A DNA stretch of 64,000 bases from an uncultured Fidelibacterota bacterium (GCA_937888365.1 CALBFA010000068.1:1-64000); one strand, 5' to 3'. Counted from the first letter of the stretch, positions 1-64,000 are shown. Made by a program: numbers and translations. Notes: generated by a model from the sequence alone, not told the origin.

Positions 1-121
1 AAATACCTTTGGAAGTCTTAAACAGAGACCCAGTTATTTTGACACTCCCAAAGATTGATTATTCAGCCGCATTATTTTTGACGTTATTTTAGAATTTAGC
101 AACCTGTTTTAAAAAACTAAT

Positions 122-1108
122 TTACAATTGGTGCTGTTTTAAAAATTGGTGGGTAAAACGTTCGAGTTCTTTTGCGCTATGAATTCTCAGGGCTTCATAT
201 CCAGGTAATGACTTTACAATATCCATCGTGTGCTCAATTTCAAATTCATCCAAACTTTTCAATGGTTTTGTCTGGAAATCGACCGCATTCATTCCAATAA
301 TTAGTTCGAGGGAATATTTCGCGACACGTTCGATTTTGTTATAATTTAATTTATCGGGTGTATCGCTTCTTTCATGATAATGTTCCCATCGTCCACACGT
401 CAAAAACAAATAGGGTAATCCATCTTCTCGAAAAGAGTGATAATCGCTCTTATCGCCAATATACTTATTACGACTTGGCATCATTCGTAAACCACGAGGT
501 AAAACGGTTTTGGACACCATCTCGGGCCATTTAGGATGGCTTTCACTCCCTATAACAAACAGAATGTCTTCCAATCCTCTGGTAGGAACATCATGCCCGA
601 CTAAATCCCACACTAAAACGGAATGAATATCTCTATTGAGTTGATATCGATGAAAATATTTTGAACCCATTTTCGGGCCTAAAAAATAGGGTGGTTCTTC
701 CGAATCAAAAAAAGCTATGATGACATCGTGTAATAATTCAGTTTGTTTTAAACGAGAAACGAGCCACATCAGAATACTTACAGCTGCACCATTGTCATCG
801 GCTCCCGGTTGATTTCCACAGGTATCATAGTGCGCACCGACGAGTATTGCGGGTAAACTTGAGTCCTTCCCTTTAACAAGACCGACAAGATTTGTAAATC
901 CTTCGTTTTCAACTTCAAAAGGAAGTTCAAATGTTGTAGAAAATGGTTCAATACCTGATTGCTCAAAAAATTCAAGTATAAATTCGCGTGCTTTTCTGTG
1001 ACCTGGTGAACCAACTGCACGCCCGTTTTCAGTTGCAATTTTTTCAATGATAGATTTAAAATAGTTACGACCCGAATTTGTAAAAATAGATCTAATTGAA
1101 TTCAACAT
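122..1108 (-). CDS. M28-family zinc peptidase (aminopeptidase-like)
   Basis: ORF with VGAHYDT, GADDNGAA, FDSEEP and YHSFREDGLPYLFL motifs typical of M28 metallopeptidases. Confidence 0.85.
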   Translation of the reverse strand: MLNSIRSIFTNSGRNYFKSIIEKIATENGRAVGSPGHRKAREFILEFFEQSGIEPFSTTFELPFEVENEGFTNLVGLVKGKDSSLPAILVGAHYDTCGNQPGADDNGAAVSILMWLVSRLKQTELLHDVIIAFFDSEEPPYFLGPKMGSKYFHRYQLNRDIHSVLVWDLVGHDVPTRGLEDILFVIGSESHPKWPEMVSKTVLPRGLRMMPSRNKYIGDKSDYHSFREDGLPYLFLTCGRWEHYHERSDTPDKLNYNKIERVAKYSLELIIGMNAVDFQTKPLKSLDEFEIEHTMDIVKSLPGYEALRIHSAKELERFTHQFLKQHQL

Positions 1109-1238
1109 AATTAGCGACTTTCATTTGATAATTTTGTTCTGCAGCATCGCACAAGTTTAGGCGATATTTACATATTTAGAAGGCTTTATTTATATCAAAT
1201 GAGGCTTCTTAAATAATGAATAAATCCCTTTTTATCAG

Positions 1239-1574
1239 TTATTTTTTAGGTCGAATTGTTTCAACTTCCGTGGCTCCTCTATGACATGTCCAACATGTAA
1301 TTTGAGGTGCATTTTTCCATGAAAAGTAGGTTTCGTTTTGCTCTTTGATCATTTTCATCATATGTCGAGCAATTTTTTTCTTTTTTGTATCAATGGATTT
1401 GTCATCTATATCATGACAATAAATACATTTAACGCCCAAATCTCGACTTATCGATTTCATAAAACTTTTCATATCATCTTTATTATCAATCTCTAGTACA
1501 TGCAGATTTTTAAAGGGGCCATCTGCAAAAGTAAAAAGTGTCAATACAAAAAAAGTAATCAGCAGCGATTTCAT
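1239..1574 (-). CDS. Small secreted di-haem c-type cytochrome, reaction-centre-cytochrome (PufC)-like fold
   Basis: Signal peptide; two CxxCH motifs (CIYCH, CWTCHRG) with spacing like cytochrome c subunit family proteins. Confidence 0.7.
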   Translation of the reverse strand: MKSLLITFFVLTLFTFADGPFKNLHVLEIDNKDDMKSFMKSISRDLGVKCIYCHDIDDKSIDTKKKKIARHMMKMIKEQNETYFSWKNAPQITCWTCHRGATEVETIRPKK

Positions 1575-1863
1575 GTTTATGTCTTCCTTTTCATTGTTTG
1601 TTTTAAACTATCATTATTAAATAATTGTATCAGAATGGTTAATATTTGCTCGACTTTTTTTTTGTATAGATAGAATTCATTGATATTCTTTCCCCAATCA
1701 TTTTCACTAAAATATTGGAGCTTCGTCTTAATACAAGATTATATATGTCACAATTATTACTCAATCAAAAGTGATTTGGAATTAAGAAATACGTCTACCA
1801 AGCTTTTCGAAATATTTGGGTGCCTTTATTTAAGAATATTTCAGTATTAAAAATATATGAATT

Positions 1864-2454
1864 CTATTCAGCATCTTGCTTTTTCCCCTGCAATACTTCA
1901 ACTCGATGTAATAGTTCTTGAACTTCTTCAATATCGGGGTCAATTTTTTGAGCTCTCCTGAGATATACGGTGCATTTTTCAAAATCTTGATTCTCAAAAT
2001 AAAAGTCAGCAAAACGTAAAATAACATCGATATTTTCTGCATTCGAATCCAATAATTGTGACCACATCGTAACTGCTTTTTCAAATTCATTCAAACTGAG
2101 ATACGTTTCGGCTAAGTTTCGTTTTGCTTCGATATAATCATCCTGCAAATCTATTGCTTTTTGAAAATAAGGCACAGCTTCGCTGTATTGCCCGTCAAGG
2201 TTCAGAATAACACCCAACATATTCAGCGATTCCGTCGATTCAGGATTATCTTTGATGGCGTGTAAAAACGACGATTTTGCACGATTCATTTCATTTTGCT
2301 GAAATGCGATTAACCCCAATCCGTAGTGCCCAATTCCAGAGAGATCACCCGATACCAAAATTTTATTAAATAATTCCGAGGCCTTGCGATAATTGCCGTC
2401 TCCTAAAAAAGACGCTCCCTCATCAATTAAATTCATTAGTTCATTTTCAGTCAT
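1864..2454 (-). CDS. Tetratricopeptide repeat protein
   Basis: Repeated TPR-like helices (GHYGLGLIAFQQNEMNRAKSSF, AVPYFQKAIDLQDDYIEAKRNLAETY). Confidence 0.8.
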   Translation of the reverse strand: MTENELMNLIDEGASFLGDGNYRKASELFNKILVSGDLSGIGHYGLGLIAFQQNEMNRAKSSFLHAIKDNPESTESLNMLGVILNLDGQYSEAVPYFQKAIDLQDDYIEAKRNLAETYLSLNEFEKAVTMWSQLLDSNAENIDVILRFADFYFENQDFEKCTVYLRRAQKIDPDIEEVQELLHRVEVLQGKKQDAE

Positions 2455-2775
2455 ATGCTCTACGCTTCATAAATTTGATTATTTGCTTTGGATATCCCTT
2501 ACGAGCATGCCACACTGTCTTGATTTTTTTATTTTGGGAAGTACTTTCTTTTTTTTTCGATTTAGGATTTAAACAAATGCCTAGATGCTGAAATTTGAGT
2601 CGTAAGTGTAATGTGAACATTAACTAAAGTCGAGTCTGTCTTAACCTTCTTTTCAACCGCAAAATTAAGCCAGCAGCTCAAAAGTGTATCGATACTATGT
2701 GTGCATGAGTTCGTCATTACTTGGAATAAGGGACCGTTATTTTGTTCCATGACTTCACTTGGTACCAGTGCAAAC

Positions 2776-3981
2776 TTATTTTAAATTCCCTGAAAGTACT
2801 CTTTCTGTATCTAAAGCTATCACGAGTTCCTCATTAGTAGGTATAACCAATATTTTGGATTTCGAATCGATATGACTAATAATTCCTTCATCTTCAAGTT
2901 GGTTATTTTTGTCATCATCTAAAACTAAGCCCATGAATTCGAGTCCTTCAGTCGCTAGTTTTCGAACCAATGCCGAGTTTTCTCCAATTCCTCCTGTAAA
3001 CACGAGGACATCAATCCCCCCAAGAGCGCCCGCATAAGCGGCTATATATTTTTTAAGTCGATACGTAAAAACATCGATAGCCAATTTTGCACGTTTATTT
3101 CCATCCTTTGCTTCATCTTCCAATTCTCTCATATCCGAAGAAACGCCCGAGATACCTATTAAGCCAGAATGTTTATTGAGTAAAGTTGTTGCTTCTCTAT
3201 TATTTAAATCTTCTCTACGCATAATATGTAAAAGTGCTGCTGAGTCTACATCACCCGATCGTGTACCCATAATGAGACCTTCAGTTGGTGTAAATCCCAT
3301 AGATGTATCGATTGATTGACCATTTTTTACAGCCGTAACACTTGCACCATTTCCCAAGTGACATGTGACTATGTTTGAATTTAATAAATCAAGATTCAAA
3401 ATATCTCGGGCTTTGCGACTTACATAATAATGAGACGTTCCATGAAAACCAAATCGTCTAATTCCGTGACGCTTATATAGGATATAAGGCAAACCATAGA
3501 TATAGGCTTTTGAAGGCATGGTTAAATGAAAGGCTGTATCGAAAACGGCCACATTGGGTCTTCCAGGCATCAACAATTCACAGGCTTCAATACCCTTAAT
3601 ATTATGAGGATTATGCAAAGGCGCTAAATCTACGCAACCATGCAAATCGTGGATAATATCATTTTCAATGAGTGTTGACTGTGTAAATTTCTCGCCGCCA
3701 TGCACGACACGATGCCCTATGGCATCCACCTCATCAACCGAGTCTATAACACCTTTTTCCTCATCGGTTAAGAAGGCAATTATGTATTCAATCGCTTGCT
3801 GATGATCGAGGATTTCACCCGACAATGTTATTTTATGATTCGTAGCATTTGTTTGGCTAATTTTAGCCCCTCTTAAGCCAATTCTTTCAGCTAATCCTCT
3901 CGCAATAGGTTTGAAGGTTTCCGTATCAAATAGTTGATATTTGATTGATGAACTACCAGAGTTTAAAACCAATATTTTCAT
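2776..3981 (-). CDS. ackA: Acetate kinase
   Basis: MKILVLNSGSSSIKYQLFD start, GHRVVHGGE, FDTAFH, FTGGIGENS motifs. Confidence 0.95.
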   Translation of the reverse strand: MKILVLNSGSSSIKYQLFDTETFKPIARGLAERIGLRGAKISQTNATNHKITLSGEILDHQQAIEYIIAFLTDEEKGVIDSVDEVDAIGHRVVHGGEKFTQSTLIENDIIHDLHGCVDLAPLHNPHNIKGIEACELLMPGRPNVAVFDTAFHLTMPSKAYIYGLPYILYKRHGIRRFGFHGTSHYYVSRKARDILNLDLLNSNIVTCHLGNGASVTAVKNGQSIDTSMGFTPTEGLIMGTRSGDVDSAALLHIMRREDLNNREATTLLNKHSGLIGISGVSSDMRELEDEAKDGNKRAKLAIDVFTYRLKKYIAAYAGALGGIDVLVFTGGIGENSALVRKLATEGLEFMGLVLDDDKNNQLEDEGIISHIDSKSKILVIPTNEELVIALDTERVLSGNLK

Positions 3982-4910
3982 ATTTTGCTTCCATTATCGT
4001 TATATTTGAAAAAACCGATACCTACTTTTTTCCCAAGATGACCCGCGCGAACTTTCTTCTTTAAAATTGGGCAAGGTCGATATTTTAAATCACCCAATTC
4101 TTTAAAAAGAGACTCCATCCAAAATAATACTTCATCGAGGCCAATCTCATCCGCAAGTGTTAAAGGACCGTGTCCCATGTTGAATCCTAACTTCATCGCG
4201 GTGTCAATGCCATCGGCAGTCGCGATCCCTTCCATCAAAGTATACATGGCTTCATTGAGCATAGGAAGAATGACGCGTGTCGTGATGTAACCTGGATATT
4301 CGTAAACTTCTACGGCTGTTTTACTTAGTTTACTTGTAAATTTTTGAACATCTTCAAAGGTTTTATCGGAGGTCTTAAGTGCGCGAATAATTTCAACAAT
4401 AGGTTTGCTAACAACGGGTTGAAGAAAATGCAAACCAAGAATTCTTTCTTGTCGATTTGCACGGGTAACATTCGCAATTTCGGTGATACTTAAACTTGAA
4501 GTGTTTGTACAAAAGACCGTACTTTCATGGCATATTTCATCTAATTTTTTAAAAAGCGACTGTTTTTTTTCTAAGGATTCAGGAATCGCTTCAATCACCA
4601 AATCAGCTTTTTCAACCTCCTCTATGTTAGATGTAAAATTGACCCGAGCGAGGATTCCACGCTTCTCACTTTCGGTAAGTCCCCATCGTTGAATTTCTAA
4701 ATCCATTTCATGGGAGAGCTTCTCTTTCGCTAAAAGGGCTAATTCCTCAGTATGTTCAATAAAAATGACCTCTAATCCTTTTCCCGCGATTAATTGGGTC
4801 AAACCTCTGCCCATAATTCCACCACCAATAATGGTAATATTATTAAATCCACTTTGCTTTAATCTTTTGCCATGGTTGGCAAAGGCAAGTTTCTCTAGTT
4901 TTTCACTCAT
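3978..4910 (-). CDS. 3-hydroxyacyl/3-hydroxybutyryl-CoA dehydrogenase
   Basis: GGGIMGRGLTQLIA Rossmann motif, ADLVIEAIPE, NTSSLSITEIA; 4-bp overlap with ackA. Confidence 0.85.
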   Translation of the reverse strand: MSEKLEKLAFANHGKRLKQSGFNNITIIGGGIMGRGLTQLIAGKGLEVIFIEHTEELALLAKEKLSHEMDLEIQRWGLTESEKRGILARVNFTSNIEEVEKADLVIEAIPESLEKKQSLFKKLDEICHESTVFCTNTSSLSITEIANVTRANRQERILGLHFLQPVVSKPIVEIIRALKTSDKTFEDVQKFTSKLSKTAVEVYEYPGYITTRVILPMLNEAMYTLMEGIATADGIDTAMKLGFNMGHGPLTLADEIGLDEVLFWMESLFKELGDLKYRPCPILKKKVRAGHLGKKVGIGFFKYNDNGSKI

Positions 4911-5130
4911 TTTATATACTAGCCTTGTTCTTTTTTAATCTTCTTATTTTAAACTATCTCTCATTCTATATGCTCATAGTTTTAAAATGAACATCCCTTC
5001 ATTTTAATTTTCTTTTAAGAATATCGTATCATTTTTAGCGTTTATTTTATTTTTTTTCTATTATTTATTTTCTCTTTTTAAAGGGTATGTTAAAATTTTA
5101 TAATACGACGAGCACACACAATTTTAAACC

Positions 5131-5176
5131 ATAAAAAAGGATGTTAATGTCGCGAATAAAGACATCAACATCCTTC
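5131..5176 (-). terminator. Rho-independent terminator downstream of the cytochrome cluster
   Basis: AAGGATGTTAATGTC (5137-5151) pairs with GACATCAACATCCTT (5161-5175), one mismatch; U-tract on minus strand. Confidence 0.65.
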
Positions 5177-5202
5177 AACTAAAAAGTTGATTGAACTAAT
5201 TA

Positions 5203-7209
5203 TTAATTTCGCAAATAATTCAATCTATTATTATAATATTCTAACGCCACGCGAACCAATTTTGGATTATGCACACTAAAGCTGCCTTCTTTTTCTAGCT
5301 TTTCTAGACCTGATCGAATCGTATTCAATTCCTTCTCTTGGCTGGCTCGCATCGTCATTTTCGACTTTTCAGCAATAATATCATTTAATCGCTTAATGTC
5401 ACGTTTCGTGTCTATTTTCCACTCTTCAATAAATTGAGGGTAAACAGCACTATGACACTTTACACACGCTAGACGATTTGTCCTCTGAATCGTACCATTC
5501 TCTGTCTCATGACACTTACGACATGTAATTTTATTCCCATGCATATAATCCGCAGATAAATCAGTTCCTAAGTCAATTGTTCCACTGCGAAGTTCGTTTT
5601 GCGTTGTATGACACGTTTCGCATTTTTTCTTTTTATCTTCGTGATGACAAGACAAACACTCGTTTTTATTCATCACCATTTCACCGTGTTTGGCTCTATT
5701 CGAGTGGCACTCGGCACATTTCATCTTCGCTTCGACAACATGTTGCTTGTGTTTAAATGAAAGATTAAATACACTTGTTTCTACATCTTCAATTCCATAA
5801 TGACAATTATTACAATCGGATGGAATCATATCATTATGCAGAACATTGAAATCCTGAATATCCTTCGAAACACCTAAGTAACCTGCGACTGTTTTTAAAT
5901 CTTCGTGAGTCGAGAATAACAATTTGTCAGAAAAACTAATATTATGAATCACATTCCCAGATTTTACCATCCCAAAATTATGCTTAGCTTGGGACATTTT
6001 CTCTGCGATTGAACTTTTCTGTTTCTCTGATAAACCAGGTTTATCGATATGAGTTTCGATAATTCGGATCGATTTTTCAATGGCGTCCATTTTGACAGCC
6101 ATTTGTTTTTGCCACTGATTTAAAATTCTATTGTATCCTTCGCCATGGCAAACCTCGCAAGAGTTATAATTAGCAGTATTATTTACACCAAAATCGCCAA
6201 TTCCATTTAATTCACTATGATAAACATGACAGGCTTGACAATTCAAACCGCTTTCAAACATTGGGTTTGGGTGCGCTTCAAAACCAATTGCACCTTTTCC
6301 GGTAAATAAATCAAGTTGGGCAACATGTGTATTCTGATGACAAGACTCGCATTGAGGTACGATATGTTCACTCCGCGCAACCGATTTATGTTGAATGGGC
6401 ATGTGGCAAGCCAGACATTCTATTTTATGTTGTGTAATGTGTAATTGATGAAGACTGTCTGGCCTGTTAAAAACTTCATTCACTTTCGTATCAGCGTGAC
6501 ACGTGCTGCAACGTTCGATAGGTGCTGCGCCAGTTCCATTATGCATATCACCGTGGCAGCTTTCGCATTTAATATTGCGCTCAAGTATCGAAGTGTGGTC
6601 ATATTCCACATCCGGCGTTTCCACGCTGGTAACAGGAGCCCTATGGCACGTCGAACAATTATTTAATTTGGGGATATCAACAGGCTCCTTAAAGTGACAC
6701 AGAAAACACGTCGATTCTGTGACGACAATATGCTCACCTTGAACAATTTGAGAGTGACAACTTGTACATCGAAGTTGCTTTCCATTACGTAAGCCTGTTA
6801 AATGTGCTGAGTGCCCAAAATTAATTCTACCTTTAAAGCTTAAGGAATCGCGTAACAGTTCTTTACTATGGCAGCCACTTCTTAAACAACTTGCATCAGG
6901 TATATCGGCATGAGGCTTCCCTCTTTTATAGACGCCTGTCGCGTAGTTTGCAACCATGGCAATAGCCGTAAACTTACCTTCGATTTTAGACATGATCCCT
7001 GGTGGGAAATGGCATTTTATGCAGGTGACATCTTTATGTGAAGACGTTTGCCATGCATCAATATACGGTTGCATATAGTGACAGCTCGAACAGAATGTCG
7101 GTGTTGAGGTAACTTCTACCATACCAAACAGCACAATTCCCGCTGCAATAATACCAGTAAATCCAAGCACCCAATAACGTAGTTTTTTATTTTGAATCGA
7201 TAATTTCAT
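5203..7209 (-). CDS. Membrane-anchored multihaem cytochrome c with NapC/NirT-like N-terminus; 17 CxxCH plus one CX4CH
   Basis: N-terminal TM helix followed by CSSCHYMQPYIDAWQTSSHKDVTCIKCHFPPG; haem motifs counted by eye. Confidence 0.85.
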   Translation of the reverse strand: MKLSIQNKKLRYWVLGFTGIIAAGIVLFGMVEVTSTPTFCSSCHYMQPYIDAWQTSSHKDVTCIKCHFPPGIMSKIEGKFTAIAMVANYATGVYKRGKPHADIPDASCLRSGCHSKELLRDSLSFKGRINFGHSAHLTGLRNGKQLRCTSCHSQIVQGEHIVVTESTCFLCHFKEPVDIPKLNNCSTCHRAPVTSVETPDVEYDHTSILERNIKCESCHGDMHNGTGAAPIERCSTCHADTKVNEVFNRPDSLHQLHITQHKIECLACHMPIQHKSVARSEHIVPQCESCHQNTHVAQLDLFTGKGAIGFEAHPNPMFESGLNCQACHVYHSELNGIGDFGVNNTANYNSCEVCHGEGYNRILNQWQKQMAVKMDAIEKSIRIIETHIDKPGLSEKQKSSIAEKMSQAKHNFGMVKSGNVIHNISFSDKLLFSTHEDLKTVAGYLGVSKDIQDFNVLHNDMIPSDCNNCHYGIEDVETSVFNLSFKHKQHVVEAKMKCAECHSNRAKHGEMVMNKNECLSCHHEDKKKKCETCHTTQNELRSGTIDLGTDLSADYMHGNKITCRKCHETENGTIQRTNRLACVKCHSAVYPQFIEEWKIDTKRDIKRLNDIIAEKSKMTMRASQEKELNTIRSGLEKLEKEGSFSVHNPKLVRVALEYYNNRLNYLRN

Positions 7210-7287
7210 ACCGTAAGGCTCCTAAAATATTGTGTTGATGCATCCCTATAAAAAATATTTTCGACTCAAGATGAATCTTTTCATTGA

Positions 7288-8295
7288 TTAGTTTTCAAAT
7301 ATGAGCAATTCCTCAATTAAAGGTTCTCGACCTATAATTTTCTTTGCTGCTTTGTACTTCTTTTTTGATTCTGAAGAGTTGTCCATTTTACCGAACAATA
7401 GACTCTCCAAATAAATTGTTTGATAATCATCGTCACTTATTTCCATTTTTTGAATTTTTTCAAGGGCGGATGCATAATTTTTATTAAAATACATAATCAA
7501 TGCTTCAGCATAAAGGAGTTCATCTTCTGTATAGAGTTCTGCCTTTAACACGTTCAAACTTTTTTCAGCCTCGGCATATTGCATTAACTGAATCTGAACA
7601 AAAACGCGCAGCAATTCTGCTCTAGGTGAAAGCGCTGATAAATTATCTAATTGTTGAAGAGAAGCATCATAATTGCCAAGCTCATACAGCTTAAAAGCGA
7701 AACGTTCATGACGATTATGTTTCTTCTCTTCAGGGCTATTGTGGATGCCTTCTTGGGACCCATTTGCCATCTTTTTGTCATGAATGAGCGCATGAATCGC
7801 GTTGATAGTCGTCATTGAAAAACCAGCATGGTATTCTTCAATGGAAAATGATGGGTTAATAACAAAAAGCGTTGGGAATACCTTTATACCAAATAAACTG
7901 AAGATAGCTTTTGAGTCTTCAATCACCTTCGTCCAGTTTGCGTCGCTAATTTTTTGCGCTTGGTCAACTTTTTCATTTTCCTCTTCAATAATGGTAAATT
8001 CCCATACTGTTAAAATATTGAGTTCATCTTTTTCGAGAACTTTTGCCAACTCCTGACGCATCTGAATACTATACTCTTGATTTTCTCGCGTAAAAAGAAT
8101 TAATCCAACATGCTTTGAGTTTTCCTGAAGGTTTTGGATATTTATTAAATAAGACATCATTTCATCCGTCAACTGTTCATGAAGATGTAACTTCCGACCC
8201 GCTTCTGTATCGTCTTGCGCTTTACTTGGTGTGGGAAAAAATAAACTCAATAAAAATATCCCAATAATTATAAAGCTACGGTGATAATGAATCAT
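7288..8295 (-). CDS. Exported thioredoxin-fold protein lacking CXXC, with C-terminal TPR-like region
   Basis: Signal peptide; KHVGLILFTRENQE... FPTLFVI (cis-Pro like) without CXXC; helical repeats after residue ~195. Confidence 0.5.
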   Translation of the reverse strand: MIHYHRSFIIIGIFLLSLFFPTPSKAQDDTEAGRKLHLHEQLTDEMMSYLINIQNLQENSKHVGLILFTRENQEYSIQMRQELAKVLEKDELNILTVWEFTIIEEENEKVDQAQKISDANWTKVIEDSKAIFSLFGIKVFPTLFVINPSFSIEEYHAGFSMTTINAIHALIHDKKMANGSQEGIHNSPEEKKHNRHERFAFKLYELGNYDASLQQLDNLSALSPRAELLRVFVQIQLMQYAEAEKSLNVLKAELYTEDELLYAEALIMYFNKNYASALEKIQKMEISDDDYQTIYLESLLFGKMDNSSESKKKYKAAKKIIGREPLIEELLIFEN

Positions 8296-8318
8296 TTTAC
8301 GTCACCAACTTTTGGCTA

Positions 8319-9611
8319 TTAGCGCTTATATGTCTTAGGTTTATGACAACCGGGAGCGCAAGAGCCTCCTGTCTTCGTTTTTGTATAGTTTAAAGGCAAG
8401 TCCCATCCACCAAACGGTACGAAATCGCGAATATGGCTTGGATTATTGGATGCATGCGTTTGATGGCAAGCGCGACACGTGCGACCTTTTTCCTGATTGA
8501 CATGTAAATAGTGCAAATTCACATCACCATTACGAAAATTAGTTAATTCTGTTGAAAAGGCATCAAGGACATTTTCGGGTGAATGGCATTGAAAACATAA
8601 ATCATAATTTTTCTGTTCAAACGGTGCATAGAACGATTTGGCATATTGAAATTTTAATAAGCTACCATTTTTACTAAAGTGGGGATTATGACATCCCGAA
8701 CAATTTTTTTCACGAATGGGACCATGTACAAATTTGCTATCTTCGATGAAACGTTTCATATTTGGTAAAATCTGAGTCCCAATTTGCATTGGTTTGTCAT
8801 GACAATCCATACAAAGAGAATAAGAGTCATTCTTCAGGACGGCCTTAAATTGTGATCCATGGGGATTATGGCAATTCATACAGGAGCGATCCGTGACCAA
8901 TGCTGAGTGAACATTTTTAGCATCAGCCATGGCAGGTTTCATCTCTTTATGGCAATCAAGGCATAGTCCAGGAGTGGCTGATTTTAGCATGAAATTTTGA
9001 TTGGATTCATGAGGGTTATGACAATTTGTACATTTTTCAACGACTGGTTTATGCTGAAATGCAACACTTTCAATTTCTGTCTTTTTGATTTCATGACAGG
9101 TAAAGCATTTTGCATTAATATTTAAAGAAGTTAGCAAAAGTTTCGCTTCGTCGCCATGACTTGCATGGCAAACATTACAGGCGCCGACGGCAACAGGTCC
9201 ATGGACAAAATCTTTTTTCCCAATTTTGTCTTTGTGGCAATTTGCACATAAAACAGCAGGCGTTGGATTGGAAAGCATTGAAACAACCTTGCTACCATGA
9301 GGATCATGACATGCTAAACATTCGCCTTTTTTTACAGGTGTATGTAAACCGATGGATTTAATGTCCGTTTTATGACATGCCAAACACATTTCGCCGCCAT
9401 TATTTTTCTTAAGTCCGTACTCATTCCCTTTTCGTTCGGGATGCTTCTTTGCATTTTCAACGTGACAAGACAAACAGTCTTGTTTTTGAATCGGATTATG
9501 AATATACTTTTTCTCAAGCATGTTAGCGTGGCAATTACTTTCAATGCACTGTGAAAATATGGGTTGAGCACTTAAAACTAGAATTATCCCAATATATTTC
9601 GCTATTCTCAT
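8319..9611 (-). CDS. Secreted multihaem cytochrome c, doubled-CXXCH type; 13 CxxCH plus one CX4CH and one CX3CH
   Basis: Signal peptide; repeated FVHGPV..G.C..CH.(S/P)H units; motifs counted by eye. Confidence 0.85.
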   Translation of the reverse strand: MRIAKYIGIILVLSAQPIFSQCIESNCHANMLEKKYIHNPIQKQDCLSCHVENAKKHPERKGNEYGLKKNNGGEMCLACHKTDIKSIGLHTPVKKGECLACHDPHGSKVVSMLSNPTPAVLCANCHKDKIGKKDFVHGPVAVGACNVCHASHGDEAKLLLTSLNINAKCFTCHEIKKTEIESVAFQHKPVVEKCTNCHNPHESNQNFMLKSATPGLCLDCHKEMKPAMADAKNVHSALVTDRSCMNCHNPHGSQFKAVLKNDSYSLCMDCHDKPMQIGTQILPNMKRFIEDSKFVHGPIREKNCSGCHNPHFSKNGSLLKFQYAKSFYAPFEQKNYDLCFQCHSPENVLDAFSTELTNFRNGDVNLHYLHVNQEKGRTCRACHQTHASNNPSHIRDFVPFGGWDLPLNYTKTKTGGSCAPGCHKPKTYKR

Positions 9612-9613
9612 GT

Positions 9614-9781
9614 TTAATTTTCCTCTGATAGATAAAATGGATGATGAAATTCTAAAAAATTAGTTTTTATAAAAAGACTGTGTCTAACAATAGATGTATC
9701 GTTGTGCTTATCGTCATTTAAACTGCCGTTGCTAAAAAAAGCGAGTTTTGCTTCCATGCTAGTAACCTGGTAATGAGTCAT
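9614..9781 (-). CDS. Unannotated 55-aa small ORF between two multihaem cytochromes
   Basis: Translated by hand: MTHYQVTSMEAKLAFFSNGSLNDDKHNDTSIVRHSLFIKTNFLEFHHPFYLSEEN*. ATG (9781-9779) overlaps upstream TGA (9783-9781) as TGATG; stop lies 2 nt before next ATG. Confidence 0.5.
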   Translation of the reverse strand: MTHYQVTSMEAKLAFFSNGSLNDDKHNDTSIVRHSLFIKTNFLEFHHPFYLSEEN

Positions 9782-10521
9782 CACAATGAATCTGCTTTCG
9801 TGATAAGGAAATGAACATTTGCTGCGTTATGTGCATCATGACACGAAATACACAATGCCTCGCCGGCCTTAAAATGTACAACTTTTTGCGTACTATTTGC
9901 CATGTCATGACAAAACTTACATGTCTCATTCCCAGGGAGTGTAAGCAGGTGCTCATTTTTACTTGAATGAGGATTATGACAAGCTTGGCACGCGCCCACT
10001 GAAACGGGACCATGGACGAAACCCGACAAAGATTTGTACTCTTGATGGCATTTGTAACAAAGCGGACTGATTCCAGAAGTTATCTCTTTTTTTAAATCCA
10101 ATTCATGACATTCATAACATTCTTTTTTTTCATAGGGTTTATGAACAAATAGCATTTTTGTAAATGGATTTTCGGATTCATTAACTATCTGTGTATTGTT
10201 AATATTCGGAATATTCGTCGAGTTTGTGTCATCTATTTGGCGTAAAGAATCAATCGGTACTATTTGTTGTTCCTCGGATGATTTTTTTCTACCAATCCCC
10301 AAAAGTCGTTTAATCTTTGTTATAAATGATGGCTTTTCATCAGCGACAGCAGCAGGATCTGAATATTGTATTTCAACATTCGTGGCATAATTATGCAATG
10401 ACAGATTCTCACTATAGCCATCATTCCCAGCCAATAAATGAGGACTTGCAAGAAAGATTAATGTACTAAAATATAATGAATAACGAATAATAGGTTTGAA
10501 CAATTTGTATCCTGAATTCAA
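9781..10521 (-). CDS. Exported five-haem cytochrome c, doubled-CXXCH type (TTG start)
   Basis: CYECH, CYKCH, CQACH, CKFCH, CISCH; FVHGPVSVGACQACHNPHS unit shared with 8319-9611. Confidence 0.75.
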   Translation of the reverse strand: MNSGYKLFKPIIRYSLYFSTLIFLASPHLLAGNDGYSENLSLHNYATNVEIQYSDPAAVADEKPSFITKIKRLLGIGRKKSSEEQQIVPIDSLRQIDDTNSTNIPNINNTQIVNESENPFTKMLFVHKPYEKKECYECHELDLKKEITSGISPLCYKCHQEYKSLSGFVHGPVSVGACQACHNPHSSKNEHLLTLPGNETCKFCHDMANSTQKVVHFKAGEALCISCHDAHNAANVHFLITKADSL

Positions 10522-10872
10522 ATTTTTACGAGAGAAGGCTTTAAATATTCATGGGAAAAAGCCATGTTATTATAGCGAAGTGCATCACATTTGATTAAAA
10601 ATAATTCATCAAAATATCGAAACGATTTAATAGTTAACATCTTACTTTTTTTAAGGATATTGAAAAAAGTGTTACTCAAAACAAATATTGTTTTTGTTAA
10701 AGATTTATTTTGTGTCATAGTACTCATTTAGGGCAAGTTTCATGCCTAATAACCCACAAATAATCCGTTTTTTCCTACCTTGCTAAACTTATTCATAATT
10801 AGTTCGATTCTTTTGATTCGCTGTTAAACCCCCTAAAAACATATTTTTTTAATATGGAGGAAACGTCCAGAA

Positions 10873-12804
10873 TCATTTTAATAATGTCACTTTTAGCATG
10901 TCATTCTGATTACCATTTTCTATTCGTATGAAATAAAGGCCACTGCTATAATTTGTTCCATTCCAAGTAAGAGTCAAGAATGATGTCGAAGGATAACCTT
11001 CATACAAATCCGTCACCCAGTTGCCTCGAGCATCAAATATATTCACTACTAAATTCTTTGTTACGTCAACTGTGATTTCAACATTAACAATGGGATTAAA
11101 TGGATTTGGATAAGCCGATTCAACTTTAAATCGCTGTGGTTTGGTATAATTCTCTGCTGATACGACACCTGGTACATCAATTTCAATTTGTTTGATTAAA
11201 ACTGGTAGATTCGGCAATGTTTCATAGTATTCCAAAAATTGGTTGACTTGAGGTGTATCGTAACGATTTAAATCAGCGATGTAATTCGGCGAAATCGACT
11301 GAAACCACAATGTTGTTTTTACCGTATGATCTTCGAAAATATTTAAGCTATCAATCAAATACTTAACCGAATCAATCCCTGTACCTTCAATGAAATTCGA
11401 CTGATTAAAATTCATATCGCTCAAAGCATTTCCTTCAATGCGAGTAGAATCATAGTGAGAGCCATCTTGGCGAAAGCCTTTTGGCGGGATGCGATTATCT
11501 TTGATATAACCCGCAATTCTCAAAAGAGTCCAAGTAGGGTCGCCATACATATCCTTTGGAACCGATTGATAGATCTGGACTTGTTTTTCCTCCGTGATAA
11601 GATCATAATGAGGCTCAAATAAGGTATCTCTTTCAATAATAACGCCGTTGGGTGATGTCCATTCTCCTGAATGAAAAACCGTATCACCGACACTATTTTC
11701 TACAATTACTTCAAGCCAAGCACGACGACTTGGATACGCCGTTGGGAATTTATGACCTGTTAAGTTTTCGATACCGATTGTAAAATCGAGTTTCCCGTTT
11801 TCTGTCCAATTAACAATTCCGTCGATATTGGCAGTGGAATTCGTGAGCATATCAGCTGTTCTCGCTAAAGTAGCATTAAAATTAGATAGCGAAGCCGTCA
11901 CGCCTAGAGCGGTTCGATATTCTTTTAGCATGCCCAACATGTAGCTATTTCCACCGACAAAAAAGTGTTGAAAAAACGGTGATCTCGCCTGTAAAAACAT
12001 GGGTTGATTTGCAATAACGATGCTTGCACCCAATACGGGCATATGGCAGGTTTGACATTCTATATTTTGAGCGGGGTAATCCGAATTAAGCCACTCAAGA
12101 TAGTCGGTTTGTTCGGGTGCTTCGCCCATAATTGTGCCAGTGCTATCGACATATGGCGTAAACAATGTGTGGCAGGTTGCACATAATTCGGATGTCTCCA
12201 TTTGAGGGCCATAGCTTGCAGTATAACCCGTCATATCGAACATATTTTGAGCGTTTAAGTTTGTGTAAGGACCGAAGATTACATGGGAATTATTGATTTC
12301 ATAATGACCCGAATAGGAGGCATCGGTACCGAGATTATCAGCTTGAATTTGATGGCATACGGTACAACTCACGCCATCCATAGCCAAAGGATCGGCATTC
12401 ATCTGAGCCATCGTATAGGTAAAACTGCCATTGTAATGCGCTTCCGTTCTTCCCATAGGAGCATGACATGTCGTACATTTATCTTCAATCACTGCTGTCA
12501 GATTTGGATTCTCCGCCACTTCTGCAGAGACTTTGGCTTGCCATAGTGGATCTTTCGCTGAATTCGCCATCATGGTAGATCGCCAATGTGTCGGCATCGA
12601 AATATCAACTCCGTTATACGTCAAAGCAGACGTATTGGGAGATCCCGGTGTGTGGCAAATTGCACAATAACCAGGACCCATAAATAAATTTGACACGTCC
12701 ATATTCAACGATTGAGCGTGCAAACCCACTACAAGGAATGCAAAAATACTGATTCGATAAATTTCATTTTTCAACATCATAATCCTACTCTCTACAAATT
12801 TCAT
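10873..12804 (-). CDS. Secreted five-haem cytochrome (c554-like) with T9SS C-terminal sorting tail
   Basis: CAICH, CTTCH, CTVCH, CATCH, CQTCH; C-terminus AYPNPFNPIVNVEITV...SGLYFIRIENGNQNDMLKVTLLK. Confidence 0.85.
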   Translation of the reverse strand: MKFVESRIMMLKNEIYRISIFAFLVVGLHAQSLNMDVSNLFMGPGYCAICHTPGSPNTSALTYNGVDISMPTHWRSTMMANSAKDPLWQAKVSAEVAENPNLTAVIEDKCTTCHAPMGRTEAHYNGSFTYTMAQMNADPLAMDGVSCTVCHQIQADNLGTDASYSGHYEINNSHVIFGPYTNLNAQNMFDMTGYTASYGPQMETSELCATCHTLFTPYVDSTGTIMGEAPEQTDYLEWLNSDYPAQNIECQTCHMPVLGASIVIANQPMFLQARSPFFQHFFVGGNSYMLGMLKEYRTALGVTASLSNFNATLARTADMLTNSTANIDGIVNWTENGKLDFTIGIENLTGHKFPTAYPSRRAWLEVIVENSVGDTVFHSGEWTSPNGVIIERDTLFEPHYDLITEEKQVQIYQSVPKDMYGDPTWTLLRIAGYIKDNRIPPKGFRQDGSHYDSTRIEGNALSDMNFNQSNFIEGTGIDSVKYLIDSLNIFEDHTVKTTLWFQSISPNYIADLNRYDTPQVNQFLEYYETLPNLPVLIKQIEIDVPGVVSAENYTKPQRFKVESAYPNPFNPIVNVEITVDVTKNLVVNIFDARGNWVTDLYEGYPSTSFLTLTWNGTNYSSGLYFIRIENGNQNDMLKVTLLK

Positions 12805-12967
12805 TCGTTCAAAGTATTCGGTGGTGTCCTCTCTGTCAAAAGGTAAATTCTTGAATAAAACCTATAAAATTGATAAAAGTCGCATCTAAAAAAATTTGGT
12901 TTTTTCTTCTATCTACTCGATTTCAAGCTATCTTTATGGAAACTAAAATTATTCGAAAGGAATACAC

Positions 12968-13690
12968 ATGCGTCAATTTATCACCCTTATATCCATGGCA
13001 ACTTTAACACTTTTTATGTCTTGTGACTCAAAAACAGAAGTTGCTGAAAAGCAACCTTACCCTGCTGGTCATCCAATGATCGAACAAGAACGTCCTCAAC
13101 ACGAAGTTTTAGTAAAAGAAGTCATTCAAACAGAAGCTTATACCTATTTAAATGTTGAAGAAAACAATAAGACGTTCTGGGTTGCAGTAGCAAAACAAGA
13201 GACTAAAGTCGGCGATGTAATCCTTTTTTCACGAAGCATGGAGATGCGGAATTTTGAGAGTAAAACCCTCAACCGAATTTTCCCAAGTATCTTATTTGTT
13301 GATGGTGCTCAAAACAAAAATAACCCGACGAAAGTCGTTCACAATAAAGCTGCCGTTTCTCCTTCTACGGACTCAGCTATTGAGGCTTATAAGGACGGGA
13401 TTACAATTGAAACACTTTTTTCAAACCCCAAAAAATATGCAGGCAAAACAGTTTCGATTCGCGGTAAAGTCACCAAAGTTAATAATCAAATTATGGGTAG
13501 AAACTGGGTCCATTTACAAGATGGCACTGAATCAAACGGCAAATTCGATTTAATGGTCACAACGAACGAGACAATAGCGCTTGAATCGGTCATTATTGTT
13601 CAAGGCGTCATTGCTTTGGATAAAGATTTCGGTGCAGGCTATTTTTATGATACCATTATGGAAGAAGCCGTTACCATACAAGATTCTTAA
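12968..13690 (+). CDS. Lipoprotein with OB-fold-like C-terminal domain
   Basis: Lipobox-like TLFMSC; SIRGKVTKVNNQIMGRNWVHLQDGT resembles OB-fold strands. Confidence 0.6.
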   Translation: MRQFITLISMATLTLFMSCDSKTEVAEKQPYPAGHPMIEQERPQHEVLVKEVIQTEAYTYLNVEENNKTFWVAVAKQETKVGDVILFSRSMEMRNFESKTLNRIFPSILFVDGAQNKNNPTKVVHNKAAVSPSTDSAIEAYKDGITIETLFSNPKKYAGKTVSIRGKVTKVNNQIMGRNWVHLQDGTESNGKFDLMVTTNETIALESVIIVQGVIALDKDFGAGYFYDTIMEEAVTIQDS

Positions 13691-13760
13691 AAAAATATAC
13701 TAATACCTTGATTCATTATTGAAAATCCATTTAATAAGTAATCTGTAAAGGGGAAATCAC

Positions 13761-14621
13761 ATGAGCATGAGCATGAGCATGAGCACGGTTACACATGAGA
13801 CGGGACATTTATCAACTCAAGATAATTTAACACTTTTTCAGCAATGGTGGCTACCAAGTGACAATCCTAAAGCAGTCCTTATGATTATTCATGGGATTGC
13901 GGAACACTCTGGGCGTTATGCTCATGTGGGTAATTTTTTCGCTGCTCAAAATATTGCCGTCACATCGTTTGACTTACGTGGACATGGCAAATCCGAAGGT
14001 AAAAAAGCGTATGTCTCCTCATTTGATCTTTATTTAGATGATGTCAATGAGCTCTACGAAGAAGCAAAAACGCGTTTCCCTGATACGCCGATTTTTATTC
14101 TCGGTCATAGCATGGGTGGCGCAATAGTAGCCCTTAACGATATCAAAAATCATATCGATGCCCGTGGAATTATTCTCACGGGCCCCGCTGTGAAAATTTC
14201 TGACGATATTTCCCCTTTATTGCAAAAGATGTCGGCTGTCATTGCAAGTATTTTGCCGTGGTTGCCAACAATAAAACTCGATTCAAAAGGGATATGTCGA
14301 GATGAGAATGTCGTTAAAGCCTATGATACAGACCCTCTTTGCTACCGCGGCGGGACACTCGCTCGAACCGGTGCAGAAGTCATCCAAGCCACAAAAGACA
14401 TTCAAGCTGGGATGGCTAAAATTACAAAGCCAGTTCTTATCATGCACGGTGGTGAAGATAAATTGGCCGATGTTCAAGGCAGTAAAATGCTGCATGATGG
14501 CGTTTCATCAGAAGACAAAACATTAAAAATATATGATGGCCTTTTTCATGAAATCCTAAATGAATATGAGAAAGAAGACATTATGCATGAAATTTTGGAT
14601 TGGATTTCTGGCCGAATTTAA
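13761..14621 (+). CDS. Alpha/beta hydrolase, monoacylglycerol lipase-like
   Basis: IHGIAEHSGRY, DLRGHGKSEG, GHSMGG nucleophile elbow, LIMHGGEDKLAD. Confidence 0.85.
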   Translation: MSMSMSMSTVTHETGHLSTQDNLTLFQQWWLPSDNPKAVLMIIHGIAEHSGRYAHVGNFFAAQNIAVTSFDLRGHGKSEGKKAYVSSFDLYLDDVNELYEEAKTRFPDTPIFILGHSMGGAIVALNDIKNHIDARGIILTGPAVKISDDISPLLQKMSAVIASILPWLPTIKLDSKGICRDENVVKAYDTDPLCYRGGTLARTGAEVIQATKDIQAGMAKITKPVLIMHGGEDKLADVQGSKMLHDGVSSEDKTLKIYDGLFHEILNEYEKEDIMHEILDWISGRI

Positions 14622-14688
14622 AATTATTTGAATCTTAGTTTCGAATATTTGTATCATCTAATTGCATCCTTTTAGACGAGGAGTCGCT

Positions 14689-16158
14689 ATGACGAAAACC
14701 CCCGTAATTATTAGTATTGATCAAGGCACCACTGGCACGACGATTTTAGCCATCAAACATGATGGCTCTGTCTTTCGTAAAGCATATGAAGAATTTGCCC
14801 AGATTTATCCAAAACCTGGTTGGGTCGAGCATGATCCTTTGGTTATTTGGCAAACGGTTTTTGATACACTTGAGAAAATCATGCTTAATAATCATCTCGA
14901 TGTCAAAGGCATCGGCATAACGAATCAGCGGGAAACAACGGTGCTTTGGTCAGCGAAAACAGGAAAGCCTCTCTATAATGCAATTGTTTGGCAATGTCGC
15001 CGTACGGAATCGATCTGCCAAAATTTTAAAGGACACGCGGCAATTTTTAAAGCAAAAACTGGACTGCCTCTCGATCCCTATTTTAGCGCAACAAAAATTC
15101 GTTGGATTCTTGACCAAATCCCCACGCATCCTATTGACGATATTCGATTTGGTACTATTGATAGCTGGGTAATTTGGAATCTGACTCAAGGGAAGCAACA
15201 TGTAACCGATTTTACCAATGCATCACGAACCTTACTCTTTAATATTCATGAAAAAACGTGGGATAAACACTTATGTAATATTCTTGATATTCCAATATCT
15301 CTATTACCGGAAGTCGTGTCATCTCAGGGGATGATAGGTGAAGTGTGCGCTATCGATTCTCTTAAGAATGTTCCAATCGCTGGCATCGCTGGTGATCAAC
15401 AAGCAGCACTTTTTGGACAGACTTGTTTTGCGCCAGGGAGTATCAAAAACACCTACGGTACGGGCTGTTTTGTCATGATGAATACAGGCGATAAAGCCAT
15501 CAATTCAAAACATGGACTTTTAACAACGCTTGCCGTCAACGACAAAGGCGAAAGTTGCTATGCCCTCGAAGGCTCTGTTTTTATGGGCGGGGCAACGATT
15601 CAATGGCTTCGCGACGAGCTTAAGATCATTACAAATGCTGAAGAAACAGCGTCGATTGCTCAGAGTATTGACAATACGGATGGCGTTTATCTCGTTCCAG
15701 CATTTGTGGGTTTAGGCGCTCCCAATTGGGAACCCAATGCCCGGGCACTTTTAACGGGGATGACGCGAGGCACGAATTATAAGCATATTATCCGAGCCGC
15801 CTTAGAAGCAATGGCATATCAATCCATGGACGTTATAGAAATCATGGAAGACGAGTCCGGCATCTCCATAAAATCTTTGAATGTTGATGGCGGAGCAGCG
15901 AATAATAATTTTCTGATGCAATTTCAAGCGGACATACTATCGAAGGAAATTATTCGTCCTAAAAATATTGAAACAACAGGATTGGGCGCTGCATATCTTG
16001 CAGGACTCGCGGTCAATTTTTGGCAGAATAGTACTGATTTAAAAAAACATATTTCTGTGAAAGATACATTTAAACCTAGCATGAATTTCAAGCAGCGTAA
16101 CGCTCTTCGAAAAGGTTGGGCTAAAGCCATCCAACAAACATTGGCAGGTCTTACGTAA
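14689..16158 (+). CDS. glpK: Glycerol kinase (start moved from 14662 to the ATG preceded by GAGGAG)
   Basis: IISIDQGTTGTT, GITNQRETTVLW, NAIVWQCRRT, GAANNNFLMQFQADI. Confidence 0.93.
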   Translation: MTKTPVIISIDQGTTGTTILAIKHDGSVFRKAYEEFAQIYPKPGWVEHDPLVIWQTVFDTLEKIMLNNHLDVKGIGITNQRETTVLWSAKTGKPLYNAIVWQCRRTESICQNFKGHAAIFKAKTGLPLDPYFSATKIRWILDQIPTHPIDDIRFGTIDSWVIWNLTQGKQHVTDFTNASRTLLFNIHEKTWDKHLCNILDIPISLLPEVVSSQGMIGEVCAIDSLKNVPIAGIAGDQQAALFGQTCFAPGSIKNTYGTGCFVMMNTGDKAINSKHGLLTTLAVNDKGESCYALEGSVFMGGATIQWLRDELKIITNAEETASIAQSIDNTDGVYLVPAFVGLGAPNWEPNARALLTGMTRGTNYKHIIRAALEAMAYQSMDVIEIMEDESGISIKSLNVDGGAANNNFLMQFQADILSKEIIRPKNIETTGLGAAYLAGLAVNFWQNSTDLKKHISVKDTFKPSMNFKQRNALRKGWAKAIQQTLAGLT

Positions 16159-16193
16159 GTGGGACTTTTTTTATTTAAAACCAATTTTAATAA

Positions 16194-16232
16194 AAATGAC
16201 CTATTTAGGATTCTTTTCCCAAATAGGTCATT
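16194..16232. terminator. Bidirectional terminator between convergent glpK and rubrerythrin genes
   Basis: AATGACCTATTT (16195-16206) pairs perfectly with AAATAGGTCATT (16221-16232). Confidence 0.7.
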
Positions 16233-16252
16233 AGATTTAAAGACGACTCTGA

Positions 16253-16753
16253 TTAATTAATCTGTGTATATGTTTTTGCTTTTACGCCACAGATTGGACA
16301 TTTTTCTGGAGGTGTCCCTATTTCAATATGTCCACAAACGGGACAAAGGTAAATATTTGATTCAGAAATATCGATTCCTTTTTCAATGGCGTCTAAGGCT
16401 AGGCGATAAAGTTGTGCGTGTACCTGCTCCGATTGGACAGCATACGAGAAATATTTTTGTGCTCTGTGTCCTTCGGCTTCGGCTTGCTCCAACATGGGTG
16501 GATACATTTCTGTATATTCAAATACTTCGCCTCGGATGGCCGCTTCCAAATTTTCTTGTGTAGAGCCTATTCCATCCATCGACTTTAAATGCCCCACGGC
16601 ATGAATCCGTTCGGCTTCTGCTGTCGTTTTAAAAAGTTGTGCAATATTAGGGAACCCTTCTTTCTCCGCTTTTATGGCAAACGCTCGATATTTTTGATTC
16701 GCTTGACTCTCGCCTGCAAACGCTTCTTTTAGATTATCTAATGTACTTGGCAT
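16253..16753 (-). CDS. Rubrerythrin
   Basis: N-terminal ferritin-like ESQANQKYRAFA/EAERIHAVGHL and C-terminal rubredoxin-like CPVCGHIEIGTPPEKCPICG. Confidence 0.93.
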   Translation of the reverse strand: MPSTLDNLKEAFAGESQANQKYRAFAIKAEKEGFPNIAQLFKTTAEAERIHAVGHLKSMDGIGSTQENLEAAIRGEVFEYTEMYPPMLEQAEAEGHRAQKYFSYAVQSEQVHAQLYRLALDAIEKGIDISESNIYLCPVCGHIEIGTPPEKCPICGVKAKTYTQIN

Positions 16754-16795
16754 TTTAGTCTCCTTTTTTGAGATAGTTTAAAAAATTCTATGTGT

Positions 16796-19700
16796 TTATT
16801 TTATAATAATCATTCGTTTTACGGATTGAAATTCGCCTGCAATCATTCGATAAAAATAGATTCCCCCTGGCACTGTTTGTCCATAATTATTCGTTGCATG
16901 CCATTGAACCTTATGATATCCCGCGTTCATATTGCCATCAACAAGTCGAATAACTTCTTCGCCTTTGATGTTATAAATAGCAAGACTTACATCACTATTT
17001 ATGGGTAATTCAATTTGAATAGTCGTGACAGGATTAAACGGATTAGGATAGTTCTGAGCTAACGCAAATTCAGTGGGTTGCATCCCTTTATCAAGTACAA
17101 TAAGCTGTCCGTTAGACGTTGCAACGTTAATTTCGATTAATTCAAAATCTGCACCCACATGTCCTAATAAAAAATCACCTATCAATGGATTATTCACACG
17201 TGTATATAAAAGCACATGATTTTCACCTGCCATTTCCGCTTGAGCTTTTTCAAATTGTGGAATATCCGTATTTAAAATGCCTTTATACTTGATGTCTATT
17301 GCGGCAATGGGGGCTGATGATTTCAGCCGTAATTCTTGATTCTTTAATATCAATGCAATATTAGAATTATCGGATTCTCGCGCCAAACTTCCGCCAAGAA
17401 TCATATTGACAATACTCACCAAGTCACCGACATCGACCTGTCCACTGACATTAAAATCTGCGGCTAGTAATTCATTGGGAGTTGGTGAATTTCCAGTACC
17501 TAAAATAATGTTTACAAGGCGAACAACGTCTAAGATGTCAATATTCCCATCGTTATTGATATCCCCTAAAGTATAGCCGCCATTCGTTTGACCACCTGGA
17601 ATCGTTATAAAATCGACCCAAGCACAATCCTCTCCATGTGTCACAGATCCGTCTTTTTCGTAAATCCAACTTAACTCATGAAACCCTGTTTCAAGAGGAA
17701 AACTTACTTGTGTCCAAGGGATTTCGCCTTGCCATTGATCCGCTAAATTTCCATCAATATAAAATTTTAAGCCATCATAAAATGGGGTACCACTTTCAGA
17801 TGAAACTTTATAAAAAAATGAAAGATCGCCGGCGACATTGACATCAATAGCCAAAATCATTTCAGAGCTTTGATCATCGCTGATATTCCCCGATTGCGCC
17901 GCGAAAACGCCTTCATAGACATCTGCACTTTGCACATTCCAAATTTGAAACCCATCGTGTTGCCAATCAAATTGATTAAAATTGCCACTTTCAAAGTCCT
18001 CGACGATTAGTCCAACAATCATCAGGAATGAGCCTTCGATAAAGTACTCCATTGCGGCATCCATTATTTGCCAATCCAATATAACTTCCTGACCAACAGG
18101 CGTTTCCGAACTAATAGAAATATCGAATTCTGGATGAATCGTTTCACCAGCAAGAAATGGAGTTATTTCGATATCCGCAGAACTTAGCGTAATATATTGA
18201 TTTTCTGTGGACATTGAAATCACCGGTAAAATAAGCAAGTCCGACGTTCCGTCATTCAGTATATTCAATTGAATCGAGGTTGATTCACCAATATCTAAGC
18301 GATGATTATTATTATCATTCACTAATGTGTTAAGCAGTATGGGGCTAGGCGCATGAAGAGGAATTTCGCATTCCATTTCCCAAGTATTGGGACCTGATGC
18401 GGATAGTATTTGTATTCCAGCAATGTGTCCATCAGGTGAATTTGTAGCGATATCGACATCCAAATACTCACTTATGTAAATTTCATTGGGTGCTATATCC
18501 ACCCCACCTGCAATATTATTAACAATATTTAAATAGGGATTATTTGTACTAATAGCAAAACTCACATTGTATGCTGTATCAACACCAACATTTGTAAACT
18601 CAAGCGCTAGGTGAATTCTTTCCCCGAAATCAGCTTGGCCGTTTGCGTATTCATATTCATCATAAAGCGTGTAATTGTTAAAAACGATGTAGGGACCATC
18701 GGGTGCTAATATTTGAATTTGACCCATGTAAGGTTGTGTAAATTGGTTCGTCACAACGATATCCATTGAACCAGGCGCGAGTCCACTTGGGTCAAATGTT
18801 AATGTGGCCGTGCCGAAAGCATTTGCCTCAGCAACAGCCAGTAAAGCGCCATCATAACTCAACGCGATATAAGCGTAAGGTGTTGCAGAAATGGATATTT
18901 CGCTTTCACCAAGAATAAGGACATCAGGAGTCGAAACGTTGGATTCTGCAGGAACGCCCATGTATGTCATCAAAGATGGGTCGCCAAAAAGTTCGTAGAT
19001 TTCCCAATAGTAATAATCGCGACTGGAGCCACTCTCCGTAACGGCCAAGTTACCTCTGTAAATCATTGCGGCATTAGAAACCGTCCATTCAGATTGCGGC
19101 TCGCCATGGTCGTGAAATATGCCATCATACATTCCCCACGAGGTTTGCTCGTAAGTAGCACCAGAGCCAATGACAGGACCAAAACCAACGCCCCAATAAT
19201 AATCTTCATCCCAATATGTGCTATTGGTTCCGCCGATATAGCCGATGGCTCCTTTGTCTTCACCACGAATAAAGGCTTCACCGACGCAAATATTTTCATC
19301 AAATTTTGCTGTTAGACAGGCATTCGCTACGGCTGTAAAATACTTTTGCGAATTCTGTAAGCTGTTGACATTTGAAATTGAAAAATAGGGCTCAGACCAA
19401 GAGTCAGGACTTCCATGCGCAGTATAATTAATATATCCAACACCGTTGGATGCATTGCCCACAATGGCTGAAGAACTAGACCCGGAACCTGGATACAAAT
19501 AGGTATGGGAAAGTATGTCATGCGCTGGATTAAAGTACTGTTGCGTTCCGTAATTGATCTGGCCGTTTCCGTGCGTTGGGCCAAATGTAGCATCAACGCC
19601 TGCAATCATCACGACTTCACCAAGGTAAGAAGGGTCGGCCATTTCATAGCGTTCATACATCATTGTTTTATCTAAAACATTTTGCAGCATCGTGGTTGTT

Positions 19701-20785
19701 GTGACAGGAATGCGTCCCTGATACATCTCGGGCAATTCATCGCCTGTCACATCTACATAAGGCAAATCGGTTTTGTGATTAGAGTCTGTCGTGCCTACAA
19801 AAGTTGGCATTTGTGCGATGTCACCAATGAGCAAAACGTAACTTGGAGAAGGATCATCCACCGTCCCGGCATTGTACAAATTATGTAAATATGTTTTGAT
19901 GGCATTTGCCGTGGTTCCTAAGCCATCTTGACCCAAATAACCTTCGATAATTGTAAAGCCCTGAACGCGTTTCCACTCAATAAACGGTTGTAGCGTTGAT
20001 TGAAACATGGTGTTTGCCACAATAAGCATTTTAATCGGTGCAACGACTAAATCTTCCAAGACATTTTCACACGAAGTATCTAAAATTTGATTCGATACGG
20101 CTGAAAATGCGGAGCTCCGGTTTTTTTGTTTCGTCATAAATGTCTCATTCCAATCGGCATTTTCGAGGTCGATACTAAATCGGATGGAATGATAAATTCG
20201 CACTTCATGGGTTACAGGATTGTATTGAATAGGACTGATTTTTAGCAATCCTAAATGGATGTCTCGCATCTGACCTTTGTCAATAAGCTCAATCATATCA
20301 ATAGCATAAAATGCGTCGGTTTCGTAAAGCGTTAAGTCTTGTTCAAATGCTATATCTGATGGATTTTGACTTTTGGAAATCGAAGCTTGTGTCGGAACAA
20401 TTGGAAATTCATACCCTTCGCGAAGCAGGTTAATCGTCTCATATTCTGATTCAATAATGTTCAAACTATAAGGCCCACCAATGGGTAAATCAAGTAATTG
20501 ATTCATTGTAGGCAGTAAAGGTTGACCGATAACATGTGATTTATGAAAACCCGGGATCTCGATTGTTGTGAAAGAACCATTATTTGTTTTGATGGTTTCG
20601 AACGATATGTCTTTGACATGTGTATTAAAAACGAGTTCTTGAGATGTTCTAGATTCAAGCTCTATACTATTTTGAGTGGCATCAAACGAAATGATTTTCC
20701 CTTGAGCCGAACTGATTAAAATGAATGTGACCAACGTTAATTTTAAATAAAGCATCATAGCTTTTCCTTCTTTCTCTGAATCCAA
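16796..20785 (-). CDS. Gingipain-like C25 cysteine peptidase with dockerin-like region and T9SS sorting tail
   Basis: GYINYTAHGS (His) and VANACLTAKFD (Cys); GDINNDGNIDILDVVRLVNIILG and ADFNVSGQVDVGDLVSIVNMILG; C-terminal NYPNPFNPVTTIQIELP. Confidence 0.88.
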   Translation of the reverse strand: MDSEKEGKAMMLYLKLTLVTFILISSAQGKIISFDATQNSIELESRTSQELVFNTHVKDISFETIKTNNGSFTTIEIPGFHKSHVIGQPLLPTMNQLLDLPIGGPYSLNIIESEYETINLLREGYEFPIVPTQASISKSQNPSDIAFEQDLTLYETDAFYAIDMIELIDKGQMRDIHLGLLKISPIQYNPVTHEVRIYHSIRFSIDLENADWNETFMTKQKNRSSAFSAVSNQILDTSCENVLEDLVVAPIKMLIVANTMFQSTLQPFIEWKRVQGFTIIEGYLGQDGLGTTANAIKTYLHNLYNAGTVDDPSPSYVLLIGDIAQMPTFVGTTDSNHKTDLPYVDVTGDELPEMYQGRIPVTTTTMLQNVLDKTMMYERYEMADPSYLGEVVMIAGVDATFGPTHGNGQINYGTQQYFNPAHDILSHTYLYPGSGSSSSAIVGNASNGVGYINYTAHGSPDSWSEPYFSISNVNSLQNSQKYFTAVANACLTAKFDENICVGEAFIRGEDKGAIGYIGGTNSTYWDEDYYWGVGFGPVIGSGATYEQTSWGMYDGIFHDHGEPQSEWTVSNAAMIYRGNLAVTESGSSRDYYYWEIYELFGDPSLMTYMGVPAESNVSTPDVLILGESEISISATPYAYIALSYDGALLAVAEANAFGTATLTFDPSGLAPGSMDIVVTNQFTQPYMGQIQILAPDGPYIVFNNYTLYDEYEYANGQADFGERIHLALEFTNVGVDTAYNVSFAISTNNPYLNIVNNIAGGVDIAPNEIYISEYLDVDIATNSPDGHIAGIQILSASGPNTWEMECEIPLHAPSPILLNTLVNDNNNHRLDIGESTSIQLNILNDGTSDLLILPVISMSTENQYITLSSADIEITPFLAGETIHPEFDISISSETPVGQEVILDWQIMDAAMEYFIEGSFLMIVGLIVEDFESGNFNQFDWQHDGFQIWNVQSADVYEGVFAAQSGNISDDQSSEMILAIDVNVAGDLSFFYKVSSESGTPFYDGLKFYIDGNLADQWQGEIPWTQVSFPLETGFHELSWIYEKDGSVTHGEDCAWVDFITIPGGQTNGGYTLGDINNDGNIDILDVVRLVNIILGTGNSPTPNELLAADFNVSGQVDVGDLVSIVNMILGGSLARESDNSNIALILKNQELRLKSSAPIAAIDIKYKGILNTDIPQFEKAQAEMAGENHVLLYTRVNNPLIGDFLLGHVGADFELIEINVATSNGQLIVLDKGMQPTEFALAQNYPNPFNPVTTIQIELPINSDVSLAIYNIKGEEVIRLVDGNMNAGYHKVQWHATNNYGQTVPGGIYFYRMIAGEFQSVKRMIIIK

Positions 20786-20877
20786 ATAAATTGCAAGTAA
20801 CGCGCCATTTCAAAGAATATAACCTTACATTTCAACAAAGAAAACGAATCGGGTGTAAATTTGAAACACTCATTACC

Positions 20878-20905
20878 AAAAGAGGCTCCAACAGGAGCCT
20901 CTTTC
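20878..20905 (-). terminator. Rho-independent terminator after hflC
   Basis: AAAGAGGCTCC-AACA-GGAGCCTCTTT perfect hairpin. Confidence 0.7.
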
Positions 20906-20923
20906 GTTCATTTATGTGTAAAT

Positions 20924-21772
20924 CTATTTCGATTTCAGGTATTTAAACAGTTCGGATTTTGGACTTAGAATGACTTTTGTTTTTCCATCAAAAATCGTTT
21001 CATAGGTTTCCATGGTCTTTACAAATTCATAGAATTCTGAATCTTTTGAAAACGCTTCGGCGTAAATACGAATCGCTTCAGCTTCGCCATCACCACGAAT
21101 AAGCTGAGCTTCACGATAGGCCTTCGCCAAAATAATTTCTCTATCACGATCCGTTTTTGCCTTGATTTTTACATTCTCTTCGGCACCTTCGGAACGAAAT
21201 TGCTTGGCCATACGATTACGTTCAGCACGCATTCTGTCAAATACGGCCATCTCATTTTCTTTGGGTAAATCGGCACGCTTAATACGGACATCAATGATTT
21301 GCACACCAAAATCGCGCGCTGAGATATCAGACGCAACCGTCACTTTTTGCATCAAAGAATCTCTTTTTAAATTGATGATTTCATGCATATCATGAGTACC
21401 TAATTCAATCCTTAAACTCGAATAAATAATATCATCCAAACGAGGTTGAGCTTGAGAAATCGTCCGCATGGATTGCAAGAATTTTAGTGGATCAATAATG
21501 CGCCATTGAGCATAATTATCAACAATAAGATTCTTTTTATCTTTTGTTAAAATCGTATTGGGTGCACTGTCGTACTCGAGTAAACGATTTTCAAAATACG
21601 TGGCGGATTGCAAAAATGGAATTTTAAAATGTAATCCCGGCTCACTAATATTGCGTACAGGTTTTCCTAATTGAATAATAACAACTTGCTCCGTTTCGTC
21701 AACAATCATCATACCGCTGCCAATAAATACAAGAACTGCTATGGCCAGAATTAATCCTGTTAATCCTTTCAT
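20924..21772 (-). CDS. hflC: Protease modulator HflC
   Basis: SPFH/band-7 protein adjacent to HflK; QVVIIQLGKP, FGVQIIDVRIKRADLP. Confidence 0.9.
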   Translation of the reverse strand: MKGLTGLILAIAVLVFIGSGMMIVDETEQVVIIQLGKPVRNISEPGLHFKIPFLQSATYFENRLLEYDSAPNTILTKDKKNLIVDNYAQWRIIDPLKFLQSMRTISQAQPRLDDIIYSSLRIELGTHDMHEIINLKRDSLMQKVTVASDISARDFGVQIIDVRIKRADLPKENEMAVFDRMRAERNRMAKQFRSEGAEENVKIKAKTDRDREIILAKAYREAQLIRGDGEAEAIRIYAEAFSKDSEFYEFVKTMETYETIFDGKTKVILSPKSELFKYLKSK

Positions 21773-22761
21773 TTTGCACCTCCTAAGACAGTCGGACTTC
21801 CGAGCATATTCAACACATTCCCCACATCATCACCGTCTATAATAATTTTTTCAACGCGTGGAAGAATGACACTCATCGTCTCTAAATAAAGTCGCGTCTT
21901 TGTAATGGATTTGGCCGATTGATACTGCACCAACATTTTCTCAAAATGCTGAGCATCCCCTTCGGCTTCGTTGATGCGTTTTTCTTTAAAACCTTCGGCT
22001 TCTTGTATCAATGTCGCCGCTTCACCCCGTGCTTGAGGGATAATTTCGTTTTGATACCCTAACGCTTCATTAATGACCTTTTCTTTGTCTTCTTTGGCTG
22101 ATTGGACGTCTTTAAACGCTGCATCAACTTCTGTAGGCGGCGTGACGTCTTGCAACTTAACTTGCGTTATCATTACACCGGCTTTGTAACTACTCAAAAT
22201 TGATTGCAATAAGTCACGGGTCTCAATTTCAATAGCGGCTTTGCCACTCGTCAATGTTTGGTCAATTGGGTTTTTGCCGACGATTTGACGAATCGCTGCT
22301 TCTGCAGCATGCTCAACGGATCGTTGAGGATTTTCGACTCGGAAAAGAAATTCGCCTGCATCCTGAATTTTATATTGAATAACGAGTTCAACACTTACAA
22401 TATTTTCGTCGCCTGTCAACATCATCGCTTCATCTTCTACATTGATATAGCGTGCTGTATTTGTTGTGCTGCCTTTTTCAGCCGTACGAAATCCAATTTC
22501 TAAACGACGAACTTTTTCGACATTGACTAAATCAACGGTTTGAATCGGCCAGGGAAATTTGAATTGAAGTCCCGATTCCGTTAAATTCGTGTACGTACCA
22601 AACGTACGAACGACACCATTTTCTTCGGGACCCACGATATAAAATGGACCGGCGAAGACAATCCATAGAATCAGTAGTAGGAAAACAGGAATCAACATTG
22701 CCTTAAAATTCAGCTGAGGAATCTCGATTTCTTGGTTGTTAATATTTATTTTTTTAGCCAT
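21769..22761 (-). CDS. hflK: Protease modulator HflK
   Basis: GPFYIVGPEENGVVRTFGTYTNL, DVTPPTEVDAAFKDVQSAKEDKEKVINEA; 4-bp overlap with hflC. Confidence 0.9.
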   Translation of the reverse strand: MAKKININNQEIEIPQLNFKAMLIPVFLLLILWIVFAGPFYIVGPEENGVVRTFGTYTNLTESGLQFKFPWPIQTVDLVNVEKVRRLEIGFRTAEKGSTTNTARYINVEDEAMMLTGDENIVSVELVIQYKIQDAGEFLFRVENPQRSVEHAAEAAIRQIVGKNPIDQTLTSGKAAIEIETRDLLQSILSSYKAGVMITQVKLQDVTPPTEVDAAFKDVQSAKEDKEKVINEALGYQNEIIPQARGEAATLIQEAEGFKEKRINEAEGDAQHFEKMLVQYQSAKSITKTRLYLETMSVILPRVEKIIIDGDDVGNVLNMLGSPTVLGGAK

Positions 22762-22830
22762 TGAATGACCCTCCTTTAAATGAGTGGAAAATATAACGTG
22801 GATGGCTGTGCATCATAGGTAATAATACTT

Positions 22831-24138
22831 TTAATTGATAATCTCATATATATGCGGATACGTTTCGTCAATAGCTTTATCCGTAAAATAGAAATAATCT
22901 TTGACTTTCTCATGCACTGCTTGAGCCAGTTTTTCGTCTTTGGCATAAATCGTCATCATGACGTCGCCTCTCGCTATTTTATCGCCTAGTTTCTTGTGAA
23001 TAATAAATCCAGAAAGCGGATCAATTTCATCTGTCATGGTTTTGCGTCCTGCACCTAACTCGATAGCGGCGAATCCTAAATCCATGGTTCGTACACTTTC
23101 GAAATAACCATCTTGATTCGCGATAACATCCATTTTAGCGGGTGATTCACCTCGGGTTTTTGGATCTAAAAGGACACTAACATCGCCGCCTTGAATTTTC
23201 GTGATTTTCACGAATAAATCCATCGCGGTGCCAGATTCAAGAACGTCCATTTGCATTTTAATGGCGTCTTCCATCAATAATTTTGGATCGCGCATTTTCA
23301 AAATTTCTGCACCTAAAGCCAGCGTTACATCCATCAAATCTTCCGGGCCCTTGCCTTTCAAACATTCGATACATTCTTCAACTTCCAGCCAATTTCCAAT
23401 CGCATTGCCAAGAGGCTGGTTCATGTCTGTTAGCAAAGCCACCGTTTTGATGCCATATTGTTTCCCAACACTCACGAGACTTTCGGCTAATTTCTGAGCG
23501 TCCTTATAAGCCGTCATAAACGCGCCATTACCCACTTTAACGTCTAAAACTAAGCCATTGATGCCTTCGGCGATTTTTTTACTCATAATACTGGCAGTAA
23601 TTAGGGGAATCGAACGCACCGTCGCCGTTACGTCACGAAGGGCGTATAGTTTTTTATCGGCAGGACAAATATTCCCCGTTTGCCCAATTAGTGAAACGAA
23701 GTCGTTTTCTACCATGGACTTAAATTGTTCGTTGCTAAGATTTACGTTGAAGCCGGGAATCGACTCGAGCTTGTCTAATGTGCCGCCAGTGTGTCCCAAT
23801 CCCCGACCCGAAATCATAGGAATATGGACGCCTAATGCGCCAAGAATCGGTGCTAAAATGAGTGAAACTTTGTCTCCAACACCACCTGTCGAATGTTTGT
23901 CCGCGACAAAACCGTCGAGATGCGAAAAGTCCATTCGCTCGCCTGATTCCAACATCGTTTTGGTTAATGCGAGGGTTTCTTCCGTCGTCATTCCTTTAAT
24001 AAACATCGCCATGAGCAACGCTGACATTTGGTAGTCCGGAATACTGCCATTTGTAAAACAGTCAATGAAAAAGATAATCTCTTCGTTTGAGAGCTCTTTT
24101 CCCTTTGATTTTTTTTCAATGATTTGATACGGTAACAT
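22831..24138 (-). CDS. Pyrimidine-nucleoside/thymidine phosphorylase
   Basis: DKHSTGGVGDKVSLILAPI, MISGRGLGHTGGTLDKLESI. Confidence 0.93.
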   Translation of the reverse strand: MLPYQIIEKKSKGKELSNEEIIFFIDCFTNGSIPDYQMSALLMAMFIKGMTTEETLALTKTMLESGERMDFSHLDGFVADKHSTGGVGDKVSLILAPILGALGVHIPMISGRGLGHTGGTLDKLESIPGFNVNLSNEQFKSMVENDFVSLIGQTGNICPADKKLYALRDVTATVRSIPLITASIMSKKIAEGINGLVLDVKVGNGAFMTAYKDAQKLAESLVSVGKQYGIKTVALLTDMNQPLGNAIGNWLEVEECIECLKGKGPEDLMDVTLALGAEILKMRDPKLLMEDAIKMQMDVLESGTAMDLFVKITKIQGGDVSVLLDPKTRGESPAKMDVIANQDGYFESVRTMDLGFAAIELGAGRKTMTDEIDPLSGFIIHKKLGDKIARGDVMMTIYAKDEKLAQAVHEKVKDYFYFTDKAIDETYPHIYEIIN

Positions 24139-24167
24139 AATTTCTTTCTATTTATGGGTCATTTTTT

Positions 24168-24764
24168 TTACGATTGAATGCTAATCACATCTTCTGCATG
24201 TGCAAAAATATTTTCGACTCGTTTCTGCCAAAGTTTGCCAAATGTGGTTTCTTCTTCTGATGTTGCACTACCCGAAATACATTTTTTCATAAGCATTGTT
24301 TGCATCGGGTCAACAGGAATCATTGATGGGTCATATCGAACGTAAACAGATTTTTGCGTGTCGAGTCGTTGAAACATAATAGTCGAAGGAATATCATTAT
24401 TAAAACTCATGAGTCCGTTGCGTGCGAATTTTCCTGCGATACCTTTGAAACCCATTGTTTCTGTAGCGCCTGTTATGTGTGTGATGACCATTGAAATGAC
24501 GCCGACGACGCCGTCTTTCGAATCATCTTTAAACGAAACTTCAATTTCGCCACGTTGGGGCATTTCCTCCCCGTATAAAGCTTTCAATCCTTTAAGGGTC
24601 GTCAAGTAAGCTCCGGCGACAGTTGGGCAACTATGTCCAGCAGATTTTACACTGTCAAAATATGAAAACTCGACGATTCCATCTTCTGTCGCGCCGAGGA
24701 ATTTAGACAATTTGTCGTGAAGCTTTATCGTTTCAATGCTGTCAAAATATTTCGGATAATTCAT
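24168..24764 (-). CDS. FmdE-like domain protein (start at MNYPKYF, preceded by AAGGAG)
   Basis: GHSCP motif (SAGHSCPTVAGAYL) resembling FmdE GHxCP; remainder unassigned. Confidence 0.45.
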   Translation of the reverse strand: MNYPKYFDSIETIKLHDKLSKFLGATEDGIVEFSYFDSVKSAGHSCPTVAGAYLTTLKGLKALYGEEMPQRGEIEVSFKDDSKDGVVGVISMVITHITGATETMGFKGIAGKFARNGLMSFNNDIPSTIMFQRLDTQKSVYVRYDPSMIPVDPMQTMLMKKCISGSATSEEETTFGKLWQKRVENIFAHAEDVISIQS

Positions 24765-24960
24765 TTTATAAACTCCTTCTGGGTGTATCAAAATAATTCA
24801 TTTGTCTCAAAGATACATCCCTTCGATTGTAATACACGTTTGGCTTTGAATAGAATCCATTGCCTGTCAAACCACCCCATCCCGATCCATAGCGTCGGGA
24901 CACGCATCTTTAAAAAAGGAGGGGAATTTGATATATAATTTTTTGTTAATTTTGCACATA

Positions 24961-25482
24961 TTATTTCAATTCTTCTTTTTTATAGGAAGCGGCTAAATCT
25001 AGATAATGATCGACGCCGTCTTTCATCCGTTCTATCATGTCGTCAGAGACATCAGCGCGAACTTTTGCAGGGACGCCAACGGCCATTTTTCGGTCTCCAA
25101 TGATATCATGTTCTTTCACTAATGCTCCGGCTCCAACAATCGAATCGTCGCCAATATTGGCCCAACTTAGCACCGTTGCTCCCATTCCGATTAAGGATCG
25201 ATTTCCCACGACACAGCCATGCACAATTGCATTGTGTCCAACGGTGACATTATCGCCGATTATACAGGGACCGTCGTCTGATTCTACATGAATAATGGAT
25301 CCGTCTTGAATATTCGTATTCTCGCCAATCACGATTGAATTTAAATCGCCGCGAATCACCACATTATACCAAATATTGGCAAATGCTTTGATTTCCACAT
25401 CACCAATAAGTACCGCATTTTCTGCAATCCAGGCATCGGGATGAATTTGGGGCGTTTTGCCGTTAAACGAACGTAAAATCAT
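24961..25482 (-). CDS. Gamma-carbonic anhydrase-like left-handed beta-helix protein
   Basis: Hexapeptide repeats; NIWYNVVIRGDLNSIVIGENTNIQDG, VGHNAIVHGC. Confidence 0.9.
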   Translation of the reverse strand: MILRSFNGKTPQIHPDAWIAENAVLIGDVEIKAFANIWYNVVIRGDLNSIVIGENTNIQDGSIIHVESDDGPCIIGDNVTVGHNAIVHGCVVGNRSLIGMGATVLSWANIGDDSIVGAGALVKEHDIIGDRKMAVGVPAKVRADVSDDMIERMKDGVDHYLDLAASYKKEELK

Positions 25483-26789
25483 GTTACGATATTTCCTTTA
25501 AATTGTCCTTTTGAATAGCTCGTTAATTTGACGTTTTCAATGGTGTTAAGTTGATTTTGATGGCCTTGGACATCGACGCGGATATAGTGATTCGTATAGC
25601 CCGACAAAACATTATCTTTCCATTGGTCAAACAGCACAGGCTCGCGGGTGCCAATAAATTTTTCAGCGAATTCATGTTTCTTTTTTTTCGCTAATTCATG
25701 CAAAATCGACGAGCGTTTCTTAGCAATATGGAAATCAACGGGATTGACCAATTTCGACGCAACGGTTCCAGTCCGAGCGCTGTATCTAAAAATATGTAGA
25801 TAGCTAAATGGATTATTTTCAACAAAATTGAGGGTCGATTGAAAATGTTCATCGGTCTCACCGGGGAACCCAACAATGATATCTGTCCCCAGTGCGGCAT
25901 GAGGTAAAATTCGCTTGAAACGAGCCATCAATTGAGAATAGTCATCTAAAATGTATTTACGATTCATGGCTTTTAGAATGTCATTATGACCCGCTTGAAG
26001 CGGAATGTGGAAATGCGGACAAAGAACATCCGAATCGGCGACGAGTTGCATCAATTCATCACTCACCGTATTCGGCTCAATCGAACTAATGCGGATACGT
26101 TTGAGGCCATCAATCTTCTCCATGGATTGGAGCAATTCCACAAAGGAATGCTCCTCGTCTTCATAGGTTCCAATATTGATTCCTGTTAAAACCAATTCAT
26201 GATAACCTTGGGACGCGAGCTTTTTGCATTCGTCAAGGGTTTCGTTAAAATTGCGACTTCGCGCTTTACCGCGAGCAAAGGGAATAATACAATAACTGCA
26301 ATAATAGTCACATCCCTCTTGAATTTTTAAAAATGCGCGCGTTCGAGATGTTGCGGAGACAAAACCATCTGCTGACACCGAATCAAAGTCGCCTTGCTCA
26401 TTTACAAAGGTCAGGGGTTCTTCATTTTTGCCTTGATTCAATCGGTCTAAATAATCAAAAATATGATACTTTTCATCGCTGCCTAAAATGAGGTCCACGC
26501 CACTAATTTTTTCGATTTCTTCGGGATTAACCTGAGCATAGCATCCTGTCACAACAATCCTGCCCTTTGGGGATGTCTTGATGGCTTTGCGAATGGTGGA
26601 TCGGCTCTTGCTGTCGGCATCATTCGTTACGGTACAGGTATTAAGAATCGTCAGGTCTGATTCTTCACCAAATGGACGAATTTCGAAACCTTTTTCTTTA
26701 AATTTTGCAGAGATGGCATCCGTTTCGGATTGATTGAGTTTGCAGCCAAGTGTTTTGAAACTTACGGAGTTAATATTGCGCTGAATCAT
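25479..26789 (-). CDS. mtaB: tRNA t6A37 methylthiotransferase MtaB-like radical SAM protein
   Basis: FKTLGCKLNQSETDAI, QEGCDYYCSYCIIPFARG, GTDIIVGFPGETDEHF. Confidence 0.92.
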   Translation of the reverse strand: MIQRNINSVSFKTLGCKLNQSETDAISAKFKEKGFEIRPFGEESDLTILNTCTVTNDADSKSRSTIRKAIKTSPKGRIVVTGCYAQVNPEEIEKISGVDLILGSDEKYHIFDYLDRLNQGKNEEPLTFVNEQGDFDSVSADGFVSATSRTRAFLKIQEGCDYYCSYCIIPFARGKARSRNFNETLDECKKLASQGYHELVLTGINIGTYEDEEHSFVELLQSMEKIDGLKRIRISSIEPNTVSDELMQLVADSDVLCPHFHIPLQAGHNDILKAMNRKYILDDYSQLMARFKRILPHAALGTDIIVGFPGETDEHFQSTLNFVENNPFSYLHIFRYSARTGTVASKLVNPVDFHIAKKRSSILHELAKKKKHEFAEKFIGTREPVLFDQWKDNVLSGYTNHYIRVDVQGHQNQLNTIENVKLTSYSKGQFKGNIVT

Positions 26790-26882
26790 CGGGTCATAAT
26801 AGACAAAGCGATAGGAAAATCAACGGAAATGACAAAGAATTGAGGGGTGGAAAGAGGGAGGTTTTTTATGTGGTGGTTTTCA

Positions 26883-26976
26883 TCTCGATACATCCCGACA
26901 CTCTGTGTTTCCCTGCGGCGGGACACTCGATGGCCGCATAAAGGTTGCCGAGTATCCCGCCGGGACGTATCGAGGC
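26883..26976. repeat. Imperfect inverted repeat in REP-like intergenic region
   Basis: CTCGATACATCCCG near 26883 and CGGGACGTATCGAG near 26963, one mismatch. Confidence 0.5.
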
Positions 26977-27247
26977 ACAAAAATACTCGATGACATAGTG
27001 TTGAGGGAATTCAGAGTAGCGTAAGCATCCTGTTTACGGTTTTTTAAGTTTTGCCACAGAGGGAGCAGAGGATGACGCAGAGGGCACGGAGAAGATTAAA
27101 ATGGATTTAAGAATATACATAATAGAGTGTGGATTTCAGAAAAATACGCCTGTTGAAATCATTTTTAATTAATAATTTGTAATTCTAAGCCAAACCTACC
27201 CCTAGCCCCTTCCGAAAGGGGAATTGGATACGCGGTTTTCAACAGGA

Positions 27248-27295
27248 GGGGAATTGCAGCATCTTTTCTTTGTGGCTTTGCGGCTTTGTGTGAGG
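27248..27295. repeat. Intergenic repeat copy 1 (GGGGAATTGCAGCATCTTTTCTTTGTGGCTTTGCGGCT...)
   Basis: Near-identical to 27518-27564. Confidence 0.8.
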
Positions 27296-27517
27296 TTCTG
27301 TTTTTCGACGAAATAGACTCTTTACTGCCGTTTCCCGACACCTTGGTCGGGATTTGCAACAGGATGGGAATTCGTTTCGTCGTGCGCCATTATTACAAAG
27401 ATAACAACGTCTACGACGTTTTCTTTTGTTTTTCTTCGTGATACTTGGTGCCCTTGGTGGTTATTTTTTATTTACGTTTTAGGATTAGAAGAAACCCACC
27501 CCTTGCCCCTCCCTAGA

Positions 27518-27564
27518 GGGGAATTGCAGCATCTTTTCTTTGTGGCTTTGCGGCTCCGTGTGAG
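27518..27564. repeat. Intergenic repeat copy 2
   Basis: Near-identical to 27248-27295; differs at about two positions. Confidence 0.8.
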
Positions 27565-27580
27565 ATTATTTTTCGCAAGA

Positions 27581-27613
27581 AAAAAAAAGAGCCTCAAACG
27601 ATGAAGCTCTTTC
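27581..27613 (-). terminator. Terminator-like hairpin after malic enzyme
   Basis: AAAGAGC (27586-27592) pairs with GCTCTTT (27606-27612); minus-strand U-tract from A-run. Confidence 0.5.
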
Positions 27614-27635
27614 CATATTTAATTCGTATTAAAAA

Positions 27636-29885
27636 CTATTTTGCTTGTGCATCCACTACAGCTATCGCTGTCATGTTGGCAACATCTTTTACCTCTGATG
27701 AACCAATTTGTAAACTATGAATCGGTTTATTCATACCCACAAGGATGGGACCTATAGCTTCAGCACCACCCAGTCTTTCAACAAGTTTGTACGCAATATT
27801 GCCTGATTGCAAATCTGGGAATATTAACACATTGGCCGCTTCTTTAAGCGTGCTAAAAGGATAATGCTCATTCAGCAATTCAGGACTAACTGCAACATCC
27901 GCATTCATCTCGCCATCAACAATCATATCTGGCACTTTTTGATGCAATATCTTTACTGCATCACTAATTTTCTTTGTTTGATCATTTTTAACTGAACCAA
28001 AGTTAGAGTAAGATAACATGGCCACTCTAGGTTTAATTTTAAACCGTTTGGCCTCCTCAGAAACCATGATGGCAATTTCCGCCAGCATTTCTGCTGTTGT
28101 TTCAATATTGACTGTTACATCGGCAAAGATTTTGACATCATTCTTAAATATAAGTAAAAACATACCCGCCACGTGTTTTACGCCAGGCTTTGTTCCAATT
28201 ACTTCCAAGGCAGGTCGTAAGGTATCAGCATATTGTGTTGAGATTCCAGATACCATTGCATCAGCATCTCCCATTTCCACCATCATAGCGCCAAAATAAT
28301 TCGCACGACGCATCAAGCGTCTGGCGCGATCAATGGTGACACCTTTACGTTGCCGTTTTTCATAGAGTTGCTTCGAATATTTTTTAATGGCTAATCCATC
28401 GAGAGGATTGACAATTTCGACGCCTTCTAAATCAACACCCAGTTCATCAGCATGACGTCGGATACGGGTTTCATCACCCAATAAAATTGGCTTTGCAATA
28501 CCTTCCATTACGATTTGATGGCTTGCGCGAATGATGCGTGGATTATCGCCTTCGGGATAAACAACGCGTTTTGGATTCGCTTTCGCTCTGTTGAATAAAA
28601 GTCGCATAAATTCACGACTTGGACTTAAACGTGCTTCGAGTTCTTCACGATATTTTTCTAAGTCGATATGTTTCCGAGCGACGCCTGTTTTCATGGCTGA
28701 CTCCGCAACAGCGATTGATTCCCATAATAAAACACGTGGGTCAAATGGCTTAGGAATCAAATATTCGCGGCCATATTCTAAGGAATCAACGCCATAAGCT
28801 TTTGCAACTTCGTCTGGCACATCTTCTTTGGCTAATTGTGATAATGCCATGGAAGCGGCGACTTTCATGTCGTCATTTATTTCAGAAGCCATCACATCTA
28901 AAGCGCCTCTAAAAATAAAAGGGAAACCCAATACATTATTAACTTGATTCGGGTAATCACTTCGTCCCGTACCCATAATAACATCATCACGTGCCGCTTT
29001 TGCTTCGGGATACGTTATCTCTGGATCCGGATTTGCCATGGCAAAAACGATTGGATCTTTGGCCATATTTTTTACGTCTTCACCACTGATGACGCCTTTT
29101 TTCGACAGCCCAAGAAAAGCGTCGGCTCCAACCATTGCATCATGCACAGTACGGGCATCGGTTTCTTTTGCGAAACGTTTTTTATATTCATTTAAATCCG
29201 TACGGCCATTATGAATAACACCCGTCGAGTCGCACATTGTGATATTTTCGCGTTTCGCACCAAGATTAATGTAGTGCTCCGAACATGCAATAGCAGACGC
29301 TCCAGCTCCTGAAACAACAATTTTAATGTCCGATAAATTTTTGCCAACGAGTTCGCATGCATTTAGCAACGCTGCGCCAGAAATAATAGCCGTTCCGTGT
29401 TGATCATCATGAAAAACAGGAATATTCATTTCTTCCTTGAGACGTTTCTCAATATAGAAACATTCAGGGGCTTTTATATCTTCTAGGTTGATGCCTCCAA
29501 ACGTTGGTTCCATCAACTTCACGGCCTCACAAAATTTGTCAGGATCTTCTGTTGCCAGTTCGATATCAAAAACATCAATATCGGCGAATCTTTTAAATAA
29601 AACGCCTTTCCCTTCCATAACGGGTTTCCCAGCGAGGGCACCGATGTTTCCCAAGCCTAAAACGGCGGTTCCATTAGAAATAACAGCCACTAAGTTTCCG
29701 CGACTCGTGTATTCATTCGCCAGCTCTGGATTTTTCTCAATCTCAAGGCATGGATACGCAACACCGGGCGAATAAGCCAACCCTAAATCGCGTTGCGTGT
29801 TACAAGGTTTTGAGGCAATTACCTCAATTTTTCCTTTTCTAGGCCCATTACTATGATAGTCTAGGGCATCTTGTTTTGTAATCAT
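27636..29885 (-). CDS. maeB: NADP-dependent malic enzyme fused to phosphotransacetylase-like domain
   Basis: Malic enzyme N-terminus ([19 protein letters not shown]) and PTA-like C-terminus ([15 protein letters not shown]...[16 protein letters not shown]). Confidence 0.93.
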
Positions 29886-29903
29886 TACATACTCCTCGGG
29901 ACT

Positions 29904-31097
29904 TTACTCCCAAAAGTGTTTGAGTCTTTCAAGACCTTCTTGTATGAGGTCAATATTTATACCTGAATAGGCAAATCTAATAAATACATCTTTTTCATGG
30001 GACAAACGACGTCCAAAATGCTCACGGCTACAAAATGAAACACCTGTTTCGTGCAATGCATCCAACCGGAAATCAGCCGAACTTTTATAGTCTTTACGAT
30101 TGTAAATTTCTGTAACATCAGGGAATAGATAGAAGGTGGTTTCGGGCTTACTGACTTTTACGCCATCAATCGCAAGAAGTGATGTCATAAGGGCATCGCG
30201 TCTTTCTTTTAATTGATTGAGGATGACTTTTTGCTGTTCTTGAGGTCCTGATACAGCCGCTACACCAGCGTATTGAACAAAATGGTTCGAACACGATTCA
30301 TGATTCGTATTAAATTTTGAAATGGATGAAATGACGTTTTCCGGACCGATGGCAGCACCTAAACGCCAACCTGTCATCGCAAATTTTTTGGAAAATGTAT
30401 ATAAAATGACGGTTCGCTCTTTCATGCCTGGCAAAGAGGCAATACTCGTACTTTTACCTGCATAGCGAATTTCGAAATAGGCTTCATCGGACAAAACCCA
30501 TAAATCATGCTTTAATGCCAAATCCGCCAGCCATTGCATTTCTTCAGTCGACGACTCTGCGCCAATAGGGTTTTGAAAATTATTATAAATCAGAATGGAT
30601 GTCTTTGGCGTTATTTGGCTTTCTATCTCGTCGCGATTAATTTCAAAACCTGAATCTGTCGCAATATACCCATACGGTAGCGCTTTACCGCCTTGATACT
30701 CAATCTGAGATTCGTAAATCGGATAACCAGGATTCGGATAAAGAACTTCGTCGCCTTCGTTCATAACCGTGCTTAAAAACTTACCAATGACAGGTTTTCC
30801 GCCTGGTTGAATCGACACATTTTCAGGTCCGTATTCCAATCCTCTATCCTTGCCAACATTTTCGGCCATCGCTTCACGTAGAGGTGAAATACCTGCTCCA
30901 GGAGCGTAGCCCGTATAGCCATCACGAATGGCTTTATTCATGGCTTCAACGATATGACCCGGAGATGGAATATTCATGTCCCCTAGATGAAAAGGATAAA
31001 CTTTATGTCCTTTGTTTTGCCATGCGGCTGCATCAGCACCAACTTGAAAAGCGGTTTCCGTGCCGAGTCGCGTCAATTTCTTCGAGAGAGGGCGCAT
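29904..31097 (-). CDS. PLP-dependent class I/II aminotransferase
   Basis: NPGYPIYESQIEYQGG, NNFQNPIGAESS, SDEAYFEIRY, FSKKFAMTGWRLGA. Confidence 0.9.
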   Translation of the reverse strand: MRPLSKKLTRLGTETAFQVGADAAAWQNKGHKVYPFHLGDMNIPSPGHIVEAMNKAIRDGYTGYAPGAGISPLREAMAENVGKDRGLEYGPENVSIQPGGKPVIGKFLSTVMNEGDEVLYPNPGYPIYESQIEYQGGKALPYGYIATDSGFEINRDEIESQITPKTSILIYNNFQNPIGAESSTEEMQWLADLALKHDLWVLSDEAYFEIRYAGKSTSIASLPGMKERTVILYTFSKKFAMTGWRLGAAIGPENVISSISKFNTNHESCSNHFVQYAGVAAVSGPQEQQKVILNQLKERRDALMTSLLAIDGVKVSKPETTFYLFPDVTEIYNRKDYKSSADFRLDALHETGVSFCSREHFGRRLSHEKDVFIRFAYSGINIDLIQEGLERLKHFWE

Positions 31098-31230
31098 TTT
31101 TGAATTCCTTATTTGCCGTATTCAGTGAAAATAATATTCATAGGATATGTATAATGGTCTAATCCTATGTTCAACAATACGGTATAATATTGAGAATCCT
31201 CAAAATAAAATTTGTGAGAATTTCTGTACA

Positions 31231-33576
31231 TTAATCTTCTAGTGACGTTCTTAATCGGCTTAATCGCAATTCGCGATCATTTACAAATTTCGTGACGCCT
31301 TTCAGCAACCACCCCGACGAAATATGCGCATCTTCGCAAACTTCTTCAAGAGATCCGCCACCGCGCCAGTTATTATCAAAATCAGCTGATATGGCATATT
31401 CACTTGAGATATGGTTTGCTGTCCAATGTGCCATACTTGTTTTCGCTGCGTTTGTAATAAATGTTGAATCCATCCATTCTTTTTCAGAATAGAGGCTCGA
31501 TTTATAGGCATCCGATTGCAATGCAAAAAGTTGCGGACTAACCGCAGCGATGACTTTAATATTCAGCTCAAGCGCATCGAGTTTCGGTAGTATTTCTACA
31601 AAATTAGCCGTCGTGCTGGTGCCTTGAATAAATACAAGTCCCATTTTTTTCTGCCTTGGATTGTAATCACGTAAAATGTAAGCACCTTTTGCCGCATCAA
31701 GATGAGATGCCATTCCTAAAGCTTTACGATCGGGTACTGTAATGCCAGGACGCGTGAGATGAAGCGCGATGATGTGTTTGCCTGTTTTCATTGCTGCCGC
31801 AATCATTGGGGCGACTTCATTATGTTCCCATGGGTATAAATTTATAACATGACCCTCTGGAAAAAGTTGCGTGACCGAAGGCGAATAAATGCCGAAATGT
31901 GTTCGCGAATCTTCGGCCGTTTCAGGACCCGAATGACCAACGACCCAGATGACTTTCCCCACCTGAATATCCGTATCTTGGCACAATTGTGAAAATAAGC
32001 GCATGGCTCCGTATTTAAGATAGGAGAATGATCCATAAGTGGAACTTGCAGCATAAAAGCCATTAAATTCGTCAAATGGTTTATCAGAGAAATTGACACC
32101 TGCAATACCTGTCGTAATAGATGCATTCGCAAATTCTGTGATGCCTTGTGGCAACATACAGCCGGAGGGATTCGTGTCTCTATTGTAGAAACCGAGTCCT
32201 GCAAAGCCATCCCAAGATTTTCCAAAACCCGAAATATTGGTGGAATCAGCTAAGTCCGCTGACGTTGCTAAAAAGAGTGGGCGTCCATAATTTTTGACGC
32301 AATAGGCATTGACCCATGCGCCCCATTTTGAAAGTGCACCACGGTTGGGTTGGGTTGAGCCAGGTTCTGCAAATAATTCTTTAGGATAATTTTCGTAATC
32401 CGTGAGCACTGGATCCAGCGTTGGATTTTTCGACAAATCGAATGAAACGGACTGAATCTCGTCCGGGACTCTCTTTGCCAGTTCAATGAGTCGATCGGCG
32501 ACATAGTCAACGAGTTCAGGATGTTGGTCATAGATGGTAAATACTTTTTCCATATTAACCGTCGCTTGAGCTAATTTCGCATCGGTTGTAACAGGACCTT
32601 GCTGACCAAAGCCATCAAATTCAATTCCATAAGTCTCGCTAAAATATTTTTTGGTTTCCCAAAAAATTGGGCTGTTAAATTTATGGGCTGCACCATGAGA
32701 TTTATTATCGAAAACGCCATAACCACGACCTTTGCTGGTTTTGAACCACCCCATAACCGGACGCTGTGAGTCATCTTGCCCATTTCCCATATTCAACAAT
32801 GTTTCCGTGACGGTTTGCCATTCCATACCTTTTTCCGTACCGTAAACACGCCATCCGTGAGACCCGAACCAATCCTGCGGTGTCCCATAAATAACTGATG
32901 AGAAAGGTCTATCGTCGATGCCATAATCATTCCAATCAACGAGATAGTAAAGATTATCTAGACCGAGTCCATAAGCGCTGTTCAAAGTTTCATGCGTTAC
33001 ACCTGCCGTTAAACCACCTTCACCTTCGATGGCAAAGACACGGACATTTTTGGCGTCAGCATATTTCAATGCCATTGCTTCACCAGCTGCGACTGGCGTT
33101 CCATGACCTGAAGGTCCTGTATTCGCTTTGAAGAAGTTGGTTTTTCCTGTCATTTCAGCGTGCCCAGGCAATCCATCATTATGACGCAATGTCAATAAAT
33201 CTTGCCAATAAACGGTTTTTTCATCGCCACCTGAAATGAGATATTTTTTATCGCCAGTCTTTTGGTATTTACGACGCATCGCCTCATTAAGTGTCGCTAA
33301 AAGCGAATACACAACGGGGACCGTATGTCCCGCAACGAGAATAAATTTATCGGCAAATCGTCGCTCGGGATTACGTATGTCCCAACGCATCACACCGGAG
33401 AGCATCATCGCTAATAATGCATGAACTTTAGATCGCGAGCCACCTGGATGTCCACTTTGGCGCAGATTAAGCATAATATCAATGCCTTGATCTGTCATAT
33501 CTTTTAGCATTTCCCACTTATCAAAATGCTGTTCTAGTTCGGCATAATTATCTTCATTTCGTTTACTCATATTCAT
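31231..33576 (-). CDS. Transketolase-like thiamine diphosphate enzyme
   Basis: RQSGHPGGSRSKVHALLAMM, LPGHAEMTGKTNFFKANTGPSGHG, EGEGGLTAGVTHETLNSA. Confidence 0.85.
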   Translation of the reverse strand: MNMSKRNEDNYAELEQHFDKWEMLKDMTDQGIDIMLNLRQSGHPGGSRSKVHALLAMMLSGVMRWDIRNPERRFADKFILVAGHTVPVVYSLLATLNEAMRRKYQKTGDKKYLISGGDEKTVYWQDLLTLRHNDGLPGHAEMTGKTNFFKANTGPSGHGTPVAAGEAMALKYADAKNVRVFAIEGEGGLTAGVTHETLNSAYGLGLDNLYYLVDWNDYGIDDRPFSSVIYGTPQDWFGSHGWRVYGTEKGMEWQTVTETLLNMGNGQDDSQRPVMGWFKTSKGRGYGVFDNKSHGAAHKFNSPIFWETKKYFSETYGIEFDGFGQQGPVTTDAKLAQATVNMEKVFTIYDQHPELVDYVADRLIELAKRVPDEIQSVSFDLSKNPTLDPVLTDYENYPKELFAEPGSTQPNRGALSKWGAWVNAYCVKNYGRPLFLATSADLADSTNISGFGKSWDGFAGLGFYNRDTNPSGCMLPQGITEFANASITTGIAGVNFSDKPFDEFNGFYAASSTYGSFSYLKYGAMRLFSQLCQDTDIQVGKVIWVVGHSGPETAEDSRTHFGIYSPSVTQLFPEGHVINLYPWEHNEVAPMIAAAMKTGKHIIALHLTRPGITVPDRKALGMASHLDAAKGAYILRDYNPRQKKMGLVFIQGTSTTANFVEILPKLDALELNIKVIAAVSPQLFALQSDAYKSSLYSEKEWMDSTFITNAAKTSMAHWTANHISSEYAISADFDNNWRGGGSLEEVCEDAHISSGWLLKGVTKFVNDRELRLSRLRTSLED

Positions 33577-33593
33577 TCAAATATTCACTTTCT

Positions 33594-34001
33594 TTAATGG
33601 GATTTTAACAGATGCGTGATGTCATGTTGTGTTAAAACTTGATCGATAGCATCTTGCGCTAGTCTCCAAACATCATGCATTCCACAATCTAATTTATAGG
33701 CACAAGAACCCGAGTTTATAAGGCATTCATTTAACGAAATGGGGCCTTCAAGGGCTTCAACAACTTCAAGGATTGTAATCTCGCTTGGTTCCCGTTTTAG
33801 ACGAACACCACCTGCTACACCGCGAGTCGTTTCTATAATATTAGCAGCGACTAATGGTTTGAAAAGTTTTCTTAAAAATGGCTCTGGTATTCCTTTAGCT
33901 TTCGATATTTGGCCTATTCTAGCCATATTACCGTAGCCATGAGCCACTAAAAATGAAATAGCTCTCATCCCATATTCGCCTGATTTTGTAAGTTGTATCA
34001 T
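33594..34001 (-). CDS. Rrf2-family transcriptional regulator with candidate Fe-S cysteines
   Basis: MIQLTKSGEYGMRAISFLVAHG start; CLINSGSCAYKLDC (CX6CX5C). Confidence 0.9.
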   Translation of the reverse strand: MIQLTKSGEYGMRAISFLVAHGYGNMARIGQISKAKGIPEPFLRKLFKPLVAANIIETTRGVAGGVRLKREPSEITILEVVEALEGPISLNECLINSGSCAYKLDCGMHDVWRLAQDAIDQVLTQHDITHLLKSH

Positions 34002-34125
34002 TGGTGGCCTCCCCTTAGTTTTTCCAATCCCTCAACGGTTGATTTGGGACAATTATTAACGATAAACATAGGTGAGCAAACTAGTCCTATAATAGTTTTC
34101 GGCAATTCATTTTCTATTTATTTCA

Positions 34126-34503
34126 TTAACTGTTTTTATGCTTTTGATTTTTTAAAATAATGCCAATCCCCCATAAATTTAACAATAAACCTAAAGCGAG
34201 ATAGATGATCTCTTTAATACCTGCTGTACCCACAACAATGTTCATCCATGAGTGGGAAAGCGAAACGATACCAATAATAACGAATAAGTAGCCCAGCATT
34301 TTCATTTCAAAATTTGCTGGTTTTCGTTTATCTAAATCGTGTATTATCATAATCGTAAAAGCTAAAAGGCAAATATGTTGCCAAACAAAAGAAATAGCTT
34401 GAAATAAGATAGACGTGAATTGAAAACCTTTTGTCTCATGTCCCCAAAAAGCTCCTGAAGTACAAAGTAAGGTAAGCATCCTACTGACGTTTTTTTTTGC
34501 CAC
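34126..34503 (-). CDS. Small membrane protein, unknown
   Basis: ORF with several predicted TM helices; N-terminus uncertain. Confidence 0.5.
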   Translation of the reverse strand: MAKKNVSRMLTLLCTSGAFWGHETKGFQFTSILFQAISFVWQHICLLAFTIMIIHDLDKRKPANFEMKMLGYLFVIIGIVSLSHSWMNIVVGTAGIKEIIYLALGLLLNLWGIGIILKNQKHKNS

Positions 34504-34678
34504 AAACTTGGATATAAAATTGGATACGGGATATGCATCAGGATCTGCCCAATCTGCGGGAAAGATTATTTTTCGTGGTTTTTGTGTTGTTCTTTACTTT
34601 TATTAAATTCTTTTTCTTCGTGAAACTTAGTGCTTCTTTGTGGAGCTTGGTGTTAGATTTTTTCCGCAAGCAAGATGC

Positions 34679-35755
34679 TTACGCTACTCTATTTTTCGAA
34701 GTTATGAATTTTAAATGAAGATAGTTGATAATTGGTTTTTCAATATGTCGGTGAAAAAGTACAGAGCATGTTAAACACAAAAATAGAATGATAAAATAAG
34801 TCGTCAATGCTCCTATAATGCCGAATTGGTTTAGATGTATTTTGATAGCAACTTTCGCTAAAACACTGATAAGTGGTACATGAATAAGATAAAGAGCGTA
34901 TGAGGCATTACCAACTTGCTGCAACAAATTGGAACCACCAAATATTCTTCCGTTTTCTTCTAATTTAACAAGCCCAAAAATGATTAAAGCACTGGCAATT
35001 CCGTAGAGGATAATTTCAATATTTTTAAGGGATTCATGATTAAATAAGGTATCAATGGCTACAAGTGCGAACAACATGAGTCCAATAATGAGAGGTAATT
35101 GTGGGCGTATCATCTTTTGTTTCATTGAAAATGCAACTCTAGATACGGCCATTCCCACGATAAAAAGGAGTATATATTGCTGATATAAAAAGGGAACGGA
35201 CGTCGTTAAATTAAGATCATAGGAAAAGAAGCCTACACCGACGAAAAGAGCCATCCCAACAAGAATGGATAGCTTTTTGTGGATGATTAAGAATGAAAAA
35301 TAGGCATAAAATAACACCTCATATTGAAGCGTCCACGCCACAATAAGTATAGGAGCGCCGAGGCCGCTAACGAGGCTTTCTAGCTGCGGGAATAGCAATA
35401 GAGACTTCAAAAACAATATTCCGTCGATATGAAGGATGTGTTGTAAACTCGGTGTCAATTGAGTTAGTAAATAGACACCAAGAAAAATAATGATATAGGT
35501 CGGATAAATACGAATCAATCGCTTAAGAAGATATTTTTTTAGGTGCAACGGTTTTGAAATATCTTTGCGATGCGCCGTCAGAATAATAAATCCACTCAAA
35601 ACGAAAAAGAATTCGACTCCAGACGTTCCAAACGAAAATGGAAATGCTAATGAAGGGATTCCAAAATATTTCTCCGCGGCAATGACGCGTCCCAAATGAT
35701 AGAGCACAACCAATATGGCCGCAATTGCCCGACCTGCTTGTAATGATTTATACAA
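34679..35755 (-). CDS. Acyltransferase family 3 membrane protein
   Basis: LQAGRAIAAILVVLYHLGR, FFFVLSGFI, IRIYPTYII. Confidence 0.88.
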   Translation of the reverse strand: MYKSLQAGRAIAAILVVLYHLGRVIAAEKYFGIPSLAFPFSFGTSGVEFFFVLSGFIILTAHRKDISKPLHLKKYLLKRLIRIYPTYIIIFLGVYLLTQLTPSLQHILHIDGILFLKSLLLFPQLESLVSGLGAPILIVAWTLQYEVLFYAYFSFLIIHKKLSILVGMALFVGVGFFSYDLNLTTSVPFLYQQYILLFIVGMAVSRVAFSMKQKMIRPQLPLIIGLMLFALVAIDTLFNHESLKNIEIILYGIASALIIFGLVKLEENGRIFGGSNLLQQVGNASYALYLIHVPLISVLAKVAIKIHLNQFGIIGALTTYFIILFLCLTCSVLFHRHIEKPIINYLHLKFITSKNRVA

Positions 35756-35927
35756 GGATGCTACTTAATCTGACTATTTATTTTCAATTTGCTAAAAACC
35801 TGTCTCTCTTCTTTTGCGACAACATCGTTGAACTCATATCTAAAACAAGATTATTTTTTGATTCTTATAAATATGTTTTGTAACGCTTTGGTATTCTCCG
35901 CTTCTAAAACCACCTATGGAGGAAAAC

Positions 35928-36428
35928 ATGAAACGTAATAAAACAGTTTATATAGCCGTTATTGGTCTATTAGTCACATTTGGAGCTTATCTTTTTGGTA
36001 CAAGCAGCAAAGATTCAAGTTCAAATATAGCACCCGATTTTTCATTGCAAGATATCAATGGGAAAACACTCACGCTTTCTGATTATAAAGGGAAGGTTAT
36101 TATTTTGGATTTTTGGGCTACTTGGTGTCCACCTTGTCGTCAAGAGATTCCTGAGTTTATAGAACTGCAAGAAAGATATAAAGATGACCTAATTGTCATC
36201 GGTGTTTCTTTAGACCGTGACGGTCCCAAAGCCGTCGTACCCTTTTACAAAGAGAACGGTCTCAATTATTCTGTTGTCTATGCTGACGGAGCCGTTGTAA
36301 AAGCCTACGGTGGCGTTCAAAGCATCCCTACAACATTTGTAATTGATAAAGATTTTCATATTCAACGCAAATATGTCGGGTACACACAGCAGTCAAAATT
36401 TATCGCGGACATCAAAGCATTAAAGTAA
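35928..36428 (+). CDS. TlpA/ResA-like thiol-disulfide oxidoreductase
   Basis: APDFSLQDINGKTLTLSDYKGKVIILDFWATWCPPCRQEIPEF; ATG at 35928 preceded by GGAGG. Confidence 0.9.
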   Translation: MKRNKTVYIAVIGLLVTFGAYLFGTSSKDSSSNIAPDFSLQDINGKTLTLSDYKGKVIILDFWATWCPPCRQEIPEFIELQERYKDDLIVIGVSLDRDGPKAVVPFYKENGLNYSVVYADGAVVKAYGGVQSIPTTFVIDKDFHIQRKYVGYTQQSKFIADIKALK

Positions 36429-36537
36429 AAAGCAAGAAAGGTTCAATTTAGAACTTTATTTCTTGTTGATTTTTTATTTGCATCAATAGCACTTTCTGCT
36501 ATTATAGCCGTCGCAAAAGCACTGGAAGGAAAAGAAC

Positions 36538-36732
36538 ATGGCAAAAGCACAAGCATTCGGGGACAAAGTACACGGTAAGATTCGAACCAATAAAAGAATG
36601 GTTAAATATATTCTACCTGCAAAAGGTGAAGGTAGATCAAAAGTTCGCTTTAAAGAAGGTATGATAATCGTACCAGATGATCAAGAGCATGGCGCATTTA
36701 TGAATACACAAATGGCAGAACTCTTAAAATAA
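36538..36732 (+). CDS. Small basic protein, unknown (64 aa)
   Basis: Upstream GGAAGGAAAAGAAC RBS-like region and downstream strong terminator. Confidence 0.65.
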   Translation: MAKAQAFGDKVHGKIRTNKRMVKYILPAKGEGRSKVRFKEGMIIVPDDQEHGAFMNTQMAELLK

Positions 36733-38835
<2,103 letters not shown>

Positions 38836-38844
38836 GAAAACGAA

Positions 38845-40362
38845 ATGACGAAACGATTTACAAAAATTCTAATCGCTAATCGGGGTGAAATTGCGCTCCG
38901 TGTTATGCGAACATGCCGCGAAATGGGTATTAAAACAGTCGCAGTATTTTCAGAAGCGGATCGAAGGGCTGGCCATGTTCTTTTTGCTGACGAAGCCTAT
39001 TATATTGGACCTTCTCCCTCCAACGAAAGCTATTTAAAATATGAAACGATTCTCGAGGTCGCCTTAAAAGCAAGCGTTTCAGCGATACATCCTGGATATG
39101 GATTTTTGTCGGAGAATACTGATTTTGCGGCAAAAGTGACGGCATCTGGCATCACATTCATTGGGCCTCCTTCTGAAGCGATACGATTGATGGGGGATAA
39201 AACGATGGCGCGCCAAGCCATGATTAAGGCCAATATTCCCGTCGTACCTGGCACCGAAAAACCGATCGACAATACGGGTGATGCGTTACGCGTTGCGGAA
39301 AATATCGGATTTCCTGTTCTGATCAAAGCAGCTGGTGGCGGTGGCGGGAAAGGCATGCGAATCGTCGAGAAAAAAGAAGAATTTATGGAAGCCGTAAGCC
39401 GCGCTCAAGGCGAAGCAAAAAGCGCTTTTAGCGATTCACGTGTTTATATCGAAAAATATCTCGAAGAACCGCATCATATCGAATTTCAAATTTTGGCCGA
39501 CGCTCATGGCAATATTGTGCATTTAGGTGAGCGCGAATGTTCCATTCAACGACGCTACCAAAAAGTTGTTGAAGAATCCCCTTCTGTATTTATTGATGAT
39601 AAAATCCGCGAGGCAATGGGGAAAGTCGCTATTAGCGTGGCAAAATCGTGTCAATATCTCGGGGCTGGGACTGTAGAATTCCTCGTTGATAAACATCGGC
39701 AATTTTATTTTTTAGAGATGAATACGCGGCTACAAGTGGAGCATCCTGTCACAGAGATGGTAACGGGCATCGATCTCGTGGCGGAGCAAATCCGCATCGC
39801 CGAAGGTCACCCAATTTCATTTAAGCAGGAAGATATTCGACACAACGGACACGCAATCGAATGTCGCATCTATGCGGAAGATGCGAAAAATAATTTCGCA
39901 CCTTCCATTGGTACGATTCATCACCTCTTTACGCCTGACGGCCCTGGGACACGTCTTGATAGCGCTCTTTACGCAGGCCAACAGGTGACGCCATACTATG
40001 ATCCGATGTTGGGAAAACTCATTACGTGGGGGAGAAATCGCGAAGACGCATTGCGTCGCATGGATAGAGCATTGTCCGAATTTTTCATTTCAGGCATTGA
40101 GACCAGCATTTCTTTTTGCCGAGCTGTCATCAATCATCCGCGCTTTCAATCAGGGACATACGACACTCATTTTTATAAACATTTTTGTGATGACTTAGTC
40201 GAAAGTATGATGGCTCATGACGAAGAGACATTCATCGCAGCAGCGGGAACGCACATATTTTCCGAGACGAAGATACATAGTTCGGAGCAATCAGCTTATT
40301 CTACAGCCTCTGAACGTCCCTCAAATTGGGTGATGGCAAATCGGAAAGGACTCGACAGATGA
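38845..40362 (+). CDS. Biotin carboxylase subunit of acetyl/propionyl-CoA carboxylase
   Basis: ILIANRGEIALRVMRTCREMGI, AAGGGGGKGMRIV, FLEMNTRLQVEHPVTE. Confidence 0.95.
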   Translation: MTKRFTKILIANRGEIALRVMRTCREMGIKTVAVFSEADRRAGHVLFADEAYYIGPSPSNESYLKYETILEVALKASVSAIHPGYGFLSENTDFAAKVTASGITFIGPPSEAIRLMGDKTMARQAMIKANIPVVPGTEKPIDNTGDALRVAENIGFPVLIKAAGGGGGKGMRIVEKKEEFMEAVSRAQGEAKSAFSDSRVYIEKYLEEPHHIEFQILADAHGNIVHLGERECSIQRRYQKVVEESPSVFIDDKIREAMGKVAISVAKSCQYLGAGTVEFLVDKHRQFYFLEMNTRLQVEHPVTEMVTGIDLVAEQIRIAEGHPISFKQEDIRHNGHAIECRIYAEDAKNNFAPSIGTIHHLFTPDGPGTRLDSALYAGQQVTPYYDPMLGKLITWGRNREDALRRMDRALSEFFISGIETSISFCRAVINHPRFQSGTYDTHFYKHFCDDLVESMMAHDEETFIAAAGTHIFSETKIHSSEQSAYSTASERPSNWVMANRKGLDR

Positions 40363-40859
40363 GATACATAATTCAATCAAACGATATGAAGGCGGATTTA
40401 CAGAGCCATTCCCAAAATGGTGACTTTTCGATTTCGATGAAGGACCATGATATCCCGTTTGACATTTCGCTGATTCAACCCAATCTATATAGCGTCATTG
40501 TTGAGGGTCGTTCTTTCGTAATCGCCATCCCAAAATTGGCGGGAGAAGAAATCCATATAAATGGGAAAAATATTTTATTGGAGATCCAAGACGAGATACA
40601 AATTCGTCTCAAGGAAATGGGATGGGAAGAATCGGTACAAAAGAATGCAGGTGAAATAAAAGCACAGATTCCTGGTTTAATAACGCATTTTTTTCATCAG
40701 GTCGGTGATGAAGTAAAGCAAAATGATGCATTATTTTTAATGGAAGCTATGAAAATGGAAAATGAAATTAAAGCTCCAATTTCTGGAGTTATCAAAAAAA
40801 TAAATATTGAAATTGGATCGGGTGTTGAAAAAGGCGCTCTGATAATGGAAATTGTATAA
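40359..40859 (+). CDS. Biotin carrier protein (start overlapping upstream stop as ATGA)
   Basis: C-terminal LFLMEAMKMENEIKAPISGVI biotinylation motif. Confidence 0.88.
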   Translation: MRYIIQSNDMKADLQSHSQNGDFSISMKDHDIPFDISLIQPNLYSVIVEGRSFVIAIPKLAGEEIHINGKNILLEIQDEIQIRLKEMGWEESVQKNAGEIKAQIPGLITHFFHQVGDEVKQNDALFLMEAMKMENEIKAPISGVIKKINIEIGSGVEKGALIMEIV

Positions 40860-40872
40860 GGAGATTTTTTAA

Positions 40873-41610
40873 ATGGGTTCGATGGGAAAAATAATTGGAG
40901 CAGGATTAGGTTGGGCATTTTTAGGACCAATCGGAGGATTAATTGGCTATTGGATTGGTTCACAAGTTGATCAAGGCGATTTAGAAAATTATAAGAAAAG
41001 TACAGGGCATCCTTATGCGTCTGGACCAACCCAGTCTGGTGACTTTTCAGTTGCTATTCTTGTACTTCTCGCGAAAGTTTTAAAAGCAGATAATCGCGTT
41101 TTAAAATCAGAATTGGAATACGTTAAAACATTTCTGTTAAGGAGTTTCGGTCAAGTTCAAGCCCGAGAAATGATGCTTCTTCTGAAGAATTTACTGGAAC
41201 AAGACTATCTAATCAAGGATGTCGCGCAACAAATTAATGAGAATATGAACCAAGCTGAAAAGCTTCAACTCATTCATGTTTTATTTGGTGTAAGTCAGGC
41301 TGACGGCGATATTCATCCTAAAGAAGTACGTGTTATTACGGAAATTTCGAACTATTTGCATATTTCAAAGCGAGATTTCGAATCCATCAAAGCGATGTTT
41401 ATTAAGTCTGTTTCGTCCTCTTACAAAATCCTTGAAGTTGATGAAAATGCCAGTAATGAAGCCATCAAAAAAGCATATAAAGATTTAGCGCTTAAATTTC
41501 ATCCGGATAAAGTACAGCATTTAGGTGAGGATATTCGCAAATTGGCGGAAGAAAAATTTAAGCTTATTTCTCAGGCCTATCAAGAGATTCGAGTTGAAAG
41601 AGGTTTTTAA
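40873..41610 (+). CDS. TerB-like plus C-terminal J-domain protein (DjlA-like)
   Basis: Glycine-rich membrane-like N-terminus; [33 protein letters not shown]-domain with HPD. Confidence 0.88.
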
Positions 41611-43103
41611 TGACACCAAATAGCGGCGCGGGGAAATACCCATTTACACGGGGAATTTATGGAGAAATGTATAAATCTCGACTTTGGACGATGCGTCAGT
41701 ACGCAGGTTTCTCTACAGCTGAAGACTCGAATAAACGCTATCAATATTTACTGGAAAGTGGCACAACAGGACTGTCTGTCGCCTTCGATTTGCCGACTCA
41801 AATAGGCTATGACTCCGATCATGAATTTGCCGAGGGCGAAGTTGGCAAAGTTGGCGTGCCGATTTCATCTATCGCTGACATGGAGATATTATTCAAGGAT
41901 ATTCCTCTTGATAAAGTTTCTACATCGATGACGATTAATTCAACGGCGAGCATTTTATTGGCTTTTTATATTGTTGTTGCGGAAAAGCAAGGCGTCCCTA
42001 AAGAAAAGCTGACGGGAACGATTCAAAATGATATTCTTAAAGAATATATCGCGCGAGGAACCTATATATTTCCGCCTGAGCCATCACTTCGCATCGTGAC
42101 GGATATTATTGAATATTGCTCGAAATATTTACCTAAATTTAATACTATTAGTATCTCCGGCTACCATATCCGAGAGGCTGGATCGACTGCCGCCCAAGAA
42201 TTAGCGTTTACATTTGCTAATGGTATCGCCTATGTCGAAAGCGCCATTAAAGCAGGATTAGACGTCAACACTTTCGGCAAGCGCTTATCATTTTTTTGGA
42301 ATGCCCATAACGATTTTTTAGAGGAAATTGCAAAGTTCAGAACGTCACGTACGATTTGGGCTAAAATCATGAAAGAGCGATTCGGCGCGACGGATCCGAA
42401 AGCGATGATGTGTCGATTTCATACTCAAACAGGCGGTTCAACACTCACCGCTCAACAAATCGAAAATAATACCGTCCGTGTTGCCTTGCAGGCGATGGCG
42501 GCTGTTTTGGGCGGTACGCAGTCTCTACATACGAATTCACGCGATGAGGCCCTTGCACTACCTTCAGAGGACTCCGTTCGTCTGGCGTTACGAACGCAAC
42601 AAATAATAGCTCACGAAAGTGGCGTCACCCAGTATGTCGATCCCCTGGCTGGCTCTGAAGTCATTGAAAACCTATGCACAAAACTAGAGACCCAAGTTTG
42701 GGATTATTTGAAACAAATTGATGAATTGGGCGGTGCCGTCTCGGCTATTGAATCAGGATTTTTTCATCATGAAATTTCGTCCAGTTCGTATAGTGACCAA
42801 AAAGCGATTGAGAGCGGTGAATCAATTATTGTGGGGATGAATAAATTTCAAGTCAAAGAAGAAACCGACCCACAATTGCTTAAGCTCGACTTGCACGCCA
42901 CAGAGCGGCAAATACATCGACTAAAAGATTTTAAAATCAATCGAGATAGTCAGAATTTAGATCAGAAACTCGCTCAAATAAAACATGTGGCAAGTTCAAG
43001 CGAGAATTTGATGCCTGCCATTATCGAAGCCGTTCGGAGTGGTGCGACGATAGGTGAAATATCAGATACTTTACGAGACGTTTTTGGCGAATATAAAGGA
43101 TAA
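41610..43103 (+). CDS. Methylmalonyl-CoA mutase catalytic subunit, without C-terminal B12-binding domain
   Basis: [57 protein letters not shown]; ends before any DxHxxG B12 motif. Confidence 0.92.
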
Positions 43104-43872
43104 TCCGTCTCTTTATATTCCGGGAATCCTACCATCTTGGATTTCTTCCTCTCAATATTTTTCTACAATTGACAGTACAAATATAGAAGCATGGCGTTCA
43201 TTTAAAACGAATTTTACAGGCAATCACCTAATTATTGCAAGAGAACAGATGGCAGGTAAAGGCCAGCGAGGACGCAAATGGCACTCTTTGCCCAAAGGTC
43301 TATGGATGTCTTTGCTCGTGACAGATAAAAAACTTTTAGATCATTTTTCTACACGTATAACTTTGGATTGTGGACTGGCGATTCTTGAAAGTCTTGCTGA
43401 ACTTATTCAAGGTGATATTAAATTAAAATGGCCCAATGATATATATTTAAATGGTAAAAAATTGGGTGGTATTCTAGTGGAAACACGTTGGCAAGGGAAT
43501 GTTTTATCGGGGGTTGTATTTGGAATTGGTTTAAATATCATGCATGAACGAGATGATTTCCCAGAAGAATTGCGTGATTCAGCGACGTCAATATTGATTG
43601 AGAACAACAAAACGGTTTATCCTTTTGAAATAATGAATCTGTTATTAGCGAATATTTATCAATTTTTAACGAAGCCAATAGTCGAGGCTCAATTTCAGAC
43701 AAAGTGGAAAAAAGTTGCTTTGTGGATCAATGAATCTGTTATCATAAATGAAGATGAGAATGTTTGTGGACTTTTCATGGGTGTTAATAATAATGGTGCA
43801 GCAATGATACGACATAAAATTTCAGGCGAACTTCTTTTAGAGTCGGGAACGATGCGACAGGTCGTAAAATAA
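43054..43872 (+). CDS. birA: Biotin--[acetyl-CoA-carboxylase] ligase (start uncertain)
   Basis: [52 protein letters not shown]. Confidence 0.88.
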
Positions 43873-43900
43873 AAATAGCTCATTTCTGAGCTATTTTTTT
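43873..43900. terminator. Terminator between birA and convergent tRNA-Leu
   Basis: AAATAGCTCA-TTTC-TGAGCTATTT plus T-run. Confidence 0.8.
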
Positions 43901-43905
43901 TAACG

Positions 43906-43988
43906 TACCGCGGACAGGAGTCGAACCTGCACATCCGAAGGACATTGGATCCTAAATCCAACGCGTCTACCAGTTCCGCCACCACGGC
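43906..43988 (-). tRNA. tRNA-Leu (anticodon UAG)
   Basis: Reverse complement GCCGTGGTGGCGGAACTGGTAGACGCGTTGGATTTAGGATCCAATGTCCTTCGGATGTGCAGGTTCGACTCCTGTCCGCGGTA folds as class II tRNA with TAG anticodon and GGTTCGACTCC T-arm. Confidence 0.93.
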
Positions 43989-44035
43989 ATTTCTAAAAGC
44001 GGGAGAATATAGATTTCACGAAAATGAAATCAATA

Positions 44036-44063
44036 AAAAAAGCCTCTAAAAAGAGGCTTTTTA
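44036..44063 (-). terminator. Rho-independent terminator
   Basis: AAAAAGCCTCT-AAAA-AGAGGCTTTTT. Confidence 0.75.
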
Positions 44064-44082
44064 ATATTAACTAAAGGTAATA

Positions 44083-45393
44083 TTATTTAAGGATTACCAT
44101 CTTTTTATTGTCCACAAAACCGTTTTCGGAAACAAGTCTATAGAGGTAAACACCTGAACCGATTTTAGCGCCGTTGTTGTCTCTTGCATTCCAAAGAACT
44201 GTATAACGTCCTTGTTGTTGAACATCGTTCACAAGGGTACGAATTTCTTGACCAAGGACATTATAAATACTTAGTTGAATAAGTCCATTGCTTGCAACAT
44301 CATAACTGATTTGAGTTGTTGGGTTGAATGGGTTTGGATAATTTTGACTTAGGGCAAACTCTGTTGGCAATTCAAGATTGTCATCAACATCAACAATAAC
44401 GTTTACATACGAACCTTCAGAATAAGAAGGTAATGGAACGCCACCTTGTGCAGCAACAATTAAGTTCGTTACATCTACGTTAATAGGTTGATTAATAGGA
44501 GCACTTGCGCTAATGTTAACAACAACTTTCGCAATTACACCCGAGCCTGAGGGAATAAGTCCACCGCTCATTTCAACACCCAATACCATTATTTGTCCAT
44601 TAACTTCATTCGCTTGAATGCTAAAGTTACTGGCTCTACCGAATGCTTCAACACTGGCAAGCGTTAAGAAATTTGGTGCATCAACTAAATTGAATTGAAA
44701 ACCTTTGACGGGTAATCCATTTTCCATGGAGATATTAAGTTCAGCTGAATAGCCTGGAGAACCACCACTTCCTTCTTCCATAGTTACTAAAATTCCGCCA
44801 ACCGTTGCTTGACCGCCAAACCAGTTTGTTGGGACAGCATTTCCATCAGGATCTGAAACAACGAGTAAGAATTGTGGTTCAGCATTTAAGAGTTCATGAA
44901 ATTGTAAACCGATGACATCATCAACTAAGTTGCTAGGCACCGTAAAAGTAATGTATAAAATAGGCTCATTCCCAGCAGGAATGACACGACCGCCAGAATG
45001 ATAGACTAAAACACTCACCGTCGTATCGCGATCATTGAAATCTACTGAAAAAGCAGAATCCCATACGCCATTATTATTGGCATCTGTCCATGGTTCACCA
45101 GCATCATACTGACCATTACCGGCTGAGCCAGGGACACCGTTTCCAATGTCTTCAAAAGCTTCAGCAGCAGTTCTACCAAATGCGCTTACGCCCAAAACAG
45201 ATAAACGATTGGGCATGTCTTTTAAACTAAATTGAATTGCACCTACTTCGTTTGCATTTTCTAAGTTGATAGGGACACTCAAATAAGCTGTACCATTTGG
45301 AACAGATGTATTAATGACAGAAATATTGTTCTGAGCAAAACTAATAGCCGAGATTAAAAGTGTTCCAAGTAAAACTACAAAACTCTTGTGCAT
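44083..45393 (-). CDS. Secreted protein with two cohesin-like repeats and T9SS sorting tail
   Basis: Signal peptide; repeated GAIQFSLKDMPNRLSVLGVSAFGR / KGFQFNLVDAPNFLTLASVEAFGR; C-terminal NYPNPFNPTTQISYDV. Confidence 0.65.
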   Translation of the reverse strand: MHKSFVVLLGTLLISAISFAQNNISVINTSVPNGTAYLSVPINLENANEVGAIQFSLKDMPNRLSVLGVSAFGRTAAEAFEDIGNGVPGSAGNGQYDAGEPWTDANNNGVWDSAFSVDFNDRDTTVSVLVYHSGGRVIPAGNEPILYITFTVPSNLVDDVIGLQFHELLNAEPQFLLVVSDPDGNAVPTNWFGGQATVGGILVTMEEGSGGSPGYSAELNISMENGLPVKGFQFNLVDAPNFLTLASVEAFGRASNFSIQANEVNGQIMVLGVEMSGGLIPSGSGVIAKVVVNISASAPINQPINVDVTNLIVAAQGGVPLPSYSEGSYVNVIVDVDDNLELPTEFALSQNYPNPFNPTTQISYDVASNGLIQLSIYNVLGQEIRTLVNDVQQQGRYTVLWNARDNNGAKIGSGVYLYRLVSENGFVDNKKMVILK

Positions 45394-45573
45394 AATTCCT
45401 CCACGCTTAAAAGCGCCAATAATATTATTTCAAATTCAATTCGGGCGGGTCCAAGTATCATCGTTCTCATTGCTCCGAATGTGGCTTAAAATAACGTTCG
45501 CGTTTATCGAAACAATTCTTTTTTACCAATGAATATCCTGTGATTGAATTGTTAAGGCTTATATCACATTGCA

Positions 45574-48500
45574 TTATTCAGCCGTTTTTCCATGACATTT
45601 TTTATACTTCTTCCCGCTACCACAAGGGCATGGGTCGTTCCTCCCAATTTTTTGCTCTATTCTCACAGGTGCTAGTTTTTCAGTATTAGGCGCAACGCGT
45701 TGAGGTATTCCGCTTTGTTCTTGCGAAAGACCTGAACGTTGGGCTTGGCTAAATGCCATACCGTCAGCGCTAGCATGTTGAACCGAAATATTACGAGGTG
45801 TTGTTCCTTGTCTAAACATGGGACGGTTTTGTTCAACAATTCTAGCATGGAAGAAGAGCTTTAATACTTCCCTGTCAATTAAGTCAAGAAGTTTAGAGAA
45901 AATCCCAAAACCTTCTCTTTTATATTCTATCAATGGATCTTTTTGTCCTACGGCTCTGAGATTAATCCCTTCGCGTAGTTGATCCATTTCGTATAAATGC
46001 TCACGCCATTTTTCGTCCGTCACTCTTAAGGCAACGAATTGTTGTAAGCGATTTACTTGTTGCGCGTCTCCACTAATTTGTTTTTTCATTTCATAGGATT
46101 TCAAGACCGCGTTCAAAACATCGTCACTCAAAGATTCTTTTAGAATGCCTTCTGGATCTTTGTCATATTGAGTTAGGGTGACGGAAGCCAGTTCAAGTTT
46201 TAAGCCGTCCCAATCCCATAATTCGTGATTGTTTTCACCATGGGTATAGTTGTCAACTGCAGCATCTACAAAATTTTGGAGCATTTCCGAATATTCATCT
46301 TCAATATTCTCGCCGTCCAAAATAATGGATCGACGATCATAGACGATTTCCCGCTGTTGATTCATCACATCATCATATTCCAAAAGGTGTTTACGTATTC
46401 CAAAGTTGCGTGCTTCGACTTTTTTCTGAGCGCGTTCCACAGCTTTTGTTACCATGCCTGCGGTGATGACTTCCCCTTCGGGCAGACCTAATTTGTCCAT
46501 AATCCCCGCAAGACGTTCAGGTGCGAATAAGCGCATCAAGTCATCTTCTAAGGATAGAAAAAATACGGAATCACCTGGATCCCCCTGACGACCCGCACGA
46601 CCTCTAAGCTGCAAGTCAATCCGACGACTTTCATGACGTTCCGTTCCGATAATACGCAGACCACCAAGTTCTTTAACGCCTTCTCCTAGTTTAATATCCG
46701 TACCGCGACCAGCCATATTCGTCGCAATTGTAATGGAAAATTTGTGACCCGCACGTGCAACAATTTCAGCTTCTTTGCCATGTTGTTTAGCATTTAATAC
46801 ATTGTGAGGGACTTTCGCCCTTTTTAACATTCTCGACAAGGTTTCAGAGACATCAACCGTAATGGTTCCCACCAAAACAGGCTGACCTTTTTGATACGAA
46901 TGAATCACCTCTTGAATGACTGCATTATATTTTTCACGACGCGTTTTGTAGAGTTGGTCTTCTAAATCTTGTCGTACAATAGGTCTATTTGTCGGTACTT
47001 CCACCACATCTAATTTATAAATCGAATAAAATTCTTCTGCTTCCGTGAGGGCTGTACCTGTCATCCCGGCTAATTTTTGGTACATCCGAAAATAATTTTG
47101 TAGCGTAATGGTCGCTAAAGTCTGGGATTCCTTTTCAATTTTAACATTTTCCTTGGCTTCCAATGCTTGATGGAGACCATCACTGTATCGACGCCCTGCT
47201 AAAATTCGACCGGTAAATTCATCGACAATAAAGACTTTCCCATTTTGCACAACATAATCAATATCTTTTTCAAATAAGGAGTAAGCTTTGAGAAGTTGAG
47301 ACATATTATGAATTGTCTCGCTTCTTTGCCCATGAAGCTCATGTAATTTTTCTTTAGCTTTATTCTTTTCAACCGTATCTAAATCGTCATTTTGATCTAT
47401 CGTATCTAATTCTGTACCTAAATCGGGGATAATAAACATATCAGGATTATTAGGAGATAAAGCCTCGCGCCCCATATCCGTCAGGTCAACAATATTTTGA
47501 CGTTCGTCTATGGTGTAATAGAGTTGCTCATCAAGAATATGCGTATTTTTATCTCGCATATAGTCATTTTCAACTTGTTGCTCCAGTTTTTTTAGACCTG
47601 TTTCTTGATAGAGTTTTAATAATTTTTTGTTCTTTGGAGCGCCTTTGCGAGCTTTTAAAATTAATTCGCCTGCTTCATATTGACGTTCTGGATCTTCCAA
47701 AGCAACTTCTGCTTCGGCAAGTATCGAATTGACAAGTTGCATTTGTTTTTTTACGAGAAAATCAACGGTGGGTCGTAAATCCAAATATCTCTTTTGCACT
47801 TCCGATTCGACAACTCCAGATATGATGAGCGGTGTTCGTGCCTCATCAATTAAAATGGAGTCAACTTCATCAACGATAGCATAATAATGATCGCGTTGAA
47901 CTTTATCTTCTAATGTTGATGCCATATTGTCACGCAAATAATCAAAGCCAAATTCCGAATTGGTACCATAGGTAACATCGCAAGCATACATGTCACGGCG
48001 CTTATCAGGCGTCATTTGATTCAGAATGACACCCACTTCTAAGCCCATAAATTCTAAAATAGATCCCATCCATTGAGAATCACGTTCGGCGAGATAATCA
48101 TTCACCGTTACAACATGGACGCCTCTAGACGCCAATGCATTTAGATATATCGGCAATGTCGCCACTAAGGTTTTGCCCTCGCCTGTTTTCATCTCGGCAA
48201 TTTTGCCATCGTGAAGTACTTTTCCACCAAGAAGCTGGACATCATAAGGAATCATTTCCCAAACCATTTCTTGACTGACAACATTGATGGTCGTGCCACT
48301 TAATAAGGTTGTACCATGTTTAAGAAGCGCAAAAGCTTCAGGCAAAATTTGATTCAAATATTTCTGTTCACTCTCAAAAACTAATTTTTTTAATTCTTTA
48401 GCGGATATTTCATCCTCTATATTGGATTCTAGAAACGCTTCTCGTACGTCCGATAGTTCCTTCTTCCAATATGCAGTTTTGTCAATAATATCACTTTGCG

Positions 48501-48621
48501 TAAAATTTGAAAAAGAATCGTAACTGGCGTGAATTGATTCTAAGAGTGGCGCTAACGCTTTCATTTCACGTTCTGACTTTGTGCCGCCTATAATTTTGGT
48601 AATAATTTTTTTAAACATCAT
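45574..48621 (-). CDS. secA: Preprotein translocase ATPase SecA
   Basis: [34 protein letters not shown]-terminal [17 protein letters not shown]. Confidence 0.97.
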
Positions 48622-48658
48622 CTCTATATATTTTCGTTTGTGTTTGAACTATAAAAAA

Positions 48659-48686
48659 ACGGGGTGATATCTAAATACCACCCCGC
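48659..48686 (-). terminator. Hairpin between nusB and secA
   Basis: CGGGGTG...CACCCCG with T-rich minus-strand flank. Confidence 0.45.
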
Positions 48687-48727
48687 GATTATAATAGTTT
48701 TTTCTCAAATCGTAAGTGATAATTGAG

Positions 48728-49156
48728 TTAGAAAAGTTTGAATTTTTCTCCTTCCAAACCTGAATTGAGAACAGCATCAAGAATACCGTTAATAAAACTA
48801 CTACTCTCCGTCGTGCTGTAGATTTTAGCAATTTCAATGGCTTCAGAAATCGAGACTTTGGGTGGAATATCTTCAAAATAAAAGAATTCAGCAAGTGCCA
48901 TTCGTAATATCAATCTATCAATAATAGCAATTCTGTCTAAATCCCAATTTTTTGATTTATCACGGATGATCTCATCAAATTCTTTTCGATGTGCTACGGA
49001 TTGTTGTACAATGGCATCCGCCAATTCCAACAACGGCTTAGAAAGATTGCTATTAACGGCCAATCTCTCAAACGTCGTATCGAGATTTTCATCCAGTAAC
49101 TCATGTGCATAAGAAACTTGAACTACAAATTCTCGTGCTTTTCTTCTTTCTTGCAT
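48728..49156 (-). CDS. nusB: Transcription antitermination factor NusB
   Basis: MQERRKAREFVVQVSYAHEL, AIIDRLILRMALAEFFYFEDIPPKVSISEAIEIAKIYST. Confidence 0.93.
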   Translation of the reverse strand: MQERRKAREFVVQVSYAHELLDENLDTTFERLAVNSNLSKPLLELADAIVQQSVAHRKEFDEIIRDKSKNWDLDRIAIIDRLILRMALAEFFYFEDIPPKVSISEAIEIAKIYSTTESSSFINGILDAVLNSGLEGEKFKLF

Positions 49157-49162
49157 AATTCC

Positions 49163-50254
49163 TTATCTATTGAATATACGAGAACCCGAACGGTGCATCT
49201 GTTTTAATCGACCAATATCACGAATTCTGTCTTCGGCTACTTTATCTGCGGCTTCCATAGTAGGAATATTTTCAGCTTCAGATCGGTTATAAATTTCCAT
49301 CAGTACATCATAAATATGATCGCAACGTTGGAAAGACCTTTTTTCGCTATATGTTTCAAATTCTCCATAAACATTTATGACGCCTCCAGCATTAATTGCA
49401 TAGTCTGGAGCATAGAGGATGCCTTTATCTACAAGCATTCGACCATGTTTTTCATAGTTATCAAGAACGTTATTCGCGGCTCCTGCAATAATGGGTGCTT
49501 TTAATTCTTCAATCGTTGTGTCGTTGATGATGGCACCCAAGGCACAGGGTGCAAAGACATCAACATCTTGAGAATAAATTTCTTCCAAGCCACACGCTGT
49601 CACACCTTTTTTGGCAACGGCTTCTGCTAATTTCATTTTGTTGATGTCTGTTACGACAACTTTTGCGCCTGCATCAATCAAATGGTCTAATAAATACATA
49701 CCGACATGACCTAAACCTTGTAACGCAACTTTACGGCCTTCAAAACTTTCGGAACCAAACTTTTTCTTTAATGCGGATTTCATCCCAACAAATGTGCCGT
49801 ATGCCGTAAAAGGCGAAGGGTCGCCACTACCGCCCAATTCTTTTGCAAGACCTGCTACATATTGTGTTTCGTCTCGAACCCATTCCATCATTCTTGGTGT
49901 TGTATTAACATCTTCGGCGGCGATATAACGCCCCCCAAGGCTATCAACGAGACGACCAAATGCCCGAAACATTCTTTCGGTACTGACAACTTTAGGGTCG
50001 CCAATAATGACAGACTTTCCACCACCAAGATTCAATCCTGCTAGTGCTGATTTATACGTCATCCCCTCTGATAAACGCAAAACATCACGTAATGCCTGAT
50101 CGCCATCTTTATAGTTCCAAACACGACATCCACCTAAGGCAGGCCCTAAACTGGTGTTATGAATTGCAATAATAGCTTTGAGTCCAGTTTCACTGTCACT
50201 CGCAAAAACAACTTGTTCATGATTGTGTAAATCAGGGCTTGAAAAATATCCCAT
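49163..50254 (-). CDS. Leucine dehydrogenase-type Glu/Leu/Phe/Val dehydrogenase
   Basis: GPALGGCRVW, MTYKSALAGLNLGGGKSVI, VALQGLGHVGMYL. Confidence 0.92.
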   Translation of the reverse strand: MGYFSSPDLHNHEQVVFASDSETGLKAIIAIHNTSLGPALGGCRVWNYKDGDQALRDVLRLSEGMTYKSALAGLNLGGGKSVIIGDPKVVSTERMFRAFGRLVDSLGGRYIAAEDVNTTPRMMEWVRDETQYVAGLAKELGGSGDPSPFTAYGTFVGMKSALKKKFGSESFEGRKVALQGLGHVGMYLLDHLIDAGAKVVVTDINKMKLAEAVAKKGVTACGLEEIYSQDVDVFAPCALGAIINDTTIEELKAPIIAGAANNVLDNYEKHGRMLVDKGILYAPDYAINAGGVINVYGEFETYSEKRSFQRCDHIYDVLMEIYNRSEAENIPTMEAADKVAEDRIRDIGRLKQMHRSGSRIFNR

Positions 50255-50269
50255 TTAATACCTCCGTTA

Positions 50270-51412
50270 TCAATTACTTAACAAATGTCTAGATATAACT
50301 AGACGTTGAATTTCGTTTGTACCCTCGTAAATTTGAGTAATCTTTGCATCTCTCATCATGCGTTCGACCTCAAACTCTCTTATGTATCCGTAACCGCCAT
50401 GTATTTGTACCGCCTCTGTTGTCACATACATTGCTGTATCAGACGCAAACATTTTGGCCATAGATGCCTTTTCCCCAAGATTCATTCCAGCGTCTTTCAT
50501 CCAAGCTGCCCGATAAACCAACAAACGAGCCGCATCCACTCGCGTTGCCATATCAGCGAGTTTGAAACTCACACCCTGAAATTCACCAATTTTTTTATTG
50601 AATTGTTCTCTTTCATTTGCGTATTGGATGGCTTTTTCAAGTGCTCCCTGAGCAATTCCAAGTGCTTGAGCGGCTATGCCAATGCGTCCTGCATCCAACG
50701 TTGCAAGCGCAATTTTAAATCCTTGACCTTCTTCACCAATGAGGTTTTCAGCAGGGACTCGACAGTTTTCAAAGATGAGCTCTGATGTATCCGATCCACG
50801 AATACCCAATTTATCTTCTTTTTTGCCGGTGGAAAATCCAGCCCAACCTTTTTCTACAACAAATGCCGAAATGCCACGATGACCTGCATTTTTATCTGTT
50901 TTGGCAAAAACTACAACATAATCAGAGCTAATGCCGTTTGTCACCCAATTTTTCGTGCCATTGAGGATGTAGGAATCACCATCCTTCGTCGCCGTCGTCA
51001 ACATCGCCTTCGCATCGGAACCTGACTGAGGTTCACTCAAACTATATGCGCCTAATTTCCCAAGTCCGCCTACTTGTGGTAAATATTTTTCTTTAAGGTA
51101 TTCTGTTCCGAATTTCAAAATTGCATTGGGGAAAAGAGAGTTATTGACAGATAAAATGACTGCTGTCGATGCATCAACTCGTGCAATTTCTTCCAATGCT
51201 ATAGTATACGAAACCGTATCAAGTCCGCTTCCACCATATTGCTCCGGTGTCTGCATCCCCATGAAGCCAAGTTCACCTAATTTTTTAATGACTTCTTTAG
51301 GAAATTCTGCTTTTTCATCCCGCTCAATGACACCTGGCTTAATTTCCGTTCGTGCAAAATCGCGTATTGTATCGCGCACCATTATTTGTTCTTCAGTTAA
51401 TTGAAAATTCAT
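50270..51412 (-). CDS. Acyl-CoA dehydrogenase (short/branched chain type)
   Basis: [49 protein letters not shown]. Confidence 0.93.
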
Positions 51413-51425
51413 TCATGCTCTCCGA

Positions 51426-52292
51426 TTATGTTTTAATTTTTTTCGAATAATCATAGAATCCTCTACCTGTTTTGCGACCCAAATGCCCTGCAGCGACCAT
51501 TTTTTTAAGCAATGGGCAGGCGCGATATTTTGGATCGCCAATGCCGCTATATAGAACATTCATAATCGATAAGCAAACATCAAGTCCAATAAAATCGGCG
51601 AGTGTCAACGGGCCCATTGGATGTGCCATTCCAAGTTTCATAATGTCGTCGATAGCTTCCTTCGTTGCGACACCTTCCATCAACGCAAATATGGCTTCAT
51701 TAATCATGGGCATTAGAATTCTATTTGCGACAAAACCCGGATAATCATTGGCATCTACAGGAATTTTCTTAAGCGACGTAGCAAGATTCATTGTTGTTTC
51801 GAGTGTTTCGTCACTCGTATCATGGCCTTTAATAATTTCAATAAGTTTCATTACAGGGACAGGATTCATAAAATGCATCCCAATGACTTTTCCAGGTCGC
51901 GTCGTTTTTCCTGCAATTTCAGTGATGGAAATAGAGGAAGTATTCGTAGCGAGGATGACATGAGCGCGTAAAAGCGCATCTAAATCTTTGAAAAGTTGGA
52001 ACTTGATTGCTGGGTTTTCGGTTGCGGCTTCAACAACAAAATCTACTGTTTTTAAAGAGGCAATCTCTGTGCTCGTTGCGATTCGTTCTAGGGTCGCTAT
52101 CTCTTCTTCTTGTGACAAGTTTCCTTTGTTCACTTGACGTCCCAGATTTTTTTTAATGGTATTGAGTCCTCGCTGGAGAAATTCGTCTTTGATGTCAACA
52201 AGGAGAACATTATATCCAAATTGTGCAAAAACATGGGCAATTCCGTTTCCCATTGTTCCAGCGCCAATAACACCCACGTTTTTAATAATCAT
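51426..52292 (-). CDS. 3-hydroxybutyryl-CoA dehydrogenase
   Basis: [47 protein letters not shown]. Confidence 0.93.
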
Positions 52293-52508
52293 TCATTTTC
52301 CCTTTTTCTTTTACCACGGAGTTCACAAAGGACACGGAGAAAAATATAATCTTCTTCTGTACTTTATTGTGAATACTTATGCCGTATCTAGGTAGTTTTT
52401 CTTTATTTTTTATCATATCATTTAAACTTTTTAACCCTTTGTGCGCTTTGAGCTCTCTGTGGTTATTCTTTCTTTTACCACGGAGTTCACAGAGATTGTA
52501 CACATTAA

Positions 52509-53699
52509 TTAAGCGCGCTCTACAATCAACGCAGCCGCTTCGCCACCACCAATACATAAAGTTGCAAGACCATATTTTGCTTCTTTTGCTTCCATAGCAT
52601 GAATGAGTGTTGTCAATATTCGCGCGCCTGATGCACCAATCGGATGCCCCAAAGAAACAGCGCCACCATTGATATTTACTTTTTCGTGGGGAATATTTAA
52701 TGCGTCCATAGCTGCCATCGCTACAACGGAAAAGGCTTCATTGATTTCAAATAAATCAATGTCATCAATACTAAGATTTGCTTTTTTTAATACCTTGGCG
52801 ATTGCCTTAACGGGAGCCGTTGTAAACCATTCTGGCGCTTGGGCAGCAGAGGCTTGGGCTACGATTTTTACTAAAACTGGGATGTCACGTTTTTTTGCTT
52901 CGTCAGCTGACATCAACACAAGAGCTGAGGCACCGTCATTAATTTTAGATGCATTCGCTGCAGTAATGGTGCCGTCTTTTTTAAAAGCTGAGGGAAGTTT
53001 GAGCATTTTGTCAAAATTGCCGCGACCCGGTTCATCATCAATATTGACAATAATCGGATCTTTGCCGCGTTGAGGCACTTCGACATCGACGATTTCGTTA
53101 TCAAATACACCATTCTTCTGGGCATCTAAAGCACGTTCGTAGCTCGTTTTTGCAAAAGCATCTTGAGCTTCGCGACTATAATTTTTCTCTGTTGCGCATA
53201 ATTCGCCGCTAACGCCCATGTGAATACCATCATAAGCATTAAGTAGTCCATCACGAAGAATTCCATCCTCTACAACGCCATGCCCAAGTCGATGTCCGTT
53301 GCGACCTCCAGGAAGATAATAGGGAACGTTGCTCATACTTTCCATGCCACCAGCAACTACGATATTTGCGTCACCTACTTGTATGGACTGAGTTGCTAAC
53401 ATGACAGCCTTTAAACCTGAGCCACATACTTTATTGATGGTCAGACATTCTGTCCCGAGGGATAAACCAGCACCCAAAGCAGCCTGGCGTGCTGGTGCTT
53501 GACCTTCTCCGGCTGTTAAAACATTTCCCATGATGACTTCATCGATATCGTTGTTCGAAAGCTTTGCTTCAGCGACAGCTGATTTAATAGCGATGCTCCC
53601 TAATTCTGTTGCTTTTACAGACGCTAAACTTCCGTTAAAAGCACCAATAGCGGTACGTTTTGCACTGACTATTACGACATCTTTAATTTCTTTATTCAT
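52509..53699 (-). CDS. Acetyl-CoA acetyltransferase (thiolase)
   Basis: NKVCGSGLKAVMLA, GGMESMSNVPYYLP, NINGGAVSLGHPIGASGARI. Confidence 0.95.
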   Translation of the reverse strand: MNKEIKDVVIVSAKRTAIGAFNGSLASVKATELGSIAIKSAVAEAKLSNNDIDEVIMGNVLTAGEGQAPARQAALGAGLSLGTECLTINKVCGSGLKAVMLATQSIQVGDANIVVAGGMESMSNVPYYLPGGRNGHRLGHGVVEDGILRDGLLNAYDGIHMGVSGELCATEKNYSREAQDAFAKTSYERALDAQKNGVFDNEIVDVEVPQRGKDPIIVNIDDEPGRGNFDKMLKLPSAFKKDGTITAANASKINDGASALVLMSADEAKKRDIPVLVKIVAQASAAQAPEWFTTAPVKAIAKVLKKANLSIDDIDLFEINEAFSVVAMAAMDALNIPHEKVNINGGAVSLGHPIGASGARILTTLIHAMEAKEAKYGLATLCIGGGEAAALIVERA

Positions 53700-53732
53700 A
53701 GGTATATTCCTTTAGTCTATTTGATTAATTTT

Positions 53733-54956
53733 CTATTTTACCAATCGATGCATGGAGAACATATCCATATTTTCCTGCGATCCTTCGAGCATGACATCGG
53801 CCGCTAATTTACCAATGGACCACGCAAAACCCATTCCGTGACCCGTATAACCGCCAGCCACAAATGCATTTTTCATGGATGGCAATGCACCAATGATAGG
53901 GAGACCATCGCGAGAGAATCCCATCATTCCGCCCCAACTATATTCAATTTGAAATTTTTCATCACCAAGGAAATGCTTGGACAAAAACTGTTCCAACTGT
54001 GTAACGACCTTTGGTAAGGCGCTTTCGTCAAAATGTAAACCGTCACCGCCAGGGACTGTTTCACGCATTCCCCCCATAATAATGCGACCATTTTGAAGTT
54101 GGCGAAAATATTCGTAACCGAAATTGGCGTAAATAGTTTCGTTCCATAATGTGCGTTTGATAGGGCTTGTTACAATAACATGGCCACGGACTGGTAAAAT
54201 TTTGTCTTGAAGAAAGGGTGCCAATTGTTGGGAGTATGCATTCAGCGCTAATAACACTAAATGTCCCGAAACCGTGCCTTTTTCCGTTTTTACCGAAATA
54301 CTATCAAAACTTGTCGATTCAATATCCAAAACCCGGGTTTTCTCAAAAATATCAAGCTGACCTTTTTCGTGCACTCTTTCAGCCAAACCTGCAATAAATT
54401 CTCGTGGATGGAATCCGCCATCACTGTCGGTAATTTGCCCTGACACGAAATTTTGTCCATGAATGCGTTTATTAATATCACTCGAGTTTACATATTCTGT
54501 CCTAAAACCATCTTCCTGCATGAGACGAATATCCTCTTTGATTTCGGCATCTTCCTGTGCATCCATTGCGGCATGGAGAGAGCCATTTATGTCAAGGTCA
54601 CAGGTGATATCAAATTCGCGACTTATTGATGCAATTTCTGCAACCGTATTGCGAGAAAATGCCCATAATCGTTTCGCTTTTTCGCGCCCGATAATGGCAA
54701 CAGCTCTCGAATAATGCTCCACCGTTCCCGAAAGTAAGAATCCAGCATTGCGACCCGTGGCACCGCTGGCCAAAATATCTTCTTCTAAGACAACGACTGT
54801 TGCTCCCAGAGACTTCATTTGGCACGCAGCCGCGAGTCCTGTCATACCACCACCTACGATAATGACATCTGCCGTAATATTTTTTTCTAAATTGGCGTAA
54901 GCCTGAGTTGCGTTTTCAAGCCAATAAACAGATTTGATATTGGCTTTATTTGCCAT
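53733..54956 (-). CDS. FAD-dependent amino-acid/amine oxidoreductase (DadA-like)
   Basis: ADVIIVGGGMTGLAAACQMKSLGATVVVLE; GYTGHGMGFAWSIGKLAADVM. Confidence 0.87.
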   Translation of the reverse strand: MANKANIKSVYWLENATQAYANLEKNITADVIIVGGGMTGLAAACQMKSLGATVVVLEEDILASGATGRNAGFLLSGTVEHYSRAVAIIGREKAKRLWAFSRNTVAEIASISREFDITCDLDINGSLHAAMDAQEDAEIKEDIRLMQEDGFRTEYVNSSDINKRIHGQNFVSGQITDSDGGFHPREFIAGLAERVHEKGQLDIFEKTRVLDIESTSFDSISVKTEKGTVSGHLVLLALNAYSQQLAPFLQDKILPVRGHVIVTSPIKRTLWNETIYANFGYEYFRQLQNGRIIMGGMRETVPGGDGLHFDESALPKVVTQLEQFLSKHFLGDEKFQIEYSWGGMMGFSRDGLPIIGALPSMKNAFVAGGYTGHGMGFAWSIGKLAADVMLEGSQENMDMFSMHRLVK

Positions 54957-55920
54957 TTTCTCCGTTATAAGCCATAATAATATCTTTGACGAGTCGATGC
55001 CTCAACACGTCTGTTTCTTTTAAAAGAACCGTCCCTATGCCATCGACATCTTTGAGGATGCGAGATGCTTCAATAAGTCCTGATTTCTCATGTTTTGGCA
55101 AGTCGATTTGTGTGACATCGCCCGTGATAATAACCTTTGAGTTGACGCCCATTCGCGTCAAAAACATTTGCATTTGAACCGATGTCGTGTTTTGCGCTTC
55201 GTCTAAAATGATAAATGCATTTTCGAGAGTTCGGCCTCGCATAAATGCAAGCGGTACTATTTCAATAGTTTTTTGCTCGAGGTAGAGTTTCACTTTATCA
55301 TGTGACATCATAATTTTGAGTGCATCATAAAGCGGCGCTAAATAGGGGTCCACCTTCTCTTTCAAATCGCCCGGAAGGAAACCCAAATTCTCGCCTGCTT
55401 CGACGGCGGGTCGCGTAAGGACAATTTTATTGACTTCACGATTTTTAAGCGCCGAAACAGCGAAGGCAACGGCAAGATAGGTTTTACCGGTACCTGCTGG
55501 ACCAATGGCGAATGTCATATCATGTTCCATTACGTTTTTGAAATATTCTTCTTGGCCAGATGTTCTCGGTTTGATGACTTGTGTCCGCGTAAAAAGAATC
55601 GTCGATCCAAGCTCAATTTCGCCGATTACAGCTGGTTCGGTTACACGCCTTAGATTGATCATTGTCATAATGTCATTCTTGTCAACAAAGCCTTTTCGCA
55701 GAACAATAGAAATCATTTCACCCATAATTTTTTCCGTAAAATCAATTTCTGCTTGTTCACCCACGAGGCAGATTTCATTCCCACGCACTTTAATATCGAG
55801 GGAGCATTTCTCTTTCAATAATTGGAGATTCGTATCATTCGCCCCAAGCAAATCAATCGTATCTATGTCCCGTATCTCAATCCTTTTTTCCACTGTAGCT
55901 ATATCCTTTTCTAGTCTCAT
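54946..55920 (-). CDS. phoH: PhoH-family ATPase
   Basis: FAIGPAGTGKTYLAVAFAV, LTRPAVEAGENLGFLPGDLKEKVDPY, FIILDEAQNTT. Confidence 0.95.
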   Translation of the reverse strand: MRLEKDIATVEKRIEIRDIDTIDLLGANDTNLQLLKEKCSLDIKVRGNEICLVGEQAEIDFTEKIMGEMISIVLRKGFVDKNDIMTMINLRRVTEPAVIGEIELGSTILFTRTQVIKPRTSGQEEYFKNVMEHDMTFAIGPAGTGKTYLAVAFAVSALKNREVNKIVLTRPAVEAGENLGFLPGDLKEKVDPYLAPLYDALKIMMSHDKVKLYLEQKTIEIVPLAFMRGRTLENAFIILDEAQNTTSVQMQMFLTRMGVNSKVIITGDVTQIDLPKHEKSGLIEASRILKDVDGIGTVLLKETDVLRHRLVKDIIMAYNGENGK

Positions 55921-56087
55921 AAAGTCCGTCAGGTTAAAAATAATTCCAATGTGTTCCTAACATTTTCTATAATTATTAGAGACATTTTCCTCTAAATATT
56001 CGGATATTCCCCACAATTAATTAGCGTTGTTTTTTGACCTAATCAATATACATTCTTCCAATTCAACTCGACTTTAGGAGAACTATA

Positions 56088-57482
56088 ATGAAGATGACTT
56101 ATTACTATATTACTCTTGTGTGCCTCATGTTTTCCATATCCTTTGCGCAAGAGCTTGCCGAAACCGACTCTGTCTATGTGAACGCCTGGAAATTGGCGAA
56201 TTCTGATGATAAAATTGATAGCAATGAACGTAGCTTCCTCGATATTTTAGCAAAATCACGTGGATTAAATCAAGCAGACATCCAGGCAATGGAAATAGAG
56301 TTAAAGATTACTCAACCTGATAAATTAGATCAATCAGGGCGTTGGCCTTTAGTGGCTCAAAACATGGTTTTAGGGGCGAGCCTTTACGGCTGGGGCGTAC
56401 CAACTGTCTTTGGCGATGTAGATGGACAATGGTATATCGGATCTACCATGCTCTCCGTTGGAGGAGCCTTTTACTATACGCATCAATACACACAAAATAT
56501 GGAAATTGACCACGCTCGGTCGCAAATGATGCGAAACGGTGCCCTTGTGGGCTTGCGATTTGGTTTTGCTCTTAACACTCTATTTAATCTTCATGAAACA
56601 TATTATTTTGAAGGTACTAATATTGAGGATGCTCAAATTAGAGACACCAAAAACGAAAAAATTCGTGCCTTGATGCTAATGGCGGCGGTGCCTGCAGGAA
56701 TTTACCTAGGTGATAAATTGTATCAAAAAGATAAACCTTCCAACGGAGATGCGTGGACTTTAGGGCTAACGTCAGCCGCAATGGATTTTACCGTATTTAC
56801 GCTCTACAACAGGTTGTTTAGCGAACCAGAAGAATATTTGTACCGTAATGAGACGAATGATTGGGGGACTTATAAAGTGAAGACTGGTATATCCCCAGAA
56901 TATACTAAATGGAAAAACAGAAGAATTATCGCTGGCCTGGCGAGTTATCCATGTAGTTATTACCTCGGAACAAAATTTAATCAGAATAAAATGTACACAT
57001 TTGGTGATGCATTAATGCTTTACGAGGCCTATGCGTATGGCCTATTAAACTCACTTTACTTATACAATATCTTTTTAGAAAACTCAGACATAGAGTTTGA
57101 AACATTAATGGTGATGTTCTCTGCTGGCGCCGCAGCGCAAACATATTACGTCGACCGACTTATCTCAAAAAATGATTTCACCTTTGGACAATCTATCCTT
57201 ATGAATTTAGGAAGTTTAGCTGGGATGGCTTTTGGAGCGGGTTTAGGCGTAATCGGTGAAGTTGATAATGCTAGTGGTTTTTCAATGCTCGCACTTTTAG
57301 GCGAAGTGGGTGGAGCCGCCCTTACGTACTCAATCCTAGATGTCGCACCCAATGGTTCACTGATGAGTGAAAATGCATCTGATATTAAATTCAATCTCAA
57401 TCCTACTTTTTTAACAGAATCAACATCTGATAATGGCAAGCCACGACTCATTCCTGGTTTGTCGGCTTCATTGCGTTTCTAA
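56088..57482 (+). CDS. Exported/membrane protein of unknown family, tandem paralogue A
   Basis: Signal peptide; shares LDQSGRWPLV.QNM.LGAS.YGW..PT and KPSNGDAWTL with next gene. Confidence 0.7.
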   Translation: MKMTYYYITLVCLMFSISFAQELAETDSVYVNAWKLANSDDKIDSNERSFLDILAKSRGLNQADIQAMEIELKITQPDKLDQSGRWPLVAQNMVLGASLYGWGVPTVFGDVDGQWYIGSTMLSVGGAFYYTHQYTQNMEIDHARSQMMRNGALVGLRFGFALNTLFNLHETYYFEGTNIEDAQIRDTKNEKIRALMLMAAVPAGIYLGDKLYQKDKPSNGDAWTLGLTSAAMDFTVFTLYNRLFSEPEEYLYRNETNDWGTYKVKTGISPEYTKWKNRRIIAGLASYPCSYYLGTKFNQNKMYTFGDALMLYEAYAYGLLNSLYLYNIFLENSDIEFETLMVMFSAGAAAQTYYVDRLISKNDFTFGQSILMNLGSLAGMAFGAGLGVIGEVDNASGFSMLALLGEVGGAALTYSILDVAPNGSLMSENASDIKFNLNPTFLTESTSDNGKPRLIPGLSASLRF

Positions 57483-57492
57483 GGAGTTCAAG

Positions 57493-58890
57493 ATGAAATA
57501 TTCATTTTTCGTTATTTTAACACTATTAATGTTCTCGATTGATTTAACTGCACAAGAAATAGTTTCTGTTGATAGCATGTATTTAGATGCTTGGAATGTA
57601 GCGATGAAAGACCAACATATTGATTCGCAGGAGCGGCGTTTTTTAGATATGGTTGGGCAGTCTAGGGGGCTTGATAGTCTTGGCATCAATGCAATGGAAA
57701 CCTACTTAAAGTCATTGCATCCCGATGAATTAGATCAATCAGGACGTTGGCCTCTTGTGGGTCAAAATATGATTTTAGGTGCGAGTATATATGGTTGGGC
57801 CATTCCAACTGCCTTAGGTGCTGAAGATTTCAAATGGTATATTGGTTGTACTATGCTGTCACTTGGTGGTTCTTTTATTGCGACGCATAAATACACTGAG
57901 ACTATGGAAATTAACCACGCTCGAGCTCAAATGATGCGTACAGGCACGCTGTTTGGATTACGATTTGGCTTTGCAGTGAATCAACTCTTGAATTTTAATG
58001 AACCCTATGATTCAGATTGGTATTACAACAATCCTGAACAAGATTTGGATCGAATTAGAAATGAAAAACGAAGAGCCGTGGTTCTCATGACGGCTATCCC
58101 GGTTGGAATGATTTTAGGGGATTATATGTATAAAAAGGATAAACCCAGCAATGGTGATGCATGGACCTTGACCTTAGGGATGTCAGTTTCCGCCCTAACA
58201 ACCCGAAGCCTCTACAATTTGGTATTTAAAGAACCCGAACAGTACAATACCACACGCGAATATAGCGGTTATGGCGATTATTATGATGTAAGAACGAGCG
58301 AAACTGATGAATACATCCGATGGAGAAATATAAAAACCGTTGTCGAATTGGCTGCTTATCCCGCGGGTTATTATCTTGGATTAAAATTCAATCAAAATAA
58401 AAATTATACATTCGGTGATGCCTTTATGCTTTACCAAGGCTATGGTTTTGGATTTAAAAATACCGGTAATATTCTAAATGCTTTTTTAGGTGACAATATC
58501 AGTGAGGAAACACTTTTAGTGTTGGCCTCAGCTGGCGGGATTGGCTTTGCCAAGTATTATGATAGCTACCTGGATAACGAAGATTATTCATTGGGTCAGT
58601 CTTCTCTTATGGCATTGGGCACGATTGCAGGTATGGCGACAGGAGCCGGCATTACTGCCATTCTAATGCCTGAATCCACGGAATTGTCTCAAATATTTGT
58701 GACGGCAGGAAGCGTTCTGGGGGCTTATTATACGCATTCTATCATTGATGTCTATAAAGATGGCGCATTGATTTCTGAAAATAGTCAATCATTAAAATTC
58801 AATATGACACCTACGGTTTTTACGGAAAGTTCCTCACCAAAAGAGCGAATGACGTTTGTTCCTGGAATTGCAATGCATGTGATTTTTTAA
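57493..58890 (+). CDS. Exported/membrane protein of unknown family, tandem paralogue B
   Basis: Likely start MKYSFFVILTLL, 10 nt after upstream stop; paralogous to 56088-57482. Confidence 0.7.
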   Translation: MKYSFFVILTLLMFSIDLTAQEIVSVDSMYLDAWNVAMKDQHIDSQERRFLDMVGQSRGLDSLGINAMETYLKSLHPDELDQSGRWPLVGQNMILGASIYGWAIPTALGAEDFKWYIGCTMLSLGGSFIATHKYTETMEINHARAQMMRTGTLFGLRFGFAVNQLLNFNEPYDSDWYYNNPEQDLDRIRNEKRRAVVLMTAIPVGMILGDYMYKKDKPSNGDAWTLTLGMSVSALTTRSLYNLVFKEPEQYNTTREYSGYGDYYDVRTSETDEYIRWRNIKTVVELAAYPAGYYLGLKFNQNKNYTFGDAFMLYQGYGFGFKNTGNILNAFLGDNISEETLLVLASAGGIGFAKYYDSYLDNEDYSLGQSSLMALGTIAGMATGAGITAILMPESTELSQIFVTAGSVLGAYYTHSIIDVYKDGALISENSQSLKFNMTPTVFTESSSPKERMTFVPGIAMHVIF

Positions 58891-58949
58891 TTGTGAATAG
58901 AGAAAACTTTTCCTCATCAAATTCTAACAAATTATTTACGATTCTCTTA

Positions 58950-58977
58950 TTGACACATATCACAATCAACATACTTT
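58950..58977 (+). promoter_or_regulatory. Candidate promoter for TonB-dependent receptor leader
   Basis: TTGACA (58950-58955), 16-nt spacer, TACTTT (58972-58977). Confidence 0.35.
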
Positions 58978-59011
58978 GTTGCCCAAGATGATGAAAGAGA
59001 TCAACCTCAAC

Positions 59012-59036
59012 TTGAACAATAATTTTTATTGTTCAA
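59012..59036 (+). promoter_or_regulatory. Leader hairpin 1
   Basis: TTGAACAATAA-TTT-TTATTGTTCAA, 11-bp perfect stem. Confidence 0.5.
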
Positions 59037-59081
59037 ATACACTCCAAATCAATAATCTAGCAGATTCTGGACTATTATTAG

Positions 59082-59104
59082 AACTCCCCTTGGAGTTTTT
59101 TTTA
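59082..59104 (+). terminator. Terminator-like hairpin inside the leader region
   Basis: AACTCC-CCTT-GGAGTT followed by T-run. Confidence 0.6.
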
Positions 59105-59134
59105 TTCTCTTTTGGCTTCGAGCTGAATAAAAGA

Positions 59135-59170
59135 TTTACGATTAAAAATAATCGTATCTTTAATCGTAAA
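59135..59170 (+). promoter_or_regulatory. 12-bp perfect inverted repeat in TonB-dependent receptor 5' UTR
   Basis: TTTACGATTAAA-(AATAATCGTATC)-TTTAATCGTAAA; competing hairpin ACGATTA-AAAA-TAATCGT. Confidence 0.6.
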
Positions 59171-59207
59171 GAAATAACCATAACCCAAAATGAGGAGGAA
59201 AGTTAAT

Positions 59208-62066
59208 ATGAGTCGTAAATTGTTACTCATGATAACTGCAGCTGTTCTTCTCCCTGCACTAGTTTTAGCACAGGGAACACTAACAGGGACAGTAACGGAC
59301 GCTGAAAGTGGCGAACCACTTGTAGGCGCAAATGTTTACCTAGAAGGTACATCTTTCGGTAGTGCAACAGATTTATCTGGCGCATATACGATTGGAAATG
59401 TTCCTGTAGGAACATATCAAGTTACATCTACTGTAATCGGATATGTTAGTACAAGCAATGATGTCCAAATTGCTGCTGGTATTGTAACCACAAGTAATTT
59501 TAGTTTAAGTGGACAAAACTTAGAAATGAGTGCCTTAGAAGTTTTAGCTTCTCGCGCAGGTAAAAATACTCCTGTAGCGTATTCAAATGTTTCCAAAGAA
59601 GAGATGGAAATCCGTTTGGGTTCACAAGATATTCCAATGGTTCTTAACACAACTCCATCAGTATATGCTACCAATCAGGGTGGTGGTGCAGGTGATGCTC
59701 GTATTAATGTCCGTGGATTTAATCAAAACAATGTCGCCGTTATGATTAATGGTGTTCCTCAGAATGATATGGAAAATGGTTGGGTTTACTGGTCAAACTG
59801 GGATGGTGTTGGTGATGCCACATCTTCTATCCAGATGCAACGTGGACTTAGTGCTGTTAATCTGGCAACACCTTCAATTGGTGGATCCATGAATATCATC
59901 ACAGACCCTACTGCTCTTAATGCAGGTGGTAGTGTCAAGCAGGAAGCTGGTTCTGGTTCCTTCCTGAAAACCACGGTTAACTATAACACCGGTCTCATCG
60001 CCGACAAAATTGCCTTAAGCGGTACCGTTGTTCGCAAAACTGGCGAAGGTGTTGTTGATGGCAACTGGACTGATGCCTGGGCTTACTATTTTGGTGCTGC
60101 CTATGCAATTAGCTCTGACAACCGTTTTGAGTTATATGCCCTTGGAGCTCCACAGCGTCATGGTCAGAACCTCTACAAACAGAACCTCATGGCTTATGAT
60201 AAAGAATTTGCTGCTGAAGTAGCTGATAAAGCTGCTCTGGAAGCTCTCGATTCTGATAATGATGGCACCAGTGACTGGGACGAATATGAAGGTAAGTTTG
60301 GAGAAGTTGGCCATTTATTTAACCAGAATGTAGCTGACATTAGCTCTGACTATAAAGGTCAGCAATATTGGTACATGTATGGTGACAAAACCATGGATAG
60401 ATATGATCCCAATTTCTTGAACGAACGGGAAAACTACTTCCATAAACCACTGGTAAATTTGAACCACTACCTCAACCTCACAGAGAAGATGAGGCTCTCA
60501 TCGGTTCTGTATTGGTCAGGTGGTTCTGGTGGTGGTACTGGCACCTATGGTAAAATTCCAACCTTGGATGCCGATGGAAATCTGGGTGATGACGACTACA
60601 AATACTATTATGGTGACGGTCCCTGGACGAGGGATTGGAATACCCTGGTTGCCTATAACTCCGGTAGCGCAGATTCTGTTTATGTTGACAAAACCAAAAT
60701 CTACCGCACACATGGTGCCGGAAACAATCAGTCCGTAGGTATCCTGCGTAACAGTATCAACCGTCAGAACACGATTGGATTGATTTCCAAGTTGAACTTT
60801 GACATGAGTGATCTGCTCAAACTTCAGGTTGGTATCGACTGGCGTACAGCTGGAATAGAGCACACACGTGAAGTACGCGACCTTATGGGTGGCGACTATT
60901 ACCTGGATGACTCAGATCCAAATGTAAACAATGGTGAAGCTTATAAGGTGGTACTCGGAGATAATATTGATTATCACAGTGAAACTACTGTTGACTGGAT
61001 TGGTGGATTTGCCCAGGCTAGTTATAGCGCAGGTGCTATTAATGCCTATGGTATGGCTGGTTTCTCATCCATCAAATACTCATACCAGGATCTGTTTACT
61101 ACCGAACAAGAAGTCGTTAAATCTGACGCTATCGGTGCCATTCAGGTCAAGGGTGGCGGTATGTTTCACCTAGCGGATAATTTCAACATATTTGGAAATT
61201 TTGGTTATGTTGAAAAACCACCAATCATGGACAATGTCATCTATTTTGATGGTAGTGTCGCGGCAGATCCCGCTAATGAGAAATTCACTAGCACGGAATT
61301 AGGTGTTAACTACAAGGCAAAAATGTTTGCAGTTACAGCCAATGCTTACAACACTGATTGGAAAGATCGCAACTTGACCAAAGCAGTTACCAGTGGACAG
61401 GGTTCCAGTGGTGATACAGATGTTATCTTCCTGACAGGTGTCAACCAGAACCATAAGGGTATTGAAGTTGAGGCTTCGGTACAACCTATGCAAATGCTCC
61501 GGTTGGATGCAGCCTTGAGTTTCGGTAGCTGGCAGTTTACTGGCGATGCCGATGGAAATTACCAGAACGAAGCCGGCGAAACTCTTGGTGAGTACAGATA
61601 TGCTCTGAAAGACCTTAAGGTTGGTGACATGCCTCAGACAGCTTATGTCTTAGGTGCCACACTTATGCCTATCAAGGGATTAAGAGTCCAAGCTCTGTAT
61701 AGTATTTATGATAATAACTATTCAGACTGGAGCCCTGATAGTCGTCAAATCGACGATGCTGATGATGATGGCGTGCTTAGTGAGGCTGAATTAGCCACTG
61801 CAGATCGCGATCAAGTATGGGCAGCGCCAAGCTATTCCAAAATGGATCTGCATGTAACCTACGATCTGCCAAAGATTGCAGGGATCAATGCTCAGCTATT
61901 CACTCACGTTTTCAATGCACTTGATGCTACCTACGTTCAAGATGCAGTTGATAATAGCCAATACAATGGTTGGTCAAATGGTTCCAACAGCCATTCCGCT
62001 GAAAGAGCTGAAGTGTTCCTTGGAACACCTCGTTTTATGAACTTTGGGTTGAGGCTACGTTTCTAA
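59208..62066 (+). CDS. SusC/RagA-like TonB-dependent receptor with N-terminal carboxypeptidase-regulatory-like domain
   Basis: GTLTGTVTDAESGEPLVGANVYLEGTSFGSATDLSGAYTIGNVPVG, plug domain RINVRGFNQNNVAVMINGVPQND; start MSRKLLLM after GAGGAGG. Confidence 0.88.
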   Translation: MSRKLLLMITAAVLLPALVLAQGTLTGTVTDAESGEPLVGANVYLEGTSFGSATDLSGAYTIGNVPVGTYQVTSTVIGYVSTSNDVQIAAGIVTTSNFSLSGQNLEMSALEVLASRAGKNTPVAYSNVSKEEMEIRLGSQDIPMVLNTTPSVYATNQGGGAGDARINVRGFNQNNVAVMINGVPQNDMENGWVYWSNWDGVGDATSSIQMQRGLSAVNLATPSIGGSMNIITDPTALNAGGSVKQEAGSGSFLKTTVNYNTGLIADKIALSGTVVRKTGEGVVDGNWTDAWAYYFGAAYAISSDNRFELYALGAPQRHGQNLYKQNLMAYDKEFAAEVADKAALEALDSDNDGTSDWDEYEGKFGEVGHLFNQNVADISSDYKGQQYWYMYGDKTMDRYDPNFLNERENYFHKPLVNLNHYLNLTEKMRLSSVLYWSGGSGGGTGTYGKIPTLDADGNLGDDDYKYYYGDGPWTRDWNTLVAYNSGSADSVYVDKTKIYRTHGAGNNQSVGILRNSINRQNTIGLISKLNFDMSDLLKLQVGIDWRTAGIEHTREVRDLMGGDYYLDDSDPNVNNGEAYKVVLGDNIDYHSETTVDWIGGFAQASYSAGAINAYGMAGFSSIKYSYQDLFTTEQEVVKSDAIGAIQVKGGGMFHLADNFNIFGNFGYVEKPPIMDNVIYFDGSVAADPANEKFTSTELGVNYKAKMFAVTANAYNTDWKDRNLTKAVTSGQGSSGDTDVIFLTGVNQNHKGIEVEASVQPMQMLRLDAALSFGSWQFTGDADGNYQNEAGETLGEYRYALKDLKVGDMPQTAYVLGATLMPIKGLRVQALYSIYDNNYSDWSPDSRQIDDADDDGVLSEAELATADRDQVWAAPSYSKMDLHVTYDLPKIAGINAQLFTHVFNALDATYVQDAVDNSQYNGWSNGSNSHSAERAEVFLGTPRFMNFGLRLRF

Positions 62067-62085
62067 GCGCTAAACTCTGTTCAAT

Positions 62086-62121
62086 TAAAAAAGTCCCGGG
62101 CAGTGCCCGGGACTTTTTTTT
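62086..62121. terminator. Strong bidirectional terminator
   Basis: AAAAAAGTCCCGGGC-AGT-GCCCGGGACTTTTTT. Confidence 0.9.
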
Positions 62122-62159
62122 ATAACGAATGATTAAGAATTGTAGAGTTTGAGCTGAGC

Positions 62160-62497
62160 TTAATCCTGATTGAAGAAGGATTTAATATACTCACCCAGCG
62201 TAAGTTTCTTAAATCCCCGAAACTCTCCGGCGTCCAGATAGACCCCGTTGCATTGCTGGCAGCGCTCGAACTGGATGGGACTGCGTCCTCCCCCGATCTC
62301 TGGCATCATCATTTTCTGGCACTTCGGGCACTTCGGTCGTATATTTTTATTATTTTCTGCGCCAATTTCAACGTCACCAATATCCACAACCTCAGATCCA
62401 GCCAGCTTTTTCAGGTCATTCAGCTCAAAATCATCAAACCAGAGTCCATAGCAGGATGAACAGCGATTAATCTGGACCAACTCGAGTTGTAGATTAT
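62160..62497 (-). pseudogene. 5'-truncated zf-TFIIB-type zinc-ribbon protein
   Basis: CSSCYGLWFDDFEL and CPKCQKMM...CQQCNGVYLDAGEF; expected N-terminal CPxC knuckle and ATG absent; only TTG start, in-frame stop just upstream of NLQLELVQINRC. Confidence 0.6.
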
Positions 62498-63862
62498 AAT
62501 AAAACTATTGCCGTTAACCTTGACTCCCTTGATCGAAAAAGTAAAGCTAAAACTTTAGGCGTTTCGAATGCAATTTTAAGAAATAGTGTCAATCGTCAAA
62601 ATACATATGGCGCAATTTCTAAATTAAACTTCGATGTAAGTGATGCTTTAAAACTACAAGCTGGCATTGACTGGCGTACGGCTGAGATTGAGCACGCACG
62701 CGAAGTTCGTGACCTGCTTGGTGGTAGCCATTATGTTGATTATGCTGATGCAAACTTTGCAAGTGGACATGAAGTTGGTCTTGGTGATATCATTGCATAC
62801 CACAATACAACAACAGTTGATTGGATTGGTACATTTTTGCAAGGTGATTATACAGCCGGATCTCTTTCAGTTTATGGTATGGGCGGCGTTTCTTCTATCG
62901 TTTATTCCAATCAAAACCACTTTACAGTAGCTAATGAAAAAGTTATTGCACCCGCCATTTCAGCCACACAGTTTAAAGGTGGTGCTATGTTTAATCTTCA
63001 AGATAACTTTAGCGTTTTTGGTAACTTTGGTATTGTTGGCAAACCACCCATCCTTGACAATGTTATTGATTCTGATGGTGCCGTATCCTCTGATCCTATT
63101 AACGAAAAATTCGTTAGTGCTGAGATGGGTTTAAATTTCAATGCGGGAATGTTTGCAGTTACTGCAAATGTTTACAATACGAATTGGAAAGATAGAAACC
63201 TCACAAGATCAGTTGTTACAGGCGCTGGCGACAGTGGCGATACTGATATTATCTACTTAACAGGTGTTAACCAAACTCATCAAGGTCTTGAAATTGAAGC
63301 TTCTGCTCAATTAATGGATATGTTACGCATAGACGCAGCCGTAAGTCTAGGTAACTGGAAATTTGATGAAGATGCAGTTGGTGAATATAAAAATGAAGCT
63401 GGCGACCTTTTAGGCACTTATAATTATGCTCTAAAAGAATTATTCGTTGGTGACATGCCACAAACATCTTTCGTTTTTGGCGCTACCGTTACACCTATGA
63501 AAGGTCTTAGATTGCAAGTTATTGACAGTTATTATACTAAAAATTATGCAAACTGGAGTCCTACAAGTCGTAGTTATGATACCGGTACTGCTGAAGCAGA
63601 TATTGATAGAGAACAAGTATGGGAAGCACCATCATATAATAAAATGGATATTCATGCCTCTTATAACTTGCCAAAAATTGCTGGTTTAGACCTCAATTTC
63701 TTTGTCCATGTTTTCAATGCTCTTGACGCAACTTATGTACAAGACGCACTTGATAACAGTCCTTATAATGGCTATGGCGGAACATCACATGATGCTGATA
63801 ACGCTGAAGTCTTTTTAGGTACTGAAAGATTCTTTAATACAGGAATCAAAATTAGATTCTAA
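62471..63862 (+). pseudogene. 5'-truncated SusC/RagA-like TonB-dependent receptor (C-terminal part)
   Basis: Open frame from 62471 reading ...VVDYNKTIAVNLDSLDRKSKAKTLGVSNAILRNSVNRQNTYGAISKLNFDVSDALKLQAGIDWRTAEIEHAREVRDLLGG, homologous to the middle/end of 59208-62066; no N-terminus. Confidence 0.8.
62478..62489. repeat. 12-bp perfect palindrome at the truncation junction
   Basis: CAACTCGAGTTG equals its reverse complement. Confidence 0.8.
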
Positions 63863-63883
63863 TCTAAATTTAATTCCTTTTAT

Positions 63884-63918
63884 AAAAAAGCTCCGATTTT
63901 TTCGGAGCTTTTTTTTTG
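63884..63918 (+). terminator. Rho-independent terminator after truncated receptor
   Basis: AAAAGCTCCGA-loop-TCGGAGCTTTT plus T-run. Confidence 0.85.
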
Positions 63919-64000
63919 CCAAATATTTTATTTATAACCCAGTATTTGTTCTATAACATTTCCAAGCGTTTAATTAAGGATTGACTGAAATCCCAAATTC

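Follow-up and report, generated by a model that had tools for sequence, protein, structure and literature searches.

Known Systems Related to the Locus

In mosaic outer-membrane receptors, such as those of Neisseria, recombination between related strains swaps surface-exposed parts of the barrel inside a receptor gene. The locus described here is alike in showing a barrel exchange within a single gene; in contrast, the partners belong to different genera, and half a gene is left as an orphan in addition to an illegitimate scar.

Homology-facilitated illegitimate recombination (HFIR) has a signature of one homologous crossover, one join at 3–10 bp of microhomology, and an insertion coupled with a resident deletion of about 1 kb (PMC3240628). 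The crossover, the microhomology join, and the coupled deletion of ~1 kb found at this locus are the same as those of HFIR in Streptococcus pneumoniae, Acinetobacter baylyi, and Pseudomonas stutzeri. Unlike HFIR in laboratory selection, the present case is inferred from one wild draft genome and crosses genera. Moreover, the donor here has a homologous second half, which results in a hybrid gene and a partial duplicate.

The same idea has been applied to 3′ ends displaced in T6SS loci of Vibrio and to orphan 3′ Rhs regions (PMC5361080). In T6SS effector-immunity, Rhs, and CDI orphan 3′ arrays, as proposed for this locus, incoming DNA is anchored in a conserved 5′ stretch, takes the place of the downstream part of the gene, and displaces the old 3′ end downstream. 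On the other hand, the displaced module is here a receptor β-barrel and not a toxin tip with its immunity gene, and it is a single orphan instead of an array, with no known benefit of keeping it. The event is probably a good case from nature of a recombination type already known, in a phylum that is unusual for it, and not a new kind of system.

Genome, Comparison Set and Features of the Locus

The window, which is the whole stretch of DNA analyzed, comprises bases 1–64000 of contig C68 (74,405 bp). The genome is a draft of 2.53 Mb in 110 contigs with a completeness of 95% and an estimated contamination of 0.17%, and its relatives are Candidatus Neomarinimicrobiota MAGs. Among the genomes compared it is the sole member of genus g1, and the sister genus g2, which belongs to the same family f1, is represented by 19 genomes. 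Neither a closer donor nor a genome of the same genus was found among 245 phylum genomes or in a scan of genome contigs. The other genes of the window, including the SecA gene, have 67–71% identity to g2 over their main matches, and this range is taken as the baseline. Across the 44 other window genes, GC3 has a mean of 0.34 with a standard deviation of 0.04, and the codon-usage LLR of g2 donor against native usage is negative in every one of the 44. The features of the locus are as follows.

59190–59522, plus strand: 5′ part of the hybrid receptor, with signal peptide and CarboxypepD_reg-like domain, of resident (g1) type by amino acid identity, tree, GC3, and PF13715
59523–62066, plus strand: plug and β-barrel part of the hybrid receptor, g2-derived by nucleotide identity, tree, codon LLR, and PF07715
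62067–62121, no strand: intergenic region with hairpin AGTCCCGGGCAGTGCCCGGGACT followed by T8 (62092–62121), a donor-type terminator by alignment to g2 and sequence inspection
62160–62477, minus strand: Zn-ribbon gene (zf-TFIIB, PF13453) lacking its first ~17 codons, from family gene order, homologues, and GC3
62471–62477, no strand: right junction with the microhomology TCTGGAC, readable as Zn-ribbon codons on the minus strand and as resident receptor codons S-G-P on the plus strand
62478–62489, no strand: 12-bp palindrome CAACTCGAGTTG in resident receptor coding sequence, from the homologous codons of L108
62471–63862, plus strand: resident receptor's 3′ half, now an orphan, a PF00593 β-barrel without a start, of 463 open codons
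63887–63917, no strand: the resident receptor's own terminator-like hairpin GCTCCGATTTTTTCGGAGC and T run, after the orphan half, by sequence inspection

Domains and Family of the Hybrid Receptor

The hybrid receptor ORF (59190/59208–62066) is intact and has 958 codons, or 952 from the ATG at 59208, which is most likely the start. Its residues 25–109 match Pfam PF13715 and residues 119–226 match the plug model PF07715. The barrel model PF00593 is matched only by the orphan half, which aligns to the C-terminal half of the hybrid. By the domain models PF13715/PF13620, PF07715, and PF00593, the hybrid is predicted to be a TonB-dependent receptor with a CarboxypepD_reg-like N-terminal domain. The original prediction had called the receptor SusC-like, and this assignment is rejected because the SusC/RagA family model (TIGR04056, NCBIfam) scores 44.4 bits against a cut-off of 368.25. 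No SusD partner gene adjoins the receptor; it is flanked by the hairpin, the Zn-ribbon gene, and the orphan, and by upstream ORFs in which no Pfam model was matched. An AlphaFold2 model of the hybrid has a mean pLDDT of 45, which is too low for use.

Resident and Foreign Parts of the Receptor

The receptor ORF is a mosaic of a resident N-terminal part and a g2-type plug and barrel. Residues 1–110 of the hybrid have 50–61% amino acid identity to g2 receptors (50–59% for residues 1–105), against mostly 74–98% for g2 members among themselves, and beyond residue ~215 the identity is 66–96%, matching the level within g2. Trees place residues 1–105 outside g2 (support 98.6) and nest the barrel in g2 (SH-aLRT 99–100). 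At the nucleotide level, identity to the nearest g2 sequence rises from 64–68% to 83–86% at 59,523 with the frame kept; it is 80–83% against g2 receptors over 59523–62121. When a 17-kb g2 locus is compared with the genome, identity reaches 80% in 59523–62121 only, with 70% for Lon and 67% for the 3′ fragment. The g2 alignment continues past the receptor to 62121, and 62085–62123 has 94.9% identity to one relative (L067). In addition, the synonymous sites of the middle block fit g2 as well as g2 members fit one another.

The composition follows the same division. The GC counts first reported for four 60-nt stretches (22, 27, 36, and 18) were all exact on recount, and the composition step that they suggested is real: GC3 is 0.20 in 59208–59537 and 0.24 in the 3′ fragment, as compared with 0.41 in ~59850–62063 and 0.53 in the Zn-ribbon gene, and the mean of the 44 other window genes is 0.34. 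The codon LLR points towards g2 donor usage in the block (+130 bits) and the Zn-ribbon gene (+17 bits), and towards resident usage in the 5′ part (−17 bits) and the 3′ fragment (−23 bits), both of which had been described as host-like. The three receptor segments differ in codon usage and source, the block being of g2 type and the other two of resident type. The proposal that one native receptor had its middle replaced from a related organism is backed by the comparison with relatives, by the trees, and by codon usage as well as gene order. Members of g2 do not group together in the tree of residues 231–470 (p 0.0006), which shows that receptor loops recombine within g2 too, and these residues were therefore left out of the evidence for transfer.

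Left Crossover

The left breakpoint lies at about 59,520 (59,478–59,568 by nucleotide identity, and 59,850 at the latest), ahead of the 59.7–59.9 kb given in the original prediction, and the block is accordingly nearer 2.95 kb than the ~2.6 kb once estimated. The foreign segment starts at a homologous crossover inside the aligned gene, as had been supposed from the composition and is now seen as an identity step at 59,523. Residues 110–215 are highly conserved phylum-wide, and since this constraint accounts for part of the rise, the crossover could fall anywhere in 59,523–59,850; from the sharp step and the synonymous sites, we favor the start of this interval as its probable place. The breakpoint falls between the end of the N-terminal domain (25–109) and the start of the plug (119–226).

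Right Junction and Palindrome

The right junction is located at 62,471–62,477, where the truncated Zn-ribbon gene and the truncated receptor meet. On the minus strand, Zn-ribbon homology extends to 62,475–62,477 (V-Q-I-N-R-C), and Zn-ribbon homologues have GTC CAG, of which the reverse complement is CTGGAC. On the plus strand, resident-type receptor homology extends down to 62,471 with S-G-P-T-R-V-V-D-Y-N, for which L108 and L109 have S-G-P-S-R-V-A-D-W-N. Resident-type receptors have TCT GGA CC at this place, with GAT TAT TCT GG[CT] CC in L115, L136, and L139. The ~7-bp TCTGGAC fits both readings, which suggests that the non-homologous end was joined at microhomology within the 3–10 bp range of HFIR and agrees with the illegitimate junction proposed earlier; the exact parental sequences at this point are reconstructed from relatives. 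Within 62120–62520, no exact match of at least 17 bp to the relatives compared was found.

The truncated genes had been said to meet exactly at a 12-bp palindrome, and only the meeting of the genes is borne out, because the palindrome (62,478–62,489) lies beside the junction. It is contained wholly in the receptor codons CCA ACT CGA GTT GTA, which correspond to CCT TCG CGA GTT GCA in L108. The window has 18 perfect 12-bp palindromes against 19.75 expected from shuffles, and the junction folds no better than shuffles (z −0.09), so a role as a recombination or hairpin site is rejected. A promoter-like pair made at the junction (62473–62500, 10/12) was likewise rejected, as such pairs are at chance level (9 found against 14 expected).

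Zn-Ribbon Gene

The 5′ truncation first reported for the Zn-ribbon gene holds, with ~17 N-terminal residues missing relative to its relatives. In g2, the gene order is receptor, then a convergent Zn-ribbon gene, then Lon, and six of the genomes compared (G016, G014, G009, G006, G003, and G018) have the Zn-ribbon gene as the convergent neighbor of the receptor. Strong homologues are confined to family f1, where they occur in 13 of the 245 phylum genomes, this one included. The genome's own Lon is on another contig, and no Zn-ribbon gene is present beside it. The best explanation is that the gene was carried in with the g2-derived block. Its amino acid identity to g2 homologues is 52–59% as compared with 84–88% for the receptor block to the nearest g2, from which the donor would be unsampled or the block already composite. 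Its GC3 of 0.53 is higher than that of every g2 homologue (0.35–0.45). A native origin was rejected, since composition and Lon neighborhood oppose it, and is kept only inside the two-step alternative below.

Orphan 3′ Half

The orphan (62471–63862) has 463 codons without a stop, and of a TonB-dependent barrel it contains the second half alone. As originally claimed, its 5′ end is missing; it lacks the first half of the receptor and resumes at the equivalent of about 60,630. It has about 56–69% amino acid identity to most homologues in the phylum, with 60–65% to all of its lineages, and 66–68% nucleotide identity to g2, which is the vertical level. A tree with the orphan as sister to g2 plus the hybrid, as expected for a resident gene, is not rejected (p 0.73), whereas a tree with the orphan within g2 and the hybrid kept out is rejected (p 0.035). 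On these grounds, the orphan may have been inherited vertically. It departs at 2 of 127 conserved columns; together with the open frame, this indicates either a recent truncation or continuing constraint on the orphan. Residues ~106 to ~470 of the resident receptor are absent from the whole assembly, and the insertion of 2.95 kb is coupled with this deletion.

Origin of the Mosaic

The locus probably originated through HFIR of a single fragment in the resident g1 receptor gene. An incoming fragment from a family member close to g2 would have paired with the resident receptor gene, and a homologous crossover would have occurred near residue 105, where the CarboxypepD_reg-like domain gives way to the plug. 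The other end of the fragment, ~3 kb further on within the donor's Zn-ribbon gene, would have been joined part-way into the resident receptor gene through the 7-bp microhomology. Approximately 1.1 kb of the resident receptor would thereby have been lost and ~2.95 kb gained, and the gained segment would run from the plug and barrel through the terminator into the Zn-ribbon gene. The product would be a hybrid with the resident promoter, signal peptide, and N-terminal domain and a foreign plug and barrel, and the by-products would be a Zn-ribbon gene without a start and the resident 3′ half as a downstream orphan. HFIR starts from linear DNA that a cell takes up and depends on RecA; homologues of dprA and comEC are present in the genome and would allow such uptake. 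The mosaic, its two breakpoints, the sources of its parts, and the intact frame are observed, whereas a single event, entry of the DNA by uptake, and a working hybrid with altered binding or import are inferred. Three observations are counted against the HFIR reading: the GC3 of the 3′ fragment (0.24) is below the resident mean, the divergence of the Zn-ribbon gene and that of the block do not agree, so that the donor is not among the sampled genomes, and in relatives the receptor gene is often cut off by a contig end at or close to the conserved plug, which makes the left side prone to misassembly in metagenomes.

The last observation is shared with an assembly chimera, in which the contig enters a co-occurring g2-like genome via plug k-mers and is falsely joined back to the resident genome at 62.47 kb. 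In nine of the genomes compared (G010, G016 on its contig C162, G014, G009, G011, G003, G008, G015, and G022), the receptor ends no more than 300 bp from the end of a contig, in many cases in the plug. The block also has exact stretches of 35–40 bp common to other genomes, including 38 bp in 59,751–59,834, and the 110-contig draft state of the genome adds to this concern. Such an artifact is nevertheless rather unlikely. The overlap of ~7 bp at the right join, where there is no match of at least 17 bp to the relatives compared, would be too short for a k-mer join. Moreover, the contig goes back into the resident gene that it had left, with the orientation unchanged, the estimated contamination is 0.17%, and no other part of the assembly contains the lost middle.

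More doubtful is a two-step origin, in which a Zn-ribbon gene lay between two resident-type receptors, the first receptor was converted by g2 DNA through ordinary homologous recombination on both sides as far as the terminator at 62121, and a separate deletion fused the Zn-ribbon gene to the middle of the second. Tandem receptor pairs are known in other Neomarinimicrobiota (L119, L142, and L143), the g2-level identity stops at 62121, ahead of the Zn-ribbon gene, and the divergence of this gene is at the vertical level. This origin, however, requires two events and an ancestral tandem that is seen in no genome of family f1. In addition, the GC3 of the Zn-ribbon gene is far from that of resident genes (P about 4e-5 against 0.34), and the gene adjoins Lon in g2 but is absent by Lon here.

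The orphan itself invites comparison with Rhs and T6SS arrays. It would then be a stored cassette, with plug-barrel modules swapped at a fixed boundary between N-terminal domain and plug, and displaced barrels kept downstream, from which gene conversion could restore the earlier receptor. This is highly improbable, and the undecayed sequence of the orphan fits a stored cassette and a recent event equally. Barely credible is a history without transfer, in which receptor constraint and codon bias produce the composition step and the high middle identity and the 3′ fragment is an old paralogue. The phylum-wide conservation of residues 110–215 explains part of the left rise, but the hybrid barrel lies inside g2 while the 3′ fragment, with the same domain and in the same genome, lies outside, synonymous sites fit g2 at the level seen within g2, and the Zn-ribbon gene and 3′ fragment both lose their 5′ ends at one point.

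Biological Significance

Metagenome assemblies tend to break in this receptor gene, and the locus has to be read with this caution. If real, it documents in nature how one-sided homologous recombination crossed genera of an uncultured marine phylum, and both breakpoints, the DNA lost and gained, and the leftover are all legible. In this case, it shows a way in which a receptor could exchange its plug and barrel but retain its promoter and N-terminal domain.

Genomic surroundings of the receptor

Three further gene sets lie in the window or on the same contig (C68, CALBFA010000068.1):
Window 5203-12804: a series of multihaem cytochrome-like genes with numerous CXXCH motifs.
Window 56088-57482 and 57433-58890: two related neighbouring ORFs (464 and 485 aa) immediately upstream of the hybrid receptor, with no Pfam or NCBIfam match.
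C68 72238-73263 (L055:14238-15263): a phage-type tyrosine recombinase gene (PF00589), outside the window and ~1.1 kb short of the contig end.

The receptor in relatives

The orthologous receptor is an assembly-fragile gene. In many relatives' assemblies it lies within 300 bp of a contig end (genome:contig G010:C3, G016:C162, G014:C78, G009:C212, G011:C92, G003:C13, G008:C10, G015:C50, and G022:C29), and the breaks frequently fall inside or close to the conserved plug region. Tandem receptor pairs are present in other Neomarinimicrobiota-related MAGs (loci L119, L142, and L143), with the second copy being 50-53% identical to the query receptor.

In the tree of receptor residues 231-470, the sister genus g2 does not group as one (p 0.0006), and at residues ~455-500 it carries two allele types, G002/G014 versus the remainder. 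This disunity and the two allele types indicate that receptor loops recombine inside g2 as well.
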